NCBI GenBank assembly: GCA_015523545.1
Contig: WAKB01000001.1
Span: 258,159 to 309,539, forward strand
Origin: Candidatus Geothermarchaeota archaeon
GTDB taxonomy: Archaea > Thermoproteota > Nitrososphaeria > Geothermarchaeales > JDFR-13
Direction: 5' to 3'
Length of the DNA stretch: 51,381 bases
Positions 1 through 51,381 of the stretch are shown here, one piece after another (positions within the stretch are counted from its first letter, which is position 1; every line of letters begins with the position of its first letter). The position numbers and the translations under genes were made by a program. The notes beneath the pieces are model-generated. The model saw nothing but the letters and a program-made list of their open reading frames with translations, had not been told where the DNA came from and searched no databases.

Positions 1-1293
1 AGCCGTTGCATTGAAATCGGTGAGCCAGACTACCTGCGATGAGGAGCCGGCGCTACTATATAGGACGATATTGGTGTCGCTAGCCCCTGCGAAGGAGGAG
101 CTAGATACGTTTAGGTATAGGCTGCTGAAGTCCCTAGTATAGGTGGCTAGGTTATATCTCTGTGAGGAGACACCAGTCAACCCTTCAACCTCGGCTATCT
201 GCATAGACGCACCGAAGGTGAGGAACCTTATATTAGCATCCCTAGGCCCGGAGAGATATGCACCATCAATCACGGATCTGAAGACCGCTGCAGAGTCTGA
301 GTAGAGCTGGATATTTTCAAAGGACGGGATAGAATCCTCATACACAGTTAGGTTGTAGACCTCGAGATTAACCTCTGAGTTGTGGCTAGCCAGTATAACG
401 AGGTTCCTCCATACATCAGCATCTATCAAGGCTGTATTCACGATTGATATGTTGAGCCTAGTCGAGGAGTACGCCTCGAAGAATAGGTTGTTAAAGGTAC
501 TGTCGAAGACCGTGACATTCTTGATGAATACCTCTGTATAGCTGTTTGGACTGTGAGGATTATTGAAGTATCCATAGATACCCTCTATAGCCTGGCCAGC
601 TACGTAGGAGTCTCTGATCCAGATAGTCCTGTTATTATCCCCATAATCCCTGATTATAACCCCATAGTGTGCCGTGGTGACTGTTAGGTTGGTAATGTTT
701 ACCCAGGAGTATTGTGAGAGGCCCGGCGAATCTACTAGCTCAATGCCCCAGAACCCTCCCCCTAGATATGTGTTGATGAGAGTAGCGTTGGAGTGGTTTA
801 CCACTATCCTAGCTCTTGGCCCTGGCCCATTATCTATCACAGATACGTCTCTAAGCCGGATATTGTCGGAGATATTGATATGTATACCTGGGTACCACCA
901 CATCGTGTTTAGGTTTAGCTGGAGCCTTCTAAGGACTACGTCACTACTACCGTTTATGAATATCGTCTCGAAGGGGGCCGACCTAGTGATCACCAAGTCC
1001 CTCAGCACGATGTTCCTAGACGACAAGATCCTTACACTTGATGTGGGCTGTAGGATCCATGTATACCCATTCCCATCTATCAGTATCCCTACCTGGCCTA
1101 CTATGTTGACTGTAGCTGTCTCCACTATATTGGAGCTAAGGAATATATGGGTACATCCATTGGCCAGAGCAGTAGCTACATCAGGATAGTCTACAGGGAC
1201 GTTGCAAGATAGTGCAGCAACCTCATCTCCATATCCATTTATGCCTATTATAATTAGCAGTGGGAGGAGGAGCCACGCTAGGAACCGTGGCAT
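1..1293 (-). CDS. Secreted right-handed beta-helix protein, C-terminus cut by window edge
   Basis: An open frame runs from ATG at 1293 to base 1 without a stop (431 codons seen). Residues 1 to about 20 form a hydrophobic signal-peptide-like segment (MPRFLAWLLLPLLIIIG). The rest is a series of short beta-strand-like units rich in Asn, Ser, Val and Ile, with recurring patterns such as NIVLRDLVIT, DVVLRRLQLN and NIRLRDVSV at roughly 22-25 residue spacing. That is typical of parallel beta-helix (NosD/pectate-lyase-like) repeats. It has many N-x-S/T sequons, as expected for an archaeal surface glycoprotein. A TATA-like CTTATATAT lies about 30 bases upstream, so the mRNA is probably nearly leaderless. 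It is divergent from the peptide/sugar importer at 1446, so a role in binding or cutting an extracellular polymer is possible but only inferred. No catalytic residues can be assigned. Confidence 0.72.
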   Translation of the reverse strand, partial: MPRFLAWLLLPLLIIIGINGYGDEVAALSCNVPVDYPDVATALANGCTHIFLSSNIVETATVNIVGQVGILIDGNGYTWILQPTSSVRILSSRNIVLRDLVITRSAPFETIFINGSSDVVLRRLQLNLNTMWWYPGIHINISDNIRLRDVSVIDNGPGPRARIVVNHSNATLINTYLGGGFWGIELVDSPGLSQYSWVNITNLTVTTAHYGVIIRDYGDNNRTIWIRDSYVAGQAIEGIYGYFNNPHSPNSYTEVFIKNVTVFDSTFNNLFFEAYSSTRLNISIVNTALIDADVWRNLVILASHNSEVNLEVYNLTVYEDSIPSFENIQLYSDSAAVFRSVIDGAYLSGPRDANIRFLTFGASMQIAEVEGLTGVSSQRYNLATYTRDFSSLYLNVSSSSFAGASDTNIVLYSSAGSSSQVVWLTDFNATA

Positions 1294-1445
1294 GGAAATT
1301 ATACGTTTACCGAAAATATATAAGTTATAAACTATATGTCCTAGCGAAACAAGTGAAATGAAACACTTCCTTATAAATTTTTCTTAAGACGTCTCTGGCC
1401 CCAAATATATATGGGTGTATATATCGTCCGAGTCAGAGGTGGTCT
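1294..1445. promoter_or_regulatory. Divergent promoter region, beta-helix gene and ABC importer operon
   Basis: The 152-base AT-rich gap separates two divergent genes. On the minus strand CTTATATAT (about 1316-1325) suits a TATA box for the beta-helix gene. On the plus strand, AATATATATGG near 1403 and TGTATATAT near 1415 are candidate TATA boxes for the importer operon, and GAGGTGGT just before 1446 is a good ribosome binding site. An imperfect hyphenated repeat AAGTG-N8-CACTT (about 1351-1368) could be an operator. Confidence 0.5.
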
Positions 1446-2405
1446 ATGGAGGCACCGCCCAAAATGTCGCTGGCTAGGTACATAGCTAGGAGAGTTCTCC
1501 AAGCAATACCTACACTACTTATACTCATAGTATTCATGTTCATACTGGTTAGGATACTTCCTGGAGACCCTGCCAGGCTCATAGCTGGGCTGGAGGCTAC
1601 AGAGGAGGATGTTGAGAGGATTAGGGAGGTGCTCGGGCTTAACAAGCCTCTACATGAACAGTTCATAGACTATATGTCCGGCCTACTGAGGGGGGATCTA
1701 GGCACATCTATAAAGTATGACCGGCCCGTCCTAGAGGAGATACTCGCCCGGTTCCCCAAGACGCTGGAGCTCGCTATAGCTGCCGAGCTGATAGCTATAG
1801 CTCTGGCAATACCCCTAGGCGTGGTATCCGCCCTGAAGCCCTATACAAAGACCGGCCTACTAGCCACCATCGTCTCCCTGATAGGCTCCTCCATGCCGAT
1901 CTACTGGCTCGGCCTGATGCTTATATACATCTTCAGCGTCCAACTAAGACTACTACCCTCCTCAGGAACAGGCACACTGGCACACCTGGTACTTCCAGCC
2001 GTGACCCTTGCAACCCTACTGATGGGGAACCTTGTAAGGATAACAAGGGCCTCTGTACTCGAGGCGCTGGAGAGCAACTATATAGTCACCGCCAGGTCCA
2101 AGGGCCTTAGGGAAGAGGTGGTTGTCTATAGACACGCCCTGAGGAACGCCTTGATACCAATAATCACAATAACAGGTCTACAGCTAGGCGCACTACTAGG
2201 AGGCGCCATACTCACCGAGACAGTATTCGCATGGCCCGGCCTAGGCCAGCTACTATTGACAGCGATAAACAGTAGGGACTACCCCCTGATACAGGGCATC
2301 ATCATCTTCTATGCAGTAATCCTAATTGTCATCAACCTCGTGATAGATATAGCCTATGCCTATATCGACCCGAGGGTGAGGGTATCACTATGGAGCAGCG
2401 GATAG
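1446..2405 (+). CDS. dppB: Dipeptide/oligopeptide-type ABC transporter permease (DppB family)
   Basis: A 319-residue integral membrane permease of the DppB/OppB family, the usual length. The N-terminal segment LARYIARRVLQAIPTLLIL and the early FILVRILPGDPAR motif are hallmarks of the family. About six membrane segments follow. The cytoplasmic coupling (EAA-like) loop is SNYIVTARSKGL...HALRNALIPI near residues 215-245. It would form the membrane pore with the DppC protein. A GAGGTGGT ribosome binding site sits 5-7 bases before ATG 1446. It opens a five-gene importer locus and overlaps the next gene by 16 bases. Substrate (peptide or oligosaccharide) cannot be told from sequence; crenarchaeal members often import sugars. 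Confidence 0.93.
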   Translation: MEAPPKMSLARYIARRVLQAIPTLLILIVFMFILVRILPGDPARLIAGLEATEEDVERIREVLGLNKPLHEQFIDYMSGLLRGDLGTSIKYDRPVLEEILARFPKTLELAIAAELIAIALAIPLGVVSALKPYTKTGLLATIVSLIGSSMPIYWLGLMLIYIFSVQLRLLPSSGTGTLAHLVLPAVTLATLLMGNLVRITRASVLEALESNYIVTARSKGLREEVVVYRHALRNALIPIITITGLQLGALLGGAILTETVFAWPGLGQLLLTAINSRDYPLIQGIIIFYAVILIVINLVIDIAYAYIDPRVRVSLWSSG

Positions 2406-3286
2406 AGACTAGGGAGAGGGAGGAGGAGAGATCGGGGATCAGGGAGTTCTGGGACAGGTTCAGCGCCAACAAAGCGGCGGTAATATCCCTATACGTAATA
2501 ATAGGCCTCGGGATAGCCTCTATACTCGCCGACTACATAGCCCCATACGACCCATACGCCTTCGACATAGCCCGTAGACTGGAGCCCCCAAGCCCCCAAC
2601 ACCCCTTCGGCCTAGACCACCTCGGGAGAGACATACTGAGCAGGATCATCCACGGCGGGAGATACTCCATGGGGATAGCATATGCCTCAGTCCTCCTAGG
2701 GGCAGCCATAGGAGTCCTCCTAGGCGTCGTCTCAGGCTACTACGGTGGCTGGGTAGACGACGTCATACAGAGATTCACAGACGCGCTCCTATCACTACCA
2801 ACCCTCCTACTAGCGATAGCCCTAGTCACCGTCCTAGGCCTAGGCCTACAGAGCCTAATACTCTCCATCGGGATAAGCACTGTACCGGTATACATAAGGC
2901 TGGCCCGTAGCCTAGCCCTACAGGAGAGGAATATGGACTACGTCGTAGCCGCGAAGATCATGGGGAAGGGCGACGCATACATAATGGCTAGACACATACT
3001 CCCAAACATAGTCTCACCAATACTCGTCCAGTCAACCTACTATATGGGGCTAACCATCCTCATAGCATCTGGCCTGGGATTCCTAGGCCTAGGCGTCCAA
3101 CCACCAACCCCAGAATGGGGATCGATGATAGGACTAGGAAGGAACTATATCTATGCGGCGCCCCACGTAGTAGCGTTCCCCGGGATATTCATACTCATAA
3201 CAAGCCTAGCCTTCAACATCCTGGGAGACGGGCTACGAGACGCCCTAGACCCCAGGATGGCCAAGTATATAAAGAGGGGTGTATAG
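2390..3286 (+). CDS. dppC: Dipeptide/oligopeptide-type ABC transporter permease (DppC family)
   Basis: A 298-residue partner permease. It has the DppC N-terminal helix (FWDRFSANKAAVISLYVII), then the conserved APYDPYAFDIA...PSPQHPFGLDHLGRDILSRIIHGGR stretch diagnostic of this family. Six predicted membrane helices follow and a coupling loop reads DYVVAAKIMGKG...RHILPNIVSPI. It starts 16 bases inside dppB, so translation is probably coupled. Its stop is two bases before the first ATPase gene. Confidence 0.93.
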   Translation: MEQRIETREREEERSGIREFWDRFSANKAAVISLYVIIGLGIASILADYIAPYDPYAFDIARRLEPPSPQHPFGLDHLGRDILSRIIHGGRYSMGIAYASVLLGAAIGVLLGVVSGYYGGWVDDVIQRFTDALLSLPTLLLAIALVTVLGLGLQSLILSIGISTVPVYIRLARSLALQERNMDYVVAAKIMGKGDAYIMARHILPNIVSPILVQSTYYMGLTILIASGLGFLGLGVQPPTPEWGSMIGLGRNYIYAAPHVVAFPGIFILITSLAFNILGDGLRDALDPRMAKYIKRGV

Positions 3287-3288
3287 AG

Positions 3289-4254
3289 ATGCCGCTACTA
3301 GAGGTGAGGAACCTAAAGGTCTACTACGACCTCCCACAAGGCACGGTAAAGGCTGTGGACGGGGTATCCTTCAGCCTCGAGAAGGGTGAGATACTAGGCG
3401 TAGCTGGGGAGAGCGGATCAGGGAAGAGTACACTGGCACACTCAATAATAGGACTAGTAAAGCCTCCAGGCAGAGTAGTGGATGGAGAGATAATATTTGA
3501 GGGGAGAAACCTACTCGAGCTCAGCGAGGAGGAGCTCCGGGAGATAAGGGGTAAGGATATAACGATGGTGTTCCAAGATCCAAACACATATCTAAACCCG
3601 GTTCTAAGGATAGGGATCCAAGTAGGCGAGGTCTACGAGGCCCACCTCGGGATAGAGCCGAGGAAGGCGATCGACAAGGTGGTCGACCTACTCAGGAAGG
3701 TAAGGCTGACAGACCCTGAGAGGAGGGTGGAGTCATACCCCCACGAGCTGAGCGGCGGGATGAAGCAGAGAGTCATGATATCCATGGCCATAGCCCTCAA
3801 GCCGAAGCTGATAATACTCGACGAGCCCACATCTGCGCTGGACGTCACTATACAGGCCGAGATAATGGAGCTACTCATGGAGATGAGGGATGAGTTGGGG
3901 GCAGCCATGATCTTTATAAGCCACGACCTAGAGCTACTGGGCCAGGTCTCGGACAGGCTCATGATAATGTATGGGGGCAGACTGGTCGAGATAGGGGAGA
4001 CCGAGGAGATATTCAGGGATCCGCTACACCCATATACAGAGGCCCTGATAAACGCGATAAAATACGTCAGGAAGGAGGAGCTCCCCACACTGGAGGGGGA
4101 GCCCCCAAGCCTACTCAAACCCCCACCAGGCTGTAGATTCCACCCGAGATGCCCCAAGAGGATGGATAGGTGTAGCCTGGTCGAGCCCGGCGAGTATATG
4201 GTAGGGGGTAGGAGGGTATCGTGCCTACTCTACGAGGAGGAGGGAGATGCCTGA
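3289..4254 (+). CDS. dppD: Dipeptide/oligopeptide-type ABC transporter ATPase (DppD family)
   Basis: A 321-residue nucleotide-binding subunit that powers the importer. Visible motifs are Walker A GESGSGKST, Q-loop FQDPNTYLNP, signature LSGGMKQR, Walker B LIILDEPTSALD and H-loop ISHD. The C-terminal oligopeptide-transporter domain carries four cysteines (CRFHPRCPKRMDRC then a later C), a tail that in studied Opp/Dpp ATPases holds an iron-sulfur cluster. An in-frame extension to 3115 exists but overlaps dppC and lacks homology; ATG 3289, two bases after the dppC stop and starting MPLLEVRNLKVYY, is clearly the real start. It overlaps the next gene by 8 bases. Confidence 0.94.
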   Translation: MPLLEVRNLKVYYDLPQGTVKAVDGVSFSLEKGEILGVAGESGSGKSTLAHSIIGLVKPPGRVVDGEIIFEGRNLLELSEEELREIRGKDITMVFQDPNTYLNPVLRIGIQVGEVYEAHLGIEPRKAIDKVVDLLRKVRLTDPERRVESYPHELSGGMKQRVMISMAIALKPKLIILDEPTSALDVTIQAEIMELLMEMRDELGAAMIFISHDLELLGQVSDRLMIMYGGRLVEIGETEEIFRDPLHPYTEALINAIKYVRKEELPTLEGEPPSLLKPPPGCRFHPRCPKRMDRCSLVEPGEYMVGGRRVSCLLYEEEGDA

Positions 4255-5209
4255 GCCACTAATAAAGGCGGAGAACATAAAGAAGTACTTCCCCGTGAAG
4301 AAGGGACTAATAGGCGGGACAGAGTATGTAAGGGCGGTCGACGACGTATCCCTAGAGATAGGGGAGGAGACAATAACCGCCCTGGTGGGCGAGTCCGGCT
4401 CCGGGAAGACGACGCTGGGGAGGATAATGGCGGGTATATGGATGCCCACCAGTGGTAGGGTACTCTACCGGGGAATAGACATCCATAGAGACGGGATGAA
4501 GAGGGAGGTTAGGCATAGGATACAGATGATCTTCCAAAACCCAGACTCAAGCCTAAACCCACGGATGAAGATCCTAGACATACTGGGAGAGGCAATAACA
4601 GAGGCTGAGCCAGGGATCAAGAAGGACGAGCTGATAGAGAGGGCCACCAAGCTCCTCGAGGAGGTGAACCTACACCCAGACCACCTATACAAATACCCCC
4701 ATGAGCTAAGCGGTGGAGAGAAGCAGAGGGTAGCCATAGCCAGGGCGATAGCCCTCGAGCCAGAGTTCATAGTGGCGGACGAGCCGGTCTCCGCCCTGGA
4801 CATATCGATAAGGGCACAGATAATAAACCTACTGGCCCGTATACAGAGGGAACATGGGATAGCGATACTATACATAGCCCACGACCTAAGAACCGTGTGG
4901 AACATAAGCGACTACGTAGCCGTGATGTACCTAGGCAAGATCATGGAGTACGGCCCCACCGAGGAGGTATTCAAAAACACGGGCCACCCATACACAGCCA
5001 CACTACTCTCGACGGCCCCACTCCTACCGGAGGAGTTCAGGAAGCATAGCCTAAAACCCATTGGTGAGCCTCCAAGCCTGATAAACCCGCCCAAGGGCTG
5101 CAGATTCCACACTAGATGCCCACTCGCCAGGGAGGAGTGTAGAGAGGTGGATATGAAGCTTATAGAGATCGGTAGAGAGCATTATACAGCATGCCCATTC
5201 TGGAGATGA
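4247..5209 (+). CDS. dppF: Dipeptide/oligopeptide-type ABC transporter ATPase (DppF family)
   Basis: A 320-residue second ATPase, usual for Dpp/Opp heterodimers. It has Walker A GESGSGKTT, Q-loop FQNPDSSLNP, signature LSGGEKQR, Walker B FIVADEPVSALD and H-loop IAHD, followed by a four-cysteine C-terminal tail (CRFHTRCPLAREEC and a final C near the end). It overlaps dppD by 8 bases (GGAGATGCC context) and is the last gene before a 134-base gap leading to the binding protein. The degenerate paralogue at 45910-46815 resembles this family, a useful comparison. Confidence 0.94.
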   Translation: MPEPLIKAENIKKYFPVKKGLIGGTEYVRAVDDVSLEIGEETITALVGESGSGKTTLGRIMAGIWMPTSGRVLYRGIDIHRDGMKREVRHRIQMIFQNPDSSLNPRMKILDILGEAITEAEPGIKKDELIERATKLLEEVNLHPDHLYKYPHELSGGEKQRVAIARAIALEPEFIVADEPVSALDISIRAQIINLLARIQREHGIAILYIAHDLRTVWNISDYVAVMYLGKIMEYGPTEEVFKNTGHPYTATLLSTAPLLPEEFRKHSLKPIGEPPSLINPPKGCRFHTRCPLAREECREVDMKLIEIGREHYTACPFWR

Positions 5210-5343
5210 ATATATACCTGAATAAACAGATCCTTTTATATCTAGACAGGGGAGGATAAATATATACGAGGATTCTCTGTATATATCATTATAATCAAAT
5301 CCTTAAATAGTATATACATCGGAATCTACCTAGGTGTAGAACC
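5210..5343 (+). promoter_or_regulatory. Promoter of the importer binding-protein gene
   Basis: A 134-base AT-rich gap. CCTTAAATAG at 5301-5310 fits a TATA box with transcription starting around 5330-5335. A second TATA-like CTTTTATATC lies near 5231. AGGTG at about 5332-5336 is a ribosome binding site for the TTG start at 5344. Separate promotion lets the binding protein be made in excess of the membrane parts, common for ABC importers. Confidence 0.5.
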
Positions 5344-6906
5344 TTGAGGCGAAGGGTGGGACTCTCCACCAGGATAGTCGCTATAGCCGTTGTGATAGTC
5401 CTAGTAGTCGCCCTAGCAGGATACTTCCTACTACAGCAGGAGGCACCAGTAGAGAGGGAGCTCAGAGTAGCGATAGGTATCGACATGGACACTGTAGACC
5501 CCCATATGCAGACCACGACACTGGTCTTCAATATTAACAGGCATATCTACGACACACTTGTATGGTTCAATGAGGACGGCGAGATCATACCATGGCTAGC
5601 CACCGAGTGGAGCATATCTAGGGACGGCCTAGAATATACCTTCAAGCTTAGGCAGGGCGTGAAGTTCAGCGACGGGACAGAGTTCGACGCCTACGACGTG
5701 AAGGCCAATATAGATAGGTGGCTCGACCCCACGGTCAAGGTGCCCACAAGGAGCCAGCTAGGACCCGTTAAGGGAGCCGAGGTCATCGACAAATACACCA
5801 TCAAGATAATCCTTGAGGATGCCTACGCACCCTTCCTAGCGGCTCTCGCCAACTACCTCATGATAACGAGCCAGGAGGCTATAGAGGAGTATGGTAACCA
5901 GTCGATCGACGAGCCTGTCGGTACTGGGCCCTACATCCTAAAGAGCTGGGAGAAGGAGTCAGAGATAGTGCTGGAGGCCAATCCCAACTGGTGGGGGCCG
6001 GAGCTGAAGATCAAGAAGATAGTCTGGAAGATCATCAAGGAGGCTGGTACCAGGGAGTCGGCCCTACTGGCAGGAGATGTGGATGTTGCCTTCCTACCAC
6101 CAGCCGCTGATAAGGAGGCGTTGGAGAACAACCCTGATGTGGATATCTACATACCCGTCACCAACAGGATACTCTTCGTAGGTATAATGCCTAGGGGGCC
6201 GCTGGAGAACAAGCTTGTGAGGCAGGCTCTGAACTATGCTGTCGATAAGGAGGCCATAGTCAACGAGGTGCTCTTCGGCCTGGGAATACCCGCTGACGCA
6301 CCGATACCGCCACACTTCTTCGGCTACGCCAAGATGGATCCATATGAGTATGACCCCGACAAGGCTAGGCAGCTCCTCGAGCAGGCAGGGTATGGAGACG
6401 GGCTCAGCCTAAAGATGATACATCCCACCGGCAGGTACCTCCAGGATAAGGAGGTTGCCGAGGCTATACAGGCATACCTCAGCAGGGTAGGAATCGACGT
6501 AGAGCTGGAGACGATGGACTGGCCATCCTTCGTACAGAGGCTCCTGAAGCCGCTGGACGAGGTTGACTACGACCTTGTACTGGTTGGATGGGGGCCGGGC
6601 GTTGCAGATGCACACTTCACGCTATACCCACAGTTCCACAGCAGCCAGATGATACCTAATGGCCTAGGGATAGCTAGGTATAACAATAGTGAGGTCGACC
6701 AGCTCCTGGAGAGGGCTATGAGGGAGCTGGACGAGGATACCAGGAGGGATCTATACCGCCAGGCGATAGAGATCATCTGGGAGGACGCTCCATGGATCTT
6801 CCTATACACCCAGAGAAACCTATTGGCGGTCAATAAGAATGTGAAGGGCGTCTTCATCCACCCAGGAGGAGAGATGTTCTTCTTCTACAGCGCCTACTTC
6901 GAGTAG
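5344..6906 (+). CDS. dppA: ABC transporter extracellular solute-binding protein, family 5
   Basis: A 520-residue SBP_bac_5 family protein that captures solute outside the cell and delivers it to the DppBC permeases. The N-terminus has RRR, a single hydrophobic helix at about 10-29 (VAIAVVIVLVVALAGYFLL) and no lipobox cysteine, so it is likely anchored by an uncleaved or archaeal-type signal. The family hallmark follows: TVDPHMQTTTLV, IYDTLVWF, WSISRDGLEYTFKLRQGVKFSDGTEFDAYDV, then VGTGPYILKSW and the RQALNYAVDKEAIV segment. The start is TTG at 5344 with AGGTG about 8 bases upstream; no ATG gives a signal sequence. Peptide versus oligosaccharide specificity is unresolved. Confidence 0.92.
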   Translation: MRRRVGLSTRIVAIAVVIVLVVALAGYFLLQQEAPVERELRVAIGIDMDTVDPHMQTTTLVFNINRHIYDTLVWFNEDGEIIPWLATEWSISRDGLEYTFKLRQGVKFSDGTEFDAYDVKANIDRWLDPTVKVPTRSQLGPVKGAEVIDKYTIKIILEDAYAPFLAALANYLMITSQEAIEEYGNQSIDEPVGTGPYILKSWEKESEIVLEANPNWWGPELKIKKIVWKIIKEAGTRESALLAGDVDVAFLPPAADKEALENNPDVDIYIPVTNRILFVGIMPRGPLENKLVRQALNYAVDKEAIVNEVLFGLGIPADAPIPPHFFGYAKMDPYEYDPDKARQLLEQAGYGDGLSLKMIHPTGRYLQDKEVAEAIQAYLSRVGIDVELETMDWPSFVQRLLKPLDEVDYDLVLVGWGPGVADAHFTLYPQFHSSQMIPNGLGIARYNNSEVDQLLERAMRELDEDTRRDLYRQAIEIIWEDAPWIFLYTQRNLLAVNKNVKGVFIHPGGEMFFFYSAYFE

Positions 6907-6929
6907 CTCCTCATCCACCCCTCACTATT

Positions 6930-7670
6930 TTATATCATCCTCCTGAGAACCCTATCGATCTCCACAAGGGCCTTCTCCGCACCCATACCTATCCATATCG
7001 TTGATAACCCGGTTAGGGCTGATGGCTCGGGATTAACCTCGACTATCCTAGCTCTATTTGCGTGGGCCTCCTCCACAAGTGAGGCAACCGGATACACCAC
7101 TCCGCTGGTGCCAATCACCAGGAGGGTGTCTGAGCGGAGAACCTCTGTCAACGCCCTCCTCCAGACTGCCTGGTCTAGGGGCTCGCCGAACCAGACAACG
7201 TCTGGTCGTAGGAGGCTATAGCAGTTTGGGCATATCGGTGGGAGGCTCTCTAGATCCAGGCTATCTATCTCGCCTCGGTACCAGCACCGGGTACATCTAA
7301 ACCTGTGTAGGGAGCCATGTAGCTCGATTACATCGTCTATACCTACACGCCTAAAGAGGCCGTCCACATTCTGTGTAATCACCGTCTTAACCAAGCCCCC
7401 CCTCCACCAATCCCGGATAACATGGTACCCCTTGTGGGGCCTCGCCCTTCTAACCTTCTCCAGCCTGGATAGGTACCATCTCCAGACGAGCTCGGGGTTC
7501 CTCTGGAAGCCCTGTGGAGTGGCTAGGTCCTCCAGACTATACCTGTCCCATAGGCCGGAGCCACCCCTGAAGACGGGTATCCCCGAGTCGGCACTCATCC
7601 CAGCACCTGTGAATACGACTAGGTATCGTGAGCCGGCAATATACTCGGCCGCCCTAGTTATCTCCTCCAT
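6930..7670 (-). CDS. cobB: NAD-dependent protein deacylase, sirtuin with desuccinylase-type YxxR
   Basis: A 246-residue sirtuin that removes acyl groups from lysines using NAD. Motifs from the ATG at 7670: GAGMSADSGIP (22-32), TQNVDGL (99-105), catalytic His118 in LHGSLH, zinc cysteines 126, 129, 147 and 150, VIGTSG (185-190) and EVNPEPS (211-217). Tyr66 and Arg69 (WYLSRLEKV) occupy the YxxR that marks class III sirtuins (SIRT5, bacterial CobB), able to bind succinyl- or malonyl-lysine. That would fit a genome with much acyl-CoA chemistry. I chose ATG 7670 over TTG 7679 because GGTTGTGGGTG directly precedes it. It overlaps the upstream gene by 17 bases. Confidence 0.9.
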   Translation of the reverse strand: MEEITRAAEYIAGSRYLVVFTGAGMSADSGIPVFRGGSGLWDRYSLEDLATPQGFQRNPELVWRWYLSRLEKVRRARPHKGYHVIRDWWRGGLVKTVITQNVDGLFRRVGIDDVIELHGSLHRFRCTRCWYRGEIDSLDLESLPPICPNCYSLLRPDVVWFGEPLDQAVWRRALTEVLRSDTLLVIGTSGVVYPVASLVEEAHANRARIVEVNPEPSALTGLSTIWIGMGAEKALVEIDRVLRRMI

Positions 7671-8517
7671 CACCCACAACCTCTATACCGTCGATGCTCT
7701 CCAGGACAGACTCCTTGTCACTCCCCACCAGCATAAACTTGTTGGCATGGTAGAATACTAGGCGGCCCCTCTCCCTAAGCTTCTCCGCCACCTTATCCAG
7801 GCTGATCATGTCCTGATACCTGGACAGCTTGATAACACTATACTGCTCAGGGTTCCTACTACTCGGCTGGATAATAACCTGTACATCCCCCCGCCTATTC
7901 ATCACCTCGTAGGGAGGCACAGCCTTGTCGAGCACCAGTATCTTCACACCGTTTACAGTCATCTCCACAGCATTCTCAAGCGCCTCGGCTATCTCACGCA
8001 TCTCCTCAACCCTCTCCCGGAGATAGTTGTAGAACCTCCTCCCCAACCACCTCAAAACCTGGTACTCCTCATCCTCCGGCGAGAGGTACTGTATATTTGC
8101 GAACCACCTCGTGAACACCCTCTCGAAGAAGAGTGTCTCGCTAGGAATCTCTACTCCTATAGCCCTATGCAGCCCGAACCTATCCCTCACGTCTATAAAC
8201 TTCATCTCAGGCAGCTCCAAGGCTTCAACCAGCTCTGGGAAGTGGTGCTTAACGACTAGTACTAGGCTGCAGGGGATCTCTATATCCTGGTGATGGTCTA
8301 GTAGGTATGGAGGCTCGTATCTACGCCCGATATCGAGGTATATAGTCTCATCCTCAAAAGCATCTACACTGATGACACGCTCCACTGGAGCGCCATACTT
8401 ATATGCTAGTAGGGCTGTACCCAGGAGGTCGTCCATATGGGCGTTCCCACCATGTGTAACTATCTTCCTAACCCTTAGAGGCTCCTCCACACTACCCACC
8501 ACACAGCCACTACCCAT
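7654..8517 (-). CDS. MYG1/UPF0160-like metal-dependent hydrolase (DHH type)
   Basis: A 287-residue protein with THGGNAHMDDLLGTALL near residue 20 and LLDHHQDIEIP near 72. This is the HGxxHxDD plus DHH metal-ligand pair of the MYG1 (UPF0160) branch of DHH phosphoesterases, some of which are 3'-5' RNA exonucleases. It is a little shorter than eukaryotic MYG1, usual for archaea. The middle section (AIGVEIPSETLFFERVF) and the VQVIIQPSSRNPEQYSVI strand agree with the family. Its ATG sits next to the divergent LOG-like gene at 8570, and it is translationally coupled to the sirtuin by a 17-base overlap. The substrate is unknown. Confidence 0.72.
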   Translation of the reverse strand: MGSGCVVGSVEEPLRVRKIVTHGGNAHMDDLLGTALLAYKYGAPVERVISVDAFEDETIYLDIGRRYEPPYLLDHHQDIEIPCSLVLVVKHHFPELVEALELPEMKFIDVRDRFGLHRAIGVEIPSETLFFERVFTRWFANIQYLSPEDEEYQVLRWLGRRFYNYLRERVEEMREIAEALENAVEMTVNGVKILVLDKAVPPYEVMNRRGDVQVIIQPSSRNPEQYSVIKLSRYQDMISLDKVAEKLRERGRLVFYHANKFMLVGSDKESVLESIDGIEVVGDGGDN

Positions 8518-8569
8518 CTAGAATGGGCTGGGACACGATATATCTATCCCCAGCGATATATAGGGATAT

Positions 8570-9115
8570 ATGATTAGGATAGGCTTCGCCGCATACAGCG
8601 GCGACCCCACCCACCGGGACATCGAGAACGCTAGGCAGCTAGTCACGACACTATACAGGGAGGTCGACTTCAACAGGGTGGCCTTCCTACTCGGCGGGTA
8701 CTGGGGCCTCATGAGGGTCCTGGTGGACGAGCTTCTACAGCATGGAGGCAGGGTGGTGCTCTTCCCCCCGCTTGAGCTGGAGAAGCTGGAGTATCCAGAG
8801 GGGGCTATAGTCCTACGCCTAGGCCTCTCTATGAGGGCTAGGAGCATCCCCCTTGTCAGGAGCTCCGACGTATTCATAGTCATGGGTGGCGAGGGGGGCT
8901 CGATACTGGAGCTCGTCACCAGCTACGACGAGGGGATACCCACATACCTACTCACCGAGACTGGACACTCGACAGATAAGATGTCATTCCTAACACCATA
9001 CCTCGACAGGAGGAGGACCGTGGAGATAAAGGTCTTCAACGACCCGGTACAGCTTGCAGAGGATCTGATACAGAACCACCTACAGAGCGTCCTGAGGAGC
9101 GGAGCCTCTAAGTAG
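8570..9115 (+). CDS. LOG/SLOG-fold nucleotide-binding protein (TIGR00725-like)
   Basis: A 181-residue Rossmann-like protein. MIRIGFAAYSGD at the start and the glycine-rich VFIVMGGEGGSILELVTSYDEGIPTYLLT (about 102-130) match the LOG/SLOG superfamily, which includes cytokinin-activating phosphoribohydrolases and a molybdenum-cofactor carrier group. The PGGxGTxxE catalytic signature of true LOG enzymes is altered here to GGEGGSILE, so nucleotide binding is plausible but LOG hydrolase activity is not assured. ATG 8570 lies next to a TATATAGGGATATATG stretch, suggesting a leaderless or near-leaderless mRNA, divergent from the MYG1-like gene. Function not known. Confidence 0.6.
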   Translation: MIRIGFAAYSGDPTHRDIENARQLVTTLYREVDFNRVAFLLGGYWGLMRVLVDELLQHGGRVVLFPPLELEKLEYPEGAIVLRLGLSMRARSIPLVRSSDVFIVMGGEGGSILELVTSYDEGIPTYLLTETGHSTDKMSFLTPYLDRRRTVEIKVFNDPVQLAEDLIQNHLQSVLRSGASK

Positions 9116-9144
9116 GATCACATGGGTAGAGAAGGGGGTGGGGA

Positions 9145-10092
9145 TTACCTACCCATCCTAATCACGAGGTATGCCACGGGTATGGCTAGGAGGAGGATTA
9201 CCAGGTAGGTCAACGGGGTATTGACCGACCCATCCATCTCCTCCACACTGGCATCAGCCTCGCCAACCTCTTTGGAGACACCTTCACCTATGGCGTCCTC
9301 AGAGTCCTGGGGAGCCGAGTCACTACTGGAGATCCACTCCTCATATGGCGAGGTTGGGAGGGGTTCATACTCGGATTTGTTGAAGGCAATTACTAGTGGG
9401 TAGTCCCCAGGTATCACCTCCCTCACATATGCTGCGAAGGCCCTGATATCCTCCATGCTTGGCTGGATGTCACCCTGTATAACTATATGTAGGGTCATCC
9501 CAAGCCCTATCCTTATAGATGCGTGGAGACCCAGGAAGGTATCGATCTCACCATACCTGGAGAAGATCTGGACCGCCACGTTATCTATCTGCCTTATAAC
9601 GCTATCCTCATCAAGCTGCACAGGCCCAAGCACATCCCTTAGATACTCCACAGTCGACATACTGCCCAGCGTCGCATACACCTCCACCCTCTCCACACAT
9701 CTGGGAAGGCTACTTGTAGTCCGGCTAACCAGATCCTTGTCGAGCCCTCCCCAGACCACATATATTTCCAGGACTCCAGAGCGGTTATTAAAGTTCACAT
9801 CCTCTGTCCAGGGGAGGCTCTCCAGGACAAGTTCCTCTATGACTCCCGGGCTACAGGGGCCATCAACATCTACAGCCCTAGGGACCGTATATTTGTCGGT
9901 AAGGCTATAGATGTTCTCACGGCCGAAGAGGATGTAGACATCACCACCCACATATGTATAGGCGTCATAGTCTACAGGCTCATAGACCCTGATAGATACC
10001 ACATCCTCCGGGGTCTCTACAGCCTGTGCATACCACCCTGGAGACATGAACAGGATAGCCATCAGCAGGATAGGTAGGAATAGAGTCCTCAT
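9145..10092 (-). CDS. Surface-exposed protein with signal peptide, acidic stalk and C-terminal anchor
   Basis: A 315-residue protein of unrecognised family. An N-terminal signal peptide (about 1-25, ending YAQAVE) leads into an alpha/beta ectodomain (about 30-245). A Ser/Asp/Glu-rich low-complexity stalk follows (about 248-285, SSSDSAPQDSEDAIGEG). One membrane helix (about 290-311) and a short RMGR tail end it. The two cysteines of the ectodomain (SPRCV- and GPCSPG-type contexts) might pair. The layout resembles TPM-like or archaeal secreted repair proteins but no motif proves this. GGAGGTGAT, a strong Shine-Dalgarno sequence, sits 6 bases before the ATG, so it is translated from a leadered mRNA. 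Confidence 0.65.
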   Translation of the reverse strand: MRTLFLPILLMAILFMSPGWYAQAVETPEDVVSIRVYEPVDYDAYTYVGGDVYILFGRENIYSLTDKYTVPRAVDVDGPCSPGVIEELVLESLPWTEDVNFNNRSGVLEIYVVWGGLDKDLVSRTTSSLPRCVERVEVYATLGSMSTVEYLRDVLGPVQLDEDSVIRQIDNVAVQIFSRYGEIDTFLGLHASIRIGLGMTLHIVIQGDIQPSMEDIRAFAAYVREVIPGDYPLVIAFNKSEYEPLPTSPYEEWISSSDSAPQDSEDAIGEGVSKEVGEADASVEEMDGSVNTPLTYLVILLLAIPVAYLVIRMGR

Positions 10093-10133
10093 ATAATCAC
10101 CTCCGCGAGGTTTGGGCTATGATATTCTACTGT

Positions 10134-10172
10134 CGCTATCGGTAGCGGCTGTCTTATATCCCTCTTCAAGAC
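10134..10172 (-). promoter_or_regulatory. Promoter with two inverted repeats upstream of the surface-protein gene
   Basis: On the minus strand GATATAAGAC (about 10151-10160) is a good TATA box for the gene starting at 10092. A perfect 5-bp inverted repeat CGCTA-TCGG-TAGCG (10134-10147) lies between it and the expected start of transcription, and GTCTT...AAGAC (10151-10155 and 10168-10172) flanks the TATA box. Either could be an operator, or the first a 5' UTR hairpin. Confidence 0.35.
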
Positions 10173-10284
10173 GATCTCCTAATAATTTGTGGCTCGCTCA
10201 GGGTATATGTAGATAATATATCTATCCCCCGGAGGAGTTGGCACGTCTATATTCTCTGTATCTTGCTTGTAGGCATGTCGATGG

Positions 10285-11178
10285 CTATTTAAACACTACC
10301 CCCGTCTCCATAGCCCATAGGAGGAGGTCAAGCTCTGCTGGGAGCATCCCCAGGTATCTAGCCAGCCAGCGGAACCGGGTCTCAAGCTCGATATACCTCC
10401 TCCTAGAGAGGCTCTTGGGGTAGCTGTTTATCAGCCTGAGCCGGGCCATCCACCTGAGGATATGCCTGTCCAGTATTGCTAGGTGTAGGCCCCTACCGAT
10501 GTTCCGGAGGAAGTGGCTCGCCTCCTTATATCCGAGGCCCTTCACACTCCTGACGAGCATCTCCCTAGCCATTAGGGGATCTTCTATGCTGAGTATCTCC
10601 CCTAGACGCCCCTCCATGTATAGCCTCCTAGCCCCAACTATGTATTGGGACTTCTTCCTCCAGAATCTACAGCCCCTGATCACCCTGCCTATATCCCCCG
10701 GCCCACCACTGTAGAGGGTGCCTGAGAGGTGTAGCTCCTTCACCTTCTCCCAGCACCTAATGGCGGGGCTCATAGGTGTGAGTAGGCAGAAGACAAGCTC
10801 GAGGAATATCCTCTCCTCCCCACATCTACCCACCTCCCTGAAGCTCTTGATTGCCCTCTCTATATCGCCTCTATACCTCTGATATGCATCCCAGACCGTC
10901 TCTAGGGATCCGCCTGAGACGTAGGTGAAGAGCTTAACCTTGGAGCCTGGCTCCACCACCGTGTCTAGGCCACTGGCCAGCATCACGTTCCTACCATCGA
11001 CCAGTATCCCGTAGGGGACACCCTCCCTATCAAGCTCCTCCACAAGCCTCTTGAGCTCTGGTATGGAGGAGATTATTGCTGATAGTGGCTCCGCCCTCTC
11101 GATGCTCAGCCTTATATAGTCCCTCCCAAGCCTAGTCCTGAAGATTCCGTATAGGAGGATCTCCACTTCGCGGGGCAT
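10285..11178 (-). CDS. ogg: MoaD/ubiquitin-like domain fused to Ogg2-type 8-oxoguanine DNA glycosylase/lyase
   Basis: A 297-residue two-domain protein. Residues 1-90 look like a MoaD/ThiS/SAMP beta-grasp domain: VEILLYGIF strand, helix ELKRLVEELD, YGILVDGRNV, DTVVEPGSKVKLFTYVSGG, ending in Gly89-Gly90. The remaining 207 residues match a full-length archaeal Ogg2 (MjaOgg-like) glycosylase: LLTPMSP, the helix-hairpin-helix VKGLGYKEASHFLRNIG with Lys218 as expected nucleophile, Asp237 in AILDRHI, and the LLLWAMETGVVFK tail. Ogg2 excises 8-oxoguanine and nicks the strand. The start at ATG 11178 is preceded by CTTTATAC about 25 bases upstream, so the mRNA is probably leaderless. A further upstream ATG (11259) lies inside the neighbouring gene and adds an unrelated basic tail. 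The fusion is discussed under findings. Confidence 0.85.
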   Translation of the reverse strand: MPREVEILLYGIFRTRLGRDYIRLSIERAEPLSAIISSIPELKRLVEELDREGVPYGILVDGRNVMLASGLDTVVEPGSKVKLFTYVSGGSLETVWDAYQRYRGDIERAIKSFREVGRCGEERIFLELVFCLLTPMSPAIRCWEKVKELHLSGTLYSGGPGDIGRVIRGCRFWRKKSQYIVGARRLYMEGRLGEILSIEDPLMAREMLVRSVKGLGYKEASHFLRNIGRGLHLAILDRHILRWMARLRLINSYPKSLSRRRYIELETRFRWLARYLGMLPAELDLLLWAMETGVVFK

Positions 11179-11209
11179 CGCTTGATAGATGTATAAAGAG
11201 GTTTGGGGG

Positions 11210-13201
11210 CTACTCCCCCTTGAACCTCGGCTTCCTCTTCTCCAAGAAGGCCGAGACACCCTCTATAAAGTCCTCCGTGGAGAAGGTTAGGCCGAAGAAG
11301 CCGGACTCTATCGCCTCGCCATGCCATAGATCCGTCTCTAGGCCTAGCTGTATCGAGTACTTAGCGGCCAAGAGGGCTAGTGGAGGCTTCTCAGCGAGTT
11401 TGAGGGCGAAGCTACGGGTATACTCCTCCAGCCTCTCAGGAGGGACCACCTTGTCAACCATACCCATCTCCAGCGCTTCATAGGCGTTGTACATGTCGCC
11501 GGTGTAGATCACCTCCTTGGCCTTGGATGGGCCTATCAGTCTAGCCAGCCTCTGCGTACCAGCGGCCCCAGGGATTATTCCCAGGTTTATCTCCGGCTGG
11601 CCAACAACGGCGAGTTCACTAGCTATGCGGAAGTCCCCGGCTAGGGCCAGCTCCATACCACCGCCTAGGGCGAAGCCGTTTATCATGATTATGACGGGCT
11701 TGGTGAAGTACTCTATCTTGTTTGTCAGCTCCTGGAAACGCCTTGAGAAGATAGCGGCCTTGAAGGGTGTTACACCGACGAAACTGTTAACATCCGCACC
11801 TGCGCTAAAGGCCCTACCCATCCCTGTGAGTATCACCACCCTGATATCCTCCATCTCCTCAATCTTGTCGAGAGCCTTCGAGAGCTCTTCCAAGAGCTGT
11901 GGCGAGAGGGCGTTGAGCTTGTCCGGCCTGTTCAGTATGATCCATGCCAGTGGCTTCTCAAACCTTATGATCAGGGTCTCCATCCGCTCCTCCTCATAGC
12001 TCGGATACTTGTAGAACCCCTCACCACTCCTAACTCCTAACAGCCCCTTACCAACCATCTCCCTCAGGAGTGGGTCGGGCTCGAACATCTTGAGGCCGGA
12101 GGCGCTATACATATGCTCCAACGCCTTCGCCACGTTATCGAGGCCATACTCGTCGCCATACCTCAGTATACCCTTGGGGTAGCCCAGGCCGAGGACGGTG
12201 GCCTTATCAATATCGTATTTTGAGGCTATACCCTCGCTCACGAGGTATGCAGCCTCGTTAACGGCCGGGGCGATAAGCATCACAGGGTTTAGATCCTCAG
12301 CCGCGTCCCTAGGTATCTCCGGCTTCACATACTTCCCTGGCGATGGGTACTGGTAGAAGCCCTCCCCACTCTTGACACCATACTTACCCTCCTTATACTT
12401 CTCCTCGAAGAGGCCGCAGCTATATACCTCCGTCCCCCTCTCGATCATGGCCTTCGCCACGAGGTAGAAGACGTCTATACCGCTGTAGTCGGCCAGCTCG
12501 AAGACGCCCATCGGGAAGCCAAGCTTATACCTAGCCACTGCGTCGACAGCCTCTATAGATGCGTTCCCACTCTCCACGAGCCAGCAGGCAGCAGCCATGA
12601 GCTTGAGCAGGATCCTATTGACTATGAAGCCAGGCACATCCCTCTTCACTAGGACTGTCTGCTTACCAAACCTCTTTGCCAAGTCCTCCGTAATCTTGAC
12701 GGTTAGGCTACTCGTCTTCTCCCCCCGTATCACCTCGACCAGTGGCATGAGTGGGGGCGGGTTGAAGAAGTGCATACCCACGACCTTCTCAGGCCTCTTA
12801 GTAGCCTCTGCGATCTCGCTTATGGGTAGGCTACTGGTATTCGTGGCTAGGACAGCGTGTCCAGGGGCCAGCTCATCCACCTTAGAGAATACCTCCCGCT
12901 TAAGCTCGATCTTCTCAGGTATAGCCTCGATCACGAAGTCGGCATCCCCCACAGCCTCCGCCAGATCCAGAGTGGGGTGTATCCTAGCCATTATAGTGTC
13001 AACATCCTCCCTCAACATCCTCTTGGAGACCAGCTTCTCCACACTCCACCTTATCTTACCCAGGGCGTTGTCGAGGAACTCCTGCTTAATATCGTAGAGG
13101 TAGACCTGGTACCCCGAGTATGCAGCCACCTCCGCTATTCCATGGCCCATGGTGCCTGCTCCAAGGACGGCCACAACCCTTATATCATCCACAGCCCCCA
13201 T
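11210..13201 (-). CDS. Fused 3-hydroxyacyl-CoA dehydrogenase / enoyl-CoA hydratase
   Basis: A 663-residue bifunctional beta-oxidation enzyme in the crenarchaeal order, dehydrogenase first. Residues 1-190 form the NAD-binding domain (VAVLGAGTMGHGIAEVAA; NTSSLPISEIA; GMHFFNPPPLMPLVEV with catalytic His). C-terminal dehydrogenase domains follow to about 400 (VKRDVPGFIVNRIL; GVKSGEGFYQYP; GVRSGEGFYKYP). A crotonase domain ends it, with both catalytic glutamates in GGGMELALAGDFRIA and PEINLGIIPGAAGTQRL. In autotrophic crenarchaea the same fusion is crotonyl-CoA hydratase/3-hydroxybutyryl-CoA dehydrogenase of the hydroxybutyrate cycles; here the neighbours favour fatty-acid degradation. ATG 13201 was chosen because GGTGGTG lies 4 bases upstream. 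Confidence 0.95.
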   Translation of the reverse strand: MGAVDDIRVVAVLGAGTMGHGIAEVAAYSGYQVYLYDIKQEFLDNALGKIRWSVEKLVSKRMLREDVDTIMARIHPTLDLAEAVGDADFVIEAIPEKIELKREVFSKVDELAPGHAVLATNTSSLPISEIAEATKRPEKVVGMHFFNPPPLMPLVEVIRGEKTSSLTVKITEDLAKRFGKQTVLVKRDVPGFIVNRILLKLMAAACWLVESGNASIEAVDAVARYKLGFPMGVFELADYSGIDVFYLVAKAMIERGTEVYSCGLFEEKYKEGKYGVKSGEGFYQYPSPGKYVKPEIPRDAAEDLNPVMLIAPAVNEAAYLVSEGIASKYDIDKATVLGLGYPKGILRYGDEYGLDNVAKALEHMYSASGLKMFEPDPLLREMVGKGLLGVRSGEGFYKYPSYEEERMETLIIRFEKPLAWIILNRPDKLNALSPQLLEELSKALDKIEEMEDIRVVILTGMGRAFSAGADVNSFVGVTPFKAAIFSRRFQELTNKIEYFTKPVIIMINGFALGGGMELALAGDFRIASELAVVGQPEINLGIIPGAAGTQRLARLIGPSKAKEVIYTGDMYNAYEALEMGMVDKVVPPERLEEYTRSFALKLAEKPPLALLAAKYSIQLGLETDLWHGEAIESGFFGLTFSTEDFIEGVSAFLEKRKPRFKGE

Positions 13202-13211
13202 GTTCACCACC

Positions 13212-14426
13212 CTATAGGCTAAGGACATCTATCCCGAAGCTCTTCTTCAGGAGCTGGCGAATAGTTGTCAGCCTCTGAATATCGTTCGTACCCTCATAGA
13301 TCGTGGTTATTATAGAGTCCCTAAGGAAGTGCTCCACACCAGTCTCCTTATCAACCCCGACACCACCATGAACCTTTATAGCTAGGGCGGAGACCTTCTC
13401 AGCCACCTCAGTAGCATATGTCTTAGCCATCGAGGCGGCGAATACATACTCCTCCCTACCCTGGTCAGCCAGGTTGGCGGCCCAGTATGTGAGGAGCCTA
13501 GCCGTCTGGATCATGGTCAGCATATCCGCCAGCTTGAAGCTGACGGCCTGGAAGGAGATTATCTGCCTACCGAAGGCCTGCCTCTGGAGGCTATAGTTGA
13601 AGGCCTTCTCAAATGCTCCCTGGGCGATGCCTACAGCCTGGGCAGCTATGCCGACCCTGCTATGGTCATACGTGGCTAGGAGCATCTTGAAGCCCTCGTT
13701 CTCAGGCGGTATAAGGTTCTCCTCAGGCACCTCCACATTGTCGAGTATAACCTCGCTGGGATGCTCACCGTCAAGGCCCATCACATCGAATCTGCTACCC
13801 ACCTCGACCCCCGGCCAGTCACGCTCCACGATGAAGAGAGAGATACCCCACCACCTCTTCCTACGCTCCTCAGGCGGGGGGCTAGTCCTGGCTGATACGA
13901 CGAAGTAGTCCGCCTTATCCGCACCCGTGATGAAGATCTTCCTACCGTTGATGATGTACTTATCACCCTCCTTACGGGCAGTTGTCTGTATCCCGGCTAC
14001 ATCACTGCCCGCGGCGGGCTCGGTATTGGCGTGGGCAGCGAACTTCTCACCCCTAGCCACGGGCGGGATATACTTCTTTTTCTGCTCCTCAGTACCGAAG
14101 GTCATGACTGGGTATGTGAAGAGGCCGTTCACCAGGAGGCCCGTCCCGAATGCGGGTAGGACTCGGGAGATCTCCTCCATCAGTATAACCAGGTACATTG
14201 AGCCTCCTCCCTGACCCCCGAGCTCCTCCGGGATCCCTATGCCGGTGAAGCCCATCTCGACAGCCTTCCTATACAGCTCCTCTGGTATGACGCCCTCCTT
14301 AACCACCTTCACAGCTATCGGCTCTATCTCACGCTCGACGAACTCCCTGACACTAGCCCTGAAAATCTCCAGCTCATCATCGATCTCGATGGAGTAGTCC
14401 TTGACACTGGTGAAGGGGAACACCAT
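13212..14426 (-). CDS. Acyl-CoA dehydrogenase
   Basis: A flavoenzyme of about 404 residues for the first oxidation step of beta-oxidation, passing electrons to ETF (etfAB lies at 37994-39657). It shows the family signatures FAAHANTEPAAGSDVAGIQTTA, the middle beta domain with KYIINGRKIFITGA, a helical C-terminus with RQAFGRQIISFQAVSFKLADM, and KVHGGVGVDKETGVEHFLRDS followed by the catalytic-Glu motif TIYEGTNDIQR. Start is ambiguous between ATG 14426 and in-frame GTG 14435; a TTATACT box near 14445 makes the ATG close to a leaderless position. It is 10 bases from the fused dehydrogenase/hydratase gene, forming an operon. Confidence 0.95.
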   Translation of the reverse strand: MVFPFTSVKDYSIEIDDELEIFRASVREFVEREIEPIAVKVVKEGVIPEELYRKAVEMGFTGIGIPEELGGQGGGSMYLVILMEEISRVLPAFGTGLLVNGLFTYPVMTFGTEEQKKKYIPPVARGEKFAAHANTEPAAGSDVAGIQTTARKEGDKYIINGRKIFITGADKADYFVVSARTSPPPEERRKRWWGISLFIVERDWPGVEVGSRFDVMGLDGEHPSEVILDNVEVPEENLIPPENEGFKMLLATYDHSRVGIAAQAVGIAQGAFEKAFNYSLQRQAFGRQIISFQAVSFKLADMLTMIQTARLLTYWAANLADQGREEYVFAASMAKTYATEVAEKVSALAIKVHGGVGVDKETGVEHFLRDSIITTIYEGTNDIQRLTTIRQLLKKSFGIDVLSL

Positions 14427-14440
14427 GTCAACCACACTAG

Positions 14441-14477
14441 TATAATCCCGGTAGGTGTAAAAAATAGGGGGATTATA
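14441..14477. promoter_or_regulatory. Long inverted repeat in the acyl-CoA dehydrogenase promoter region
   Basis: TATAATCCC (14441-14449) and GGGATTATA (14469-14477) are perfect 9-bp inverted arms separated by 19 bases, in the 107-base gap between the DUF35 gene and the acyl-CoA dehydrogenase start. The arm nearer the gene overlaps its likely TATA box, so binding by a dimeric repressor would block transcription. As RNA the arms could also form a hairpin that ends the upstream transcript. The GGGATWA half-site recurs in the palindrome at 44627-44645. Confidence 0.45.
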
Positions 14478-14533
14478 ACTTGGGGAGAGGCTAATGGGGA
14501 GGAGAGATATAAAGTGTTGGGGGATATACCCGG

Positions 14534-15091
14534 CTACTCCTCAGCCGGGACCCACTCATAGGTTATGTAGTTCTCCGGCTTCCTCCTCACGATCTCCAGC
14601 CGCATCTTCATACCTATCTGGAGCTTCGACGGGTCGTCAGCCCTTATCCAAGCCGTCACGTTGATCCCCTCAGGTAACCTGACGATACCGACGATGTAGT
14701 CGTCGTAGTGGCTGAAGCTATACGGCTTCACATTGATCTGGGTATATGTGAGGAGCTCACCCTCCCTGGAGAGCTCGACCCACTCCATATCACTCTTCCT
14801 ACACTTTGGACAGTCCTTCTGAGGCGGGAAGTAGAGCTCCCCACAGGATTTACACTTGGTCGTGACGAACTTCCCGTCTATAAGCTTGTCGAAGAACTCC
14901 TTAATACCCTCCACGCTTATGACGAACCGTGTAGTTATCCACCTCTGGTCATACCACTGTAGAGCCCCACTCTTCATGTCTGGGAATGTTGGTAGGCCCA
15001 GGCTATCCTTCATACTCTCGACGAACTCCTCAAACTCCTTCATCTGCTTATCGAAGAGCTCCCTCTGGCTAACCTTCTCCTCCCTACTCAT
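14534..15091 (-). CDS. DUF35 OB-fold / zinc-ribbon protein, thiolase partner
   Basis: A 185-residue protein of the DUF35 family. In archaea this protein sits between thiolase and HMG-CoA synthase or otherwise shuttles CoA thioesters next to a thiolase. A helical N-terminal arm (about 1-75) precedes a rubredoxin-like zinc ribbon CKSCGELYFPPQKDCPKC. An OB fold with DYIVGIVRLPEGINVTAWI and LQIGMKMRLEIVRR follows. ATG 15091 is preferred over GTG 15100 because AAGGGGGTGAG lies just upstream. It abuts the thiolase gene, so the pair is co-made. Confidence 0.9.
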   Translation of the reverse strand: MSREEKVSQRELFDKQMKEFEEFVESMKDSLGLPTFPDMKSGALQWYDQRWITTRFVISVEGIKEFFDKLIDGKFVTTKCKSCGELYFPPQKDCPKCRKSDMEWVELSREGELLTYTQINVKPYSFSHYDDYIVGIVRLPEGINVTAWIRADDPSKLQIGMKMRLEIVRRKPENYITYEWVPAEE

Positions 15092-15096
15092 ACCAC

Positions 15097-16290
15097 TCAC
15101 CCCCTTGGCCTGTCGAGGGAGAGGATAGTTACATATGCATAGTGCCCCGTACCCCCGACGTTATGGGCTATGGCGCGGCCCTTCTCTATCGGGGCCTGCC
15201 TATCCTTCTCAACCCTCTGGAGCAACTGGTTAGTAAGCTCTGCAACCATACCTACGCCGGTAGCCCCTATGGGGTGGCCCTTAGCCTTGAGGCCGCCGCT
15301 CAGGTTGACCGGTATCTTCCCACCGATATAGGTCTCCCCATCCCTCAGCATCTTATACCCCTCACCAGGCTTGGAGAAGCGTAGATCCTCATACGCCATG
15401 ACCTCAGCTATGGTGAAGCAGTCATGGACCTCCGCCACATCGAAGTATTTATACATCTCGTAGCCATCCAGTATCCCGGCCTGCATATAGGCCTGCTCAG
15501 CAGCCAATCTAGCTGCCCGTAGATATGTGAAGTCATCCCTCTTACTAAGGTTCGCCGTGTCCGATGCATGCCCAATAGCCTCGATCCAGACAGGGGTGTC
15601 TGTAAGCTCCCTAGCAACCTCGCCACTAGCCAGTATAACGGCTGAGGAGCCGTCGGTTATGGGGCTACAGTCGTAGAGCTTGAGGGGCCATGCTATGTAG
15701 CGGGATGACATACACTTCTCCAGCGTGACCTCCTTCTGGAAATGGGCCTTAGGGTTACGGGCACCATAGTAATGATTCTTAACAGCCGCTAGGCAGAGAT
15801 CCTCCTCGGTAGCGCCATACCTATCCATATAGGCAGTCGCGTAGAGGGCGTAGTAGCCCGGGAAGGTCAGGCCAAAGTTATGGAACTCCCAGAAATAGTT
15901 CCCAGCCCTACCTATGAACTCGACCACAGTGGGGGTGGGAGACTCATTCATCTTCTCCAAGCCTATAGCCGTCGCTATGTCTACAGATCCCGACGCAACC
16001 ATGTCATAGGCTAGCTTCACAGCGGCGCTCCCAGAGGCGCAGGCCGCCTCTACACGTGCAGTACCCTTAGGCGTCAGGCCTGAATACTCCCCTATAACAA
16101 CGGCCGGGAGATACTCACTGCTCCAGCCACCCACACTGCTGACGACGAAGTACTCGATATCCTTCTGCTCCAGCCCCGCATCCTCTAGGGCCATCGATAT
16201 CGACTCCCAGGCCAGCTCCCCAATATTCACGTCGCTCCTAACGCCATACCTGCTGTGCCCCACGCCTACAATGGCTACGTCCCTAGCCAT
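15097..16290 (-). CDS. Thiolase (acetyl-CoA C-acyltransferase), archaeal SCP2-thiolase type
   Basis: A 397-residue thiolase that splits 3-ketoacyl-CoA or condenses acetyl-CoA. Seen: VAIVGVGHSRYG at the start, the nucleophile cysteine in VEAACASGSAAVKLA, VHDCFTIAEVMAYE, GHPIGATGVGMVAEL with the catalytic His, and the closing HNVGGTGHYAYVTIL. This branch lacks the second CxGxG cysteine of bacterial thiolases and works with a DUF35 partner, present immediately downstream. It is divergent from the SCP2-like gene at 16407. Confidence 0.93.
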   Translation of the reverse strand: MARDVAIVGVGHSRYGVRSDVNIGELAWESISMALEDAGLEQKDIEYFVVSSVGGWSSEYLPAVVIGEYSGLTPKGTARVEAACASGSAAVKLAYDMVASGSVDIATAIGLEKMNESPTPTVVEFIGRAGNYFWEFHNFGLTFPGYYALYATAYMDRYGATEEDLCLAAVKNHYYGARNPKAHFQKEVTLEKCMSSRYIAWPLKLYDCSPITDGSSAVILASGEVARELTDTPVWIEAIGHASDTANLSKRDDFTYLRAARLAAEQAYMQAGILDGYEMYKYFDVAEVHDCFTIAEVMAYEDLRFSKPGEGYKMLRDGETYIGGKIPVNLSGGLKAKGHPIGATGVGMVAELTNQLLQRVEKDRQAPIEKGRAIAHNVGGTGHYAYVTILSLDRPRG

Positions 16291-16406
16291 ATAGCCACCT
16301 CCGTATAATAATCAGCCCCCCTGAAATATCTTTCAAGGTATTGTCTAGAGAGTCTACACAGCCCTTTATAACGTGGAGAGGGGGATTTCATAGGTGGTTG
16401 ATCAAG
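16291..16406 (+). promoter_or_regulatory. Divergent promoter, thiolase and SCP2 genes
   Basis: The 116-base gap holds CTTTATAAC (about 16362-16370), a TATA box about 40 bases before the SCP2 start, and AGGTGGTTGATC as its ribosome binding site. On the minus strand TATTATACGGAGGTGGC places a ribosome binding site (GGAGGTGG) directly before the thiolase ATG. No clear palindrome like those at 14441 or 44627 was found. Confidence 0.4.
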
Positions 16407-16748
16407 ATGGACCTAGAGACAGCACGCCAGAAGTTCATGGAGGTCTACAACAAGGCGCTGGAGAAGATTGGGGATGAGGTGAAGGGGTGGAACAAGGTCT
16501 TCCAGTTCGAGGTAGAAGGCCTTCCAGAGTTCTACATAGAGTTTAGCAACGGCGAGGTAAGCATAGTAGAGGGGAGGCATGAGAGGCCACTAGCCACCCT
16601 AAAGATGAGTCAGGAGGTCTTCGAGAAGATATTGAACCTAGAGATGGATCCGATGAGGGCCTTCATGATGGGGAAGATGAAGATCACGGGGAACGTCATA
16701 GAGACCGCCAACCTAAGGAAGATATTCGACGTCGTTAGGAAGGGGTAG
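16407..16748 (+). CDS. SCP2 sterol-carrier-like lipid/acyl-CoA binding protein
   Basis: A 113-residue protein matching the SCP2 fold: KVFQFEVEGLPEFYIEFSNGEVSIVEG, then ATLKMSQEVFEKILNLEMDPMRAFMMGKMKITGNVIETANL, where MxGKMKIxGN is the recognisable SCP2 core. SCP2 domains bind fatty acyl chains or acyl-CoA, which suits its position beside thiolase and acyl-CoA synthetase. A longer in-frame start at 16341 exists, but ATG 16407 has AGGTGG upstream and gives normal family length. Confidence 0.85.
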   Translation: MDLETARQKFMEVYNKALEKIGDEVKGWNKVFQFEVEGLPEFYIEFSNGEVSIVEGRHERPLATLKMSQEVFEKILNLEMDPMRAFMMGKMKITGNVIETANLRKIFDVVRKG

Positions 16749-16830
16749 ACACCCCACACATTCTTTATATAAAGCCTAAACCCATATCTTTAAGCCCGAT
16801 TAATAACGCCTCATTGGGAATTCTTTTTTA
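16749..16830 (+). promoter_or_regulatory. Promoter of acyl-CoA synthetase gene
   Basis: An 82-base AT-rich spacer. CTTTATATAAAG (about 16767) is a strong TATA-like element and also palindromic. CGATTAATAAC near 16798 is a closer TATA candidate for the ATG at 16831. No Shine-Dalgarno precedes the start (TTCTTTTTTA), so the mRNA is probably leaderless. Confidence 0.4.
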
Positions 16831-18567
16831 ATGACAAGTGAGGCCGCGCCAGACAAAGAGGTCTTCGAGAAGTACTATCTCTCTAAGCCATGGCTCGATA
16901 ATTATGAGCCGGAGACACCTAGGGAGATAGAGATCCCGGAGAAGCCTCTATACACCATCCTAGACGACAGCTACAACATAGCCAGAGACCATACAGCCCT
17001 CATCTTCCTAGGCAGGAGGATAAGCTATGAGGAACTCCACCATATGAGCGAGAGGTTCGGATACATACTCCAGAAGAAGTTCGGAGTGGAGAAGGGGGAC
17101 AAGGTCGCACTATACCTGCCAAACACCCCCCAGTTCGTCATAGCATACTACGGGGCATTAAAGGCGGGTGCGACAGTCACACCAGCATCACCACTATACA
17201 CCGGGGAGGAGCTTGCCAGGCAGCTCAACGACAGCGGTGCAAAGGTACTGGTCGCTATAGACCTCTTCACCGACAACGTCGAGAAGGCCTTCAAGGACTC
17301 CGGGGTGGAGAAGGTCATATACACAGGGATAGACGACTACCTCCCCGGGCTAAAGGCATTCATATACCGGACATTCATGAAGAAAGTGAAGCCCCCGATA
17401 GACAACCGTGAAAGGTTCCAGTTCAAGAAGCTCCTGGAGAATGAGTCGGGAACCGTGGATAGGCCTGAGATCGAGCCGAAGGAGGATCTAGCAGCCCTCA
17501 TGTATACTGGCGGAACCACTGGGATACCCAAGGGGGCGATGCTGACCCACTACAACCTATACTCAAACATCCTACAGATAGATGCATGGCTATTCAGGGG
17601 GAGGAAGAAGAGGGACATATTCGTAGGCCTCCTACCATGGTTCCACATATATGGCCAGACAGCCGTCATGAACTTCGGGATCTTCTCAGCCGGGACGATA
17701 ATAGTCCTCCCCAGGCTAGACATCAAGGAGCTCCTCAAATCCATCGAGAAGTATAGAGCCAACGTCTTCCACGGCGTCCCAACCCTATATGCATACCTCA
17801 TCAACTACAAAGACATCAAGAAATATGACCTGACAAGTATAGAGGCATGTATAAGTGGTGCAGCCCCACTACCAGTCTCGGTAGCAGAGAAGTTCGAGGA
17901 GATAACTGGGGGTAAGCTCAGAGAGGGATACGGGCTAACCGAGACCAGCCCAGTCACCCATGTAAACCCGATATATGGGAAGTATAAGTTCGGCTCGATA
18001 GGCCTACCAGTACCCAACACGATAGCGGCTATAGCGGATCCCGAGAAGGACGAGTTCCTACCACCCGGGGAGGTAGGCGAGCTCGTAGTCACGGGTCCAC
18101 AGGTTATGAAGGGCTACTACAAGAGGGAGGATGAGAACCAGAAGGTATTCTTCGAGAAGTATGGCTATAGATGGTTCAGGACAGGAGACATGGCAAAGAT
18201 GGATGAGGAGGGATACTTCTACATAGTCGATAGGAAGAAGGACCTGATCAAGTATAAGGGATACAGCGTCTTCCCAAGAGAGGTCGAGGAGGTACTCTAC
18301 AGGCATGAGGCGGTGAAGGAGGCCGCCGTGATAGGCGTGCCACACCCAGAGTATGGAGAGCTGGTGAAGGCATTCATAGTCCTCAAGGACGAGTATAAGG
18401 GCAGGGTGACCGCCGAGGACATTATAAACTATGCTAAGCAGCACCTAGCACCCTACAAGGTGCCTAAGGAGATAGAGTTTAGGGACGACCTACCCAAGAG
18501 CGCCGTGGGGAAGGTCTTGAGGAGGGTGCTCCGCGAGGAGGAGATGAGGAAGAGGGGGCAGGCCTAG
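16831..18567 (+). CDS. fadD: Long-chain fatty acyl-CoA synthetase (AMP-forming)
   Basis: A 578-residue member of the ANL adenylate-forming family, activating fatty acids with ATP and CoA. The motifs are in order: phosphate loop MYTGGTTGIPKGAMLTHYN, GYGLTETSPVTH, RWFRTGDMAKMDEEGYFYIVDRKKDLIKYKGYSVFPREVEEVL hinge region, and the C-terminal catalytic lysine in PKSAVGKVLRRVLRE. It is the entry enzyme for the beta-oxidation genes on either side. Chain-length preference cannot be read from sequence. Confidence 0.94.
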   Translation: MTSEAAPDKEVFEKYYLSKPWLDNYEPETPREIEIPEKPLYTILDDSYNIARDHTALIFLGRRISYEELHHMSERFGYILQKKFGVEKGDKVALYLPNTPQFVIAYYGALKAGATVTPASPLYTGEELARQLNDSGAKVLVAIDLFTDNVEKAFKDSGVEKVIYTGIDDYLPGLKAFIYRTFMKKVKPPIDNRERFQFKKLLENESGTVDRPEIEPKEDLAALMYTGGTTGIPKGAMLTHYNLYSNILQIDAWLFRGRKKRDIFVGLLPWFHIYGQTAVMNFGIFSAGTIIVLPRLDIKELLKSIEKYRANVFHGVPTLYAYLINYKDIKKYDLTSIEACISGAAPLPVSVAEKFEEITGGKLREGYGLTETSPVTHVNPIYGKYKFGSIGLPVPNTIAAIADPEKDEFLPPGEVGELVVTGPQVMKGYYKREDENQKVFFEKYGYRWFRTGDMAKMDEEGYFYIVDRKKDLIKYKGYSVFPREVEEVLYRHEAVKEAAVIGVPHPEYGELVKAFIVLKDEYKGRVTAEDIINYAKQHLAPYKVPKEIEFRDDLPKSAVGKVLRRVLREEEMRKRGQA

Positions 18568-18652
18568 GCTCAACCCCATCCCCACTTTATATACCTCCTA
18601 GCCTTATAGGCATAGACAACCCCTAGACAGGGGAGTGGGAGGACATACTGGA

Positions 18653-19588
18653 ATGAGGATATACCTGGGGATAGCGGTCCTACTACTCGTCCTAGCCAGC
18701 ATAACCATGCCACTCGGCCCCAGGCTCGAGGGGTGGTGTTACCAGCTACAGGACTTCGAGCCTAGAGACCTCCCCCCAGGATGCAGCGTACTAGTGATAG
18801 ACTACTCCAGGGACGGGACCGACCAGGGTATGTATAGCAGCGAGGAGATAGGCAGGCTTGTGGAGCAGGGAGTCGAGGTATATGCATACCTCAGTATAGG
18901 AGAGGCCGAGGACTACCGCTTCTACTGGAGGGATGAGTGGAGCACAGACCCCCCAGCATGGCTAGCCGAGGAGAACCCGGAGTGGCCCGGCAATTACCTG
19001 GTTAGGTACTGGATGCAGGGCTGGAGAGAGATCCTCGACCAGTACATAGCAAGGATAGTCTCACAGGGCTTCACCGGCGTATATCTAGACAAGATGGACA
19101 GCTACTATACATGGAGCCTAAAGGGCTACGACATAAACTGGACAGCCAATGAGATGGCCAACCTCATAACATGGATACGGGATAGGCTCCCGGACAATAT
19201 GAAGATAATGCCCCAGAACGGGGTGGATATACTCCTCTACAGGCCAGACCTGATAGACGTTGTAGACGGCTGGGGGCTTGAAGACCTCTTCTACAACGGG
19301 CCGGAAAGGCAAGACCCCGGAGACACCGCGTGGAGAATGAGGTTTGTAGAGGAGCTGAGGAGTGCTGGAAAGGATATCTACGTAGTCGAGTATCTATATA
19401 GTGGGGAGCTTACTAGGGAGATAGTATCCCTCCATATAGAGGCCCGGCTAAACGGGCTACACCCATACGTAGCCCACCAAGACAGGGCCCTGGATGAGAT
19501 AGTAGTCATACCCGGTATACAGCCGGAGACGGATCCATACAGCCTGATACAGACCGCTATAAAGAGGCTAGGGTGGTGGAATGGCTGA
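18653..19588 (+). CDS. Secreted GH114-like (endo-alpha-1,4-polygalactosaminidase / TM1410 family) protein
   Basis: A 311-residue TIM-barrel-like protein with a signal peptide at about 1-22 (MRIYLGIAVLLLVLASI). Family motifs are SVLVIDYSRDG, VEVYAYLSIGEAEDYRFYW, WPGNYLVRYWMQGWREILDQYIARI, GFTGVYLDKMDSY with a conserved Asp, and an Asn/Gln-rich MPQNGVDIL strand. Relatives are often mislabelled as cysteinyl-tRNA synthetase-like, which this is not. It likely acts on an exopolysaccharide. ATG 18653 was preferred over GTG 18635 because GGAGG lies 10 bases upstream. It overlaps the topoisomerase gene by 8 bases. Confidence 0.8.
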   Translation: MRIYLGIAVLLLVLASITMPLGPRLEGWCYQLQDFEPRDLPPGCSVLVIDYSRDGTDQGMYSSEEIGRLVEQGVEVYAYLSIGEAEDYRFYWRDEWSTDPPAWLAEENPEWPGNYLVRYWMQGWREILDQYIARIVSQGFTGVYLDKMDSYYTWSLKGYDINWTANEMANLITWIRDRLPDNMKIMPQNGVDILLYRPDLIDVVDGWGLEDLFYNGPERQDPGDTAWRMRFVEELRSAGKDIYVVEYLYSGELTREIVSLHIEARLNGLHPYVAHQDRALDEIVVIPGIQPETDPYSLIQTAIKRLGWWNG

Positions 19589-21311
19589 GAAATACATAGT
19601 CGTGGCGGAGAAGCCCTCAGTAGCGAGGGAGCTACGCAGATTCTTTAGGTATATGAAGATAGACGCCCTCACAACATCAACCAGGGGACACATATACAAC
19701 CTAGACTTCCCAAGCGACATGGGATGGGGAAAGGTCGACCCAAAAGAACTCTTCGAACGATACGATAGGATAGTCTATAAAGTGGTCGACAAGAAGACAT
19801 ACTATAATCTGAAGAAGCTATTCAGAACCGAGAGGAGTAGGATACTGGTCATAGCGACGGACAACGACTCGGAGGGAGAGCTGATAGGCTACGAGATACT
19901 AAGGATCTATGAGGAGGTCAACGGCAGGCCTGATAAGTACTACAGGATGAGGTTTAACAGCCTAGACTATAAGGAGCTACGCAGAGCCTGGCTCAGGAAG
20001 GAGAGGAGCCTAAACTGGAGATGGGTCTACAAGGCCCTATTCAGGACATACTTCGACCTCATAACGGGGGCGGCCTTCACAAGGATACTCACATACAGCG
20101 TGGGGAGGAGGGGGAACCCCATATCATGGGGGAGCTGCCAGACACCCACGCTATACTTCGTCGTGGAGAGGGAGAGGCAGAGGAAGGCCTTCAAGAGGGA
20201 GAAGTACTACTACATAGCCGTAGAGGTGGAGAAGAACGGTGTCAGGGTAACCCTAACCAGCCAACACTTCAAGAAGCAGAGGGAGGCGGAGTACCTAGCC
20301 AAGGAGATTGGGGAGGCGGGATACATAACCGTCACTAAGTATAGCAAGGAGAGGTTCGGGGAGAGGAGGCCCCTACCCATAGCCACGGACTACCTACTGA
20401 GAGACCTCACGAGGATCATGAAGATAGATGCGGCGGAGATACTCTCGATAGCAGAGGATCTCTATAGTAGGGGATACATATCCTACCCCAGGACGGAGAC
20501 GGATAGATACCCAGACACCTTCGACCACAGCCAGCCATACAAGGCAGTAGCCGAGTCGGAGATAGGTGGGCTAGTGGTCTATACAAAGGGATGGCCAAAC
20601 CCCAAGCCAAACCCTAGGCAGGGTAGGAAGGACGACAAGGCCCACCCACCTATATACCCGGTGAAGCCATATCCCAGGGACAATAGTAAGCACTGGACAG
20701 TATGGGAATACGTCGCCCGGAGATACCTGGCAAACGCCTATGGAGACGACGCCTTCGGCTTTAAACAGTCGGTAGAAGCCGTATATGGAGACGTGGTCTT
20801 CACAGGGCATGGGAGATACTATGCCTATGAAGGATTCCACAAGATCTTCCCATACTTCCGTGGAAAGGACAACCCACTCCCAGAGTTCCAGGTAGGCGAG
20901 CGTCTAAAGGTGCTGAATATAGAGGTCAGGACAGGTAGGACGGAGCCGCCGCCACGCCTCTCAGAGGCGGACCTACTAAAGATGATGGAGGACCACGGCA
21001 TAGGAACCGACGCCACTAGAGCCATGTACCCAAGGATCATCGTGAAGAGGAGGTATGCATCCAAGAGGGGAGGGCGCTTCACACCCTCGAAGCTAGGTAT
21101 GAGGTTTATAGAGTTCCTAGAGGAGATCGATAAGAGGCTAGTAACACCAGAGACGAGGAGATACGTGGAGGAGATGATGCGGCGGATAGAGGAGGGCGAG
21201 CTATCGATGGAGCAGGCCCTAGAAAAATCCCTAGAGATCTACAGATCACTATTCGACAAGCTGGTGGAGCACAAGGAGGAGATCGATGGACTGGCTGGTG
21301 AGAAGGGATAA
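19581..21311 (+). CDS. topA: DNA topoisomerase type IA (topoisomerase III-like), short form
   Basis: A 576-residue type IA topoisomerase that relaxes or decatenates DNA through a 5'-phosphotyrosine. The TOPRIM domain has VVAEKPSVAREL (Glu10) and ATDNDSEGELIG (Asp94, Asp96, Glu98). GSCQTPTLYFVVERE follows, with the active-site Tyr302 in GYISYPRTETDRYP and the helical GTDATRA region near the C-terminus. It ends soon after the core, without the zinc-ribbon modules found at the C-terminus of many archaeal topoisomerase III proteins. It is translationally coupled to a secreted glycosidase gene, an odd pairing. Confidence 0.93.
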   Translation: MAEKYIVVAEKPSVARELRRFFRYMKIDALTTSTRGHIYNLDFPSDMGWGKVDPKELFERYDRIVYKVVDKKTYYNLKKLFRTERSRILVIATDNDSEGELIGYEILRIYEEVNGRPDKYYRMRFNSLDYKELRRAWLRKERSLNWRWVYKALFRTYFDLITGAAFTRILTYSVGRRGNPISWGSCQTPTLYFVVERERQRKAFKREKYYYIAVEVEKNGVRVTLTSQHFKKQREAEYLAKEIGEAGYITVTKYSKERFGERRPLPIATDYLLRDLTRIMKIDAAEILSIAEDLYSRGYISYPRTETDRYPDTFDHSQPYKAVAESEIGGLVVYTKGWPNPKPNPRQGRKDDKAHPPIYPVKPYPRDNSKHWTVWEYVARRYLANAYGDDAFGFKQSVEAVYGDVVFTGHGRYYAYEGFHKIFPYFRGKDNPLPEFQVGERLKVLNIEVRTGRTEPPPRLSEADLLKMMEDHGIGTDATRAMYPRIIVKRRYASKRGGRFTPSKLGMRFIEFLEEIDKRLVTPETRRYVEEMMRRIEEGELSMEQALEKSLEIYRSLFDKLVEHKEEIDGLAGEKG

Positions 21312-21317
21312 TCCATG

Positions 21318-22097
21318 CTAGACACAGCCACCCGACCCACCGCCATAGAGCTCCTCGAATAGAGAGTGGCTAACTATCCTGCTAACCCTATACCCATCCC
21401 TAAGGATACTATTCAGAGCCTCTACAGAGTCTAGGCTAAGCAGGCCATCTGGACCCTCTACCTCCACAGTCAGGCCGGGCCTATAATCCCTGATACACCT
21501 CACAACCCGGCCATCAACAAGGAAGACCACATCCCTAGGGCGGAGGTTCGCCGCCTCATGGGTAGAAACCACGATAGTCTTCTCCCTACCCTCCCTATTC
21601 AACAGCTCCCCCACGAGGAGCTTACTCGGATAGTCCAGCGATGAGAAGGGCTCATCGATAAGGTATAGATCGGCAGGCTTAGCTAGACAGGAGAGCAGTA
21701 TAAACTTCCTCCTATTACCACTCGACAACATGGAGTAGCTATGCCCCAGATAGCCATCGAGACCCAGCTCCTCCGCAAGCCTATACCCCTCATCACCCAG
21801 ATACTCAACCACATCCCGAAGAACAGTATGGGGTGGGAACTGTGTATTCTCAAGGCAGAAGGACACCCGCCTCAACACCTCCCGAGAATCACGTATAGGA
21901 TCCAGCCCGAGAACCCTGACCACCCCCCTAAGAGGCTTGAGAACACCCGTCAAGAGATGTATAAGCGTAGTCTTACCACTCCCATTGGGACCAACAAGTA
22001 GGGTAAGCCCGCTACGTAGATACAGCCACTCGATACTAAGGGTGAACCTCCGCCTATACTCAAAGACTAGCCCCTTGATCTCGACAACCCTCTCCAT
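21318..22097 (-). CDS. ABC transporter ATPase (ABC-2 exporter type), cassette 1
   Basis: A 259-residue ATPase with Walker A LVGPNGSGKTTLI, Q-loop CLENTQFPP, a variant signature SMLSSGNRRKF (usually LSGGQ), Walker B LYLIDEPFSSLD and H-loop VVSTHEA. It would energise the membrane protein encoded at 22552-23376. GGTGTGGGTGG directly precedes the ATG, and the gene overlaps the small membrane gene by 31 bases. It is the last gene of a five-gene, coupled minus-strand operon that begins at 24846. Base composition is normal for the window, unlike the first two genes. Confidence 0.9.
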   Translation of the reverse strand: MERVVEIKGLVFEYRRRFTLSIEWLYLRSGLTLLVGPNGSGKTTLIHLLTGVLKPLRGVVRVLGLDPIRDSREVLRRVSFCLENTQFPPHTVLRDVVEYLGDEGYRLAEELGLDGYLGHSYSMLSSGNRRKFILLSCLAKPADLYLIDEPFSSLDYPSKLLVGELLNREGREKTIVVSTHEAANLRPRDVVFLVDGRVVRCIRDYRPGLTVEVEGPDGLLSLDSVEALNSILRDGYRVSRIVSHSLFEELYGGGSGGCV

Positions 22098-22555
22098 CCA
22101 CCCACACCCAACAATGAAAGGAGGAGGCCCAGGACGATGAAGACTAGGATATATAGGGACACGTCACCATTTATACGCTTAATACCAACCCTGAGACGCT
22201 CCCCAGGATCCAGCAGAGCAGATACCCTGTAGAAATATCCGCTGAGGAAAACCTCCCCGAAGCCATCGACCACGAAGAACTCCCGATCATCATAGATATA
22301 CACCTCCCCATCCCCATACACACTGACCAGATAGTTACCCGGGAAGACAGGGATCCCTATCGACACCATCAAGTATACATTCTCCCTATTAGGGGGAGGG
22401 TCGAAACCCGGGACGAGGCCGATAGTCGTATCCACAGCACTTCTATAGATCCAGCTGAGGACCCTAGCCCCCTGCTCCGTATACAGCGTGGTGAGTAGTA
22501 GTATACCCACCAGCAGAATGGCAAGCCCAATAGATAGGGTTGTGAAACTCCTCAT
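22067..22555 (-). CDS. Two-helix membrane protein of ABC cassette 1
   Basis: A 162-residue protein of unrecognised family. A membrane helix at about 8-26 (IGLAILLVGILLLTTLY), an external beta-rich part (about 30-130, with GEVYIYDDREFFVVDGFGEVFLSGYF) and a second helix at about 132-150 (YILVFIVLGLLLSLLGV). Both ends face the same side. It overlaps the permease by 4 bases (ATGA) and the ATPase by 31, so it is probably an accessory subunit of the transporter. Confidence 0.7.
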   Translation of the reverse strand: MRSFTTLSIGLAILLVGILLLTTLYTEQGARVLSWIYRSAVDTTIGLVPGFDPPPNRENVYLMVSIGIPVFPGNYLVSVYGDGEVYIYDDREFFVVDGFGEVFLSGYFYRVSALLDPGERLRVGIKRINGDVSLYILVFIVLGLLLSLLGVGGWRGLSRSRG

Positions 22556-23376
22556 AACGACCTACCCCGAACAAAGATGTAGATCCCAATGAGACCAAGC
22601 AAGAGGTAGAAGAGGAGTGAGAGGACAACATCCTCTATAGACACTAGCTCGGCATACTCCTCGATAAGGCTGTAGAGGAGGAGGGTATCCGGGCTAAGGA
22701 AGGAGAGGGGATTCTCCGGGTCTAGAGGCTTTATCAATGTGAAGGGCAGTATGGATAACATGGAGATCTCGACACTCCTCGTAACCATGCCCAGGAATAG
22801 GCCCAGCAGGTGATAAGCAATATAGCCTATAGACATTGCTAGGTAGATGTATAGGAGGATTGGGAGGAACGGTGTACCAGCCCTCACATGGTAGACCACG
22901 ATCCCCGCAACAATGATGGTTATCAGGGCCAGTGCATAGAGGATGGAGGCAGCCATATGTAGAAGCAGCAGCCTACCCCTGGAATATCCGGAGAGGTTCA
23001 TCAACATGGTGTAGTGACCCCTGAAAACAGGGTCGTAAACAAAGATATAGGAGATAAGGACCCACATGAAACCGAGGAGTATGAAGACATCCCTATACAC
23101 GAGATAGGCTACCCCAGGAGCCACCCTCTCAAGGAGGATAGACCCATTCACAGCCTCTGAAAGACCCCTACTCAGAGTATCCAGATCCCGTATACTAAGG
23201 TTCGCCAGAACCTCCTCGAAAACCATGCTAGAACCACCAGTCCTATAACCCCTATAGAACATGTCCAATCTATCGAAGAAGCCGTTAACCATCACCAACA
23301 CTACGAGTGGGACGAGGAGAACCACTATATAGACGAGATACCTATGAGCTCTAAACTGAAGCTCCACAGTCTTCAT
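22552..23376 (-). CDS. ABC-2 type permease, cassette 1
   Basis: A 274-residue polytopic membrane protein with about six helices: one at the N-terminus (LVYIVVLLVPLVVLVMV), a loop with VFEEVLANLSIRDLDTL, then a cluster from residue 95 onward (VFILLGFMWVLISYIFVYD, LHMAASILYALALITIIVAGIVVYHV, ILLYIYLAMSIGYIAYHLLGLFLGMV, and a C-terminal pair). The layout is that of ABC-2/NatB-like permeases. It overlaps both neighbours by 4 bases with ATGA junctions. Confidence 0.78.
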   Translation of the reverse strand: MKTVELQFRAHRYLVYIVVLLVPLVVLVMVNGFFDRLDMFYRGYRTGGSSMVFEEVLANLSIRDLDTLSRGLSEAVNGSILLERVAPGVAYLVYRDVFILLGFMWVLISYIFVYDPVFRGHYTMLMNLSGYSRGRLLLLHMAASILYALALITIIVAGIVVYHVRAGTPFLPILLYIYLAMSIGYIAYHLLGLFLGMVTRSVEISMLSILPFTLIKPLDPENPLSFLSPDTLLLYSLIEEYAELVSIEDVVLSLLFYLLLGLIGIYIFVRGRSL

Positions 23377-24317
23377 AGCCCCACCCTCCTAACCATAACA
23401 ACAATAGCTATAATAGCCGCCAGAACTACAATCAATAGTAAACTTTCCAGTGCTAATCCAGTTGAAGGACACATTTCCACACATATAGGCTCATTATTGA
23501 TAACCTCAATGAAACTATTGACGAAATTCGTGGATAATCCATAAGTAAGATGTATATATCTTGGAGTTAACCTATCAACCACAGACCCGTTTATTCCAGA
23601 TCCTACTATATCGAGAAGATACGTGAGGGAGATAGGATCGAATATCTCCACAGGTAGTAAAACACTAACCATTACAGGGATCCTACCCCTAATCTCCGCC
23701 TCATAAATCGCTAGTCTGGTGAGCGTCTCTTCAATGGAAGACTGAGTAAGTTTTATGGATTCCAAAACACCCTTGCTAAATAGATACACCACATTAAATC
23801 CCATGTAACCCTCAATCCACACAGGTTTTTGAGGATATTGAAGAACGTGCCCCAGGTAGGTAGGATTTGAATTTAATGACAATAGGTAATCAAACGTGAC
23901 TGGAATGTCGAAGTAGAATGGGCTGAACCCTACTTGATATTGACCTATATACAAATAATTACTGTAAACTAATAGCCTTGATCCATTTAAAGATATACTG
24001 GTTATTTCTCCATTTATACCACCATCCTTAATGTTAAGGTCTAATTTTAGATCCAAATTCACCGTTCCATCACTGTCTCTAAGAATATCCAATCTCAACA
24101 TAGATCCTTCAACAATATTGAGGGTAGTATGCACCCATCGGCCTACAGAATCTTGGTACACTATAAATACAATTTGGCTTAGAACTGTATACTCGAGATA
24201 TAAGGGCATATCATTGCCCTCTAGTCCTATAGTATATGTCTTATTACCCGATAAAATTAACATTAAGATAATCAAAAGCGCATAGAGCTTTGAAGTAGAT
24301 CCACTCATTTCATTCAA
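23373..24317 (-). CDS. Membrane-anchored extracellular protein, cassette 1
   Basis: A 314-residue protein of unknown family with a signal-like helix (about 9-24), a long beta-rich ectodomain full of Asn, Tyr, Ile and Leu, and a C-terminal anchor helix (LESLLLIVVLAAIIAIVVMV). A CxxxC-type pair (CVEMCPSTG) lies just before the anchor. Codons are noticeably AT-rich compared with the ATPase and permease of the same operon. It overlaps the upstream gene by 8 bases. Possibly a receptor, substrate catcher or immunity component of the exporter; this is inference. Confidence 0.65.
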   Translation of the reverse strand: MNEMSGSTSKLYALLIILMLILSGNKTYTIGLEGNDMPLYLEYTVLSQIVFIVYQDSVGRWVHTTLNIVEGSMLRLDILRDSDGTVNLDLKLDLNIKDGGINGEITSISLNGSRLLVYSNYLYIGQYQVGFSPFYFDIPVTFDYLLSLNSNPTYLGHVLQYPQKPVWIEGYMGFNVVYLFSKGVLESIKLTQSSIEETLTRLAIYEAEIRGRIPVMVSVLLPVEIFDPISLTYLLDIVGSGINGSVVDRLTPRYIHLTYGLSTNFVNSFIEVINNEPICVEMCPSTGLALESLLLIVVLAAIIAIVVMVRRVGL

Positions 24318-24846
24318 TAGCTACTGTTTCCAAGTTATTATCATGGTGATCTAAACGAACTTCAGTAAATATGCAGAATGGCCTCTCAGTAATCTCAATA
24401 GCATGATGGAACCATGCTGTGACCCTATAGCCATAGCTTAGTCTTTCTACATTGAAGTAATAGTCATCCATATCTAGCAACTCATAGTTAGGACCACAGG
24501 GCCAACCTTCAGATTCTTTATAACCCATAGCTGTACCAAATGCTCGCCACTTACCCCTTATAACATCATCAATTCCTACCAATCCCCATCCAACAAGAAA
24601 ACCTGGTGAGGTCCAGTTCCATTGTATGGTGAAAACACCACCTACTCCACTACGTGTTATATATCCTGACAGTCTAAGCGAAGTCTGGCTATTACTTCCT
24701 TGAGCTTCTGCATGATATGTCAATAATACCCGCTCAAGATGACTGTCGATGGATGGCTCACTGGATACAGATGATGATACTGGATAAACCATAAACACAG
24801 TTATCACTAATAGGAGCATTATTACCGCATATGATCTCTCAATCAT
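24310..24846 (-). CDS. Small secreted protein, first gene of cassette 1
   Basis: A 178-residue protein with a clear signal peptide (about 1-25, YAVIMLLLVITVFMVYPVSSS) and no other membrane segment. The mature part is rich in Gly, Trp, Tyr and His, with motifs LRLSGYITRSGVGGVFTIQWNW, GWPCGPNY and WFHHAIEITERPFCIF (two cysteines, potentially a disulfide). No family recognised. It opens the operon from an AT-rich promoter and is followed, with overlaps, by an anchored protein and an ABC exporter. Its small secreted nature with a dedicated transporter is reminiscent of a bacteriocin-like or signalling peptide locus, but nothing in the sequence proves that. Confidence 0.65.
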   Translation of the reverse strand: MIERSYAVIMLLLVITVFMVYPVSSSVSSEPSIDSHLERVLLTYHAEAQGSNSQTSLRLSGYITRSGVGGVFTIQWNWTSPGFLVGWGLVGIDDVIRGKWRAFGTAMGYKESEGWPCGPNYELLDMDDYYFNVERLSYGYRVTAWFHHAIEITERPFCIFTEVRLDHHDNNLETVAIE

Positions 24847-24952
24847 TTCTGTTTAACTAAGTAGAGAATCGAAATAAAAGCTTATAATATTAAAAATATA
24901 TAAAAAGAAGCTCTGTTTAGTCAGATTAGATAGTAGGGAGTCATAGTACGAA
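24847..24952 (-). promoter_or_regulatory. AT-rich promoter of ABC cassette 1
   Basis: A 106-base gap, extremely AT-rich on the minus strand just upstream of 24846 (TTTTTATATATTTTTAATATTATAAGCTTTTATTTCG). It supplies several possible TATA boxes, the best placed being TTTTATTTC or ATTATAAGC 25-45 bases before the start. The 3' end of the aldo/keto reductase gene abuts it; a run of T in this region could also serve as its terminator. Confidence 0.45.
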
Positions 24953-25906
24953 TCAATATGTTACTCTCGAGATCTTTACCCTTCTACTTACTTGGTCTAT
25001 CCTTAGCCAGTCCTCGTGGGCTAGGCTCCACCCCATAGCCCCTGCGTTGTCCCTAGCCTGCTCCGGCCTCTTCGCACCCGGGATGGGTAGGGTGTTTGGA
25101 TACGCGTCTAGTAGCCATCGTAGAGCCAGCTGTGCAGGCGTCTTCCCATACTTCCCCGACAGCTCCTCCAACACCTTCACAACCTCATATATCTGCTCCA
25201 TATTCTCCCTGGTGAAGAGGGGCTCCCTAGCCCTCACATCCTGGAACTCTGGGAGGTTCTCCGGTGTATACTTGCCTGTCAAGGCTCCCTTAGCAAGTGG
25301 GCTCCAGGGGATAACGGCAAGGTCGTTCTGCAATGCATAGGGTATAAGCTCGGCCTCGGCCTCCCTCTCCACTAGGTTATACCTAATCTGTATCGATACG
25401 ATGTCAGTAGTGGATAGGCAGTTCCTAGCGGCCTCTACAAGCTCGACCGGGAAGTCGCTCAGCCCTATATACCTGATCTTACCCTGTAGGACGAGCTGCT
25501 CAAGGGCACGCATATACTCACATGTGGGTATGTTGTGCCAGCAGGGTGGCCAGTGGACCTGCATAAGGTCTATGACGTCTACGCCTAGCCTCTTCAGACT
25601 ATTCTGCGTAGCCTTGAAGACATCGTCCCTAGCCAGCATCTCTCCGGGGATCTTGGTGGCTATGAAGACCTCATCCCTTATCCCAAGCTCCCTGATCGCT
25701 CTACCGAGGAACTCCTCACTCTTACCCATACCATAGACGATGGCCGTGTCGAAGAAGTTTATCCCCGCGTCAAAGGCGGCCTCAACAATCTTCTTCGCAT
25801 CCTCATACTCCGTGACGCCCCAGCTCTCGCTGAACTGCCACACGCCCAGGCCTATCCTACTAACCTTCTCACCGATCCAGCCCAGCTCCATATATTCAGT
25901 AGCCAT
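24953..25906 (-). CDS. Aldo/keto reductase
   Basis: A 317-residue NADPH-dependent oxidoreductase of the AKR superfamily with a (beta/alpha)8 barrel. Catalytic tetrad visible: Asp and Tyr in FFDTAIVYGMGKSEEFLG, Lys in IATKIPG, His in MQVHWPP. The C-terminal cofactor motif is LPIPGAKRPEQARDN. ATG 25906 was chosen because AGGTGTTGTGTA precedes it; the longer frame to 25963 runs into the divergent gene's promoter. A second, more distant AKR is at 41205. Substrate unknown. Confidence 0.92.
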   Translation of the reverse strand: MATEYMELGWIGEKVSRIGLGVWQFSESWGVTEYEDAKKIVEAAFDAGINFFDTAIVYGMGKSEEFLGRAIRELGIRDEVFIATKIPGEMLARDDVFKATQNSLKRLGVDVIDLMQVHWPPCWHNIPTCEYMRALEQLVLQGKIRYIGLSDFPVELVEAARNCLSTTDIVSIQIRYNLVEREAEAELIPYALQNDLAVIPWSPLAKGALTGKYTPENLPEFQDVRAREPLFTRENMEQIYEVVKVLEELSGKYGKTPAQLALRWLLDAYPNTLPIPGAKRPEQARDNAGAMGWSLAHEDWLRIDQVSRRVKISRVTY

Positions 25907-26014
25907 TACACAACACCTAATCCATTGACTAGCAGCAGGATATTTATTAATCGGGCTAGCCACAAACCTGTATATACCACTAGAAATCTATCTGGAGACA
26001 CAGAATCTTCAACG

Positions 26015-26314
26015 ATGACGATAGTAGTGGTCAACCATATAAAGGCTAGGGATAGGGAGAGCTACGACGAGATCATAAAGCTGTTCAGCACTAGGAAGAG
26101 GCTGGTAGACAGGTTCCCAGGCTTCAAGGGCTTCAAACTCCTAGCATCCCCAGAGGATATGGAGATAATGGTCATGACGATCTGGGAGAGCAGGGAGGAC
26201 TTCAAGAGATGGGTAGAGAGCAGGGAGTTCGAGGAGGGCCATAGGAGGACTGGTGAGAGGAGGATAAACGCGGACTCCAGGGGAGTGGTCTACGAGGTTG
26301 TTATGGAGGAGTAG
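26015..26314 (+). CDS. Antibiotic-biosynthesis-monooxygenase (ABM) fold protein, HmoA-like
   Basis: A 99-residue dimeric alpha+beta barrel candidate: MTIVVVNHIKARDRESYDEIIKLF, FPGFKGFKLLASPEDMEIMVMTIWESREDFKRWVESREFEEGH. The PGFxGF...W.s.edf..W..s.ef..aH pattern is the ABM/HmoA signature. Members include heme-degrading monooxygenases and many of unknown function. Start at ATG 26015, with TATA-like TGTATATACC about 45 bases upstream. An upstream in-frame ATG at 25925 would overlap the TATA element and is rejected. Confidence 0.8.
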   Translation: MTIVVVNHIKARDRESYDEIIKLFSTRKRLVDRFPGFKGFKLLASPEDMEIMVMTIWESREDFKRWVESREFEEGHRRTGERRINADSRGVVYEVVMEE

Positions 26315-26323
26315 ATAGGGGGC

Positions 26324-26803
26324 CTAGCCCCCAATCTCCGCCGCCTTTTTAATAACCTCCTCGTAGTCAGGCTCTACACGTGGATCGTCGCTCACCCAGG
26401 CATACCTCACGACCCCATCCTTATCAAGTATGAATACGGCCCTCTTAGCCAGCTCCCTGAGGCCTAGGAGCTCAGGCAGGACGACTCCATACTTCCTTAT
26501 AACCTCCTTGTTGAAGTCACTCAGTAGGGTGAAGTTCAGGTTATACTTCTCCTTGAACGCCTTCAGGGCGAATGGAGAGTCGACACTGATGGCTAAAACC
26601 TCCGCATTGGCCTTCTCAAGCTCAGCCATCCTATCCCTGAAGGTACAGAGCTCCTTGGTACAGACACTCGTGAAAGCCCCTGGGAAGAATAGGAGTATCA
26701 CCGGCCTACCCTTGGAGAGGAACTCGTCTAGGCTCCTCTTATTCAGATCAGTGTCGAGGAGCTCAAAGCCAGGCGCCTTATCCCCAACCTTCACAGCTGC
26801 CAT
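26324..26803 (-). CDS. bcp: Peroxiredoxin, PrxQ/Bcp-like
   Basis: A 159-residue thiol peroxidase with the AhpC/TSA fold. Peroxidatic Cys48 lies in FFPGAFTSVCTKELCTFRD; resolving Cys53 five residues on is the PrxQ/Bcp arrangement, giving an intramolecular disulfide. Catalytic Arg is likely in the RMAELEK-to-VRYAW region. It defends against hydroperoxides, sensible beside beta-oxidation flavoenzymes. Convergent with the ABM-like gene, 9 bases apart. Confidence 0.93.
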   Translation of the reverse strand: MAAVKVGDKAPGFELLDTDLNKRSLDEFLSKGRPVILLFFPGAFTSVCTKELCTFRDRMAELEKANAEVLAISVDSPFALKAFKEKYNLNFTLLSDFNKEVIRKYGVVLPELLGLRELAKRAVFILDKDGVVRYAWVSDDPRVEPDYEEVIKKAAEIGG

Positions 26804-26869
26804 CTAGGACACCTCATAAGATATTCCAAACCCCTCCCAAAATTAATTCGGATGGTTTATACATTAGCC

Positions 26870-27355
26870 CTAGTCCTCAATAGTCACGGTGTGTAGCCAT
26901 ACAGCCGCGACAAGGAGTATGGCGAGTGAGAGCTGGGTATGGACCAGCCTATTGAGCAGCCTGAGATCCCTAGTTCTAACGATCCTCAGGACTATGCCGG
27001 AGACTATTAGGAGTAGGATGAGGATCACGGTTAGATACTCGAGTGGACGGGCATAGCTCAGGAATGCATATCCATGTATGACCCCGGCGATCCCAAGGAC
27101 TATGTTAGTACTTATATGGAGGTTTAGGATGGGTTCGAAAGGGAGCCTGAGACGGAACATCTTCCTAGCCCTATTGATAGCCACGAAGACCGTGTTTAGT
27201 ATTAGGCCGAGGTTCCAGGAGAGGGAGCCGAGAGACTCGGCCCCATCCTCACCAAACAAGCCTCCCTCATCACCATTGGCATGTACAGCCCCACTGGCTA
27301 GTAGGATCACGAGGAGGATGATATAGACAGCCTCTAGGAGACGCTCGGTATCCAT
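26870..27355 (-). CDS. Small four-helix membrane protein with two histidine pairs (possible b-type cytochrome)
   Basis: A 161-residue protein with a signal-like first helix (about 7-24), an acidic loop (GDEGGLFGEDGAE), then about four membrane helices. Two helices each carry a histidine pair facing the same side: His80 with His94 (LHISTNIVLGIAGVIH) and His139 with His155 (VHTQLSLAILLVAAVWLH). This spacing suits two stacked b hemes as in ferric-reductase-like or cytochrome b561-type domains. Heme binding is inference from spacing; I recognise no named family. Monocistronic, upstream of a divergent radical SAM gene. Confidence 0.6.
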   Translation of the reverse strand: MDTERLLEAVYIILLVILLASGAVHANGDEGGLFGEDGAESLGSLSWNLGLILNTVFVAINRARKMFRLRLPFEPILNLHISTNIVLGIAGVIHGYAFLSYARPLEYLTVILILLLIVSGIVLRIVRTRDLRLLNRLVHTQLSLAILLVAAVWLHTVTIED

Positions 27356-27460
27356 GCATCCACCCTCCCACTAGCCGGGCCAAAAATAGTATTATGCATA
27401 TATCTGAGATAAAGCCGTGGATCTAGGCCATATATCACTAGGGGGCATCATAATCCGTAG

Positions 27461-28663
27461 GTGGATGAGTGGGGACCAGTAGTGGAGACCATAAAGACTA
27501 TCCACAAGATAGGCGATGACGAGATAACAATCGTTCTTAGCCCCTGTTGCTTCAGACTCACATATGGAGAGGAGGTATACGTATTCGACCTCGAGGGCCG
27601 GCCGGTATTCATGTACTTCGACCGGCAGCTCTACGAGAGGGGATTGTCAGGCGAGATAGTGGCTAAGAAATGGATATCAGTGACACCCCCGAGACGCCAC
27701 CTCGTGAGGATAATGGATAGGGATGTGAAGGAGAGGATCCTTAGACACAGCTTCGAGAGGGTTAGGTGGATGCTTGAGGAGACAGGCTTCGACCATCCCG
27801 ACCCGGTAGTCAAACGGGTCTATAGGGGCGATATACAGAGGCTATGGATGGAAGAATCGGTTTTCAGGCGTATATATAGGCCGATCTCCATACTACCCCC
27901 TGACCAATACCTATCGCTAGTCTTCCAACCGTTGGAGGGATGCCCCTACAACAAGTGTAGCTTCTGCACCTTCTACCGGGACAGGGAGTTCAGGTTTAAG
28001 GGGCTGGAGGAGTTTAGACGGCACGTAGAGGAGGTGGTCAACTTCCTGGGCAGGGGGATATCCATGAGGCATAGGATATTCCTAGCCGACGCCAACACAC
28101 TATTCGCCGACACCAGGCTACTCAGGAGCTACATAGAGACAGTCCTAGACTACATCCCTAGACACGACATAGAAGGGTTCTACTCCTTCTCCGACTACTT
28201 CACAGTCTATAAGACGGAGGAGGAGCTCGGGATGCTTAGGAACCTGGGCTATAAAAGGGTCTACATAGGCCTAGAGACCGGTGACCCCGAAGTCCTCAGG
28301 ATACTATCGAAGCCCGGCCCACCCGAGAGGAGCGTCAACCTGGTTAAGCGGCTAAAGGCTGCCGGTATCAACGTAGGAGTCATAATACTGATAGGGGCGG
28401 GGGGACGGGAGTATTATAGGCAGCATGTTGAGAACACTGTGAAGATACTTAACTCGATGCCCCTCGATAGGCGGGACATTATATACTTCTCCAAGCTCAA
28501 GGTGAGGGAGGGCTCTGAATACCAGAGGATTGCTGAGGAGATGGGCCTGACAAGCCTATCAGACGAGGAGATGGATAGACAGATAGAGGAGATCAAGCAA
28601 GGCCTAAGACATGTAGAGCCCCCGATACAGGCGATATACGACATAGACGAGACGATATACTAG
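27461..28663 (+). CDS. Radical SAM protein with CX4CX2C cluster motif
   Basis: A 400-residue radical SAM enzyme. The cluster cysteines are Cys161, Cys166 and Cys169 in GCPYNKCSFCTFY, a CX4CX2C spacing, one longer at the first gap than the classical CX3CX2C. The barrel follows: FLADANTLF, SFSDYF, GYKRVYIGLETGDPEVLRILSKPG and VGVIILIGAGG. The 150-residue N-terminal part, with CC at 29-30, is not recognised. The start is GTG 27461. Relatives in archaea are uncharacterised; the reaction cannot be named. It converges with the lipoate ligase gene, 3 bases apart. Confidence 0.85.
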   Translation: MDEWGPVVETIKTIHKIGDDEITIVLSPCCFRLTYGEEVYVFDLEGRPVFMYFDRQLYERGLSGEIVAKKWISVTPPRRHLVRIMDRDVKERILRHSFERVRWMLEETGFDHPDPVVKRVYRGDIQRLWMEESVFRRIYRPISILPPDQYLSLVFQPLEGCPYNKCSFCTFYRDREFRFKGLEEFRRHVEEVVNFLGRGISMRHRIFLADANTLFADTRLLRSYIETVLDYIPRHDIEGFYSFSDYFTVYKTEEELGMLRNLGYKRVYIGLETGDPEVLRILSKPGPPERSVNLVKRLKAAGINVGVIILIGAGGREYYRQHVENTVKILNSMPLDRRDIIYFSKLKVREGSEYQRIAEEMGLTSLSDEEMDRQIEEIKQGLRHVEPPIQAIYDIDETIY

Positions 28664-28666
28664 GGT

Positions 28667-29458
28667 TCACCCATCCATATATGCCAGGACCTCCCTAACC
28701 TCCTCCGCCTTAGACTGGTATACCTCATCAGCCAAGCCATGCTCCTCGGGAGTCAGTGAGCCGTAGAAATAGTCCTCGCCACCCACCACCCCTATAAAGC
28801 CCTGGACAACCGCCTCAACCACCTCCTCAAGAGACGCCTCTATACCCAGCGACCTAAGACTCGTCACCCTATCGAGCAGAACATCTTTATCCACACCCCT
28901 AATAACACAGCTCCACTCCTCGGGATCAAGATCGATGAGGAGGGTCCCATGCTGTAGGAGGGCATCGCCTATACGGTACTGGGCACTGCCAGAGATCTTC
29001 CTCCCCCCAATCAAGACGTCGCTAGACCCCCTCCTGAAGTAACAGAGCGGCGTATCGCTAGGCACGTACGAGCCTGAGATACTCGGCTCGACACCCAACC
29101 TGGATAGGGCACCTAGAACACCCTTGGCAATCTCCACAGCCGACGACGCGACATCCAGGCTGTAGAGGGGATGCCTACTGGATAGGACTACAGAGTAGGT
29201 AACCTCATAACCCTCCCTATGGAGGAGTGCCCCGCCACCAGTGGGGCGCCTAACAGGTGTGAAGCCCAGCCTAGATATACATTGGAGATTAAGAGCGGAG
29301 AAGAAGCCCTGAGACCTACCTATACTCACCCCAGAGGGCCTCCACATATAGACACGGAGCGTGTCGAAGCCGACCCTACTCCTAAGCCTTAGAATAGCCT
29401 CGTCGAGAGCCATATTATAAATAGGATCCCGATACCCATCAACCACTACTCGTAGCAT
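28667..29458 (-). CDS. lplA: Lipoate-protein ligase A family protein
   Basis: A 263-residue BPL/LplA-fold protein: YNMALDEAILR at the start, VSIGRSQGFFSALNL, the lipoyl-AMP-binding RRPTGGGALLH, and GGRKISGSAQYR with the catalytic Lys. It attaches lipoate to lipoyl domains or could be an octanoyltransferase of the LipM kind, which shares these motifs. The C-terminal accessory domain normally present in E. coli LplA appears reduced. A lone lipoyl domain and a lipoyl synthase sit at 32094-33181, completing a lipoylation set. Confidence 0.88.
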   Translation of the reverse strand: MLRVVVDGYRDPIYNMALDEAILRLRSRVGFDTLRVYMWRPSGVSIGRSQGFFSALNLQCISRLGFTPVRRPTGGGALLHREGYEVTYSVVLSSRHPLYSLDVASSAVEIAKGVLGALSRLGVEPSISGSYVPSDTPLCYFRRGSSDVLIGGRKISGSAQYRIGDALLQHGTLLIDLDPEEWSCVIRGVDKDVLLDRVTSLRSLGIEASLEEVVEAVVQGFIGVVGGEDYFYGSLTPEEHGLADEVYQSKAEEVREVLAYMDG

Positions 29459-29500
29459 ACCAGGAATAATGATTAGGACTTGGGATGGGATATAACAGGG

Positions 29501-30175
29501 CTACCCCTGCTCTACAACCCGCCCCTCTACAAGCCTTACTCTGTAATCACCCATATCCATGAAGCCCGGGTCATGGGTAGCCACTATAAGTGTCGGCCCA
29601 TATTCCCTATAGTAGTCCATTATAACATCCCTGACCCGCTCAGCAGTCTCCTCATCAAGGTTTGATGTAGGCTCATCCAGTAGGAGTAGATCCGCCCTAT
29701 AGGTAAGTGAACGGGCTAGGACAGCCCTCCTCTGCTCACCACCACTAAGGGTATAGGCCGCCCTGTCAAAGGTATACCCTATCCCCAAGGCCTCGGCTAG
29801 GTCACGGGCCTTCTCAAGGGCCTCCCCACGATCCACACCCCTGATCAGGAGGGGGAGGGCAATGTTCAAACCCACCTTGAGCCTAGGTATCAAGACATTC
29901 CTCTGCATACAGTACGATATATGCCTCCTCCTAAACATGTTCAGCTCAGGCCACGACATAGCCGTTATAACATTGCCACCTATCGATATCGACCCCTCAT
30001 CAGGCCTGTCCAGCCCAGCTATAAGGTTAAGCATCACACTCTTACCCGACCCACTAGGCCCAAATACAATACTTACCCCACCACTGGGGAAGCGGAGCGA
30101 GACATCCCTAAGAGCAACCACAGCCCTATTCTTGAGCACGAACCTCCTAGACACCCCCTCCAACACAACCTCCAT
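29501..30175 (-). CDS. ABC transporter ATPase, LolD/MacB type, cassette 2
   Basis: A 224-residue ATPase with Walker A FGPSGSGKSVML (Ser then Val, slightly unusual), Q-loop CMQRNVLIP, signature LSGGEQRRAVLAR, Walker B LLLLDEPTSNLD and H-loop ATHDP. These are typical of MacB/LolD ATPases that drive FtsX-like permeases, and such a permease is the next gene upstream. ATG 30175 was chosen over GTG 30184 because GGGGTGGTGGGT precedes it. It is the last gene of a three-gene minus-strand operon. Confidence 0.9.
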   Translation of the reverse strand: MEVVLEGVSRRFVLKNRAVVALRDVSLRFPSGGVSIVFGPSGSGKSVMLNLIAGLDRPDEGSISIGGNVITAMSWPELNMFRRRHISYCMQRNVLIPRLKVGLNIALPLLIRGVDRGEALEKARDLAEALGIGYTFDRAAYTLSGGEQRRAVLARSLTYRADLLLLDEPTSNLDEETAERVRDVIMDYYREYGPTLIVATHDPGFMDMGDYRVRLVEGRVVEQG

Positions 30176-30186
30176 ACCCACCACCC

Positions 30187-31428
30187 CTAGAACTCGAGGG
30201 AGAGTATATGTGCAAGGCCAACCCTCCTAACATAGAGCACTGACAACACAGAGGAACCCACCAAGACAGCAACGAGTGGAATAAAAATGTAAGGGGCGAG
30301 CCACTCAAAGATCAAGGTATAGGGGAGGAAAATCCCATAGATAGCCCTTATCCATAGGATAGATCCGAAGAAGGCCACTAGAATAGGTGGAATTACAAAA
30401 AGGCTAACTGTAAAAAACATGTAGGACCCTATATGCTTATCTCCTCCACCGATAGAATAGAGAAGCGCAACAATATCCATATCCTCCCTTACTACATCTA
30501 TTGATAACTTCAATAGATAGGTTATGAAAACGATTAAGCCACCCACTGAGTATACCATAAAGGGCGAGAGTGGATTTAGATACTCGGAAGCATAATATTC
30601 ACTATACATCTCTACATGGTCAGACCTAGTAACTACTGAATACTCAATGGATCTAACTAGGGTGTCTCTAGTCATTGATTCGTGGAACCTTATTACTCCA
30701 GTCCTATTTAGATTCTCCACCAAGTTAAATATTGTATTTATAACTAAATTCAAATCTACATCGCCATCAGTCTTGATATAGAGCAGCAAACTATATCCCA
30801 AGGACCTATAAAGGTTGACGTCCCCTCCAGTTTCGTTAATAAAAGTTTCAAATAATCCTCTATCCAACACTATATCACCCCTCTGGCCCATATAAATACC
30901 TGAATAACTAAACTCTTTTCCATCTGCTAGCTTCAAAATGTCTCTGTCTATGGTGATACCCTCCCTTGAAAGCACCATAGACCATATCAATACCTCGTCA
31001 TAGTCAGGATAGTCTCCTGAGACTACATTATTGTATTCGGTCAAGTTCAGCTTGGATATGTTCGACAATATGATGAAGTTGATACCGTATTCTCTCAAGT
31101 AATACTCACTTAGCTCTACATAATCAGTAATCTCCATTCCAGCCTCGGTTAGATTGGACAAAAGCATCTCGACATATACCTCTTGTGTTAAACTTGGATC
31201 CACATATACCAGCTTGGGAAAATGGTGACCAATATCTATAACTATATCGTATTCAGCTCTGAGATATGGTTCTACAAGTGAATTCCACTCATAGGGTAAG
31301 ATAAAGAAATTTAGATATGTAATTAACATTATGATGGTAGAGATCCCTAAGGCTTTAAGCCAAGTCTTTTTCCTAGTGACAAAGCCGTTATAAAAAGAGA
31401 GTTGAATGATATGAACTAATACGCTCAT
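30187..31428 (-). CDS. FtsX/MacB-like permease with large AT-rich ectodomain, cassette 2
   Basis: A 413-residue protein with one N-terminal membrane helix (about 24-42, ALGISTIIMLITYLNFFIL), an extracellular domain of about 245 residues and three C-terminal helices (FMVYSVGGLIVFITYLL, YMFFTVSLFVIPPILVAFFGSILW, IPLVAVLVGSSVLSVLYV). That 1+3 topology is the MacB/FtsX architecture, which moves substrates outside the membrane by mechanotransmission. The ectodomain is rich in Asn, Tyr, Asp and Ile and its codons are AT-rich, whereas the C-terminal helices and the ATPase are closer to the genome norm. Confidence 0.75.
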   Translation of the reverse strand: MSVLVHIIQLSFYNGFVTRKKTWLKALGISTIIMLITYLNFFILPYEWNSLVEPYLRAEYDIVIDIGHHFPKLVYVDPSLTQEVYVEMLLSNLTEAGMEITDYVELSEYYLREYGINFIILSNISKLNLTEYNNVVSGDYPDYDEVLIWSMVLSREGITIDRDILKLADGKEFSYSGIYMGQRGDIVLDRGLFETFINETGGDVNLYRSLGYSLLLYIKTDGDVDLNLVINTIFNLVENLNRTGVIRFHESMTRDTLVRSIEYSVVTRSDHVEMYSEYYASEYLNPLSPFMVYSVGGLIVFITYLLKLSIDVVREDMDIVALLYSIGGGDKHIGSYMFFTVSLFVIPPILVAFFGSILWIRAIYGIFLPYTLIFEWLAPYIFIPLVAVLVGSSVLSVLYVRRVGLAHILSLEF

Positions 31429-31433
31429 TAAAA

Positions 31434-31928
31434 TTACCTACCTCCACCCCTGGGTTCCGCGACGAAATAGTTTTCATCGTATACGGGCCAGAAGAGGGAC
31501 TGAGTATCACCCACAGCACCATAATGATAGTCATAGGTATACCAAGTAGTGGTCTCAAAAGCGATCCACACTTCACCCCCTCCCTGCCTCCATAACGTTA
31601 CTGATGGATAGTAGTATACTAAATCTTCATTTACCCACATTGGTTCCCCAGTCCTGAAGCTGTTAGGCGGAGTGTTATAATATACTACATTACTTGGAAA
31701 CGCTGCCATCGCATCTAGTTCTACCCTAAAGCCTATATGCCATGGAAACGGATAAGGAAAGAGATAATGAACAGCCGCAACGACGTCTACCTTCTCACCT
31801 ACGTATATTAACTGAGGAGTCATATCCATGTTGAACCAGTAGGGATCTGCCTCCTTCACGTACCCCTTTATGTAAATTGGCGATGACATAGCACTAATTA
31901 CCGTTAGTGTTAATATCCCTATTACCAA
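31434..31928 (-). CDS. Small secreted aromatic-rich protein, first gene of cassette 2
   Basis: A 164-residue protein with a short signal-peptide-like start (MVIGILTLTVISAMSSP) and an aromatic-rich mature part (WFNMDMTPQLIYVG, HYLFPYPFPWHIGFRV, TTTWYTYDYHYGAVG, SLFWPVYDENYF). It has no cysteine and no anchor. No family recognised. It is followed 5 bases later by the MacB-like permease and ATPase genes, so it may be their cargo. Codon use is AT-rich. This arrangement parallels cassette 1 but the two secreted proteins are not clearly homologous. Confidence 0.6.
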   Translation of the reverse strand: MVIGILTLTVISAMSSPIYIKGYVKEADPYWFNMDMTPQLIYVGEKVDVVAAVHYLFPYPFPWHIGFRVELDAMAAFPSNVVYYNTPPNSFRTGEPMWVNEDLVYYYPSVTLWRQGGGEVWIAFETTTWYTYDYHYGAVGDTQSLFWPVYDENYFVAEPRGGGR

Positions 31929-32093
31929 CGCTTCAATTTTATTCTGTGATTATTAATTAAAACATCTCTTAATTAAAAAAAATATTTATTAATCCTTGGC
32001 CCGTATTTATGTCATTTGTTTAATATTTACGGTTTATACTTAATTGTGCTCTATATTTCTGAGTTATTTCTCGTGAAGAGATGTTTAGCGTTG
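31929..32093. promoter_or_regulatory. AT-rich spacer with long-range inverted repeat
   Basis: A 165-base spacer between the cassette 2 promoter and the end of lipA, strongly AT-rich, with A8 and TTAATTAA stretches. AAACATCTCTT (31960-31970) and AAGAGATGTTT (32076-32086) are perfect 11-bp inverted arms about 105 bases apart. TATA-like elements for the secreted-protein gene lie near 31950-31985 on the minus strand. No tRNA or conserved RNA fold was recognised. Confidence 0.4.
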
Positions 32094-32867
32094 TTAATGT
32101 GGCATTATTGCTTTTCGGTAGGCTTCTTTTGCTTTGTAGGATGTTCTTGCCATTGGGTGGGCTACCACCGCTTTTATACCGAGGCTATAGGCTATCTCCT
32201 CCAGCTCTTTGAACTCTTCAAGTGTGTAGTATTTCTCGACTGGTAGTTGTTTCCTGCTGGGCCGCATGTACTGTGAGAGTACTAGTATGTCTAGGCCTAT
32301 CGAGGCTAGGTCCTCCATCGCCTCTACTATCTCGCCCCACTCCTCTCCGAAGCCTAGTAGTATGGATGACTTTGTGATGAAGCCCTCCTCCTTGCTCCAC
32401 CTGAGTATGTCTAGGCTCTGGTCGTAGCCAGCCCTCCTATCCCTGACCAGTGGTGTAAGCCTCCTAACTGTCTCGATGTTGTGGGCCAGTACGTCTGGCC
32501 CCGCCTCCAAGACTGTGTAGAGATCCCTCCTCGATCCCTGGAAGTCTGGTATCAGGACCTCTATCTTTACCCCTGGGTTGAGCCTCCTAACCATCCTTAT
32601 CGTCTCAGCTATGTGGCTGGCGCCACCGTCGGGGAGGTCATCCCTATCCACGGAGGTGATGGTCACGTAGTCCAGACCCATCTCCTTCACGGCCAGTGCA
32701 ACCCTTAGGGGCTCCTCAGGGTCTGGGGGGTCTGGCCTCCCCTTCAACACGTAGCAGAACCTGCATCCCCTTGTACATATATTTCCTAGGACCATGAATG
32801 TAGCTGTCCCGCTCCCCCAGCACTCCCCTATGTTTGGGCATAGGGCCTCCTCACATACCGTTGCCAC
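32094..32867 (-). CDS. lipA: Lipoyl synthase (LipA); true start uncertain, N-terminus extends upstream
   Basis: A radical SAM enzyme that inserts two sulfurs into octanoyl-lysine of lipoyl domains. Seen: the auxiliary-cluster motif [13 protein letters not shown] (CX4CX5C), the radical [35 protein letters not shown] and the closing [10 protein letters not shown]. The first usual start is GTG 32867, but the preceding in-frame codons spell [15 protein letters not shown] and onward to VATVCEEA, the expected LipA N-terminus. Between the stop at 32979-32981 and GTG 32867, none of 37 codons is ATG, GTG or TTG. The true start is therefore non-canonical, shifted from the lipoyl gene, or hidden by a sequence error. 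Confidence 0.88.
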
Positions 32868-32935
32868 CCTGCTGCCTAGGGCTATCCTAGCGGTCTCCTG
32901 GAACCGGCCTTCTACCCAGGGCCTAAGCCTAACCT

Positions 32936-33181
32936 TTAGGCCGGCGCTATCTCTAGTAGCAGCTCCCCCGGTGATACCTCATCACCCTCCGAGACATATA
33001 TCTTCTCAACCCTCCCCTCGACGTCGGACTCGATCGTGAGGACCGCCTTCTCAATCTCCACATCTACCAGTGGAGTGCCCTTCGAGACCCTGCTCCCGGG
33101 CTCGACATATATCTTGACCACCTTACCGCTCCAGTCAGCCCTCCTCGGCCACAGCTCCCTCGGCAGGACCACCCTCCTCAT
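32936..33181 (-). CDS. Stand-alone lipoyl (biotinyl/lipoyl attachment) domain protein
   Basis: An 81-residue single-domain protein. Lys45 in [14 protein letters not shown] is the lipoylation site, set in the beta-hairpin between two symmetric halves ([20 protein letters not shown] and [20 protein letters not shown]). It lacks the E2 catalytic domain and is shorter than GcvH, so it resembles a free E2 lipoyl domain. ATG 33181 follows GGGTGGTAG. It overlaps the membrane gene by 47 bases and its end overlaps the LipA reading frame. Which dehydrogenase it serves is not visible in this window. Confidence 0.85.
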
Positions 33182-33554
33182 CACTACCACCCATGAATAT
33201 ATGTCTCGAGACGTATATGACGTTGGCAGCCGCGACGCTGGATATCAACGATATTATAAGGGGTAGGTAGAGGACTAGGCCAGTTGAGAGTAGCCTGCCG
33301 ACTGAGAGGCCTAGAGAGTCGTAGAGAAGGGCTAGCCAGAGGAAGGGTGTAACCCCAGAGAGTGGTGCAGCCAATATCCAGTCCAGCTCGTCCCGGGATA
33401 GGTATCCTACTATTCCTCCACCCAGTATAGGTGGGAGCATGTAGAGTGGATAGGCTGTGGGTAGGGCCATGTATAGTAGTATCGTGACTATTCCTGCGAG
33501 GAATCCGATGCCTATCCTCCGTAGCAGGCTCCTCAGCCACTCGGCTCTAGCCAT
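33135..33554 (-). CDS. Small polytopic membrane protein
   Basis: A 139-residue protein with about three to four membrane helices: IGIGFLAGIVTILLYMAL, YMLPPILGGGIVGYL, TPFLWLALLY and VLYLPLIISLISSVAAANVIYV. An acidic Gly/Glu tail ([18 protein letters not shown]) ends it. The first half resembles DUF5518-type small archaeal membrane proteins with a glycine-rich second helix, but I would not assign it. It overlaps penicillin acylase by 22 bases and the lipoyl gene by 47, so it belongs to the same transcript. Confidence 0.6.
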   Translation of the reverse strand: MARAEWLRSLLRRIGIGFLAGIVTILLYMALPTAYPLYMLPPILGGGIVGYLSRDELDWILAAPLSGVTPFLWLALLYDSLGLSVGRLLSTGLVLYLPLIISLISSVAAANVIYVSRHIFMGGSDEEGGPAEGAVAEEG

Positions 33555-35980
33555 AGACTCCTCACCTCCCTAGGCTCCCTACCAGCGTCCAGAGCCTTGA
33601 ACTCCCTATCGACATATCCCGGCAGGAGGTCTTCATAGTGGGGGCTAAAGGGGTTCCCACTATTCCCACCGGGTAGGGCGAAGTACATCTTGACACTCCC
33701 GTCGAGGGGGTAGATAGCCCTCATAGACTGGCTAGCCGATATCCTGTAGGGAGGGTCTCCGAAGCCGTGGCCAGAGACGAACACCGTGAATAGGCCTCCC
33801 TGGCCAGGATAGACCCTATAGTTAAGCCACTGGACGACGTCGCCAAGCGGATGCCTGATCTCATATCTTATTACCTCGCCCCACCTGGGGAGCTCGCCAT
33901 ACTGCTCGAGGAGCCTGTCAACAGCCTCTCTAAGGGCTGACTCGAGTGCCCCCCTCGGGTCTGGGACATAGGCTAGGCCTGAGCCCTCCCCAGCTATATA
34001 CTGCCTGAGAACCATCTCTGTCCACTCGGCGGAGAAGAAGTTTATCGGGATATCCCTTAGCACGTCTCCCCATAGCTTCTTATGAAGGTTTATCAACGTC
34101 AAGACATATATCGGTGCCTCACTCGAGTCGGGATCCATCTCGTGATCCCACTCGAGGAGACTGTTATAGGCAGATCTATATGGTTCTGGGAGCTCCTCAG
34201 GATCCAGTATCTCTCCGAACAGCTGGGTGAATACCTCCGCGGCGAGGGAGACCCTGTCCACCTGGATCCTCATAACATCCTCTATGTCTAGGGGCTTCAG
34301 GCTCTCTATAAGCTGGACTATCCTCTCGTATCTATACCTGTCGGACCAGCTCCATCCCAGGTAGTATGGATAGCTACCCACAACCTTGTTATTGGCAGTA
34401 GCTATGTATCCCTCCTCAGGATTCACCGCATGGGGGATCTCCTCGAACGGTATGTAGCCGGTCCAGAGCCCCTCACCCCTACTAGCGTTGAAGGGTAGGA
34501 AGCCATGGTTAACTATCTCTATCCCCCTAGCCATACCCAGTGAGACCGGCCTCCTCAACGGGTACTTCCCGGCCGGGTAGTACAGGATGTTACCCTCGAC
34601 ATCAGCAGCCACCAGGTTCTGAGGAGCTACGTGGAAGTACCTAGCCGCCTCGATAAGGTCCCATATGCTCCTGGCGAAGTTGTATCTATAGACAGCCACC
34701 AGTTCAAGCGTCACGCCCGAGCCTGTCCAGACCATTGCATATCTAGTCCCACCATGCTCCATTAGGGGGCCCAGCACCGTCATGTTCACGGGATACTCCA
34801 CCACTCTGTAGCCGTCGCCCTCCCTAACCCTGATCTCCTCCACACGCCTCTCCAGGGGGAGCCACTCAGCGTTGAATAGATACTCGTCTCCACGCCACTT
34901 GAAGAAGTAGTAGTCAGTCACGTCCGGCCCCACATTGGTGAAGCCCCACGCCACATACTGGTTCCTACCCAGGAGTATGACCGGGGTTCCAGGGAGGGTG
35001 AAGCCCGTGAGGCTCCACTCATCCCCAATCCTCATCACGACGACGTACCATATCGGGGGTGCAGTCAGGGCCAGGTGTGGGTCATTAGCCACTATGGGCT
35101 TTCCATCGACGGTTAGGCTTCCCGAGACTACCCAGTTGTTAGATCCTATGCCTATGATACCCCTATACATATCCAGCCCGCTGAGAAGCCCAACGACCCC
35201 CGAGACGTTGTAGCTGGGAGTATTTGAGGAGAGGATCTCTCCACCCGTCCCCTCGACATCAAACTTTTCCAGGATGGGTGTGTTGAGCCTCCTTCCAAGG
35301 ATATCCAGGTCTACAAGTATCTCCAGGCCATATCTATCCACCAGGTCGGCAAGGTATAGATCCTCCATGCTCCATGAGAGGGACCAGGCCATGAACTTCC
35401 CGATGGAGAGGCTGTCCACAGGTGTCCAGGGCTCTGGCTCGGCGTCTAGGAGTCTATACTCGGTGGGGAGTAGGCCCCTCGCAAGGGCTAGCTCGATATA
35501 GCTGTTCACACCCTCGGTATAAGCCTCTAGGACTGAGGCCTCCAGCCCATACTCGGGGTTATCCCTGATATACTCCCAGGTCTCCCTACTGGCTATGTGT
35601 AGACCCATCAGGCGGAAACGCTTATCACTCTCGAGTGTGGCCTCCCCCAGGAGCTCGCTTAGCCTCCCCTGTGCAAGCCTCCTCATAAGATCCATCTGGA
35701 ATAGCCTGTCCCTAGCATGTATGAAGCCCAACGCCCTGGCAGCGTCTAGTCTATCCTCTGCATATATCCAGGGGATCCCCAGCTCGTCATAGACGATCTT
35801 AACATCCCCCCTAAGCCCCCTGACCACAGCCCTATCGAGGGTCTCGATGCCTATGAAGCTGGTTAGGGGGCCGTTGAGGGGGTTCATGATCCTCTCCAGG
35901 AGGGGAGACTGTGTCGGGAGTAGGATTATGAGGATGAGTATGACAACCGATAATACCAGTCTAGGCCTCGCCATCCTCAT
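33533..35980 (-). CDS. Penicillin acylase family N-terminal-nucleophile amidase
   Basis: An 815-residue Ntn-hydrolase precursor. After an N-terminal hydrophobic helix (about 8-24) comes the alpha-subunit region (VKIVYDELGIPWIYAEDRLDAARALGFIHARDRLFQMDLMRR). The nucleophile Ser280 lies in GIGSNNWVVSG, where autocleavage would free the beta chain. Later motifs are IVANDPHLALTAPPIWY, VAWGFTNVGPDVTDYY and TANNKVVG. Family members cleave amide-linked acyl groups: penicillin, acyl-homoserine lactones or acyl amino acids. Release of fatty acids from N-acyl amides would feed the neighbouring beta-oxidation electron chain; that is inference. The start is ATG 35980 or 35974; it overlaps the upstream gene by 20 bases. 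Confidence 0.9.
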   Translation of the reverse strand: MRMARPRLVLSVVILILIILLPTQSPLLERIMNPLNGPLTSFIGIETLDRAVVRGLRGDVKIVYDELGIPWIYAEDRLDAARALGFIHARDRLFQMDLMRRLAQGRLSELLGEATLESDKRFRLMGLHIASRETWEYIRDNPEYGLEASVLEAYTEGVNSYIELALARGLLPTEYRLLDAEPEPWTPVDSLSIGKFMAWSLSWSMEDLYLADLVDRYGLEILVDLDILGRRLNTPILEKFDVEGTGGEILSSNTPSYNVSGVVGLLSGLDMYRGIIGIGSNNWVVSGSLTVDGKPIVANDPHLALTAPPIWYVVVMRIGDEWSLTGFTLPGTPVILLGRNQYVAWGFTNVGPDVTDYYFFKWRGDEYLFNAEWLPLERRVEEIRVREGDGYRVVEYPVNMTVLGPLMEHGGTRYAMVWTGSGVTLELVAVYRYNFARSIWDLIEAARYFHVAPQNLVAADVEGNILYYPAGKYPLRRPVSLGMARGIEIVNHGFLPFNASRGEGLWTGYIPFEEIPHAVNPEEGYIATANNKVVGSYPYYLGWSWSDRYRYERIVQLIESLKPLDIEDVMRIQVDRVSLAAEVFTQLFGEILDPEELPEPYRSAYNSLLEWDHEMDPDSSEAPIYVLTLINLHKKLWGDVLRDIPINFFSAEWTEMVLRQYIAGEGSGLAYVPDPRGALESALREAVDRLLEQYGELPRWGEVIRYEIRHPLGDVVQWLNYRVYPGQGGLFTVFVSGHGFGDPPYRISASQSMRAIYPLDGSVKMYFALPGGNSGNPFSPHYEDLLPGYVDREFKALDAGREPREVRSLWLEPSG

Positions 35981-37952
35981 CTACGGCAGCCTCCAGCAGC
36001 TGGGATATGTCGAGCACCTCCACAGAGTCGTTGGCCTCCGCTAGGAACATGGTCCTACAGAATGGGCACGCCGTGCCGATGACCTCCGCACCCGTCTCCC
36101 GGGCCTCCCTCATCCTAAGCCTACTTATACGCTCACCCCTCTTCACCTCGTAGAACATCTGCCCACCCCCTGCTCCACAGCAGAAGCTACGCCTACCACT
36201 CCTAGGCATCTCCCTGAAGTCCCTGGTTACGCTACGTATCACCTCCCTAGGCTCCTCCAAGACACCGTTCCACCGGCCTAGGTAGCAGGGGTCGTGGAAA
36301 GTGATAGGTCTATCCCTCCTCTTAGGCCTGAGCCTACCCTCCCTTACTAGCTGGCTGAGGAGCTGTGTATGGTGGACAACGTCTAGGCTGAGGCCATACC
36401 TCCTATACTCATGCTTGAATACAGTGTAGCCATGGGGACAGTTCACCAGGAGCTTCTTAAACCTGTACTTGGAGAAGCCCTCTATATTCATCCTTACGAT
36501 CTCGACATACATCAGCTCATCCCCGATCCTCTTGGCCGGCTCTCCACAGCAGGTCTCGTCAGGCATGATGGCTACATCCACACCAGCCTTCCTAAGGAGG
36601 CTCAGCAGGCTCTTAGCTATCTCCCTATTAGCAGGTTCATACACGGTTTGGCAGCCGACCCAGAACAGGTATTCATACTCCCCACCCTCCTCCGCAATGG
36701 GGACGCCGGTCTCCCTACTCAGCTCCTCTATAACCTTCATCCTCTCCATCGGGTCGTAGCCCATGGGGTTCCCATACCTCATCAGGTTATACGAGACGTT
36801 TAGGGCGTCTTCAGGGACCTCCTCACCCTTGGAGACAAGTCCCCGTCTAATATCGATGATCGTCTCCACGTGATGTATAAGCATGGGACAGGCGTCTACA
36901 CAGGCGCCACAGGTTACGCAGGACCAGAGTATATCCGGCTCGATCTTATCGGGGACGAGCTCGCCGTCATACCCCTCCCTAGCCAAGTCTCTAAGGGCGA
37001 GGATGAGGTGCATCGGGCTGAGAGGCTTCCCACTAGCCGTTGCTGGGCATACATCGGTACACCTCGAACACTCTATACAGGCGTCGAGATCCATCCTCTC
37101 CTTCCAGTTAAGGTCGGAGATGGTCAGTACACCTATATACCCCTTCTCCTCAGCCTCGGCCTCGGGATCCTCGGGTCCAGGTATCTCCGCCGGATGCCTC
37201 TCACGGGCATAGGCATAGTTGAATATCCCGCCGAAGACGATGTGACCCAGCTTGGTATAGGGTATAAGCGCTACTGATAGCTGGGCCAGAACCATGTGGA
37301 ATACCCATAGCCCCCTATAGAGACCCACCAAGTCCAGGCCCAGGCCCTCCAGCGAGGAGGCTAGGGCCACCCCTATAAAGTCGTAGAGCCCTATCCACCC
37401 CATCCTATAGCTCAGCGTAGCTATAGAGTCGAGGAGGAAACCAGTGAAGAGTATGACCAGGAGGGTTATCAGGAGGAGGTAGTCTGAGGGCCTGTCAGGC
37501 AGGTATGGACTCTTAAACCCACCCCTACGTAGCAGGAGACCTATAAGACCTATTATCGCTATGAGGCCCCCGATATTCATGAAGAACTTGAAGACCAGGT
37601 ATGTATCCCCCACGAGGAACCTCGTTCCGAAGAATCGGAGGGTGACGTCATATTCCAAGGCCCTAAGGACGGTCCCTATAAAGAGTATTATGAAGCCGTA
37701 GAATACCAGGACGTGCATCCCACCCGTGCTGGGTTTACGTACAACCCTCCTCTGAAGGAGGCCATACACAACTATGTTTCTAAGGGCCCGTCCAGGACTG
37801 GGGAGCGGGGGTGGGAAGGAGCCGAACCAGGAGACCATCCTCCTATACAGGCCGTATAGGAATATCGCGGCGCTTATAACAAGGGTGATGTATACCAGGG
37901 CCTCGATATCCTCGACGAATAGGAAGTGCTCGATACCGGGCTCCTCAACCAT
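35961..37952 (-). CDS. HdrE-HdrD-like EtfAB:quinone oxidoreductase (cytochrome b / ferredoxin / CCG fusion)
   Basis: A 663-residue membrane redox protein. Residues 1-245 form a NarI/HdrE-like cytochrome b with about six helices and candidate heme histidines (GGMHVLVFYG near 79, LWVFHMVLAQ near 219). Two 4Fe-4S sites follow: CIECSRCTDVCP (Cys292, 295, 298, 302) and CVTCGACVDACP (Cys345, 348, 351, 355). Two CCG domains end it (GCQ...CCGEP and HDPCYLGRW...FCCGAGGGQ). This is the architecture of the membrane EtfAB:quinone oxidoreductase (DUF224/EMO type). It lies just downstream of etfB-etfA (42 bases), which supports that role: electrons from acyl-CoA dehydrogenase to quinone. Confidence 0.9.
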   Translation of the reverse strand: MVEEPGIEHFLFVEDIEALVYITLVISAAIFLYGLYRRMVSWFGSFPPPLPSPGRALRNIVVYGLLQRRVVRKPSTGGMHVLVFYGFIILFIGTVLRALEYDVTLRFFGTRFLVGDTYLVFKFFMNIGGLIAIIGLIGLLLRRGGFKSPYLPDRPSDYLLLITLLVILFTGFLLDSIATLSYRMGWIGLYDFIGVALASSLEGLGLDLVGLYRGLWVFHMVLAQLSVALIPYTKLGHIVFGGIFNYAYARERHPAEIPGPEDPEAEAEEKGYIGVLTISDLNWKERMDLDACIECSRCTDVCPATASGKPLSPMHLILALRDLAREGYDGELVPDKIEPDILWSCVTCGACVDACPMLIHHVETIIDIRRGLVSKGEEVPEDALNVSYNLMRYGNPMGYDPMERMKVIEELSRETGVPIAEEGGEYEYLFWVGCQTVYEPANREIAKSLLSLLRKAGVDVAIMPDETCCGEPAKRIGDELMYVEIVRMNIEGFSKYRFKKLLVNCPHGYTVFKHEYRRYGLSLDVVHHTQLLSQLVREGRLRPKRRDRPITFHDPCYLGRWNGVLEEPREVIRSVTRDFREMPRSGRRSFCCGAGGGQMFYEVKRGERISRLRMREARETGAEVIGTACPFCRTMFLAEANDSVEVLDISQLLEAAVDEDGEA

Positions 37953-37993
37953 TATAGGAATGAATTAGCCGGGTGATAGTATAAAGGGGTGGT

Positions 37994-38869
37994 TTAAACC
38001 CCCCTAAGCTCCCTAACCTTCCGGGTGAGGATCGGCAGTATCTGGTAGAGGTCGCCGACTATCCCATAGTCGGCATACTCGAAGATCGGGGCATTCTTAT
38101 CCTTGTTGATCGCCACTATGACCTTTACATCGTTAGCAGCCATTATGTGCTGTGGAGCCCCTGAGATACCAACCGCTATATATAGCTTACCCCTAAGCTT
38201 CTTACCACTGATCCCGATCCACCTATCCTCATCCAGCCACTTATAGTCAGCAGCTATTGGGCGTGAGCAGCCCACCTCTCCACCGAGAGCCTCGGCCAGC
38301 TCAAAGGCCAGCTTCAAATCATCCTTCTCCTTGAAGCCCCTACCCACACCCACCACAATCTCTGCAGACTCGATATCCACACCAGTCCTACTCTTCTCAC
38401 TCCTATCAACGACCACGGTAGAGGGCTTCTCACCCAGCTCCATAACCTCTGGCGGGCCTAGGGAGAGCTGGCCACTAAACTTGCCAGGAGCTATGGTAAG
38501 GGCAGCTGGAGGGGATAGGCTATACTTGGCAGTCCCCCTGCCTGAGAGTATGTTCCTCGTAACCGTCATACCCTCTAACCCGACCACCTCTGTAACGATA
38601 GGCATATCCCTAGCCCCAGCCAGGTAGGCTACTGCCTCCAAGACCTTCCTAGTATGTATACCCACCACCAAATCGGGCTCCCCAACCTCACCCAAGATCC
38701 TGGCCAGTAGATCGCCATATACATCACCCACCCTATATATCTTTGAGAAGTTTCCACCTGGCGTGTCACTGGTTACCAGTATCGCCTCCTCAACACCATC
38801 TAGCCTGGATATGAAGCCCTCTAGGTCGCCATAATACTTCCCACTATTGGAGACGGCCAAAACCCTCAT
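37994..38869 (-). CDS. etfA: Electron transfer flavoprotein, alpha subunit
   Basis: A 291-residue ETF alpha subunit. The N-terminal domain includes DLVVGIHTRKVLEAVAYLAGARDMPIVTEV, and the C-terminal FAD domain has VVGVGRGFKEKDDLKLAFELAEALGGEVGCSRPIAAD, YIAVGISGAPQHIMA and VIVAINKDKNAPIFEYADYGIVGDL, the standard FAD-binding signature. It overlaps etfB by 4 bases (ATGA). It carries electrons from acyl-CoA dehydrogenase. Confidence 0.96.
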   Translation of the reverse strand: MRVLAVSNSGKYYGDLEGFISRLDGVEEAILVTSDTPGGNFSKIYRVGDVYGDLLARILGEVGEPDLVVGIHTRKVLEAVAYLAGARDMPIVTEVVGLEGMTVTRNILSGRGTAKYSLSPPAALTIAPGKFSGQLSLGPPEVMELGEKPSTVVVDRSEKSRTGVDIESAEIVVGVGRGFKEKDDLKLAFELAEALGGEVGCSRPIAADYKWLDEDRWIGISGKKLRGKLYIAVGISGAPQHIMAANDVKVIVAINKDKNAPIFEYADYGIVGDLYQILPILTRKVRELRGV

Positions 38870-39657
38870 CTCTTCAACACCCCCTCCTCAACGAGGTATG
38901 AGACAAGCTTATCGACAAGCTCCTCAGGAGAGCCATCCTCGAGGACAACCCTCTTCCTCTTCACAGTCACGAGTCGATAGTCGCTATACTTGGGGAGCAT
39001 CGGGCTCAGACCCAGCTCCGATAGAGACGTCTTGACGAGCGGCTTTCTAAAAGCCTTCCTAATCTGTAGGAGCGTGGGGAGCCTAGGGCTATTTATCTCA
39101 CCGGTCACGCTGACGACTGCTGGGAGGCTGGCCCTAACAGTCTCTATATAGTCCTCCACATCCCTCTCCACCACTATGCCGCCGTTGGAGACCTTCAACG
39201 ACCTTGCGAAGGTGACTACCGTGTAGCCCAGCGTAGCCGCCAGGTATGGAGCTATCGATGAGGAGGTCATATCAGTCGAGGCCTCACCCGTCAAGACTAG
39301 GCTGGGCGAGCCATACTTCTTAATCAGGCTGGCAAGGACCTTAGCTGTAAACCTAGGCTCACTACCTGATACCGTGGGGTCTACAACCACGTAGGCCTCG
39401 TCACCACCGAGAGCCAAGGCCTCCCTAATAACGTTCTCAAAGTCCTTCTCCTTCCTATCGGCCGGCCACCAAGTGAGGAAGGAGTATATGATTACACGTC
39501 CACCAGTAGAGTCAGCTATCCTCCTAGCCTCATAGACGGCGTTCCTATCATACTCGCTGATAACCAGCGGTATATTCTCAACGGCAACTGTCCCGTCGGG
39601 ATTACTCCTCAAAACGTTTAGGTCGAGGGCCGCCTTCACAGCAACCCCTACATCCAT
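38866..39657 (-). CDS. etfB: Electron transfer flavoprotein, beta subunit
   Basis: A 263-residue ETF beta subunit: VAVKAALDLNVLRSNPDGTV, ISEYDRNAVYEARRI, the TGEASTDMTSSSIAPYLAATLGYTVVTFA nucleotide-binding stretch, and VVSVTGEINSPRLPTLLQIRKAFRKPL, all expected of this family. It is the first gene of the etf-EMO transcript. GGTGAATAGCC just before the ATG acts as ribosome binding site. Whether it forms a bifurcating or simple ETF cannot be judged with certainty; the quinone-oxidoreductase neighbour favours simple transfer. Confidence 0.95.
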   Translation of the reverse strand: MDVGVAVKAALDLNVLRSNPDGTVAVENIPLVISEYDRNAVYEARRIADSTGGRVIIYSFLTWWPADRKEKDFENVIREALALGGDEAYVVVDPTVSGSEPRFTAKVLASLIKKYGSPSLVLTGEASTDMTSSSIAPYLAATLGYTVVTFARSLKVSNGGIVVERDVEDYIETVRASLPAVVSVTGEINSPRLPTLLQIRKAFRKPLVKTSLSELGLSPMLPKYSDYRLVTVKRKRVVLEDGSPEELVDKLVSYLVEEGVLKR

Positions 39658-39724
39658 GGCTATTCACCGGTCAAGCCGAATTATACCCCCAGCCACGACT
39701 TAAATAGTTGGTATAGACCCTACA
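39658..39724 (-). promoter_or_regulatory. Promoter of the etfB-etfA operon
   Basis: On the minus strand CTATTTAAGTC (about 39698-39708) is a good TATA box, about 45 bases before ATG 39657, with GGTGA close to the start. GGGGGTATAATTCGG lies between. The upstream end touches the stop of the aminotransferase gene. Confidence 0.45.
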
Positions 39725-40816
39725 CTACCCAGAGAAAAATTCCTTGATAGCCTCCACCACAGGGTAGACAAACCTCATCTGGGCTGTATAGCCCATATGC
39801 CCGATCCTAATAGCCCTTATCCCAGCGAACAACGCGGTGGAGATCATATATCCATACCTCTCCAGGACATACTTCTCCACCTCAGCAGGGTCGGGCTCAG
39901 ACAGGAAGACCGAGACCGTGGGCGACCTAGCCCCCACAACGGGCAGCGGCTCAAGACCATCCACCCTGGAGAGCTCCCGGTATACATAGTCCGATATTCT
40001 CCTATGCCTCTCCTCAACCTTGTCCAGCCCCTCCCCAAGCACAATCTCCGCAGCTGTTATGAAGCCCAGTATAGCGTTGGTCGGGATAGTGGTAGGGTAT
40101 GGGTGGAAAGGCCACTTCTCACGGTACTCTATCCAGGTCTTAAGGTCGTTGGAGAATCCTCTATACCCACTCCTAGAGACAATCCTATCCACGGCCTTCT
40201 GGCTGAGATAGATAGGTGTGACGCCCATCACCGAGCCGAGAGCCTTACTGGAATACCCTATACAGACATCTATCCCAAGCCTGTCCACCCCGATCTCCAT
40301 AGCCCCGTAGCTGGAGACGGAGTCAACGATGTATAGCGTCTCCTCAGGCAACACCTCAGAGATCCCCTCGAGATCCTCGAGGACACCTGTAGACGTCTCG
40401 CTATGGACCACTATGACTGCATCGAAATCGGCGCTCCTAAGCAGGGTCGAGACCTCCTCTAGGTCTACACGCATACCCGGCTTCTCAGGCACCACGTGAT
40501 GGGCCTCGTAGCCATATATCAATGCAATCTCCTTAAACCTACGGACGAAGAACCCATCGTTTATGAGGAGCACCCTCTTACCAGCCAGACTGTTTAGAAC
40601 CGCCTCCATCGAGGCCGAGGCCGAACCGTAGAATGGGATGACCACACCCTCCCCTCCGAATAGTTTGGAGGCGTACTCCAGGAACTGGTTATATATCTCG
40701 AGCCACTGCTCACCATAATGTTTGAACAGCCTAGCGGAGGAGGCTTGTAGAGCCTCGGGATACGGCTCAGACGGCCCCGGAGTCATCTGGATAGGATGTC
40801 GCCAGTGCCGTATCAT
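39725..40816 (-). CDS. Class V aminotransferase (alanine-glyoxylate / serine-pyruvate type)
   Basis: A 363-residue PLP enzyme. The N-terminal TPGPSEPYPEALQ, YGSASASMEAVLNSL, VVHSETSTGVLEDLEGI, DSVSSYGAMEIGVD and GYSSKALGSVMGVTPIYLS (Schiff-base Lys191) are the serine-pyruvate/alanine-glyoxylate aminotransferase signature. The C-terminal RIGHMGYTA helps bind the carboxylate. It probably converts glyoxylate to glycine or serine to hydroxypyruvate. Start ATG 40816 follows a TATATCC stretch; the mRNA may be leaderless. Confidence 0.93.
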   Translation of the reverse strand: MIRHWRHPIQMTPGPSEPYPEALQASSARLFKHYGEQWLEIYNQFLEYASKLFGGEGVVIPFYGSASASMEAVLNSLAGKRVLLINDGFFVRRFKEIALIYGYEAHHVVPEKPGMRVDLEEVSTLLRSADFDAVIVVHSETSTGVLEDLEGISEVLPEETLYIVDSVSSYGAMEIGVDRLGIDVCIGYSSKALGSVMGVTPIYLSQKAVDRIVSRSGYRGFSNDLKTWIEYREKWPFHPYPTTIPTNAILGFITAAEIVLGEGLDKVEERHRRISDYVYRELSRVDGLEPLPVVGARSPTVSVFLSEPDPAEVEKYVLERYGYMISTALFAGIRAIRIGHMGYTAQMRFVYPVVEAIKEFFSG

Positions 40817-40847
40817 GGATATAGTGTAACGGGCGAAGCCTAATAAC

Positions 40848-41171
40848 TCAGTCTACACTAATCTTGGGGACGGCCTCTCTAGAGATATAGGCTGCTACAC
40901 GGCCATCAACTAGTATGTATAGCCCCTCACCCATAGAGCCTGAGGACTCTTCAGGAGGACTACCCACCACCAATAGACAGTCATCACCACACTCCTCCTC
41001 AACCCTGAAGGCCTCCCTAACAGCTTTTACAACGCTCTTAGGCAGGCCATCCTTGACAACTGCTCTCCTTGGGCCACTCCTCCAGCCAATGAGTAGACGG
41101 GTCCACTCGATCAAATTCCTATCCAGGTCTTTAAGTACGAGTACCCATCTCTCCAACAGGGACACCCACAT
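40848..41171 (-). CDS. Hypothetical protein, small and acidic
   Basis: A 107-residue protein of unrecognised family. It shows a KDGLPKSVVKAVREAFRVEEECGDDCLLVVG stretch with two cysteines (CGDDC) and a C-terminal YILVDGRVAAYISREAVPKISV strand-rich part. No signal peptide or membrane segment. Its start is 33 bases from the divergent aldo/keto reductase start, so they share a promoter region. The open frame, normal codon use and position argue that it is real. Confidence 0.55.
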   Translation of the reverse strand: MWVSLLERWVLVLKDLDRNLIEWTRLLIGWRSGPRRAVVKDGLPKSVVKAVREAFRVEEECGDDCLLVVGSPPEESSGSMGEGLYILVDGRVAAYISREAVPKISVD

Positions 41172-41204
41172 TTACAGGTATGGAGCGGGAATATTATTGA
41201 TGGT

Positions 41205-42044
41205 ATGAGGGATAAGAAGGAGATCGGTAGGACAGGGGAGAAGGTATCATCCATAGGGCTAGGCACATGGAACATCATAAACTACGACGCGGCCATGGAT
41301 GCATTCCTATACGCCTATGAGAGGGGGATAGACAATATAGACACGGCCGAGATGTATGGAGACGGAAGGGCCGAGGAATTTGTAGGCGAGTTCCTACGCA
41401 GGGTTGGGAGGGACAACATATTCGTGACCACCAAGATAATGCCCCAGAACCTGGTGTCTAGGGATAGAGCAATAGCCTCGGCTGAGAAGAGCCTTAGACG
41501 CCTAGGTATAGACACTGTCGACCTAATACTCCTACACTGGTCAGAGCCACACCTAAGCCTAGAGTCCCAGATAAAGAATCTCGAGAGGCTCGCCGAGAAG
41601 GGATATACACGCTACATAGGCGTGAGCAACCTAGGCGTAGAGGAGCTAGGGATAGCGCAGGAAGCCACCTCCAGACACGAGATCGTCGTTGACCAGGTCA
41701 GGTACAGCGTCTACGACAGGAGGGTCGAGAGGAGACTTATCCCCTACACCATAGAGAGAGGGATAACTATACAGGCATACTCACCCATAGAGAGGGGGGC
41801 CATAATAGGCGACCCAGTCCTCAGGAGGATAGGGGAGAAATATGGAAAGACCGAGGTCGAGGTAGCACTAAACTACCTCATAACAAACCCCAATGTAGTG
41901 GCTATACCGAAGACGGAGAAGAAGGAGAGGATAGACCTCTTCGTAGGGGCTATGGGCTGGAGACTGGCTAGGGAGGATATAGAGGAGATTAGGCGGAGGG
42001 TAGAGTCTAGATACTCGATAGAGGATCTAGAGGGGGAGAGCTAG
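41205..42044 (+). CDS. Aldo/keto reductase
   Basis: A 279-residue AKR superfamily enzyme with the tetrad Asp/Tyr in IDTAEMYGDGRAEEFVG, Lys in VTTKIMP and His in LILLHWSEP. The barrel continues with YTRYIGVSNLGVEEL, QAYSPIERGAI, and the cofactor loop VVAIPKTEKKERIDLFVGAMGWRLAREDI. It shares GAMGWxLAxED with the AKR at 24953, so the two are paralogous. Leader very short; an AATATTATT element lies about 15 bases before ATG. Confidence 0.9.
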   Translation: MRDKKEIGRTGEKVSSIGLGTWNIINYDAAMDAFLYAYERGIDNIDTAEMYGDGRAEEFVGEFLRRVGRDNIFVTTKIMPQNLVSRDRAIASAEKSLRRLGIDTVDLILLHWSEPHLSLESQIKNLERLAEKGYTRYIGVSNLGVEELGIAQEATSRHEIVVDQVRYSVYDRRVERRLIPYTIERGITIQAYSPIERGAIIGDPVLRRIGEKYGKTEVEVALNYLITNPNVVAIPKTEKKERIDLFVGAMGWRLAREDIEEIRRRVESRYSIEDLEGES

Positions 42045-42118
42045 GTCTAGAAAATATATATTGTCTAGCCCCAATGTTTATACCATTAATACATCTAAAG
42101 CATTAAGTGGTGGTGGCC
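42045..42118 (+). promoter_or_regulatory. Promoter of the dsrE2-tusA genes
   Basis: GTTTATACC at about 42075-42083 is a TATA box about 40 bases before ATG 42119, and GTGGTGGTGGCC gives the ribosome binding site. A direct repeat GTCTAG (about 42046 and 42064) sits further upstream and might bind a regulator. Confidence 0.45.
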
Positions 42119-42526
42119 ATGACGAAGCTATCCATCATAATGTTCTCCGGAACCCCCGACAAGCTGATGCCTGTCGGCGTATTAGCATCCACCGCTGCCG
42201 CACTGGGCTATGAGGTAGAGATCTTCGCCACATTCTGGGGCCTAATGGCCCTTAAGAAGGACGCCCCACAGATACCAGTATCTCAGGACTACGGCCCCAT
42301 GGGAGAGATGCTTATGAAGATCATGGAGGAGAAGAAGATGCCTAGCTGGCTAGACCTGCTACGCCAGGCAAAGGAGATGGGCAACGTCAAGATATATGCA
42401 TGCGCACAGACCTTCGACCTACTAGGCCTTAAGAAGGAGGAGCTAGTAGACGTGGTCGACGATGTCATAGGGGCTATGGAGTACCTCGAGAGGAGTAAGG
42501 ACGCCGACATAACACTATTCATATAG
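42119..42526 (+). CDS. DsrE2-like sulfur-carrier protein
   Basis: A 135-residue protein of the DsrE/DsrF/DrsH-like family: LSIIMFSGTPDKLMPVGVLASTAAALGYEVEIFATFWGLMAL, then the conserved Cys95 in VKIYACAQTFDLLGL, the position used for persulfide transfer in DsrE2. GTG 42107 is possible, but ATG 42119 directly follows the GGTGGTGG ribosome binding site. It lies 31 bases before tusA, matching the known DsrE-TusA sulfur-relay pairing. Confidence 0.87.
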   Translation: MTKLSIIMFSGTPDKLMPVGVLASTAAALGYEVEIFATFWGLMALKKDAPQIPVSQDYGPMGEMLMKIMEEKKMPSWLDLLRQAKEMGNVKIYACAQTFDLLGLKKEELVDVVDDVIGAMEYLERSKDADITLFI

Positions 42527-42557
42527 CTATATAGACATTTAGATGGAGGTGGTTAGG

Positions 42558-42797
42558 ATGTCCGAGGTCAAGCCCGATATAGTGGTCGACGCTAGGGGGA
42601 GCTACTGCCCAGGCCCCCTGATGGAGCTGATAAAGACCATTAAGAAGGCGGAGGTAGGCCAGGTAATAGCCGTCTACTCAAGCGACTCGGGGAGTAAGAA
42701 GGATATCCCCCTATGGGTGGAGAAGGCCGGCCACGAGCTGATAGCCGTCATAGATAGAGATGGATACACAGAGTTCCTAGTAAGGAAGAAGAAGTAG
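42558..42797 (+). CDS. tusA: TusA/SirA-like sulfurtransferase
   Basis: A 79-residue TusA family protein: [55 protein letters not shown]. Cys17 in the CPGP motif takes a persulfide. GGAGGTGGTTAGG lies just before ATG 42558; the in-frame ATG 42543 overlaps this site and is rejected. With DsrE2 it passes sulfane sulfur between enzymes. Confidence 0.92.
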
Positions 42798-42822
42798 ATA
42801 TAAAAATAGGGGGGTATCCCCC

Positions 42823-43302
42823 TTACCCACCCTCCTCTTTATACTCCTTACCATCCTCGGGATAGGCATACCTACCGATCAGCTTTAGATAGGCTATAGC
42901 TACAGCCAAGCCACGCCTAACATCCTCATCCCTGAGAAGCCTCATAAGGCTGAGCAGCCCTGTAACCCTAGTCTTCTTGATCTCCTCCTCCAGCTCCATC
43001 GGATGATCAGCAATGGCGGATACCAGCCTCTCAACAGAGGGGGACTTGGTCTTGGCCAGGAGCTCCATAGCAGAGCCGCCGAGGCTGGAGAAGCTAGAGA
43101 CCATCTCATCACTCAGGATAGCCTTCAACGTCTCGCCCAGATAGCCGAGGCCCACCAGGGTCTCCAGGGCACCAGACTCTACGAGCGGCCTTATAGACTC
43201 TAGTACATCGTTCAAGACCTTCAGGTTCTCAACAAGCCTCTCAACCTCCTTCCTAGCCTCCTCACTCCCAATTATCTCCTCAAAACCATCCTTCTTCTTC
43301 AT
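42823..43302 (-). CDS. DUF1641 helical protein
   Basis: A 159-residue, all-helical protein: the LVENLKVLNDVLESIRPLVESGALETLVGL and LLSLMRLLRDEDVRRGLAVAIAYLKLIG segments match DUF1641. Proteins of this family usually sit beside FAD-dependent SQR-like oxidoreductases or formate dehydrogenase subunits and may be adaptor subunits. It overlaps the SQR-like gene by 4 bases, which supports a complex. Convergent with tusA, 25 bases apart. Confidence 0.82.
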   Translation of the reverse strand: MKKKDGFEEIIGSEEARKEVERLVENLKVLNDVLESIRPLVESGALETLVGLGYLGETLKAILSDEMVSSFSSLGGSAMELLAKTKSPSVERLVSAIADHPMELEEEIKKTRVTGLLSLMRLLRDEDVRRGLAVAIAYLKLIGRYAYPEDGKEYKEEGG

Positions 43303-44456
43303 AGAACCACCCCCGTCAATATGCTCTTAGCGGTTATATTCCAGTAGAGCTTGTTGTAGGCCAGCTTGAGCCAGTAATAGATGAATGAAGGAGGCACAAT
43401 CGGAGGCGGGTTCTCATAGTCGAAGACAAGGACAGTAGCCTTACCAATCCCCGTCAGGACGAAGCACATAGTCTTACCGTTATACTTACTCGTGGGCTCA
43501 TACCCCTCTATCTCATCCATGATCCTCCTCGAGACCACCTCCGCCTCGAAGTCGGCAACAGACCCCGCCTTCGAAACGGGTAGGTTCGTGGCGTCACCAA
43601 TGGCATATGCATCGTCATATCCCACGATGTTCAGGGTATACTTATCCACATTGATCCAGCCATCCTCATCCCCGATTCCCGACCCCCTAACAACATCTGC
43701 ACCTCTATGTGGAGGGACTATTATGGCCAGGTCATACTCCAGCTCCTCACCCTCAAGAGATACGAGCCGCTTCCTCTCAACATCTACATGATCCAGGTTG
43801 AACATCAGGCTATAGTTTATCCCCTTCCTCTCCATCTCCTGTGCCAGGAGCTCCGCAACACCCTCTATAGGGAAGACACGGGGAAGTGGGTAGAAATAGG
43901 TCAGCTCAACCTTGTCCCATATACCCCTCCTCGCGAAGTAGTCCCTAAGGATGAGGGTCATCTCTATAGGGGCTGGTGGACACCTATAGGGGATACTACT
44001 GATACCCACTACGACCTTACCACCCTCGAAGTCCGCAAGGGCCCTCTTCAGCCTCCTAGCGGCGTCGAAGCTGTAGAAGTGGTATGTATCCTCAAGACCC
44101 TCGACACCACTGGGGTCGAGGGTGGCGCCGGTCGATACGACTAGATAGTCATAGCTGAGCCTATCACCACTCCCAAGCTCCACAGCCCTATTGTCAAGGT
44201 CTATACGGACAGTCCTGTCCCTAATCCACCTAACCCCCTCCGGGACGAGGCTGGAGAAGGGGGTGTATGCCTCCCTCTCATCCATGACGTTGACGGGTAT
44301 GAGTAGGAATGCCGGCTGGTAATAATGCCTCTCACTAGGGTTCACAACTACTATCTCTACCTCCCCAGACTTGATCCTATCCCTGAGCCCATGGGCAAGC
44401 TTATTCATCATTATGGAGCCGCCGGTACCTCCTCCGAGTATAACTATCCGCTTCAT
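43299..44456 (-). CDS. SQR-like FAD/NAD-dependent oxidoreductase
   Basis: A 385-residue flavoprotein: FAD-binding IVILGGGTGGSIMMNKLA, LVVSTGATLDPSGVEGLE, and the second ATG motif NIVGYDDAYAIGDATNLPVSKAGSVADFEAEVV. Two cysteines, Cys159 (PYRCPPAPIE) and Cys331 (GKTMCFV), match the redox-active pair of sulfide:quinone reductases, while the third SQR cysteine is absent. It has the C-terminal amphipathic part needed for membrane contact (FIYYWLKLAYNKLYWN). Its neighbours DUF1641, TusA and DsrE2 suggest sulfane-sulfur or sulfide oxidation. ATG 44456 is preferred; ATG 44468 is also in frame. Confidence 0.87.
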   Translation of the reverse strand: MKRIVILGGGTGGSIMMNKLAHGLRDRIKSGEVEIVVVNPSERHYYQPAFLLIPVNVMDEREAYTPFSSLVPEGVRWIRDRTVRIDLDNRAVELGSGDRLSYDYLVVSTGATLDPSGVEGLEDTYHFYSFDAARRLKRALADFEGGKVVVGISSIPYRCPPAPIEMTLILRDYFARRGIWDKVELTYFYPLPRVFPIEGVAELLAQEMERKGINYSLMFNLDHVDVERKRLVSLEGEELEYDLAIIVPPHRGADVVRGSGIGDEDGWINVDKYTLNIVGYDDAYAIGDATNLPVSKAGSVADFEAEVVSRRIMDEIEGYEPTSKYNGKTMCFVLTGIGKATVLVFDYENPPPIVPPSFIYYWLKLAYNKLYWNITAKSILTGVVL

Positions 44457-44493
44457 CTCGCTAAGCATATATACAGACTATAGTTTAACCTTT

Positions 44494-44505
44494 GTGTATA
44501 TACAC
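44494..44505. promoter_or_regulatory. Perfect palindrome GTGTATATACAC upstream of SQR-like gene
   Basis: A perfect 12-bp palindrome lying 38-49 bases upstream of the SQR-like start (44456), next to a TATA-like TTAAACTAT (about 44478-44486) on the minus strand. Upstream-of-TATA position suits an activator or repressor dimer site. Its AT-rich core also makes chance possible. Confidence 0.4.
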
Positions 44506-44626
44506 GACATATACGATATACCGAGGGGTTATATCACGCGGGGTCGTCTAGAAGCCACTCATCAACCCCCAGATGGGTCAGGCTATCTAGCCCCACTCAT
44601 CCCCCATATAGATATCCCCACCACCC

Positions 44627-44645
44627 GGGATAAACGGTTTATCCC
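44627..44645. promoter_or_regulatory. Near-perfect operator palindrome upstream of acryloyl-CoA-reductase-like gene
   Basis: GGGATAAAC-G-GTTTATCCC: two perfect 9-bp arms around a single base, centred 33 bases before ATG 44669. GTTTATCC is also the best TATA candidate for that gene, so the palindrome overlaps the core promoter. This is the expected design of an archaeal repressor operator. Its GGGATAA half resembles GGGATTA of the repeat at 14441-14477. Confidence 0.6.
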
Positions 44646-44668
44646 ATCCATAGGGGAATATACTTGGT

Positions 44669-45667
44669 ATGAAGGCCGTAGTCCTAAGGGAGATCGGCAG
44701 CGAGCCCATGATCGAGGATGTAGAGCCTGGGGAGCTGAGGGAGGGATGGGTCAGGCTTAAAGTGGTTAGGAGCGCCCTCTGCTACCGAGACCTACTAACG
44801 ATCAAGGGATTCTTCCCACAGGCAAAGACCCCCCTAGTCCTTGGCCACGAGTTTACAGGCGAGGTGGTCGATAGTAAGAGCACGAGATTCAGGCGGGGGG
44901 ACAGGGTCGTGGCACTACCCTACACCTACTGCGGTAGGTGTGAATACTGCCTCACCGGGAGGGAGAACCTATGCAGGAGTAGGGAGTGGTATGGGGAGCA
45001 TCTCTACGGCTCCCACGCCGAGTATATAGATGTTAGGGAGGAGTCCCTAGTACCCATCGAGGGGGATATCGACCCGAACTACGCATCCATAGCCAGCTGT
45101 GTAGTAGGAATGGTTATCAACGGGCTTTGGCAGGTGGGCGGTGTAGAGGAGGGTGACAAGGTACTCGTGACCGGGGCCTCGGGAGGAGTCGGTATCCACG
45201 CACTACAGGTGGCTAAGGCCTTTGGGGCAGAGACGATAGCCGTTACGAGGAGTGAGGAGAAGGCTAGGTTCATAGAGACGGTTAAGCCCGACCATATACT
45301 CGTTGGTGACGACTGGCATAAAGAGGCTAAGAAGCTAGGAGGCGCAGACATAGTGATAGAGACCGTGGGCGAGCCCACCTTCCAGAAGAGTCTGAGGAGC
45401 CTAAAATGGGGAGGTAGGATGGTGGTAATAGGAAATGTAAATGTGAAGCCGGTGGAGCTACAGCTTGGCCTGATAATACTTAGGCAGAACATGATCGCGG
45501 GAGACCTCAGCAGCACCAAGAAGTCACTCTACAAGGCGTTACAGCTCTACAGGAAGGGCCTAATAAGAGCTGTTGGCACCGAGATGCCGCTGGACAGGAT
45601 CGGCGAGGCTCTCGAGAAGATGGAGAAGGGGTTGAGTAGAGGAAGGATATTCCTAGTACCACCCTGA
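44669..45667 (+). CDS. Zinc-type MDR dehydrogenase, acryloyl-CoA reductase-like
   Basis: A 332-residue medium-chain dehydrogenase/reductase. RSALCYRDLLTIKGFFPQAKTPLVLGHEF, the structural-zinc region YCGRCEYCLTGRENLC, VLVTGASGGVGIHALQVAKAFGA and GGADIVIETVGEPTF closely match, from memory, the acryloyl-CoA reductase of Sulfolobales carbon-fixation cycles (shared ALCYRDLL and TGASGGVGIHA). It would reduce acryloyl-CoA to propionyl-CoA with NADPH; crotonyl-CoA or quinone reductase activity is the alternative. It stands alone with an operator-like palindrome in its promoter. Confidence 0.8.
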   Translation: MKAVVLREIGSEPMIEDVEPGELREGWVRLKVVRSALCYRDLLTIKGFFPQAKTPLVLGHEFTGEVVDSKSTRFRRGDRVVALPYTYCGRCEYCLTGRENLCRSREWYGEHLYGSHAEYIDVREESLVPIEGDIDPNYASIASCVVGMVINGLWQVGGVEEGDKVLVTGASGGVGIHALQVAKAFGAETIAVTRSEEKARFIETVKPDHILVGDDWHKEAKKLGGADIVIETVGEPTFQKSLRSLKWGGRMVVIGNVNVKPVELQLGLIILRQNMIAGDLSSTKKSLYKALQLYRKGLIRAVGTEMPLDRIGEALEKMEKGLSRGRIFLVPP

Positions 45668-45909
45668 CTAGTGGGGCTCGGATCAAAGGAATATCATCAT
45701 CCCATCAGCCTGCCCATCGAGATACTCATCGCCCCAGAGACGATATTCTCAGAGGCAGTGTAAAAACCTTTCCGCATGTTGGGGGCTCAGGTGAGAGGTG
45801 GGTCATCAACAGGCCTCAGAGAGGCGTCTACAGCCATCATAGCCCCCATTCAAAAAGGGATGTGTACCCGCCAAGTTAAGGGTTTACAGTGGTGTAAAAA
45901 CTGTTTACA
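45668..45909. other. Convergent intergenic spacer with TTTACA/TGTAAA repeats
   Basis: A 242-base spacer between two gene ends. At its right end TTTACA (45883-45888), TGTAAA (45893-45898) and TTTACA (45904-45909) form two overlapping inverted pairs, the last abutting the stop of the degenerate ATPase gene. A 26-codon frame (45777-45697, minus strand, MRKGFYTASENI...) has no ribosome binding site and may be chance or a gene remnant. I see no tRNA or known RNA. Terminators for both genes are expected here. Confidence 0.35.
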
Positions 45910-46815
45910 TCACCTATAGAGGACACACCTAACCATCCTATCCCCCGAGCGGTATAGAGGAATATCAGCCTCACACTCACCACTAGCGTGGGGACACTCC
46001 GGGATATAGGGGCAGCGCCCCCAGTCATAGAGTTTGGGGAGACCCTCAGAGACATAGATTGCGTCCACGACATCAGTGGTATCGTCACCACCGAGCTCCC
46101 TCTCCACATAGGGGTGGAGCGGCCTCGCACCAAGGTCAGACCCGCCAGACTCGATGATCCTCCCCCTATAGAGGACGTGCTTCCTATCCCCCAGCACCCT
46201 GAAGAGGGTTGGGTCACTCGTCGTGTATAGGATGCCGATGCCATACTCACCAGCCAATAGACGTATAAGCCTCGCCACAACACCCCTAAGTGGGTAGTGG
46301 ATAAGCCCAGTAGGATTCTCAAGAAGCATGTAGGAGGGACTAGCCATCAACCCGCTGGAGACATAGATCACATATAGCTGGTGGAGAGGTATGCTATAGA
46401 CACGTCTATCCAACACCTCCTTAGATATCCCCAGCTCCCCCCACAGCCTAGACAGGGCTCCCAATCCATCCCTAGCCCCGAACTCCCCGGCTAGCCACTC
46501 GAGATAGGACCTGACAGTCATGCCTGCAGGTACGCTACGCGAGACATCCATGAAGTAGGTCTGGACACGCCTCCTAAGCCTGTTAAGACCCCTCTTATCC
46601 CCATAGTCAATCCTCTCCCCATCGACGAGAACCTCCCCTGACGACGGCTCAACCAGGCCGGTTATACTCCTTATGAGGTAGTACTTACCGCTATGCCTAT
46701 CCCCATATACAGCTACAACCTCACCCCTATCTACCGAGAGGTCTATAGAGTCGAGTATCCTGACACTCGTCTCCTTATACCTATAGACTAGGCTAAGCCC
46801 ACGGATCTCCAGCAT
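45910..46815 (-). CDS. Degenerate oligopeptide-type ABC ATPase with intact four-cysteine tail
   Basis: A 301-residue protein that aligns along its full length with DppF-type ATPases but has lost the nucleotide machinery. Walker A reads GDRHSGKY (38-45, no Ser/Thr after Lys). The Q-loop is FMD (88-90) instead of FQD. The signature LSGGQ is replaced by YSIPLHQL (140-147). Walker B is YMLLENPTG (162-170, Asp-Glu changed to Glu-Asn). The H-loop His is Ser200. The oligopeptide-transporter C-terminus is kept: LHPYVEREL, then Cys268, Cys274, Cys281 and Cys297 in DppD/F-like spacing. The frame is fully open with normal codon use, arguing for a selected, non-catalytic role. It ends the minus-strand run downstream of pstB, 28 bases away. 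Confidence 0.8.
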   Translation of the reverse strand: MLEIRGLSLVYRYKETSVRILDSIDLSVDRGEVVAVYGDRHSGKYYLIRSITGLVEPSSGEVLVDGERIDYGDKRGLNRLRRRVQTYFMDVSRSVPAGMTVRSYLEWLAGEFGARDGLGALSRLWGELGISKEVLDRRVYSIPLHQLYVIYVSSGLMASPSYMLLENPTGLIHYPLRGVVARLIRLLAGEYGIGILYTTSDPTLFRVLGDRKHVLYRGRIIESGGSDLGARPLHPYVERELGGDDTTDVVDAIYVSEGLPKLYDWGRCPYIPECPHASGECEADIPLYRSGDRMVRCVLYR

Positions 46816-46843
46816 TATCCTTCCAAGCCATATTAGTGGATGA

Positions 46844-47620
46844 CTAGCCTATTAACCCGGAGACATACTCCCTAGTCCTCTCATCCCTAGGGTTGTTGAA
46901 GACCTCCTCGGCGGGGCCATACTCTATAACCCTACCCACATTATCCTCGTCAGGCATCACGACCAGTAGGTAGTCGGCTATCCTACGGGCCTGGCTAAGA
47001 CTATGTGTCACGATGACTATGGTCATCATCCCCTTAAGACTCAGGAGGACATCCTCAACCTTCCTGGTGGACCTGGGGTCTAGATATGAGGTGGGCTCGT
47101 CCAGGAGGAGGACGTCAGGCCTGATGGCGAGGGTCCTAGCTAGGCATAGCCTCTGCTGCTGCCCAGTCGAGAGGTTATATGCATCGTCGTCCAGCCTATC
47201 CCTAACCTCATCCCATAGAGCCGCCTGTCTAAGCGCCTCCTCCACCCTCCCACGGATAACCTCCTCATCATCAACCCCGTTTATCCTGAGGCCGAAGGCG
47301 ACGTTCTCATATATGCTTGTAGGGAAGACGACCGGCTTCTGGAACACCATCCCTATCCTAGTCCTGAGATAGTATACATTGACCCCCTCCGAGTAGATAT
47401 CCATCCCCCGGTAGTATACCCTCCCCTCAACCCTAGCACCTGGTATGAGGTCGTTAAGCCTGTTGAGACTCCTCAGGAGGGAGCTCTTACCCGTGCCCGA
47501 GGGGCCTATAACAGCAGTTATACTCCCCTCATAGATCTCTATATCGACGTCGTCAAGTATCTTCCTATCCCCATAGAAGACCCTTAGGCCTACAGTTTTT
47601 ATAATGGGCCTACCCCCCAT
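46844..47620 (-). CDS. pstB: Phosphate ABC transporter ATPase PstB
   Basis: A 258-residue ATPase driving phosphate uptake: Walker A IGPSGTGKSSLLRSLNRLNDLIPGARVEG (the NRLNDLIPGAxxxG stretch is PstB-specific), Q-loop FQKPVVFPTSIYENV, signature LSTGQQQRLCLAR, Walker B VLLLDEPTSYLDP, H-loop VTHS. It lies 3 bases after pstA. Signature LSTGQ is the PstB form, not a defect. Confidence 0.95.
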   Translation of the reverse strand: MGGRPIIKTVGLRVFYGDRKILDDVDIEIYEGSITAVIGPSGTGKSSLLRSLNRLNDLIPGARVEGRVYYRGMDIYSEGVNVYYLRTRIGMVFQKPVVFPTSIYENVAFGLRINGVDDEEVIRGRVEEALRQAALWDEVRDRLDDDAYNLSTGQQQRLCLARTLAIRPDVLLLDEPTSYLDPRSTRKVEDVLLSLKGMMTIVIVTHSLSQARRIADYLLVVMPDEDNVGRVIEYGPAEEVFNNPRDERTREYVSGLIG

Positions 47621-47623
47621 CCA

Positions 47624-48463
47624 CTACACCTCCCTTATCCTACGGCCACTCGAATACCTCATGTAGATGGCTATCGAGGATATACCTATGTAGAGGAGGA
47701 GCAGGACTATTATGGCCGAGGATGCCAGCCTCATATAGACCTCCTGAGGCCTCATAACCCAGTTAAAGATAACGAGTGGTAGGACAGTGAACTCGTCTAG
47801 CAGGCTTATCGGGATACTACGTGTGAAGAGGACACCACTAATAACTAGGATCGGGGCGGCCTCCCCGATCGCCCTAGCTATTGCTAGGACCGTGCCTGTC
47901 AAGGCCCTGGGAAGGGCCATGGGTAGTATGACATGGGTAACCACCTCTAGGCGGGAGGCACCCAGGGAGTATGTGGCCAGCCTCAGAGAATCTGGTATGG
48001 AGCGGATAGCCTCGACGGTAGCCACAGTCACTAGGGGGAGTATGAGGAAGGCCAGTGTGACTGCACCTGTCAACACACTCCTACCGAGGCCCAGGCCTAT
48101 ACCAATCACCGCCAGCCCAACAATGCCATAGACCACCGAGGGCACCCCTGCCAACATATCCACGACGAAGTAGAATATGCTCCTAACCCTCTCATCCTCA
48201 ACAAACTCCGTTAGGTAGATAGAGATTCCAAGGCCCAGTAGGAAGGATATTATGATAGCCAAGCCAGTGACATAGACCGAGCCTACAAGGGCGGGGAGTA
48301 TACCCGTCTCCTCAGGCCTACCCGAGGGGAGGCCCAGGATAAAGTCTAGGCTTAGGCCAGGGAGCCCGTCCCAGAGGATCATCGATAGAAGGGTGAAGAG
48401 GACTAGTAATGGCGTTATCAAAGCCGAGGCCGTCAATATCTTCATTAGAGAGTCCCTATCCAT
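47624..48463 (-). CDS. pstA: Phosphate ABC transporter permease PstA
   Basis: A 279-residue permease with six helices: LITPLLVLFTLLSMILWDGLPGLSLDFILG, GILPALVGSVYVTGLAIIISFLLGLGISIYLTEF, DMLAGVPSVVYGIVGLAV and the coupling loop LRLATYSLGASRLEVVTHVILPMALPRALTGTVLAIARAIGEAAPILV are characteristic of PstA. Three bases separate it from pstC and from pstB. Confidence 0.95.
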   Translation of the reverse strand: MDRDSLMKILTASALITPLLVLFTLLSMILWDGLPGLSLDFILGLPSGRPEETGILPALVGSVYVTGLAIIISFLLGLGISIYLTEFVEDERVRSIFYFVVDMLAGVPSVVYGIVGLAVIGIGLGLGRSVLTGAVTLAFLILPLVTVATVEAIRSIPDSLRLATYSLGASRLEVVTHVILPMALPRALTGTVLAIARAIGEAAPILVISGVLFTRSIPISLLDEFTVLPLVIFNWVMRPQEVYMRLASSAIIVLLLLYIGISSIAIYMRYSSGRRIREV

Positions 48464-48466
48464 AGT

Positions 48467-49378
48467 CTACACCCGTGATACCCGCATCGAGAAGCGCCTG
48501 GAGATGTAGAGGCCTACCAGGTTCATCAGCATAACCATCACGAGGAGGTAGAGGCCAACCGCGAATAGGCTGTAGAACTCTATCGTCCCATAGGGAGCAT
48601 CACCCATAGCAACCTGTGCGATATACCCGGTCAGTGTCTGGATGGACTCGAATATGTTGAGTGTGAGAACAGGCCTAGAACCAGCCGCTATAGCGACTAT
48701 CATAGTCTCACCGAAGGCCCTCGCGAGGCCCAGGATATATGCAGCCACTATACCGGGAAGAGCCGCCCTCAAGACAACCCTAGTCACAACCTGGTGCTTC
48801 TTGGCTCCAAGGGCATAGGCCGACAGCCTCAGAGAATCGGGGACACTATACATGGCGTCCTCACTCAGAGACGAGATTATCGGTGTTATCATGAGCCCCA
48901 TGACCAGTCCGGCGGAGAAGGCGTTATACACCTCGATATCCGGTATGAAGAGCCTCAGAGCGGGGGTGACATAGTTAACAGCTAGGAAGCCATACACCAC
49001 TGTAGGAACACCAGCCAAAAGCTCTAGCAACGGCTTAGCGACAGCCCTGACCCTCTCACTTGAATACTCAGCCAGGTAGATCGCCGACCCAATACCCAGT
49101 AAACCAGCAACAGATATGGCGACCAATGAGGTGACTAACGTCCCCCAGACCAGAGGCAGTATACCGAAGGACTTATCCCTAAAAAGCACGGTCCACCTAG
49201 TTCCAAACAGGAACTCGATAGGATCTACGGCGGAGAAGAAGGGTATCGACTCAACCACGAGGACAACGATTATCGACGCCAAGGCAAGCCCAGCCAGGAT
49301 CGTTAAGCCGAGAGGGATAATCCTAAATAACCGCTCCCTCCTAACCTTCCTCTCAAAGAACTCTTCAGATAGGCTCAT
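48467..49378 (-). CDS. pstC: Phosphate ABC transporter permease PstC
   Basis: A 303-residue permease: FLFGTRWTVLFRDKSFGILPLVWGTLVTSLVAISVAGLLGIGSAIYLAEYSSERVRAVAKPLLELLAGVPTVVYGFLAVNYVTP and the loop LRLSAYALGAKKHQVVTRVVLRAALPGIVAAYILGLARAFGETMIVAIAAG are PstC signatures. ATG 49378 follows GAGGTTGGTG; the TTG at 49384 is less likely. It starts 14 bases inside pstS. Confidence 0.95.
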   Translation of the reverse strand: MSLSEEFFERKVRRERLFRIIPLGLTILAGLALASIIVVLVVESIPFFSAVDPIEFLFGTRWTVLFRDKSFGILPLVWGTLVTSLVAISVAGLLGIGSAIYLAEYSSERVRAVAKPLLELLAGVPTVVYGFLAVNYVTPALRLFIPDIEVYNAFSAGLVMGLMITPIISSLSEDAMYSVPDSLRLSAYALGAKKHQVVTRVVLRAALPGIVAAYILGLARAFGETMIVAIAAGSRPVLTLNIFESIQTLTGYIAQVAMGDAPYGTIEFYSLFAVGLYLLVMVMLMNLVGLYISRRFSMRVSRV

Positions 49379-50417
49379 CACCAACCTCTATCGACGGCGC
49401 CCAATACATGGCCAGCTCATAGAGGCCACGGTATATCCCCTCCCGTATCATGGCGGTCGCGGCCTTATAATAGGCCTGGGGCAGGGGGGCATAGCCAACC
49501 TCTAGAGCCGCCTCATAGGCATGTTCAAGGTAGAAGGCCACGAACTCCCTAAGCACCGGATCACTATCAAGCCTGTCAAGGTTTACATAGAGGTATAGGA
49601 GCCTACTCAGGGGATACTCGAACCTCTGAACCTTCTCTAGAGTAGGCTCTATAGGGCCAGACCCAGCGTCCACAGGCACAGCCCTAACCCTATCCATGTT
49701 CTCCAGGTAGTAGGCCAGGCCGAAGTATCCGAGGCCATAAAGATCATTCTCCACACCACGGAGAATCACATTGTCATCCTCAGACGCTATATAGTCCGTC
49801 CTAGAGACCCCCGCCTCACTGAATAGATACTCGGTGAAGAAGTCGAAGGTCCCGCTATCCGGCCCGGGTCCATACAGGTTTATAGGCTTATCAGGCCATC
49901 CAGGCCTTATATCGCTCCACCTCTCCACCCTTGAGTCGGGAGCCCATATCATGCGGAGCTCCTCTATAGTGAGGCTATCGACCCACGTGTTACCGGGGTT
50001 GACGATGACCACTACCCCGTCGATCGCTATCGGGATCTCTACATACCTAACACCATTCATCTCAGCCTGCCTAGCCTCGACCTCCTTAATCTCCCTAGAC
50101 GCGTCATTGATATCCGTCTCACCCGTCACGAACCGCTTGAACCCCCCACCAGTACCGGATACACCTACATAGACCGAGACAGATGGATACCTCTCCATGA
50201 ACAGAGTAGCTATATACTCGGTTATCGGGTATACGGTGGAGGACCCGTCGATCCTAATCACTCCAGAGAGCCTAGGAGCATCACCATCAAGACTATCCAG
50301 AGCTACACCCCCTCCACGGACAATATCATATATTGTGGCCCCCAGGGAGAATCCTAGGAAGAGGGTGGCCACCACCAGGAAGGCCATGAGCCTAGCCATA
50401 CCTATCCCACTATTCAT
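49365..50417 (-). CDS. pstS: Phosphate-binding protein PstS
   Basis: A 350-residue extracellular phosphate receptor. After an N-terminal anchor (about 7-28) the phosphate-contacting segments are seen: RIDGSSTVYPITEYIA, GVSGTGGGFKRFVTGETDINDASREIK and GPGPDSGTFDFFTEYLF. The C-terminus continues with the expected LSRLLYLYVN and EVGYAPLP. ATG 50417 was chosen; GTG 50420 also fits. It opens the pstSCAB operon, divergent from the AbrB-PhoU regulator. Confidence 0.95.
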   Translation of the reverse strand: MNSGIGMARLMAFLVVATLFLGFSLGATIYDIVRGGGVALDSLDGDAPRLSGVIRIDGSSTVYPITEYIATLFMERYPSVSVYVGVSGTGGGFKRFVTGETDINDASREIKEVEARQAEMNGVRYVEIPIAIDGVVVIVNPGNTWVDSLTIEELRMIWAPDSRVERWSDIRPGWPDKPINLYGPGPDSGTFDFFTEYLFSEAGVSRTDYIASEDDNVILRGVENDLYGLGYFGLAYYLENMDRVRAVPVDAGSGPIEPTLEKVQRFEYPLSRLLYLYVNLDRLDSDPVLREFVAFYLEHAYEAALEVGYAPLPQAYYKAATAMIREGIYRGLYELAMYWAPSIEVGDEPI

Positions 50418-50501
50418 CACTAAGTGTTTTACATGTGGGGAGGGGTATATACCTAGTGAATGAATTATATAGAGGCATCTATAACCTATATAGATGGTGA
50501 A
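50418..50501. promoter_or_regulatory. Divergent promoter between pstS and the phoU-like gene
   Basis: An 84-base gap. GGTATATACC (50445-50454 approx.) is palindromic and could be the TATA box for either side, about 30 bases from the pstS start. TTTACA (50428-50433) lies between it and pstS, the same hexamer found in the spacer at 45883-45909. AATTATATAG and CCTATATAG nearer 50464-50491 serve the plus-strand gene, whose ATG 50502 has only a weak GGTGA before it. Confidence 0.45.
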
Positions 50502-51381
50502 ATGTCTATAGAGAAGACAGAGGTAAGAAAGATACAGCTGGTCGGAGGCTCGACCTACATAGCATCACTCCCAAAGGAGTGGGTCGAGAGGAACGGACTT
50601 GGTAGAGGCAGCCCAATACACATGGTTGTCAAGCGTGACGAGATAGTTATCAGGCCTAGGCCCAGGAGAGAAGCCTCGAGGAGGAGCGTGATACGCCTAC
50701 CAGGGGACACAGACATCAAGATGCTTGAGAGAATAGTGCTGTCCCACTACCTGGCTGGTAGCGACGTCATCTACGTCTATCTAGGGGAGAGGCAGGAGTA
50801 TAGGATGGCTATCAGGAAGCTGATAAAGAAGAAGATGATAGGCTTCGAGGTCTTCGACGAGGGTATGGATTACATAGAGCTGAGATCCTTCATAAGAGAG
50901 GGAGACATAGACCTAGGGATGGCACTGGACAGGATGTTCAAGATAGCCAGGATAAATATGGGAACGGTCCCAGACATGGTTAGACGCCTCGACAGGGCTA
51001 TAGCCAGAACCGTGACGGAGAACGATGACGATATGGACAGGTTCTACCTATACAGCATAAGACTGATCAGACGTGGAGAGAGCGGGAGGGTCGGCGAGCT
51101 CGTGACTGAGGCCATGATAAGCAAGACGTTGGAGAGGATCATGGACCACATAGCGAGGATAGCCTACACCGTACTGGCATACGAGGAGGAGAAGACCGAG
51201 ACGTTGGAGGAGCTGTCCAGCCTAGCCTACATGGCGGGGGAGATACTCAGCTACTCAGAGCACTCCTACAGGACGATGGATATAGAGAAGGCCAACGAGA
51301 CCATCTCAGCCGGGAAGAGGCTGATAGCCAGGATAGAGGCAACCGTCAAGAAGCTACAGGCCAAGCCCCCTAGAAGCCCCA
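50502..51381 (+). CDS. phoU: AbrB-PhoU phosphate-uptake regulator, cut by window end
   Basis: An open frame from ATG 50502 to the edge, 293 codons visible and no stop. Residues 1-48 form a SpoVT/AbrB DNA-binding domain (RKIQLVGGSTYIASLPKEWVERNGLGRGSPIHMVV). PhoU-like helical repeats follow (about 75 onward: IKMLERIVLSHYLAG; AISKTLERIMDHIARIAYTVLAY). This archaeal fusion is normally next to pst genes and represses phosphate uptake when phosphate is ample. It may bind the divergent promoter. The C-terminal end is missing. Confidence 0.9.
   Translation, partial: MSIEKTEVRKIQLVGGSTYIASLPKEWVERNGLGRGSPIHMVVKRDEIVIRPRPRREASRRSVIRLPGDTDIKMLERIVLSHYLAGSDVIYVYLGERQEYRMAIRKLIKKKMIGFEVFDEGMDYIELRSFIREGDIDLGMALDRMFKIARINMGTVPDMVRRLDRAIARTVTENDDDMDRFYLYSIRLIRRGESGRVGELVTEAMISKTLERIMDHIARIAYTVLAYEEEKTETLEELSSLAYMAGEILSYSEHSYRTMDIEKANETISAGKRLIARIEATVKKLQAKPPRSP

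Follow-up and report, generated by a model that had tools for sequence, protein, structure and literature searches.

A MoaD/SAMP-type ubiquitin-like domain with an internal diglycine fused to a predicted Ogg2 DNA glycosylase in Candidatus Geothermarchaeota

Gene organization of the locus

The window analysed here is a stretch of 51,381 nucleotides on contig WAKB01000001.1 of a Candidatus Geothermarchaeota archaeon (genome G000); two further genomes are referred to throughout, G002 (JALWXN010000004.1, a Nitrososphaeria MAG) and G006, a third species of the same genus. A single reading frame in the window encodes a ubiquitin-like (Ubl) domain followed directly by a predicted Ogg2 DNA glycosylase. 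The coordinates of these and of related features elsewhere are collected in Table 1. The junction reads YVSGG followed by SLETV, within the junction-spanning stretch VSGGSLETVWDAYQR. Close to the junction there is no in-frame start codon (ATG, GTG or TTG), the nearest being GTG 75 and GTG 116, and the Ogg2 part is thus without an obvious start of its own. The upstream 3-hydroxyacyl-CoA dehydrogenase/enoyl-CoA hydratase neighbour is also present in G002 and G006. A possible TATA box, an AT-rich stretch some 13 to 20 nt upstream of the ATG (about −13 to −20), is too near for a leaderless transcript from this start, and we therefore claim no promoter. Downstream, the fused gene adjoins a gene for a 315-residue protein (9145–10092, reverse strand) with an apparent N-terminal signal and a C-terminal membrane segment; this protein has no Pfam match, and G006 has no counterpart at the same place.

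Table 1. Features of the fused gene and of related loci. Locus numbers (L) are followed by positions within the locus.
Feature	Location	Strand	Basis or remark
Fused gene, 297 residues	10285..11178	-	ATG start at 11178, TAG stop ending at 10285; same frame intact in second genome
Residues 1–90, MoaD/ThiS/SAMP-type Ubl β-grasp domain	10909..11178	-	Profile, structure prediction, Foldseek
Residues 87–90, VSGG, with a putative cut after Gly90, before Ser91	10909..10920	-	Sequence; cut proposed from HvJAMM1 and MoaX precedents
Residues 91–297, complete Ogg2 8-oxoguanine DNA glycosylase/AP lyase (predicted), 207 residues	10288..10908	-	NF002305, PF22175; PDB entries 3fhf, 3knt, 3n0u, 3fhg
Lys218, catalytic lysine	10525..10527	-	Alignment; GYK lysine of M. 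jannaschii Ogg2
Asp237, catalytic aspartate of helix-hairpin-helix/GPD motif	10468..10470	-	Alignment
Lys297, C-terminal lysine	10288..10290	-	Alignment; PMC3397491
3-Hydroxyacyl-CoA dehydrogenase/enoyl-CoA hydratase fusion, upstream neighbour	11210..13228	-	Ends 31 nt before the ATG of the fused gene
MoaD upstream of MoaE	L135:503-835 (G000:C12); L136:593-907 (G002)		Orthologues L054 (G006), L049 (G021), L050 (G010)
ThiS–thiolase, fused	L131:1784-2947 (G000:C14); L132:1160-2302 (G002)
ThiS and thiolase, split	L133:1573-1776 plus 609-1652 (G006); L134:991-1197 plus 30-1019 (G021)
CxTCgxYDYFEDF domain beside Ogg2	L035:2615-2890, Ogg2 at 2901-3548 (G014); L010, L012-L014
CxTCgxYDYFEDF domain fused to Ogg2	L087, L098, L099, L105, L109, L110, L167-L171, L173-L175, L177-L180

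The chance that a sequencing or assembly error joined two genes is negligible. The relative that shares the fusion is a metagenome assembly, the genome of the window is a 17-contig draft and the sister species shows the split form, all of which would suit such an error; however, the same junction occurs in two assemblies with 8% nucleotide divergence, and dN/dS across the fused frame is 0.12. As the frame is intact in the second genome, we exclude an error for practical purposes: the fusion is real.

The ubiquitin-like domain

The original prediction, made from the letters of the window, read residues 1–90 as a MoaD-type β-grasp ending in YVSGG, and the profile, PDB-sequence and structure-prediction results bear this out. 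The Pfam ThiS profile PF02597 (cut-off 22.5 bits) matches residues 41–90, with 24.2 bits when residues 1–90 are scanned alone and 20.8 bits in the whole protein. The SAMP1 model NF041918 and the moaD_arch model TIGR01687 match residues 1–90 with E values of 2e-6 and 4e-5, respectively, both scoring below the curated cut-offs. Residues 1–92 form a β-grasp in the AlphaFold prediction (mean pLDDT 93.6), and the Foldseek search proposed for this stretch gave a solid β-grasp match: its best hits in the PDB are HVO_2177, SAMP1 and several MoaD structures, with a probability of 1.0. The structure prediction left out an alignment in which rows of MoaD alone stood beside rows of Ogg2 alone, the short rows being misaligned. 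The diglycine is internal in the fused chain instead of standing at the very C-terminus, and the separate gene of G006 likewise ends in GGI. Judged from its sequence, the Ubl part would need processing before acting as an active carrier.

The Ogg2 module

Residues 94–297 match the Ogg2 equivalog NF002305 with 188.7 bits and PF22175 with 161 bits (cut-offs of 183 and 27 bits, respectively). By sequence this part matches PDB entry 3fhf (E = 1.7e-32), and Foldseek matches it to 3knt with a TM score of 0.91 on the target. Lys218, Asp237 and Lys297 are invariant in an alignment of 39 Ogg2 sequences; the chain in 3knt has a Gln at the position of Lys218. The strictly conserved C-terminal lysine is how Ogg2 distinguishes 8-oxoG from G (PMC3397491). 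The module is complete, with the conserved catalytic residues of the family and a predicted glycosylase/AP lyase identity, and the proposal that the last 207 residues are a whole Ogg2 with its Lys218 and Asp237 agrees with the profiles, the structure match and the alignment.

The Ogg2 of this genus groups with that of family f16 with 100/100 support, apart from that of the family to which the genus belongs, and was therefore probably acquired or differentially retained. In the comparison of 10288–10908 in the window with loci L003–L009, it belongs to a clade with a TPQS-like motif, while the other genera of the family have the TANxxAE type.

Distribution and origin of the fusion

Among 300 genomes searched within the class, only G000 and G002 have the full-length fusion; the two fused frames are 95% identical in amino-acid and 92% in nucleotide sequence. 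Across the class and phylum searches the Ubl is fused to Ogg2 in two of 109 Ogg2 loci and adjacent to it in one, all three from this genus, and the other 106 surveyed loci have no Ubl partner. The fusion is thus young and rare, and the survey called for in the original prediction places it in two genomes within a single genus, the Ubl not being a common Ogg2 accessory. A tblastn search of plasmids returned partial Ogg2-like matches only and no fusion.

In G006 the Ubl and Ogg2 are separate ORFs in different frames: the Ubl ends in FTPVSGGI before its stop, and a candidate TTG start of Ogg2 follows 1 nt after the stop. Aligning G006 with the fused genes places an indel of ∼25 nt exactly at the diglycine. 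The separate Ubl gene is intact and 44% identical to the fused Ubl part. G021 gives neither a split nor a fused state, as the contig breaks off within the adjoining gene. The closest Ubl relatives from the family's other genera are unlinked to Ogg2 and adjoin aldehyde:ferredoxin oxidoreductase genes. The most economical order has adjacency before fusion, on a single branch within the genus; formally, G006 could instead have undergone fission.

Constraint on the two parts

Between G000 and G002 the two parts have nearly equal dS (0.27 for the Ubl part and 0.29 for the Ogg2 part) but differ in dN, which is 0.071 for the Ubl part (dN/dS of 0.26) and 0.019 for the Ogg2 part (dN/dS of 0.07). At the protein level the Ubl part has thus evolved about four times as fast, and the nonsynonymous difference is significant (Fisher p = 0.002). 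For four further Ubl genes compared between these two genomes, dN/dS is 0.02–0.10. The Ubl part is kept, although less strictly than the Ogg2 part and its paralogues, and its job may therefore be minor.

Taken further, these values could describe a near-neutral fusion, in which a redundant Ubl lost its stop and has since been carried along by Ogg2 while slowly decaying. The genome does hold four other GG-bearing ubiquitin-like genes, and the fusion is limited to two close relatives. We nevertheless find this account distinctly unlikely, as the dN of the Ubl part is still well below its dS (Fisher p of about 0.001), its frame, predicted fold and VSGG are all intact and the separate gene of G006 is intact as well.

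The relaxed constraint also bears on the purpose of the fusion. The original prediction was right about the domains, the internal diglycine and the completeness of Ogg2; a dedicated repair-linked modifier is less likely than a simple fusion of neighbouring genes, because the fusion occurs in part of one genus, the third species has separate ORFs and the Ubl part is under weaker constraint.

Other stop losses after VSGG

Two further Ubl genes of G000 and G002 lack a stop directly after the diglycine. The MoaD encoded upstream of MoaE reads PPVSGG followed by GCLNSLLIIMCGGARCLRGGL and a stop in G000, and PPVSGG followed by SRFKPPAEYSYGCGD and a stop in G002; these are orthologues with unrelated tails of 15–21 residues, whereas in G006, G021 and G010 the orthologue ends with GG. 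In the second case, a ThiS-type carrier runs from PVVSGG through AGCEICGEE... into an NcsA/TtuA-family tRNA 2-thiolation enzyme (thiolase), which scores over the cut-off of TIGR00269 and matches NF047749 and NF049949 with E < 1e-50 yet under their strict cut-offs. In the sister species G006 and G021 this carrier is a separate ORF of 67–68 residues that ends in VVSGG and overlaps the thiolase frame.

To function in molybdopterin synthesis, MoaD must have its C-terminal diglycine free (PMC4326299); as it is tailed in both G000 and G002, some trimming protease is implied in this lineage. Three genes of one lineage without a stop after the Gly-Gly of a Ubl are what would be expected if a protease routinely finishes Ubls. 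Such tails are no peculiarity of the lineage, an idea that we considered and rejected: among 31 sampled Thermoproteota Ubls, 14 have residues after GG, ten of them as tails of 2–23 residues and four as MoaD–MoaE fusions, which suggests that trimming is probably general. A MoaD-like paralogue without a diglycine, ending in SPRALFVL or SPRALFVV, lies beside a GG-ending MoaD in an aldehyde:ferredoxin oxidoreductase neighbourhood (L046:1785-2096, L053:1792-2178 and L057:1162-1467).

Proposed processing by a JAMM protease

Since the Ubl fold and VSGG are kept, the fused chain is most likely a linear precursor, and we lean towards its being cut after Gly90 by a JAMM/MPN+ protease. The starting point would have been a closely spaced, adjacent gene pair, a MoaD/SAMP-like Ubl followed by Ogg2, from which a small deletion removed the stop after the Gly-Gly of the Ubl to give a single polypeptide. 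Cleavage after Gly90 would then yield a mature Ubl whose diglycine is free to be activated by an E1, together with an Ogg2 of normal length (207 residues, from Ser91-Leu-Glu), and the released Ubl may serve as a sulfur carrier or a protein modifier.

The genome holds ThiF-type E1 genes and one Prok-JAB/JAMM gene (PF14464, 50 bits) with an HxHP...PSxxD motif, HGHPAPPRPSSLD. The Pfam match of the JAMM gene lies at G000:C6:27259-27558. The motif spacing is HxH-x6-S-x2-D, presumably one residue shorter than the textbook form. The JAMM gene is unlinked to the fusion and found in most of the family, and is therefore not specific evidence. In the full-length structure prediction the diglycine sits in a short low-confidence linker right before the Ogg2 helix of residues 92–116; so short a linker could hinder a JAMM protease.

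Release of MoaD or ThiS from proteins fused to them was proposed for JAB proteases in 2006 (PMC1779556). HvJAMM1 cuts SAMP1–MoaE, with no cut observed in vivo when GG or VSGG was missing (PMC4443979); in MoaX of M. tuberculosis the cut falls between Gly82 and Ser83 (PMC4326299); a Deinococcus JAMM cuts the MoaD–MoaE fusion DR2607 (PMC8832034); and a Caldiarchaeum JAMM cuts SAMP precursors (PMC6043591). Of the mechanisms suggested in the original prediction, JAMM-type release is the one favoured by the circumstantial evidence, namely the JAMM gene, the two other Ubls with an internal VSGG in the lineage and the published cleavage of SAMP1–MoaE, MoaX and DR2607; docking, which was also suggested, is a possible alternative. 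Together with its two sibling cases, the fusion renders archaeal Ubl precursor processing directly testable beyond the haloarchaea, on natural substrates with three different downstream sequences.

Alternatively, the chain may stay uncut, with the Ubl as a permanent N-terminal accessory through which Ogg2 is tuned in its binding to DNA, its release of product or its contact with partners. Ogg2 repeatedly gains N-terminal partners (an unrelated CxxC/DYFEDF domain of ∼90 residues is fused to it in 18 and lies near it in eight of the 109 loci), SUMO regulates the glycosylase TDG (PMC3040724) and both domains are predicted to be well folded with a short linker. Docking alone would not require a diglycine, yet both fused copies retain VSGG; the lineage also has a moaE-linked MoaD whose GG must be freed; and the full-length model (pTM of 0.74) was built with almost no inter-domain co-variation, so that its interface is not reliable. 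We regard a permanent accessory as possible, if unlikely; regulation of Ogg2 by the Ubl, if shown, would raise the significance of the fusion. Very unlikely, in our estimation, is a combination of regulation and cleavage, in which the uncut form would be a held-back Ogg2 activated by JAMM, perhaps under oxidative stress, so that Ubl release and the repair of oxidized guanine are switched on together. If true, this would couple a base-excision-repair enzyme to the supply of a sulfur carrier or ubiquitin-like modifier.

Relation to known systems

The modules and the principle of their fusion are already known; what is new, as far as we have searched, is Ogg2 as the partner and the loss of three such stops within a single lineage. 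SAMP1–MoaE, MoaX and DR2607 likewise have an N-terminal MoaD/SAMP β-grasp, an internal (VS)GG and a second enzyme directly after it, and MoaX has the same Gly-Gly/Ser junction. The present fusion differs in its partner, a DNA glycosylase for which no role in sulfur transfer is known, and in that its cleavage is a prediction. Eukaryotic ubiquitin–ribosomal protein fusions similarly place a ubiquitin-like protein at the N-terminus of an unrelated one, from which a protease releases it after GG, although other protease classes and another Ubl family are involved, and release in the present case is only proposed. With the Ogg2 family members in PDB entries 3fhf, 3knt, 3n0u and 3fhg the fusion has in common all 207 residues, the catalytic Lys and Asp and the C-terminal Lys; it differs by the added N-terminal domain and by having its Ogg2 in the divergent clade with family f16.

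Archaeal Ubl fusions reported previously include Ubl–E1 and Ubl–Cgi121 in Thaumarchaeota (PMC2948915) and MoaD–MoeB and MoaD–MoaE (PMC11237513). These are also lineage-specific and also combine a MoaD/ThiS-type Ubl with a second protein, but their partners belong to the pathways of Ubl activation, of cofactors or of tRNA; the words 'glycosylase' and 'Ogg' are absent from the fusion survey PMC11237513. In SUMO-modified thymine DNA glycosylase (PDB entry 1wyw; PMC3040724), too, a DNA glycosylase is covalently linked to a ubiquitin-like fold, but through an isopeptide on a lysine and not by genetic fusion, and the glycosylase fold is unrelated. We found no described fusion of a Ubl with a DNA glycosylase in the surveyed genomes or in the literature searched, fusion and Ubl surveys included, in keeping with the original remark that no Ogg2 of this layout had been described.

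Long Ogg2 ORFs (280–330 residues) elsewhere in the phylum were considered as carriers of the same Ubl and rejected, as they have the different CxxC/DYFEDF domain or a mere upstream extension of the frame. That domain comprises ∼85–90 residues with a CxTCgxYDYFEDF motif, is fused N-terminally to Ogg2 and otherwise encoded adjacent to it or nearby, and has no Pfam match over the cut-off; it is apparently a widespread, uncharacterized partner of Ogg2.
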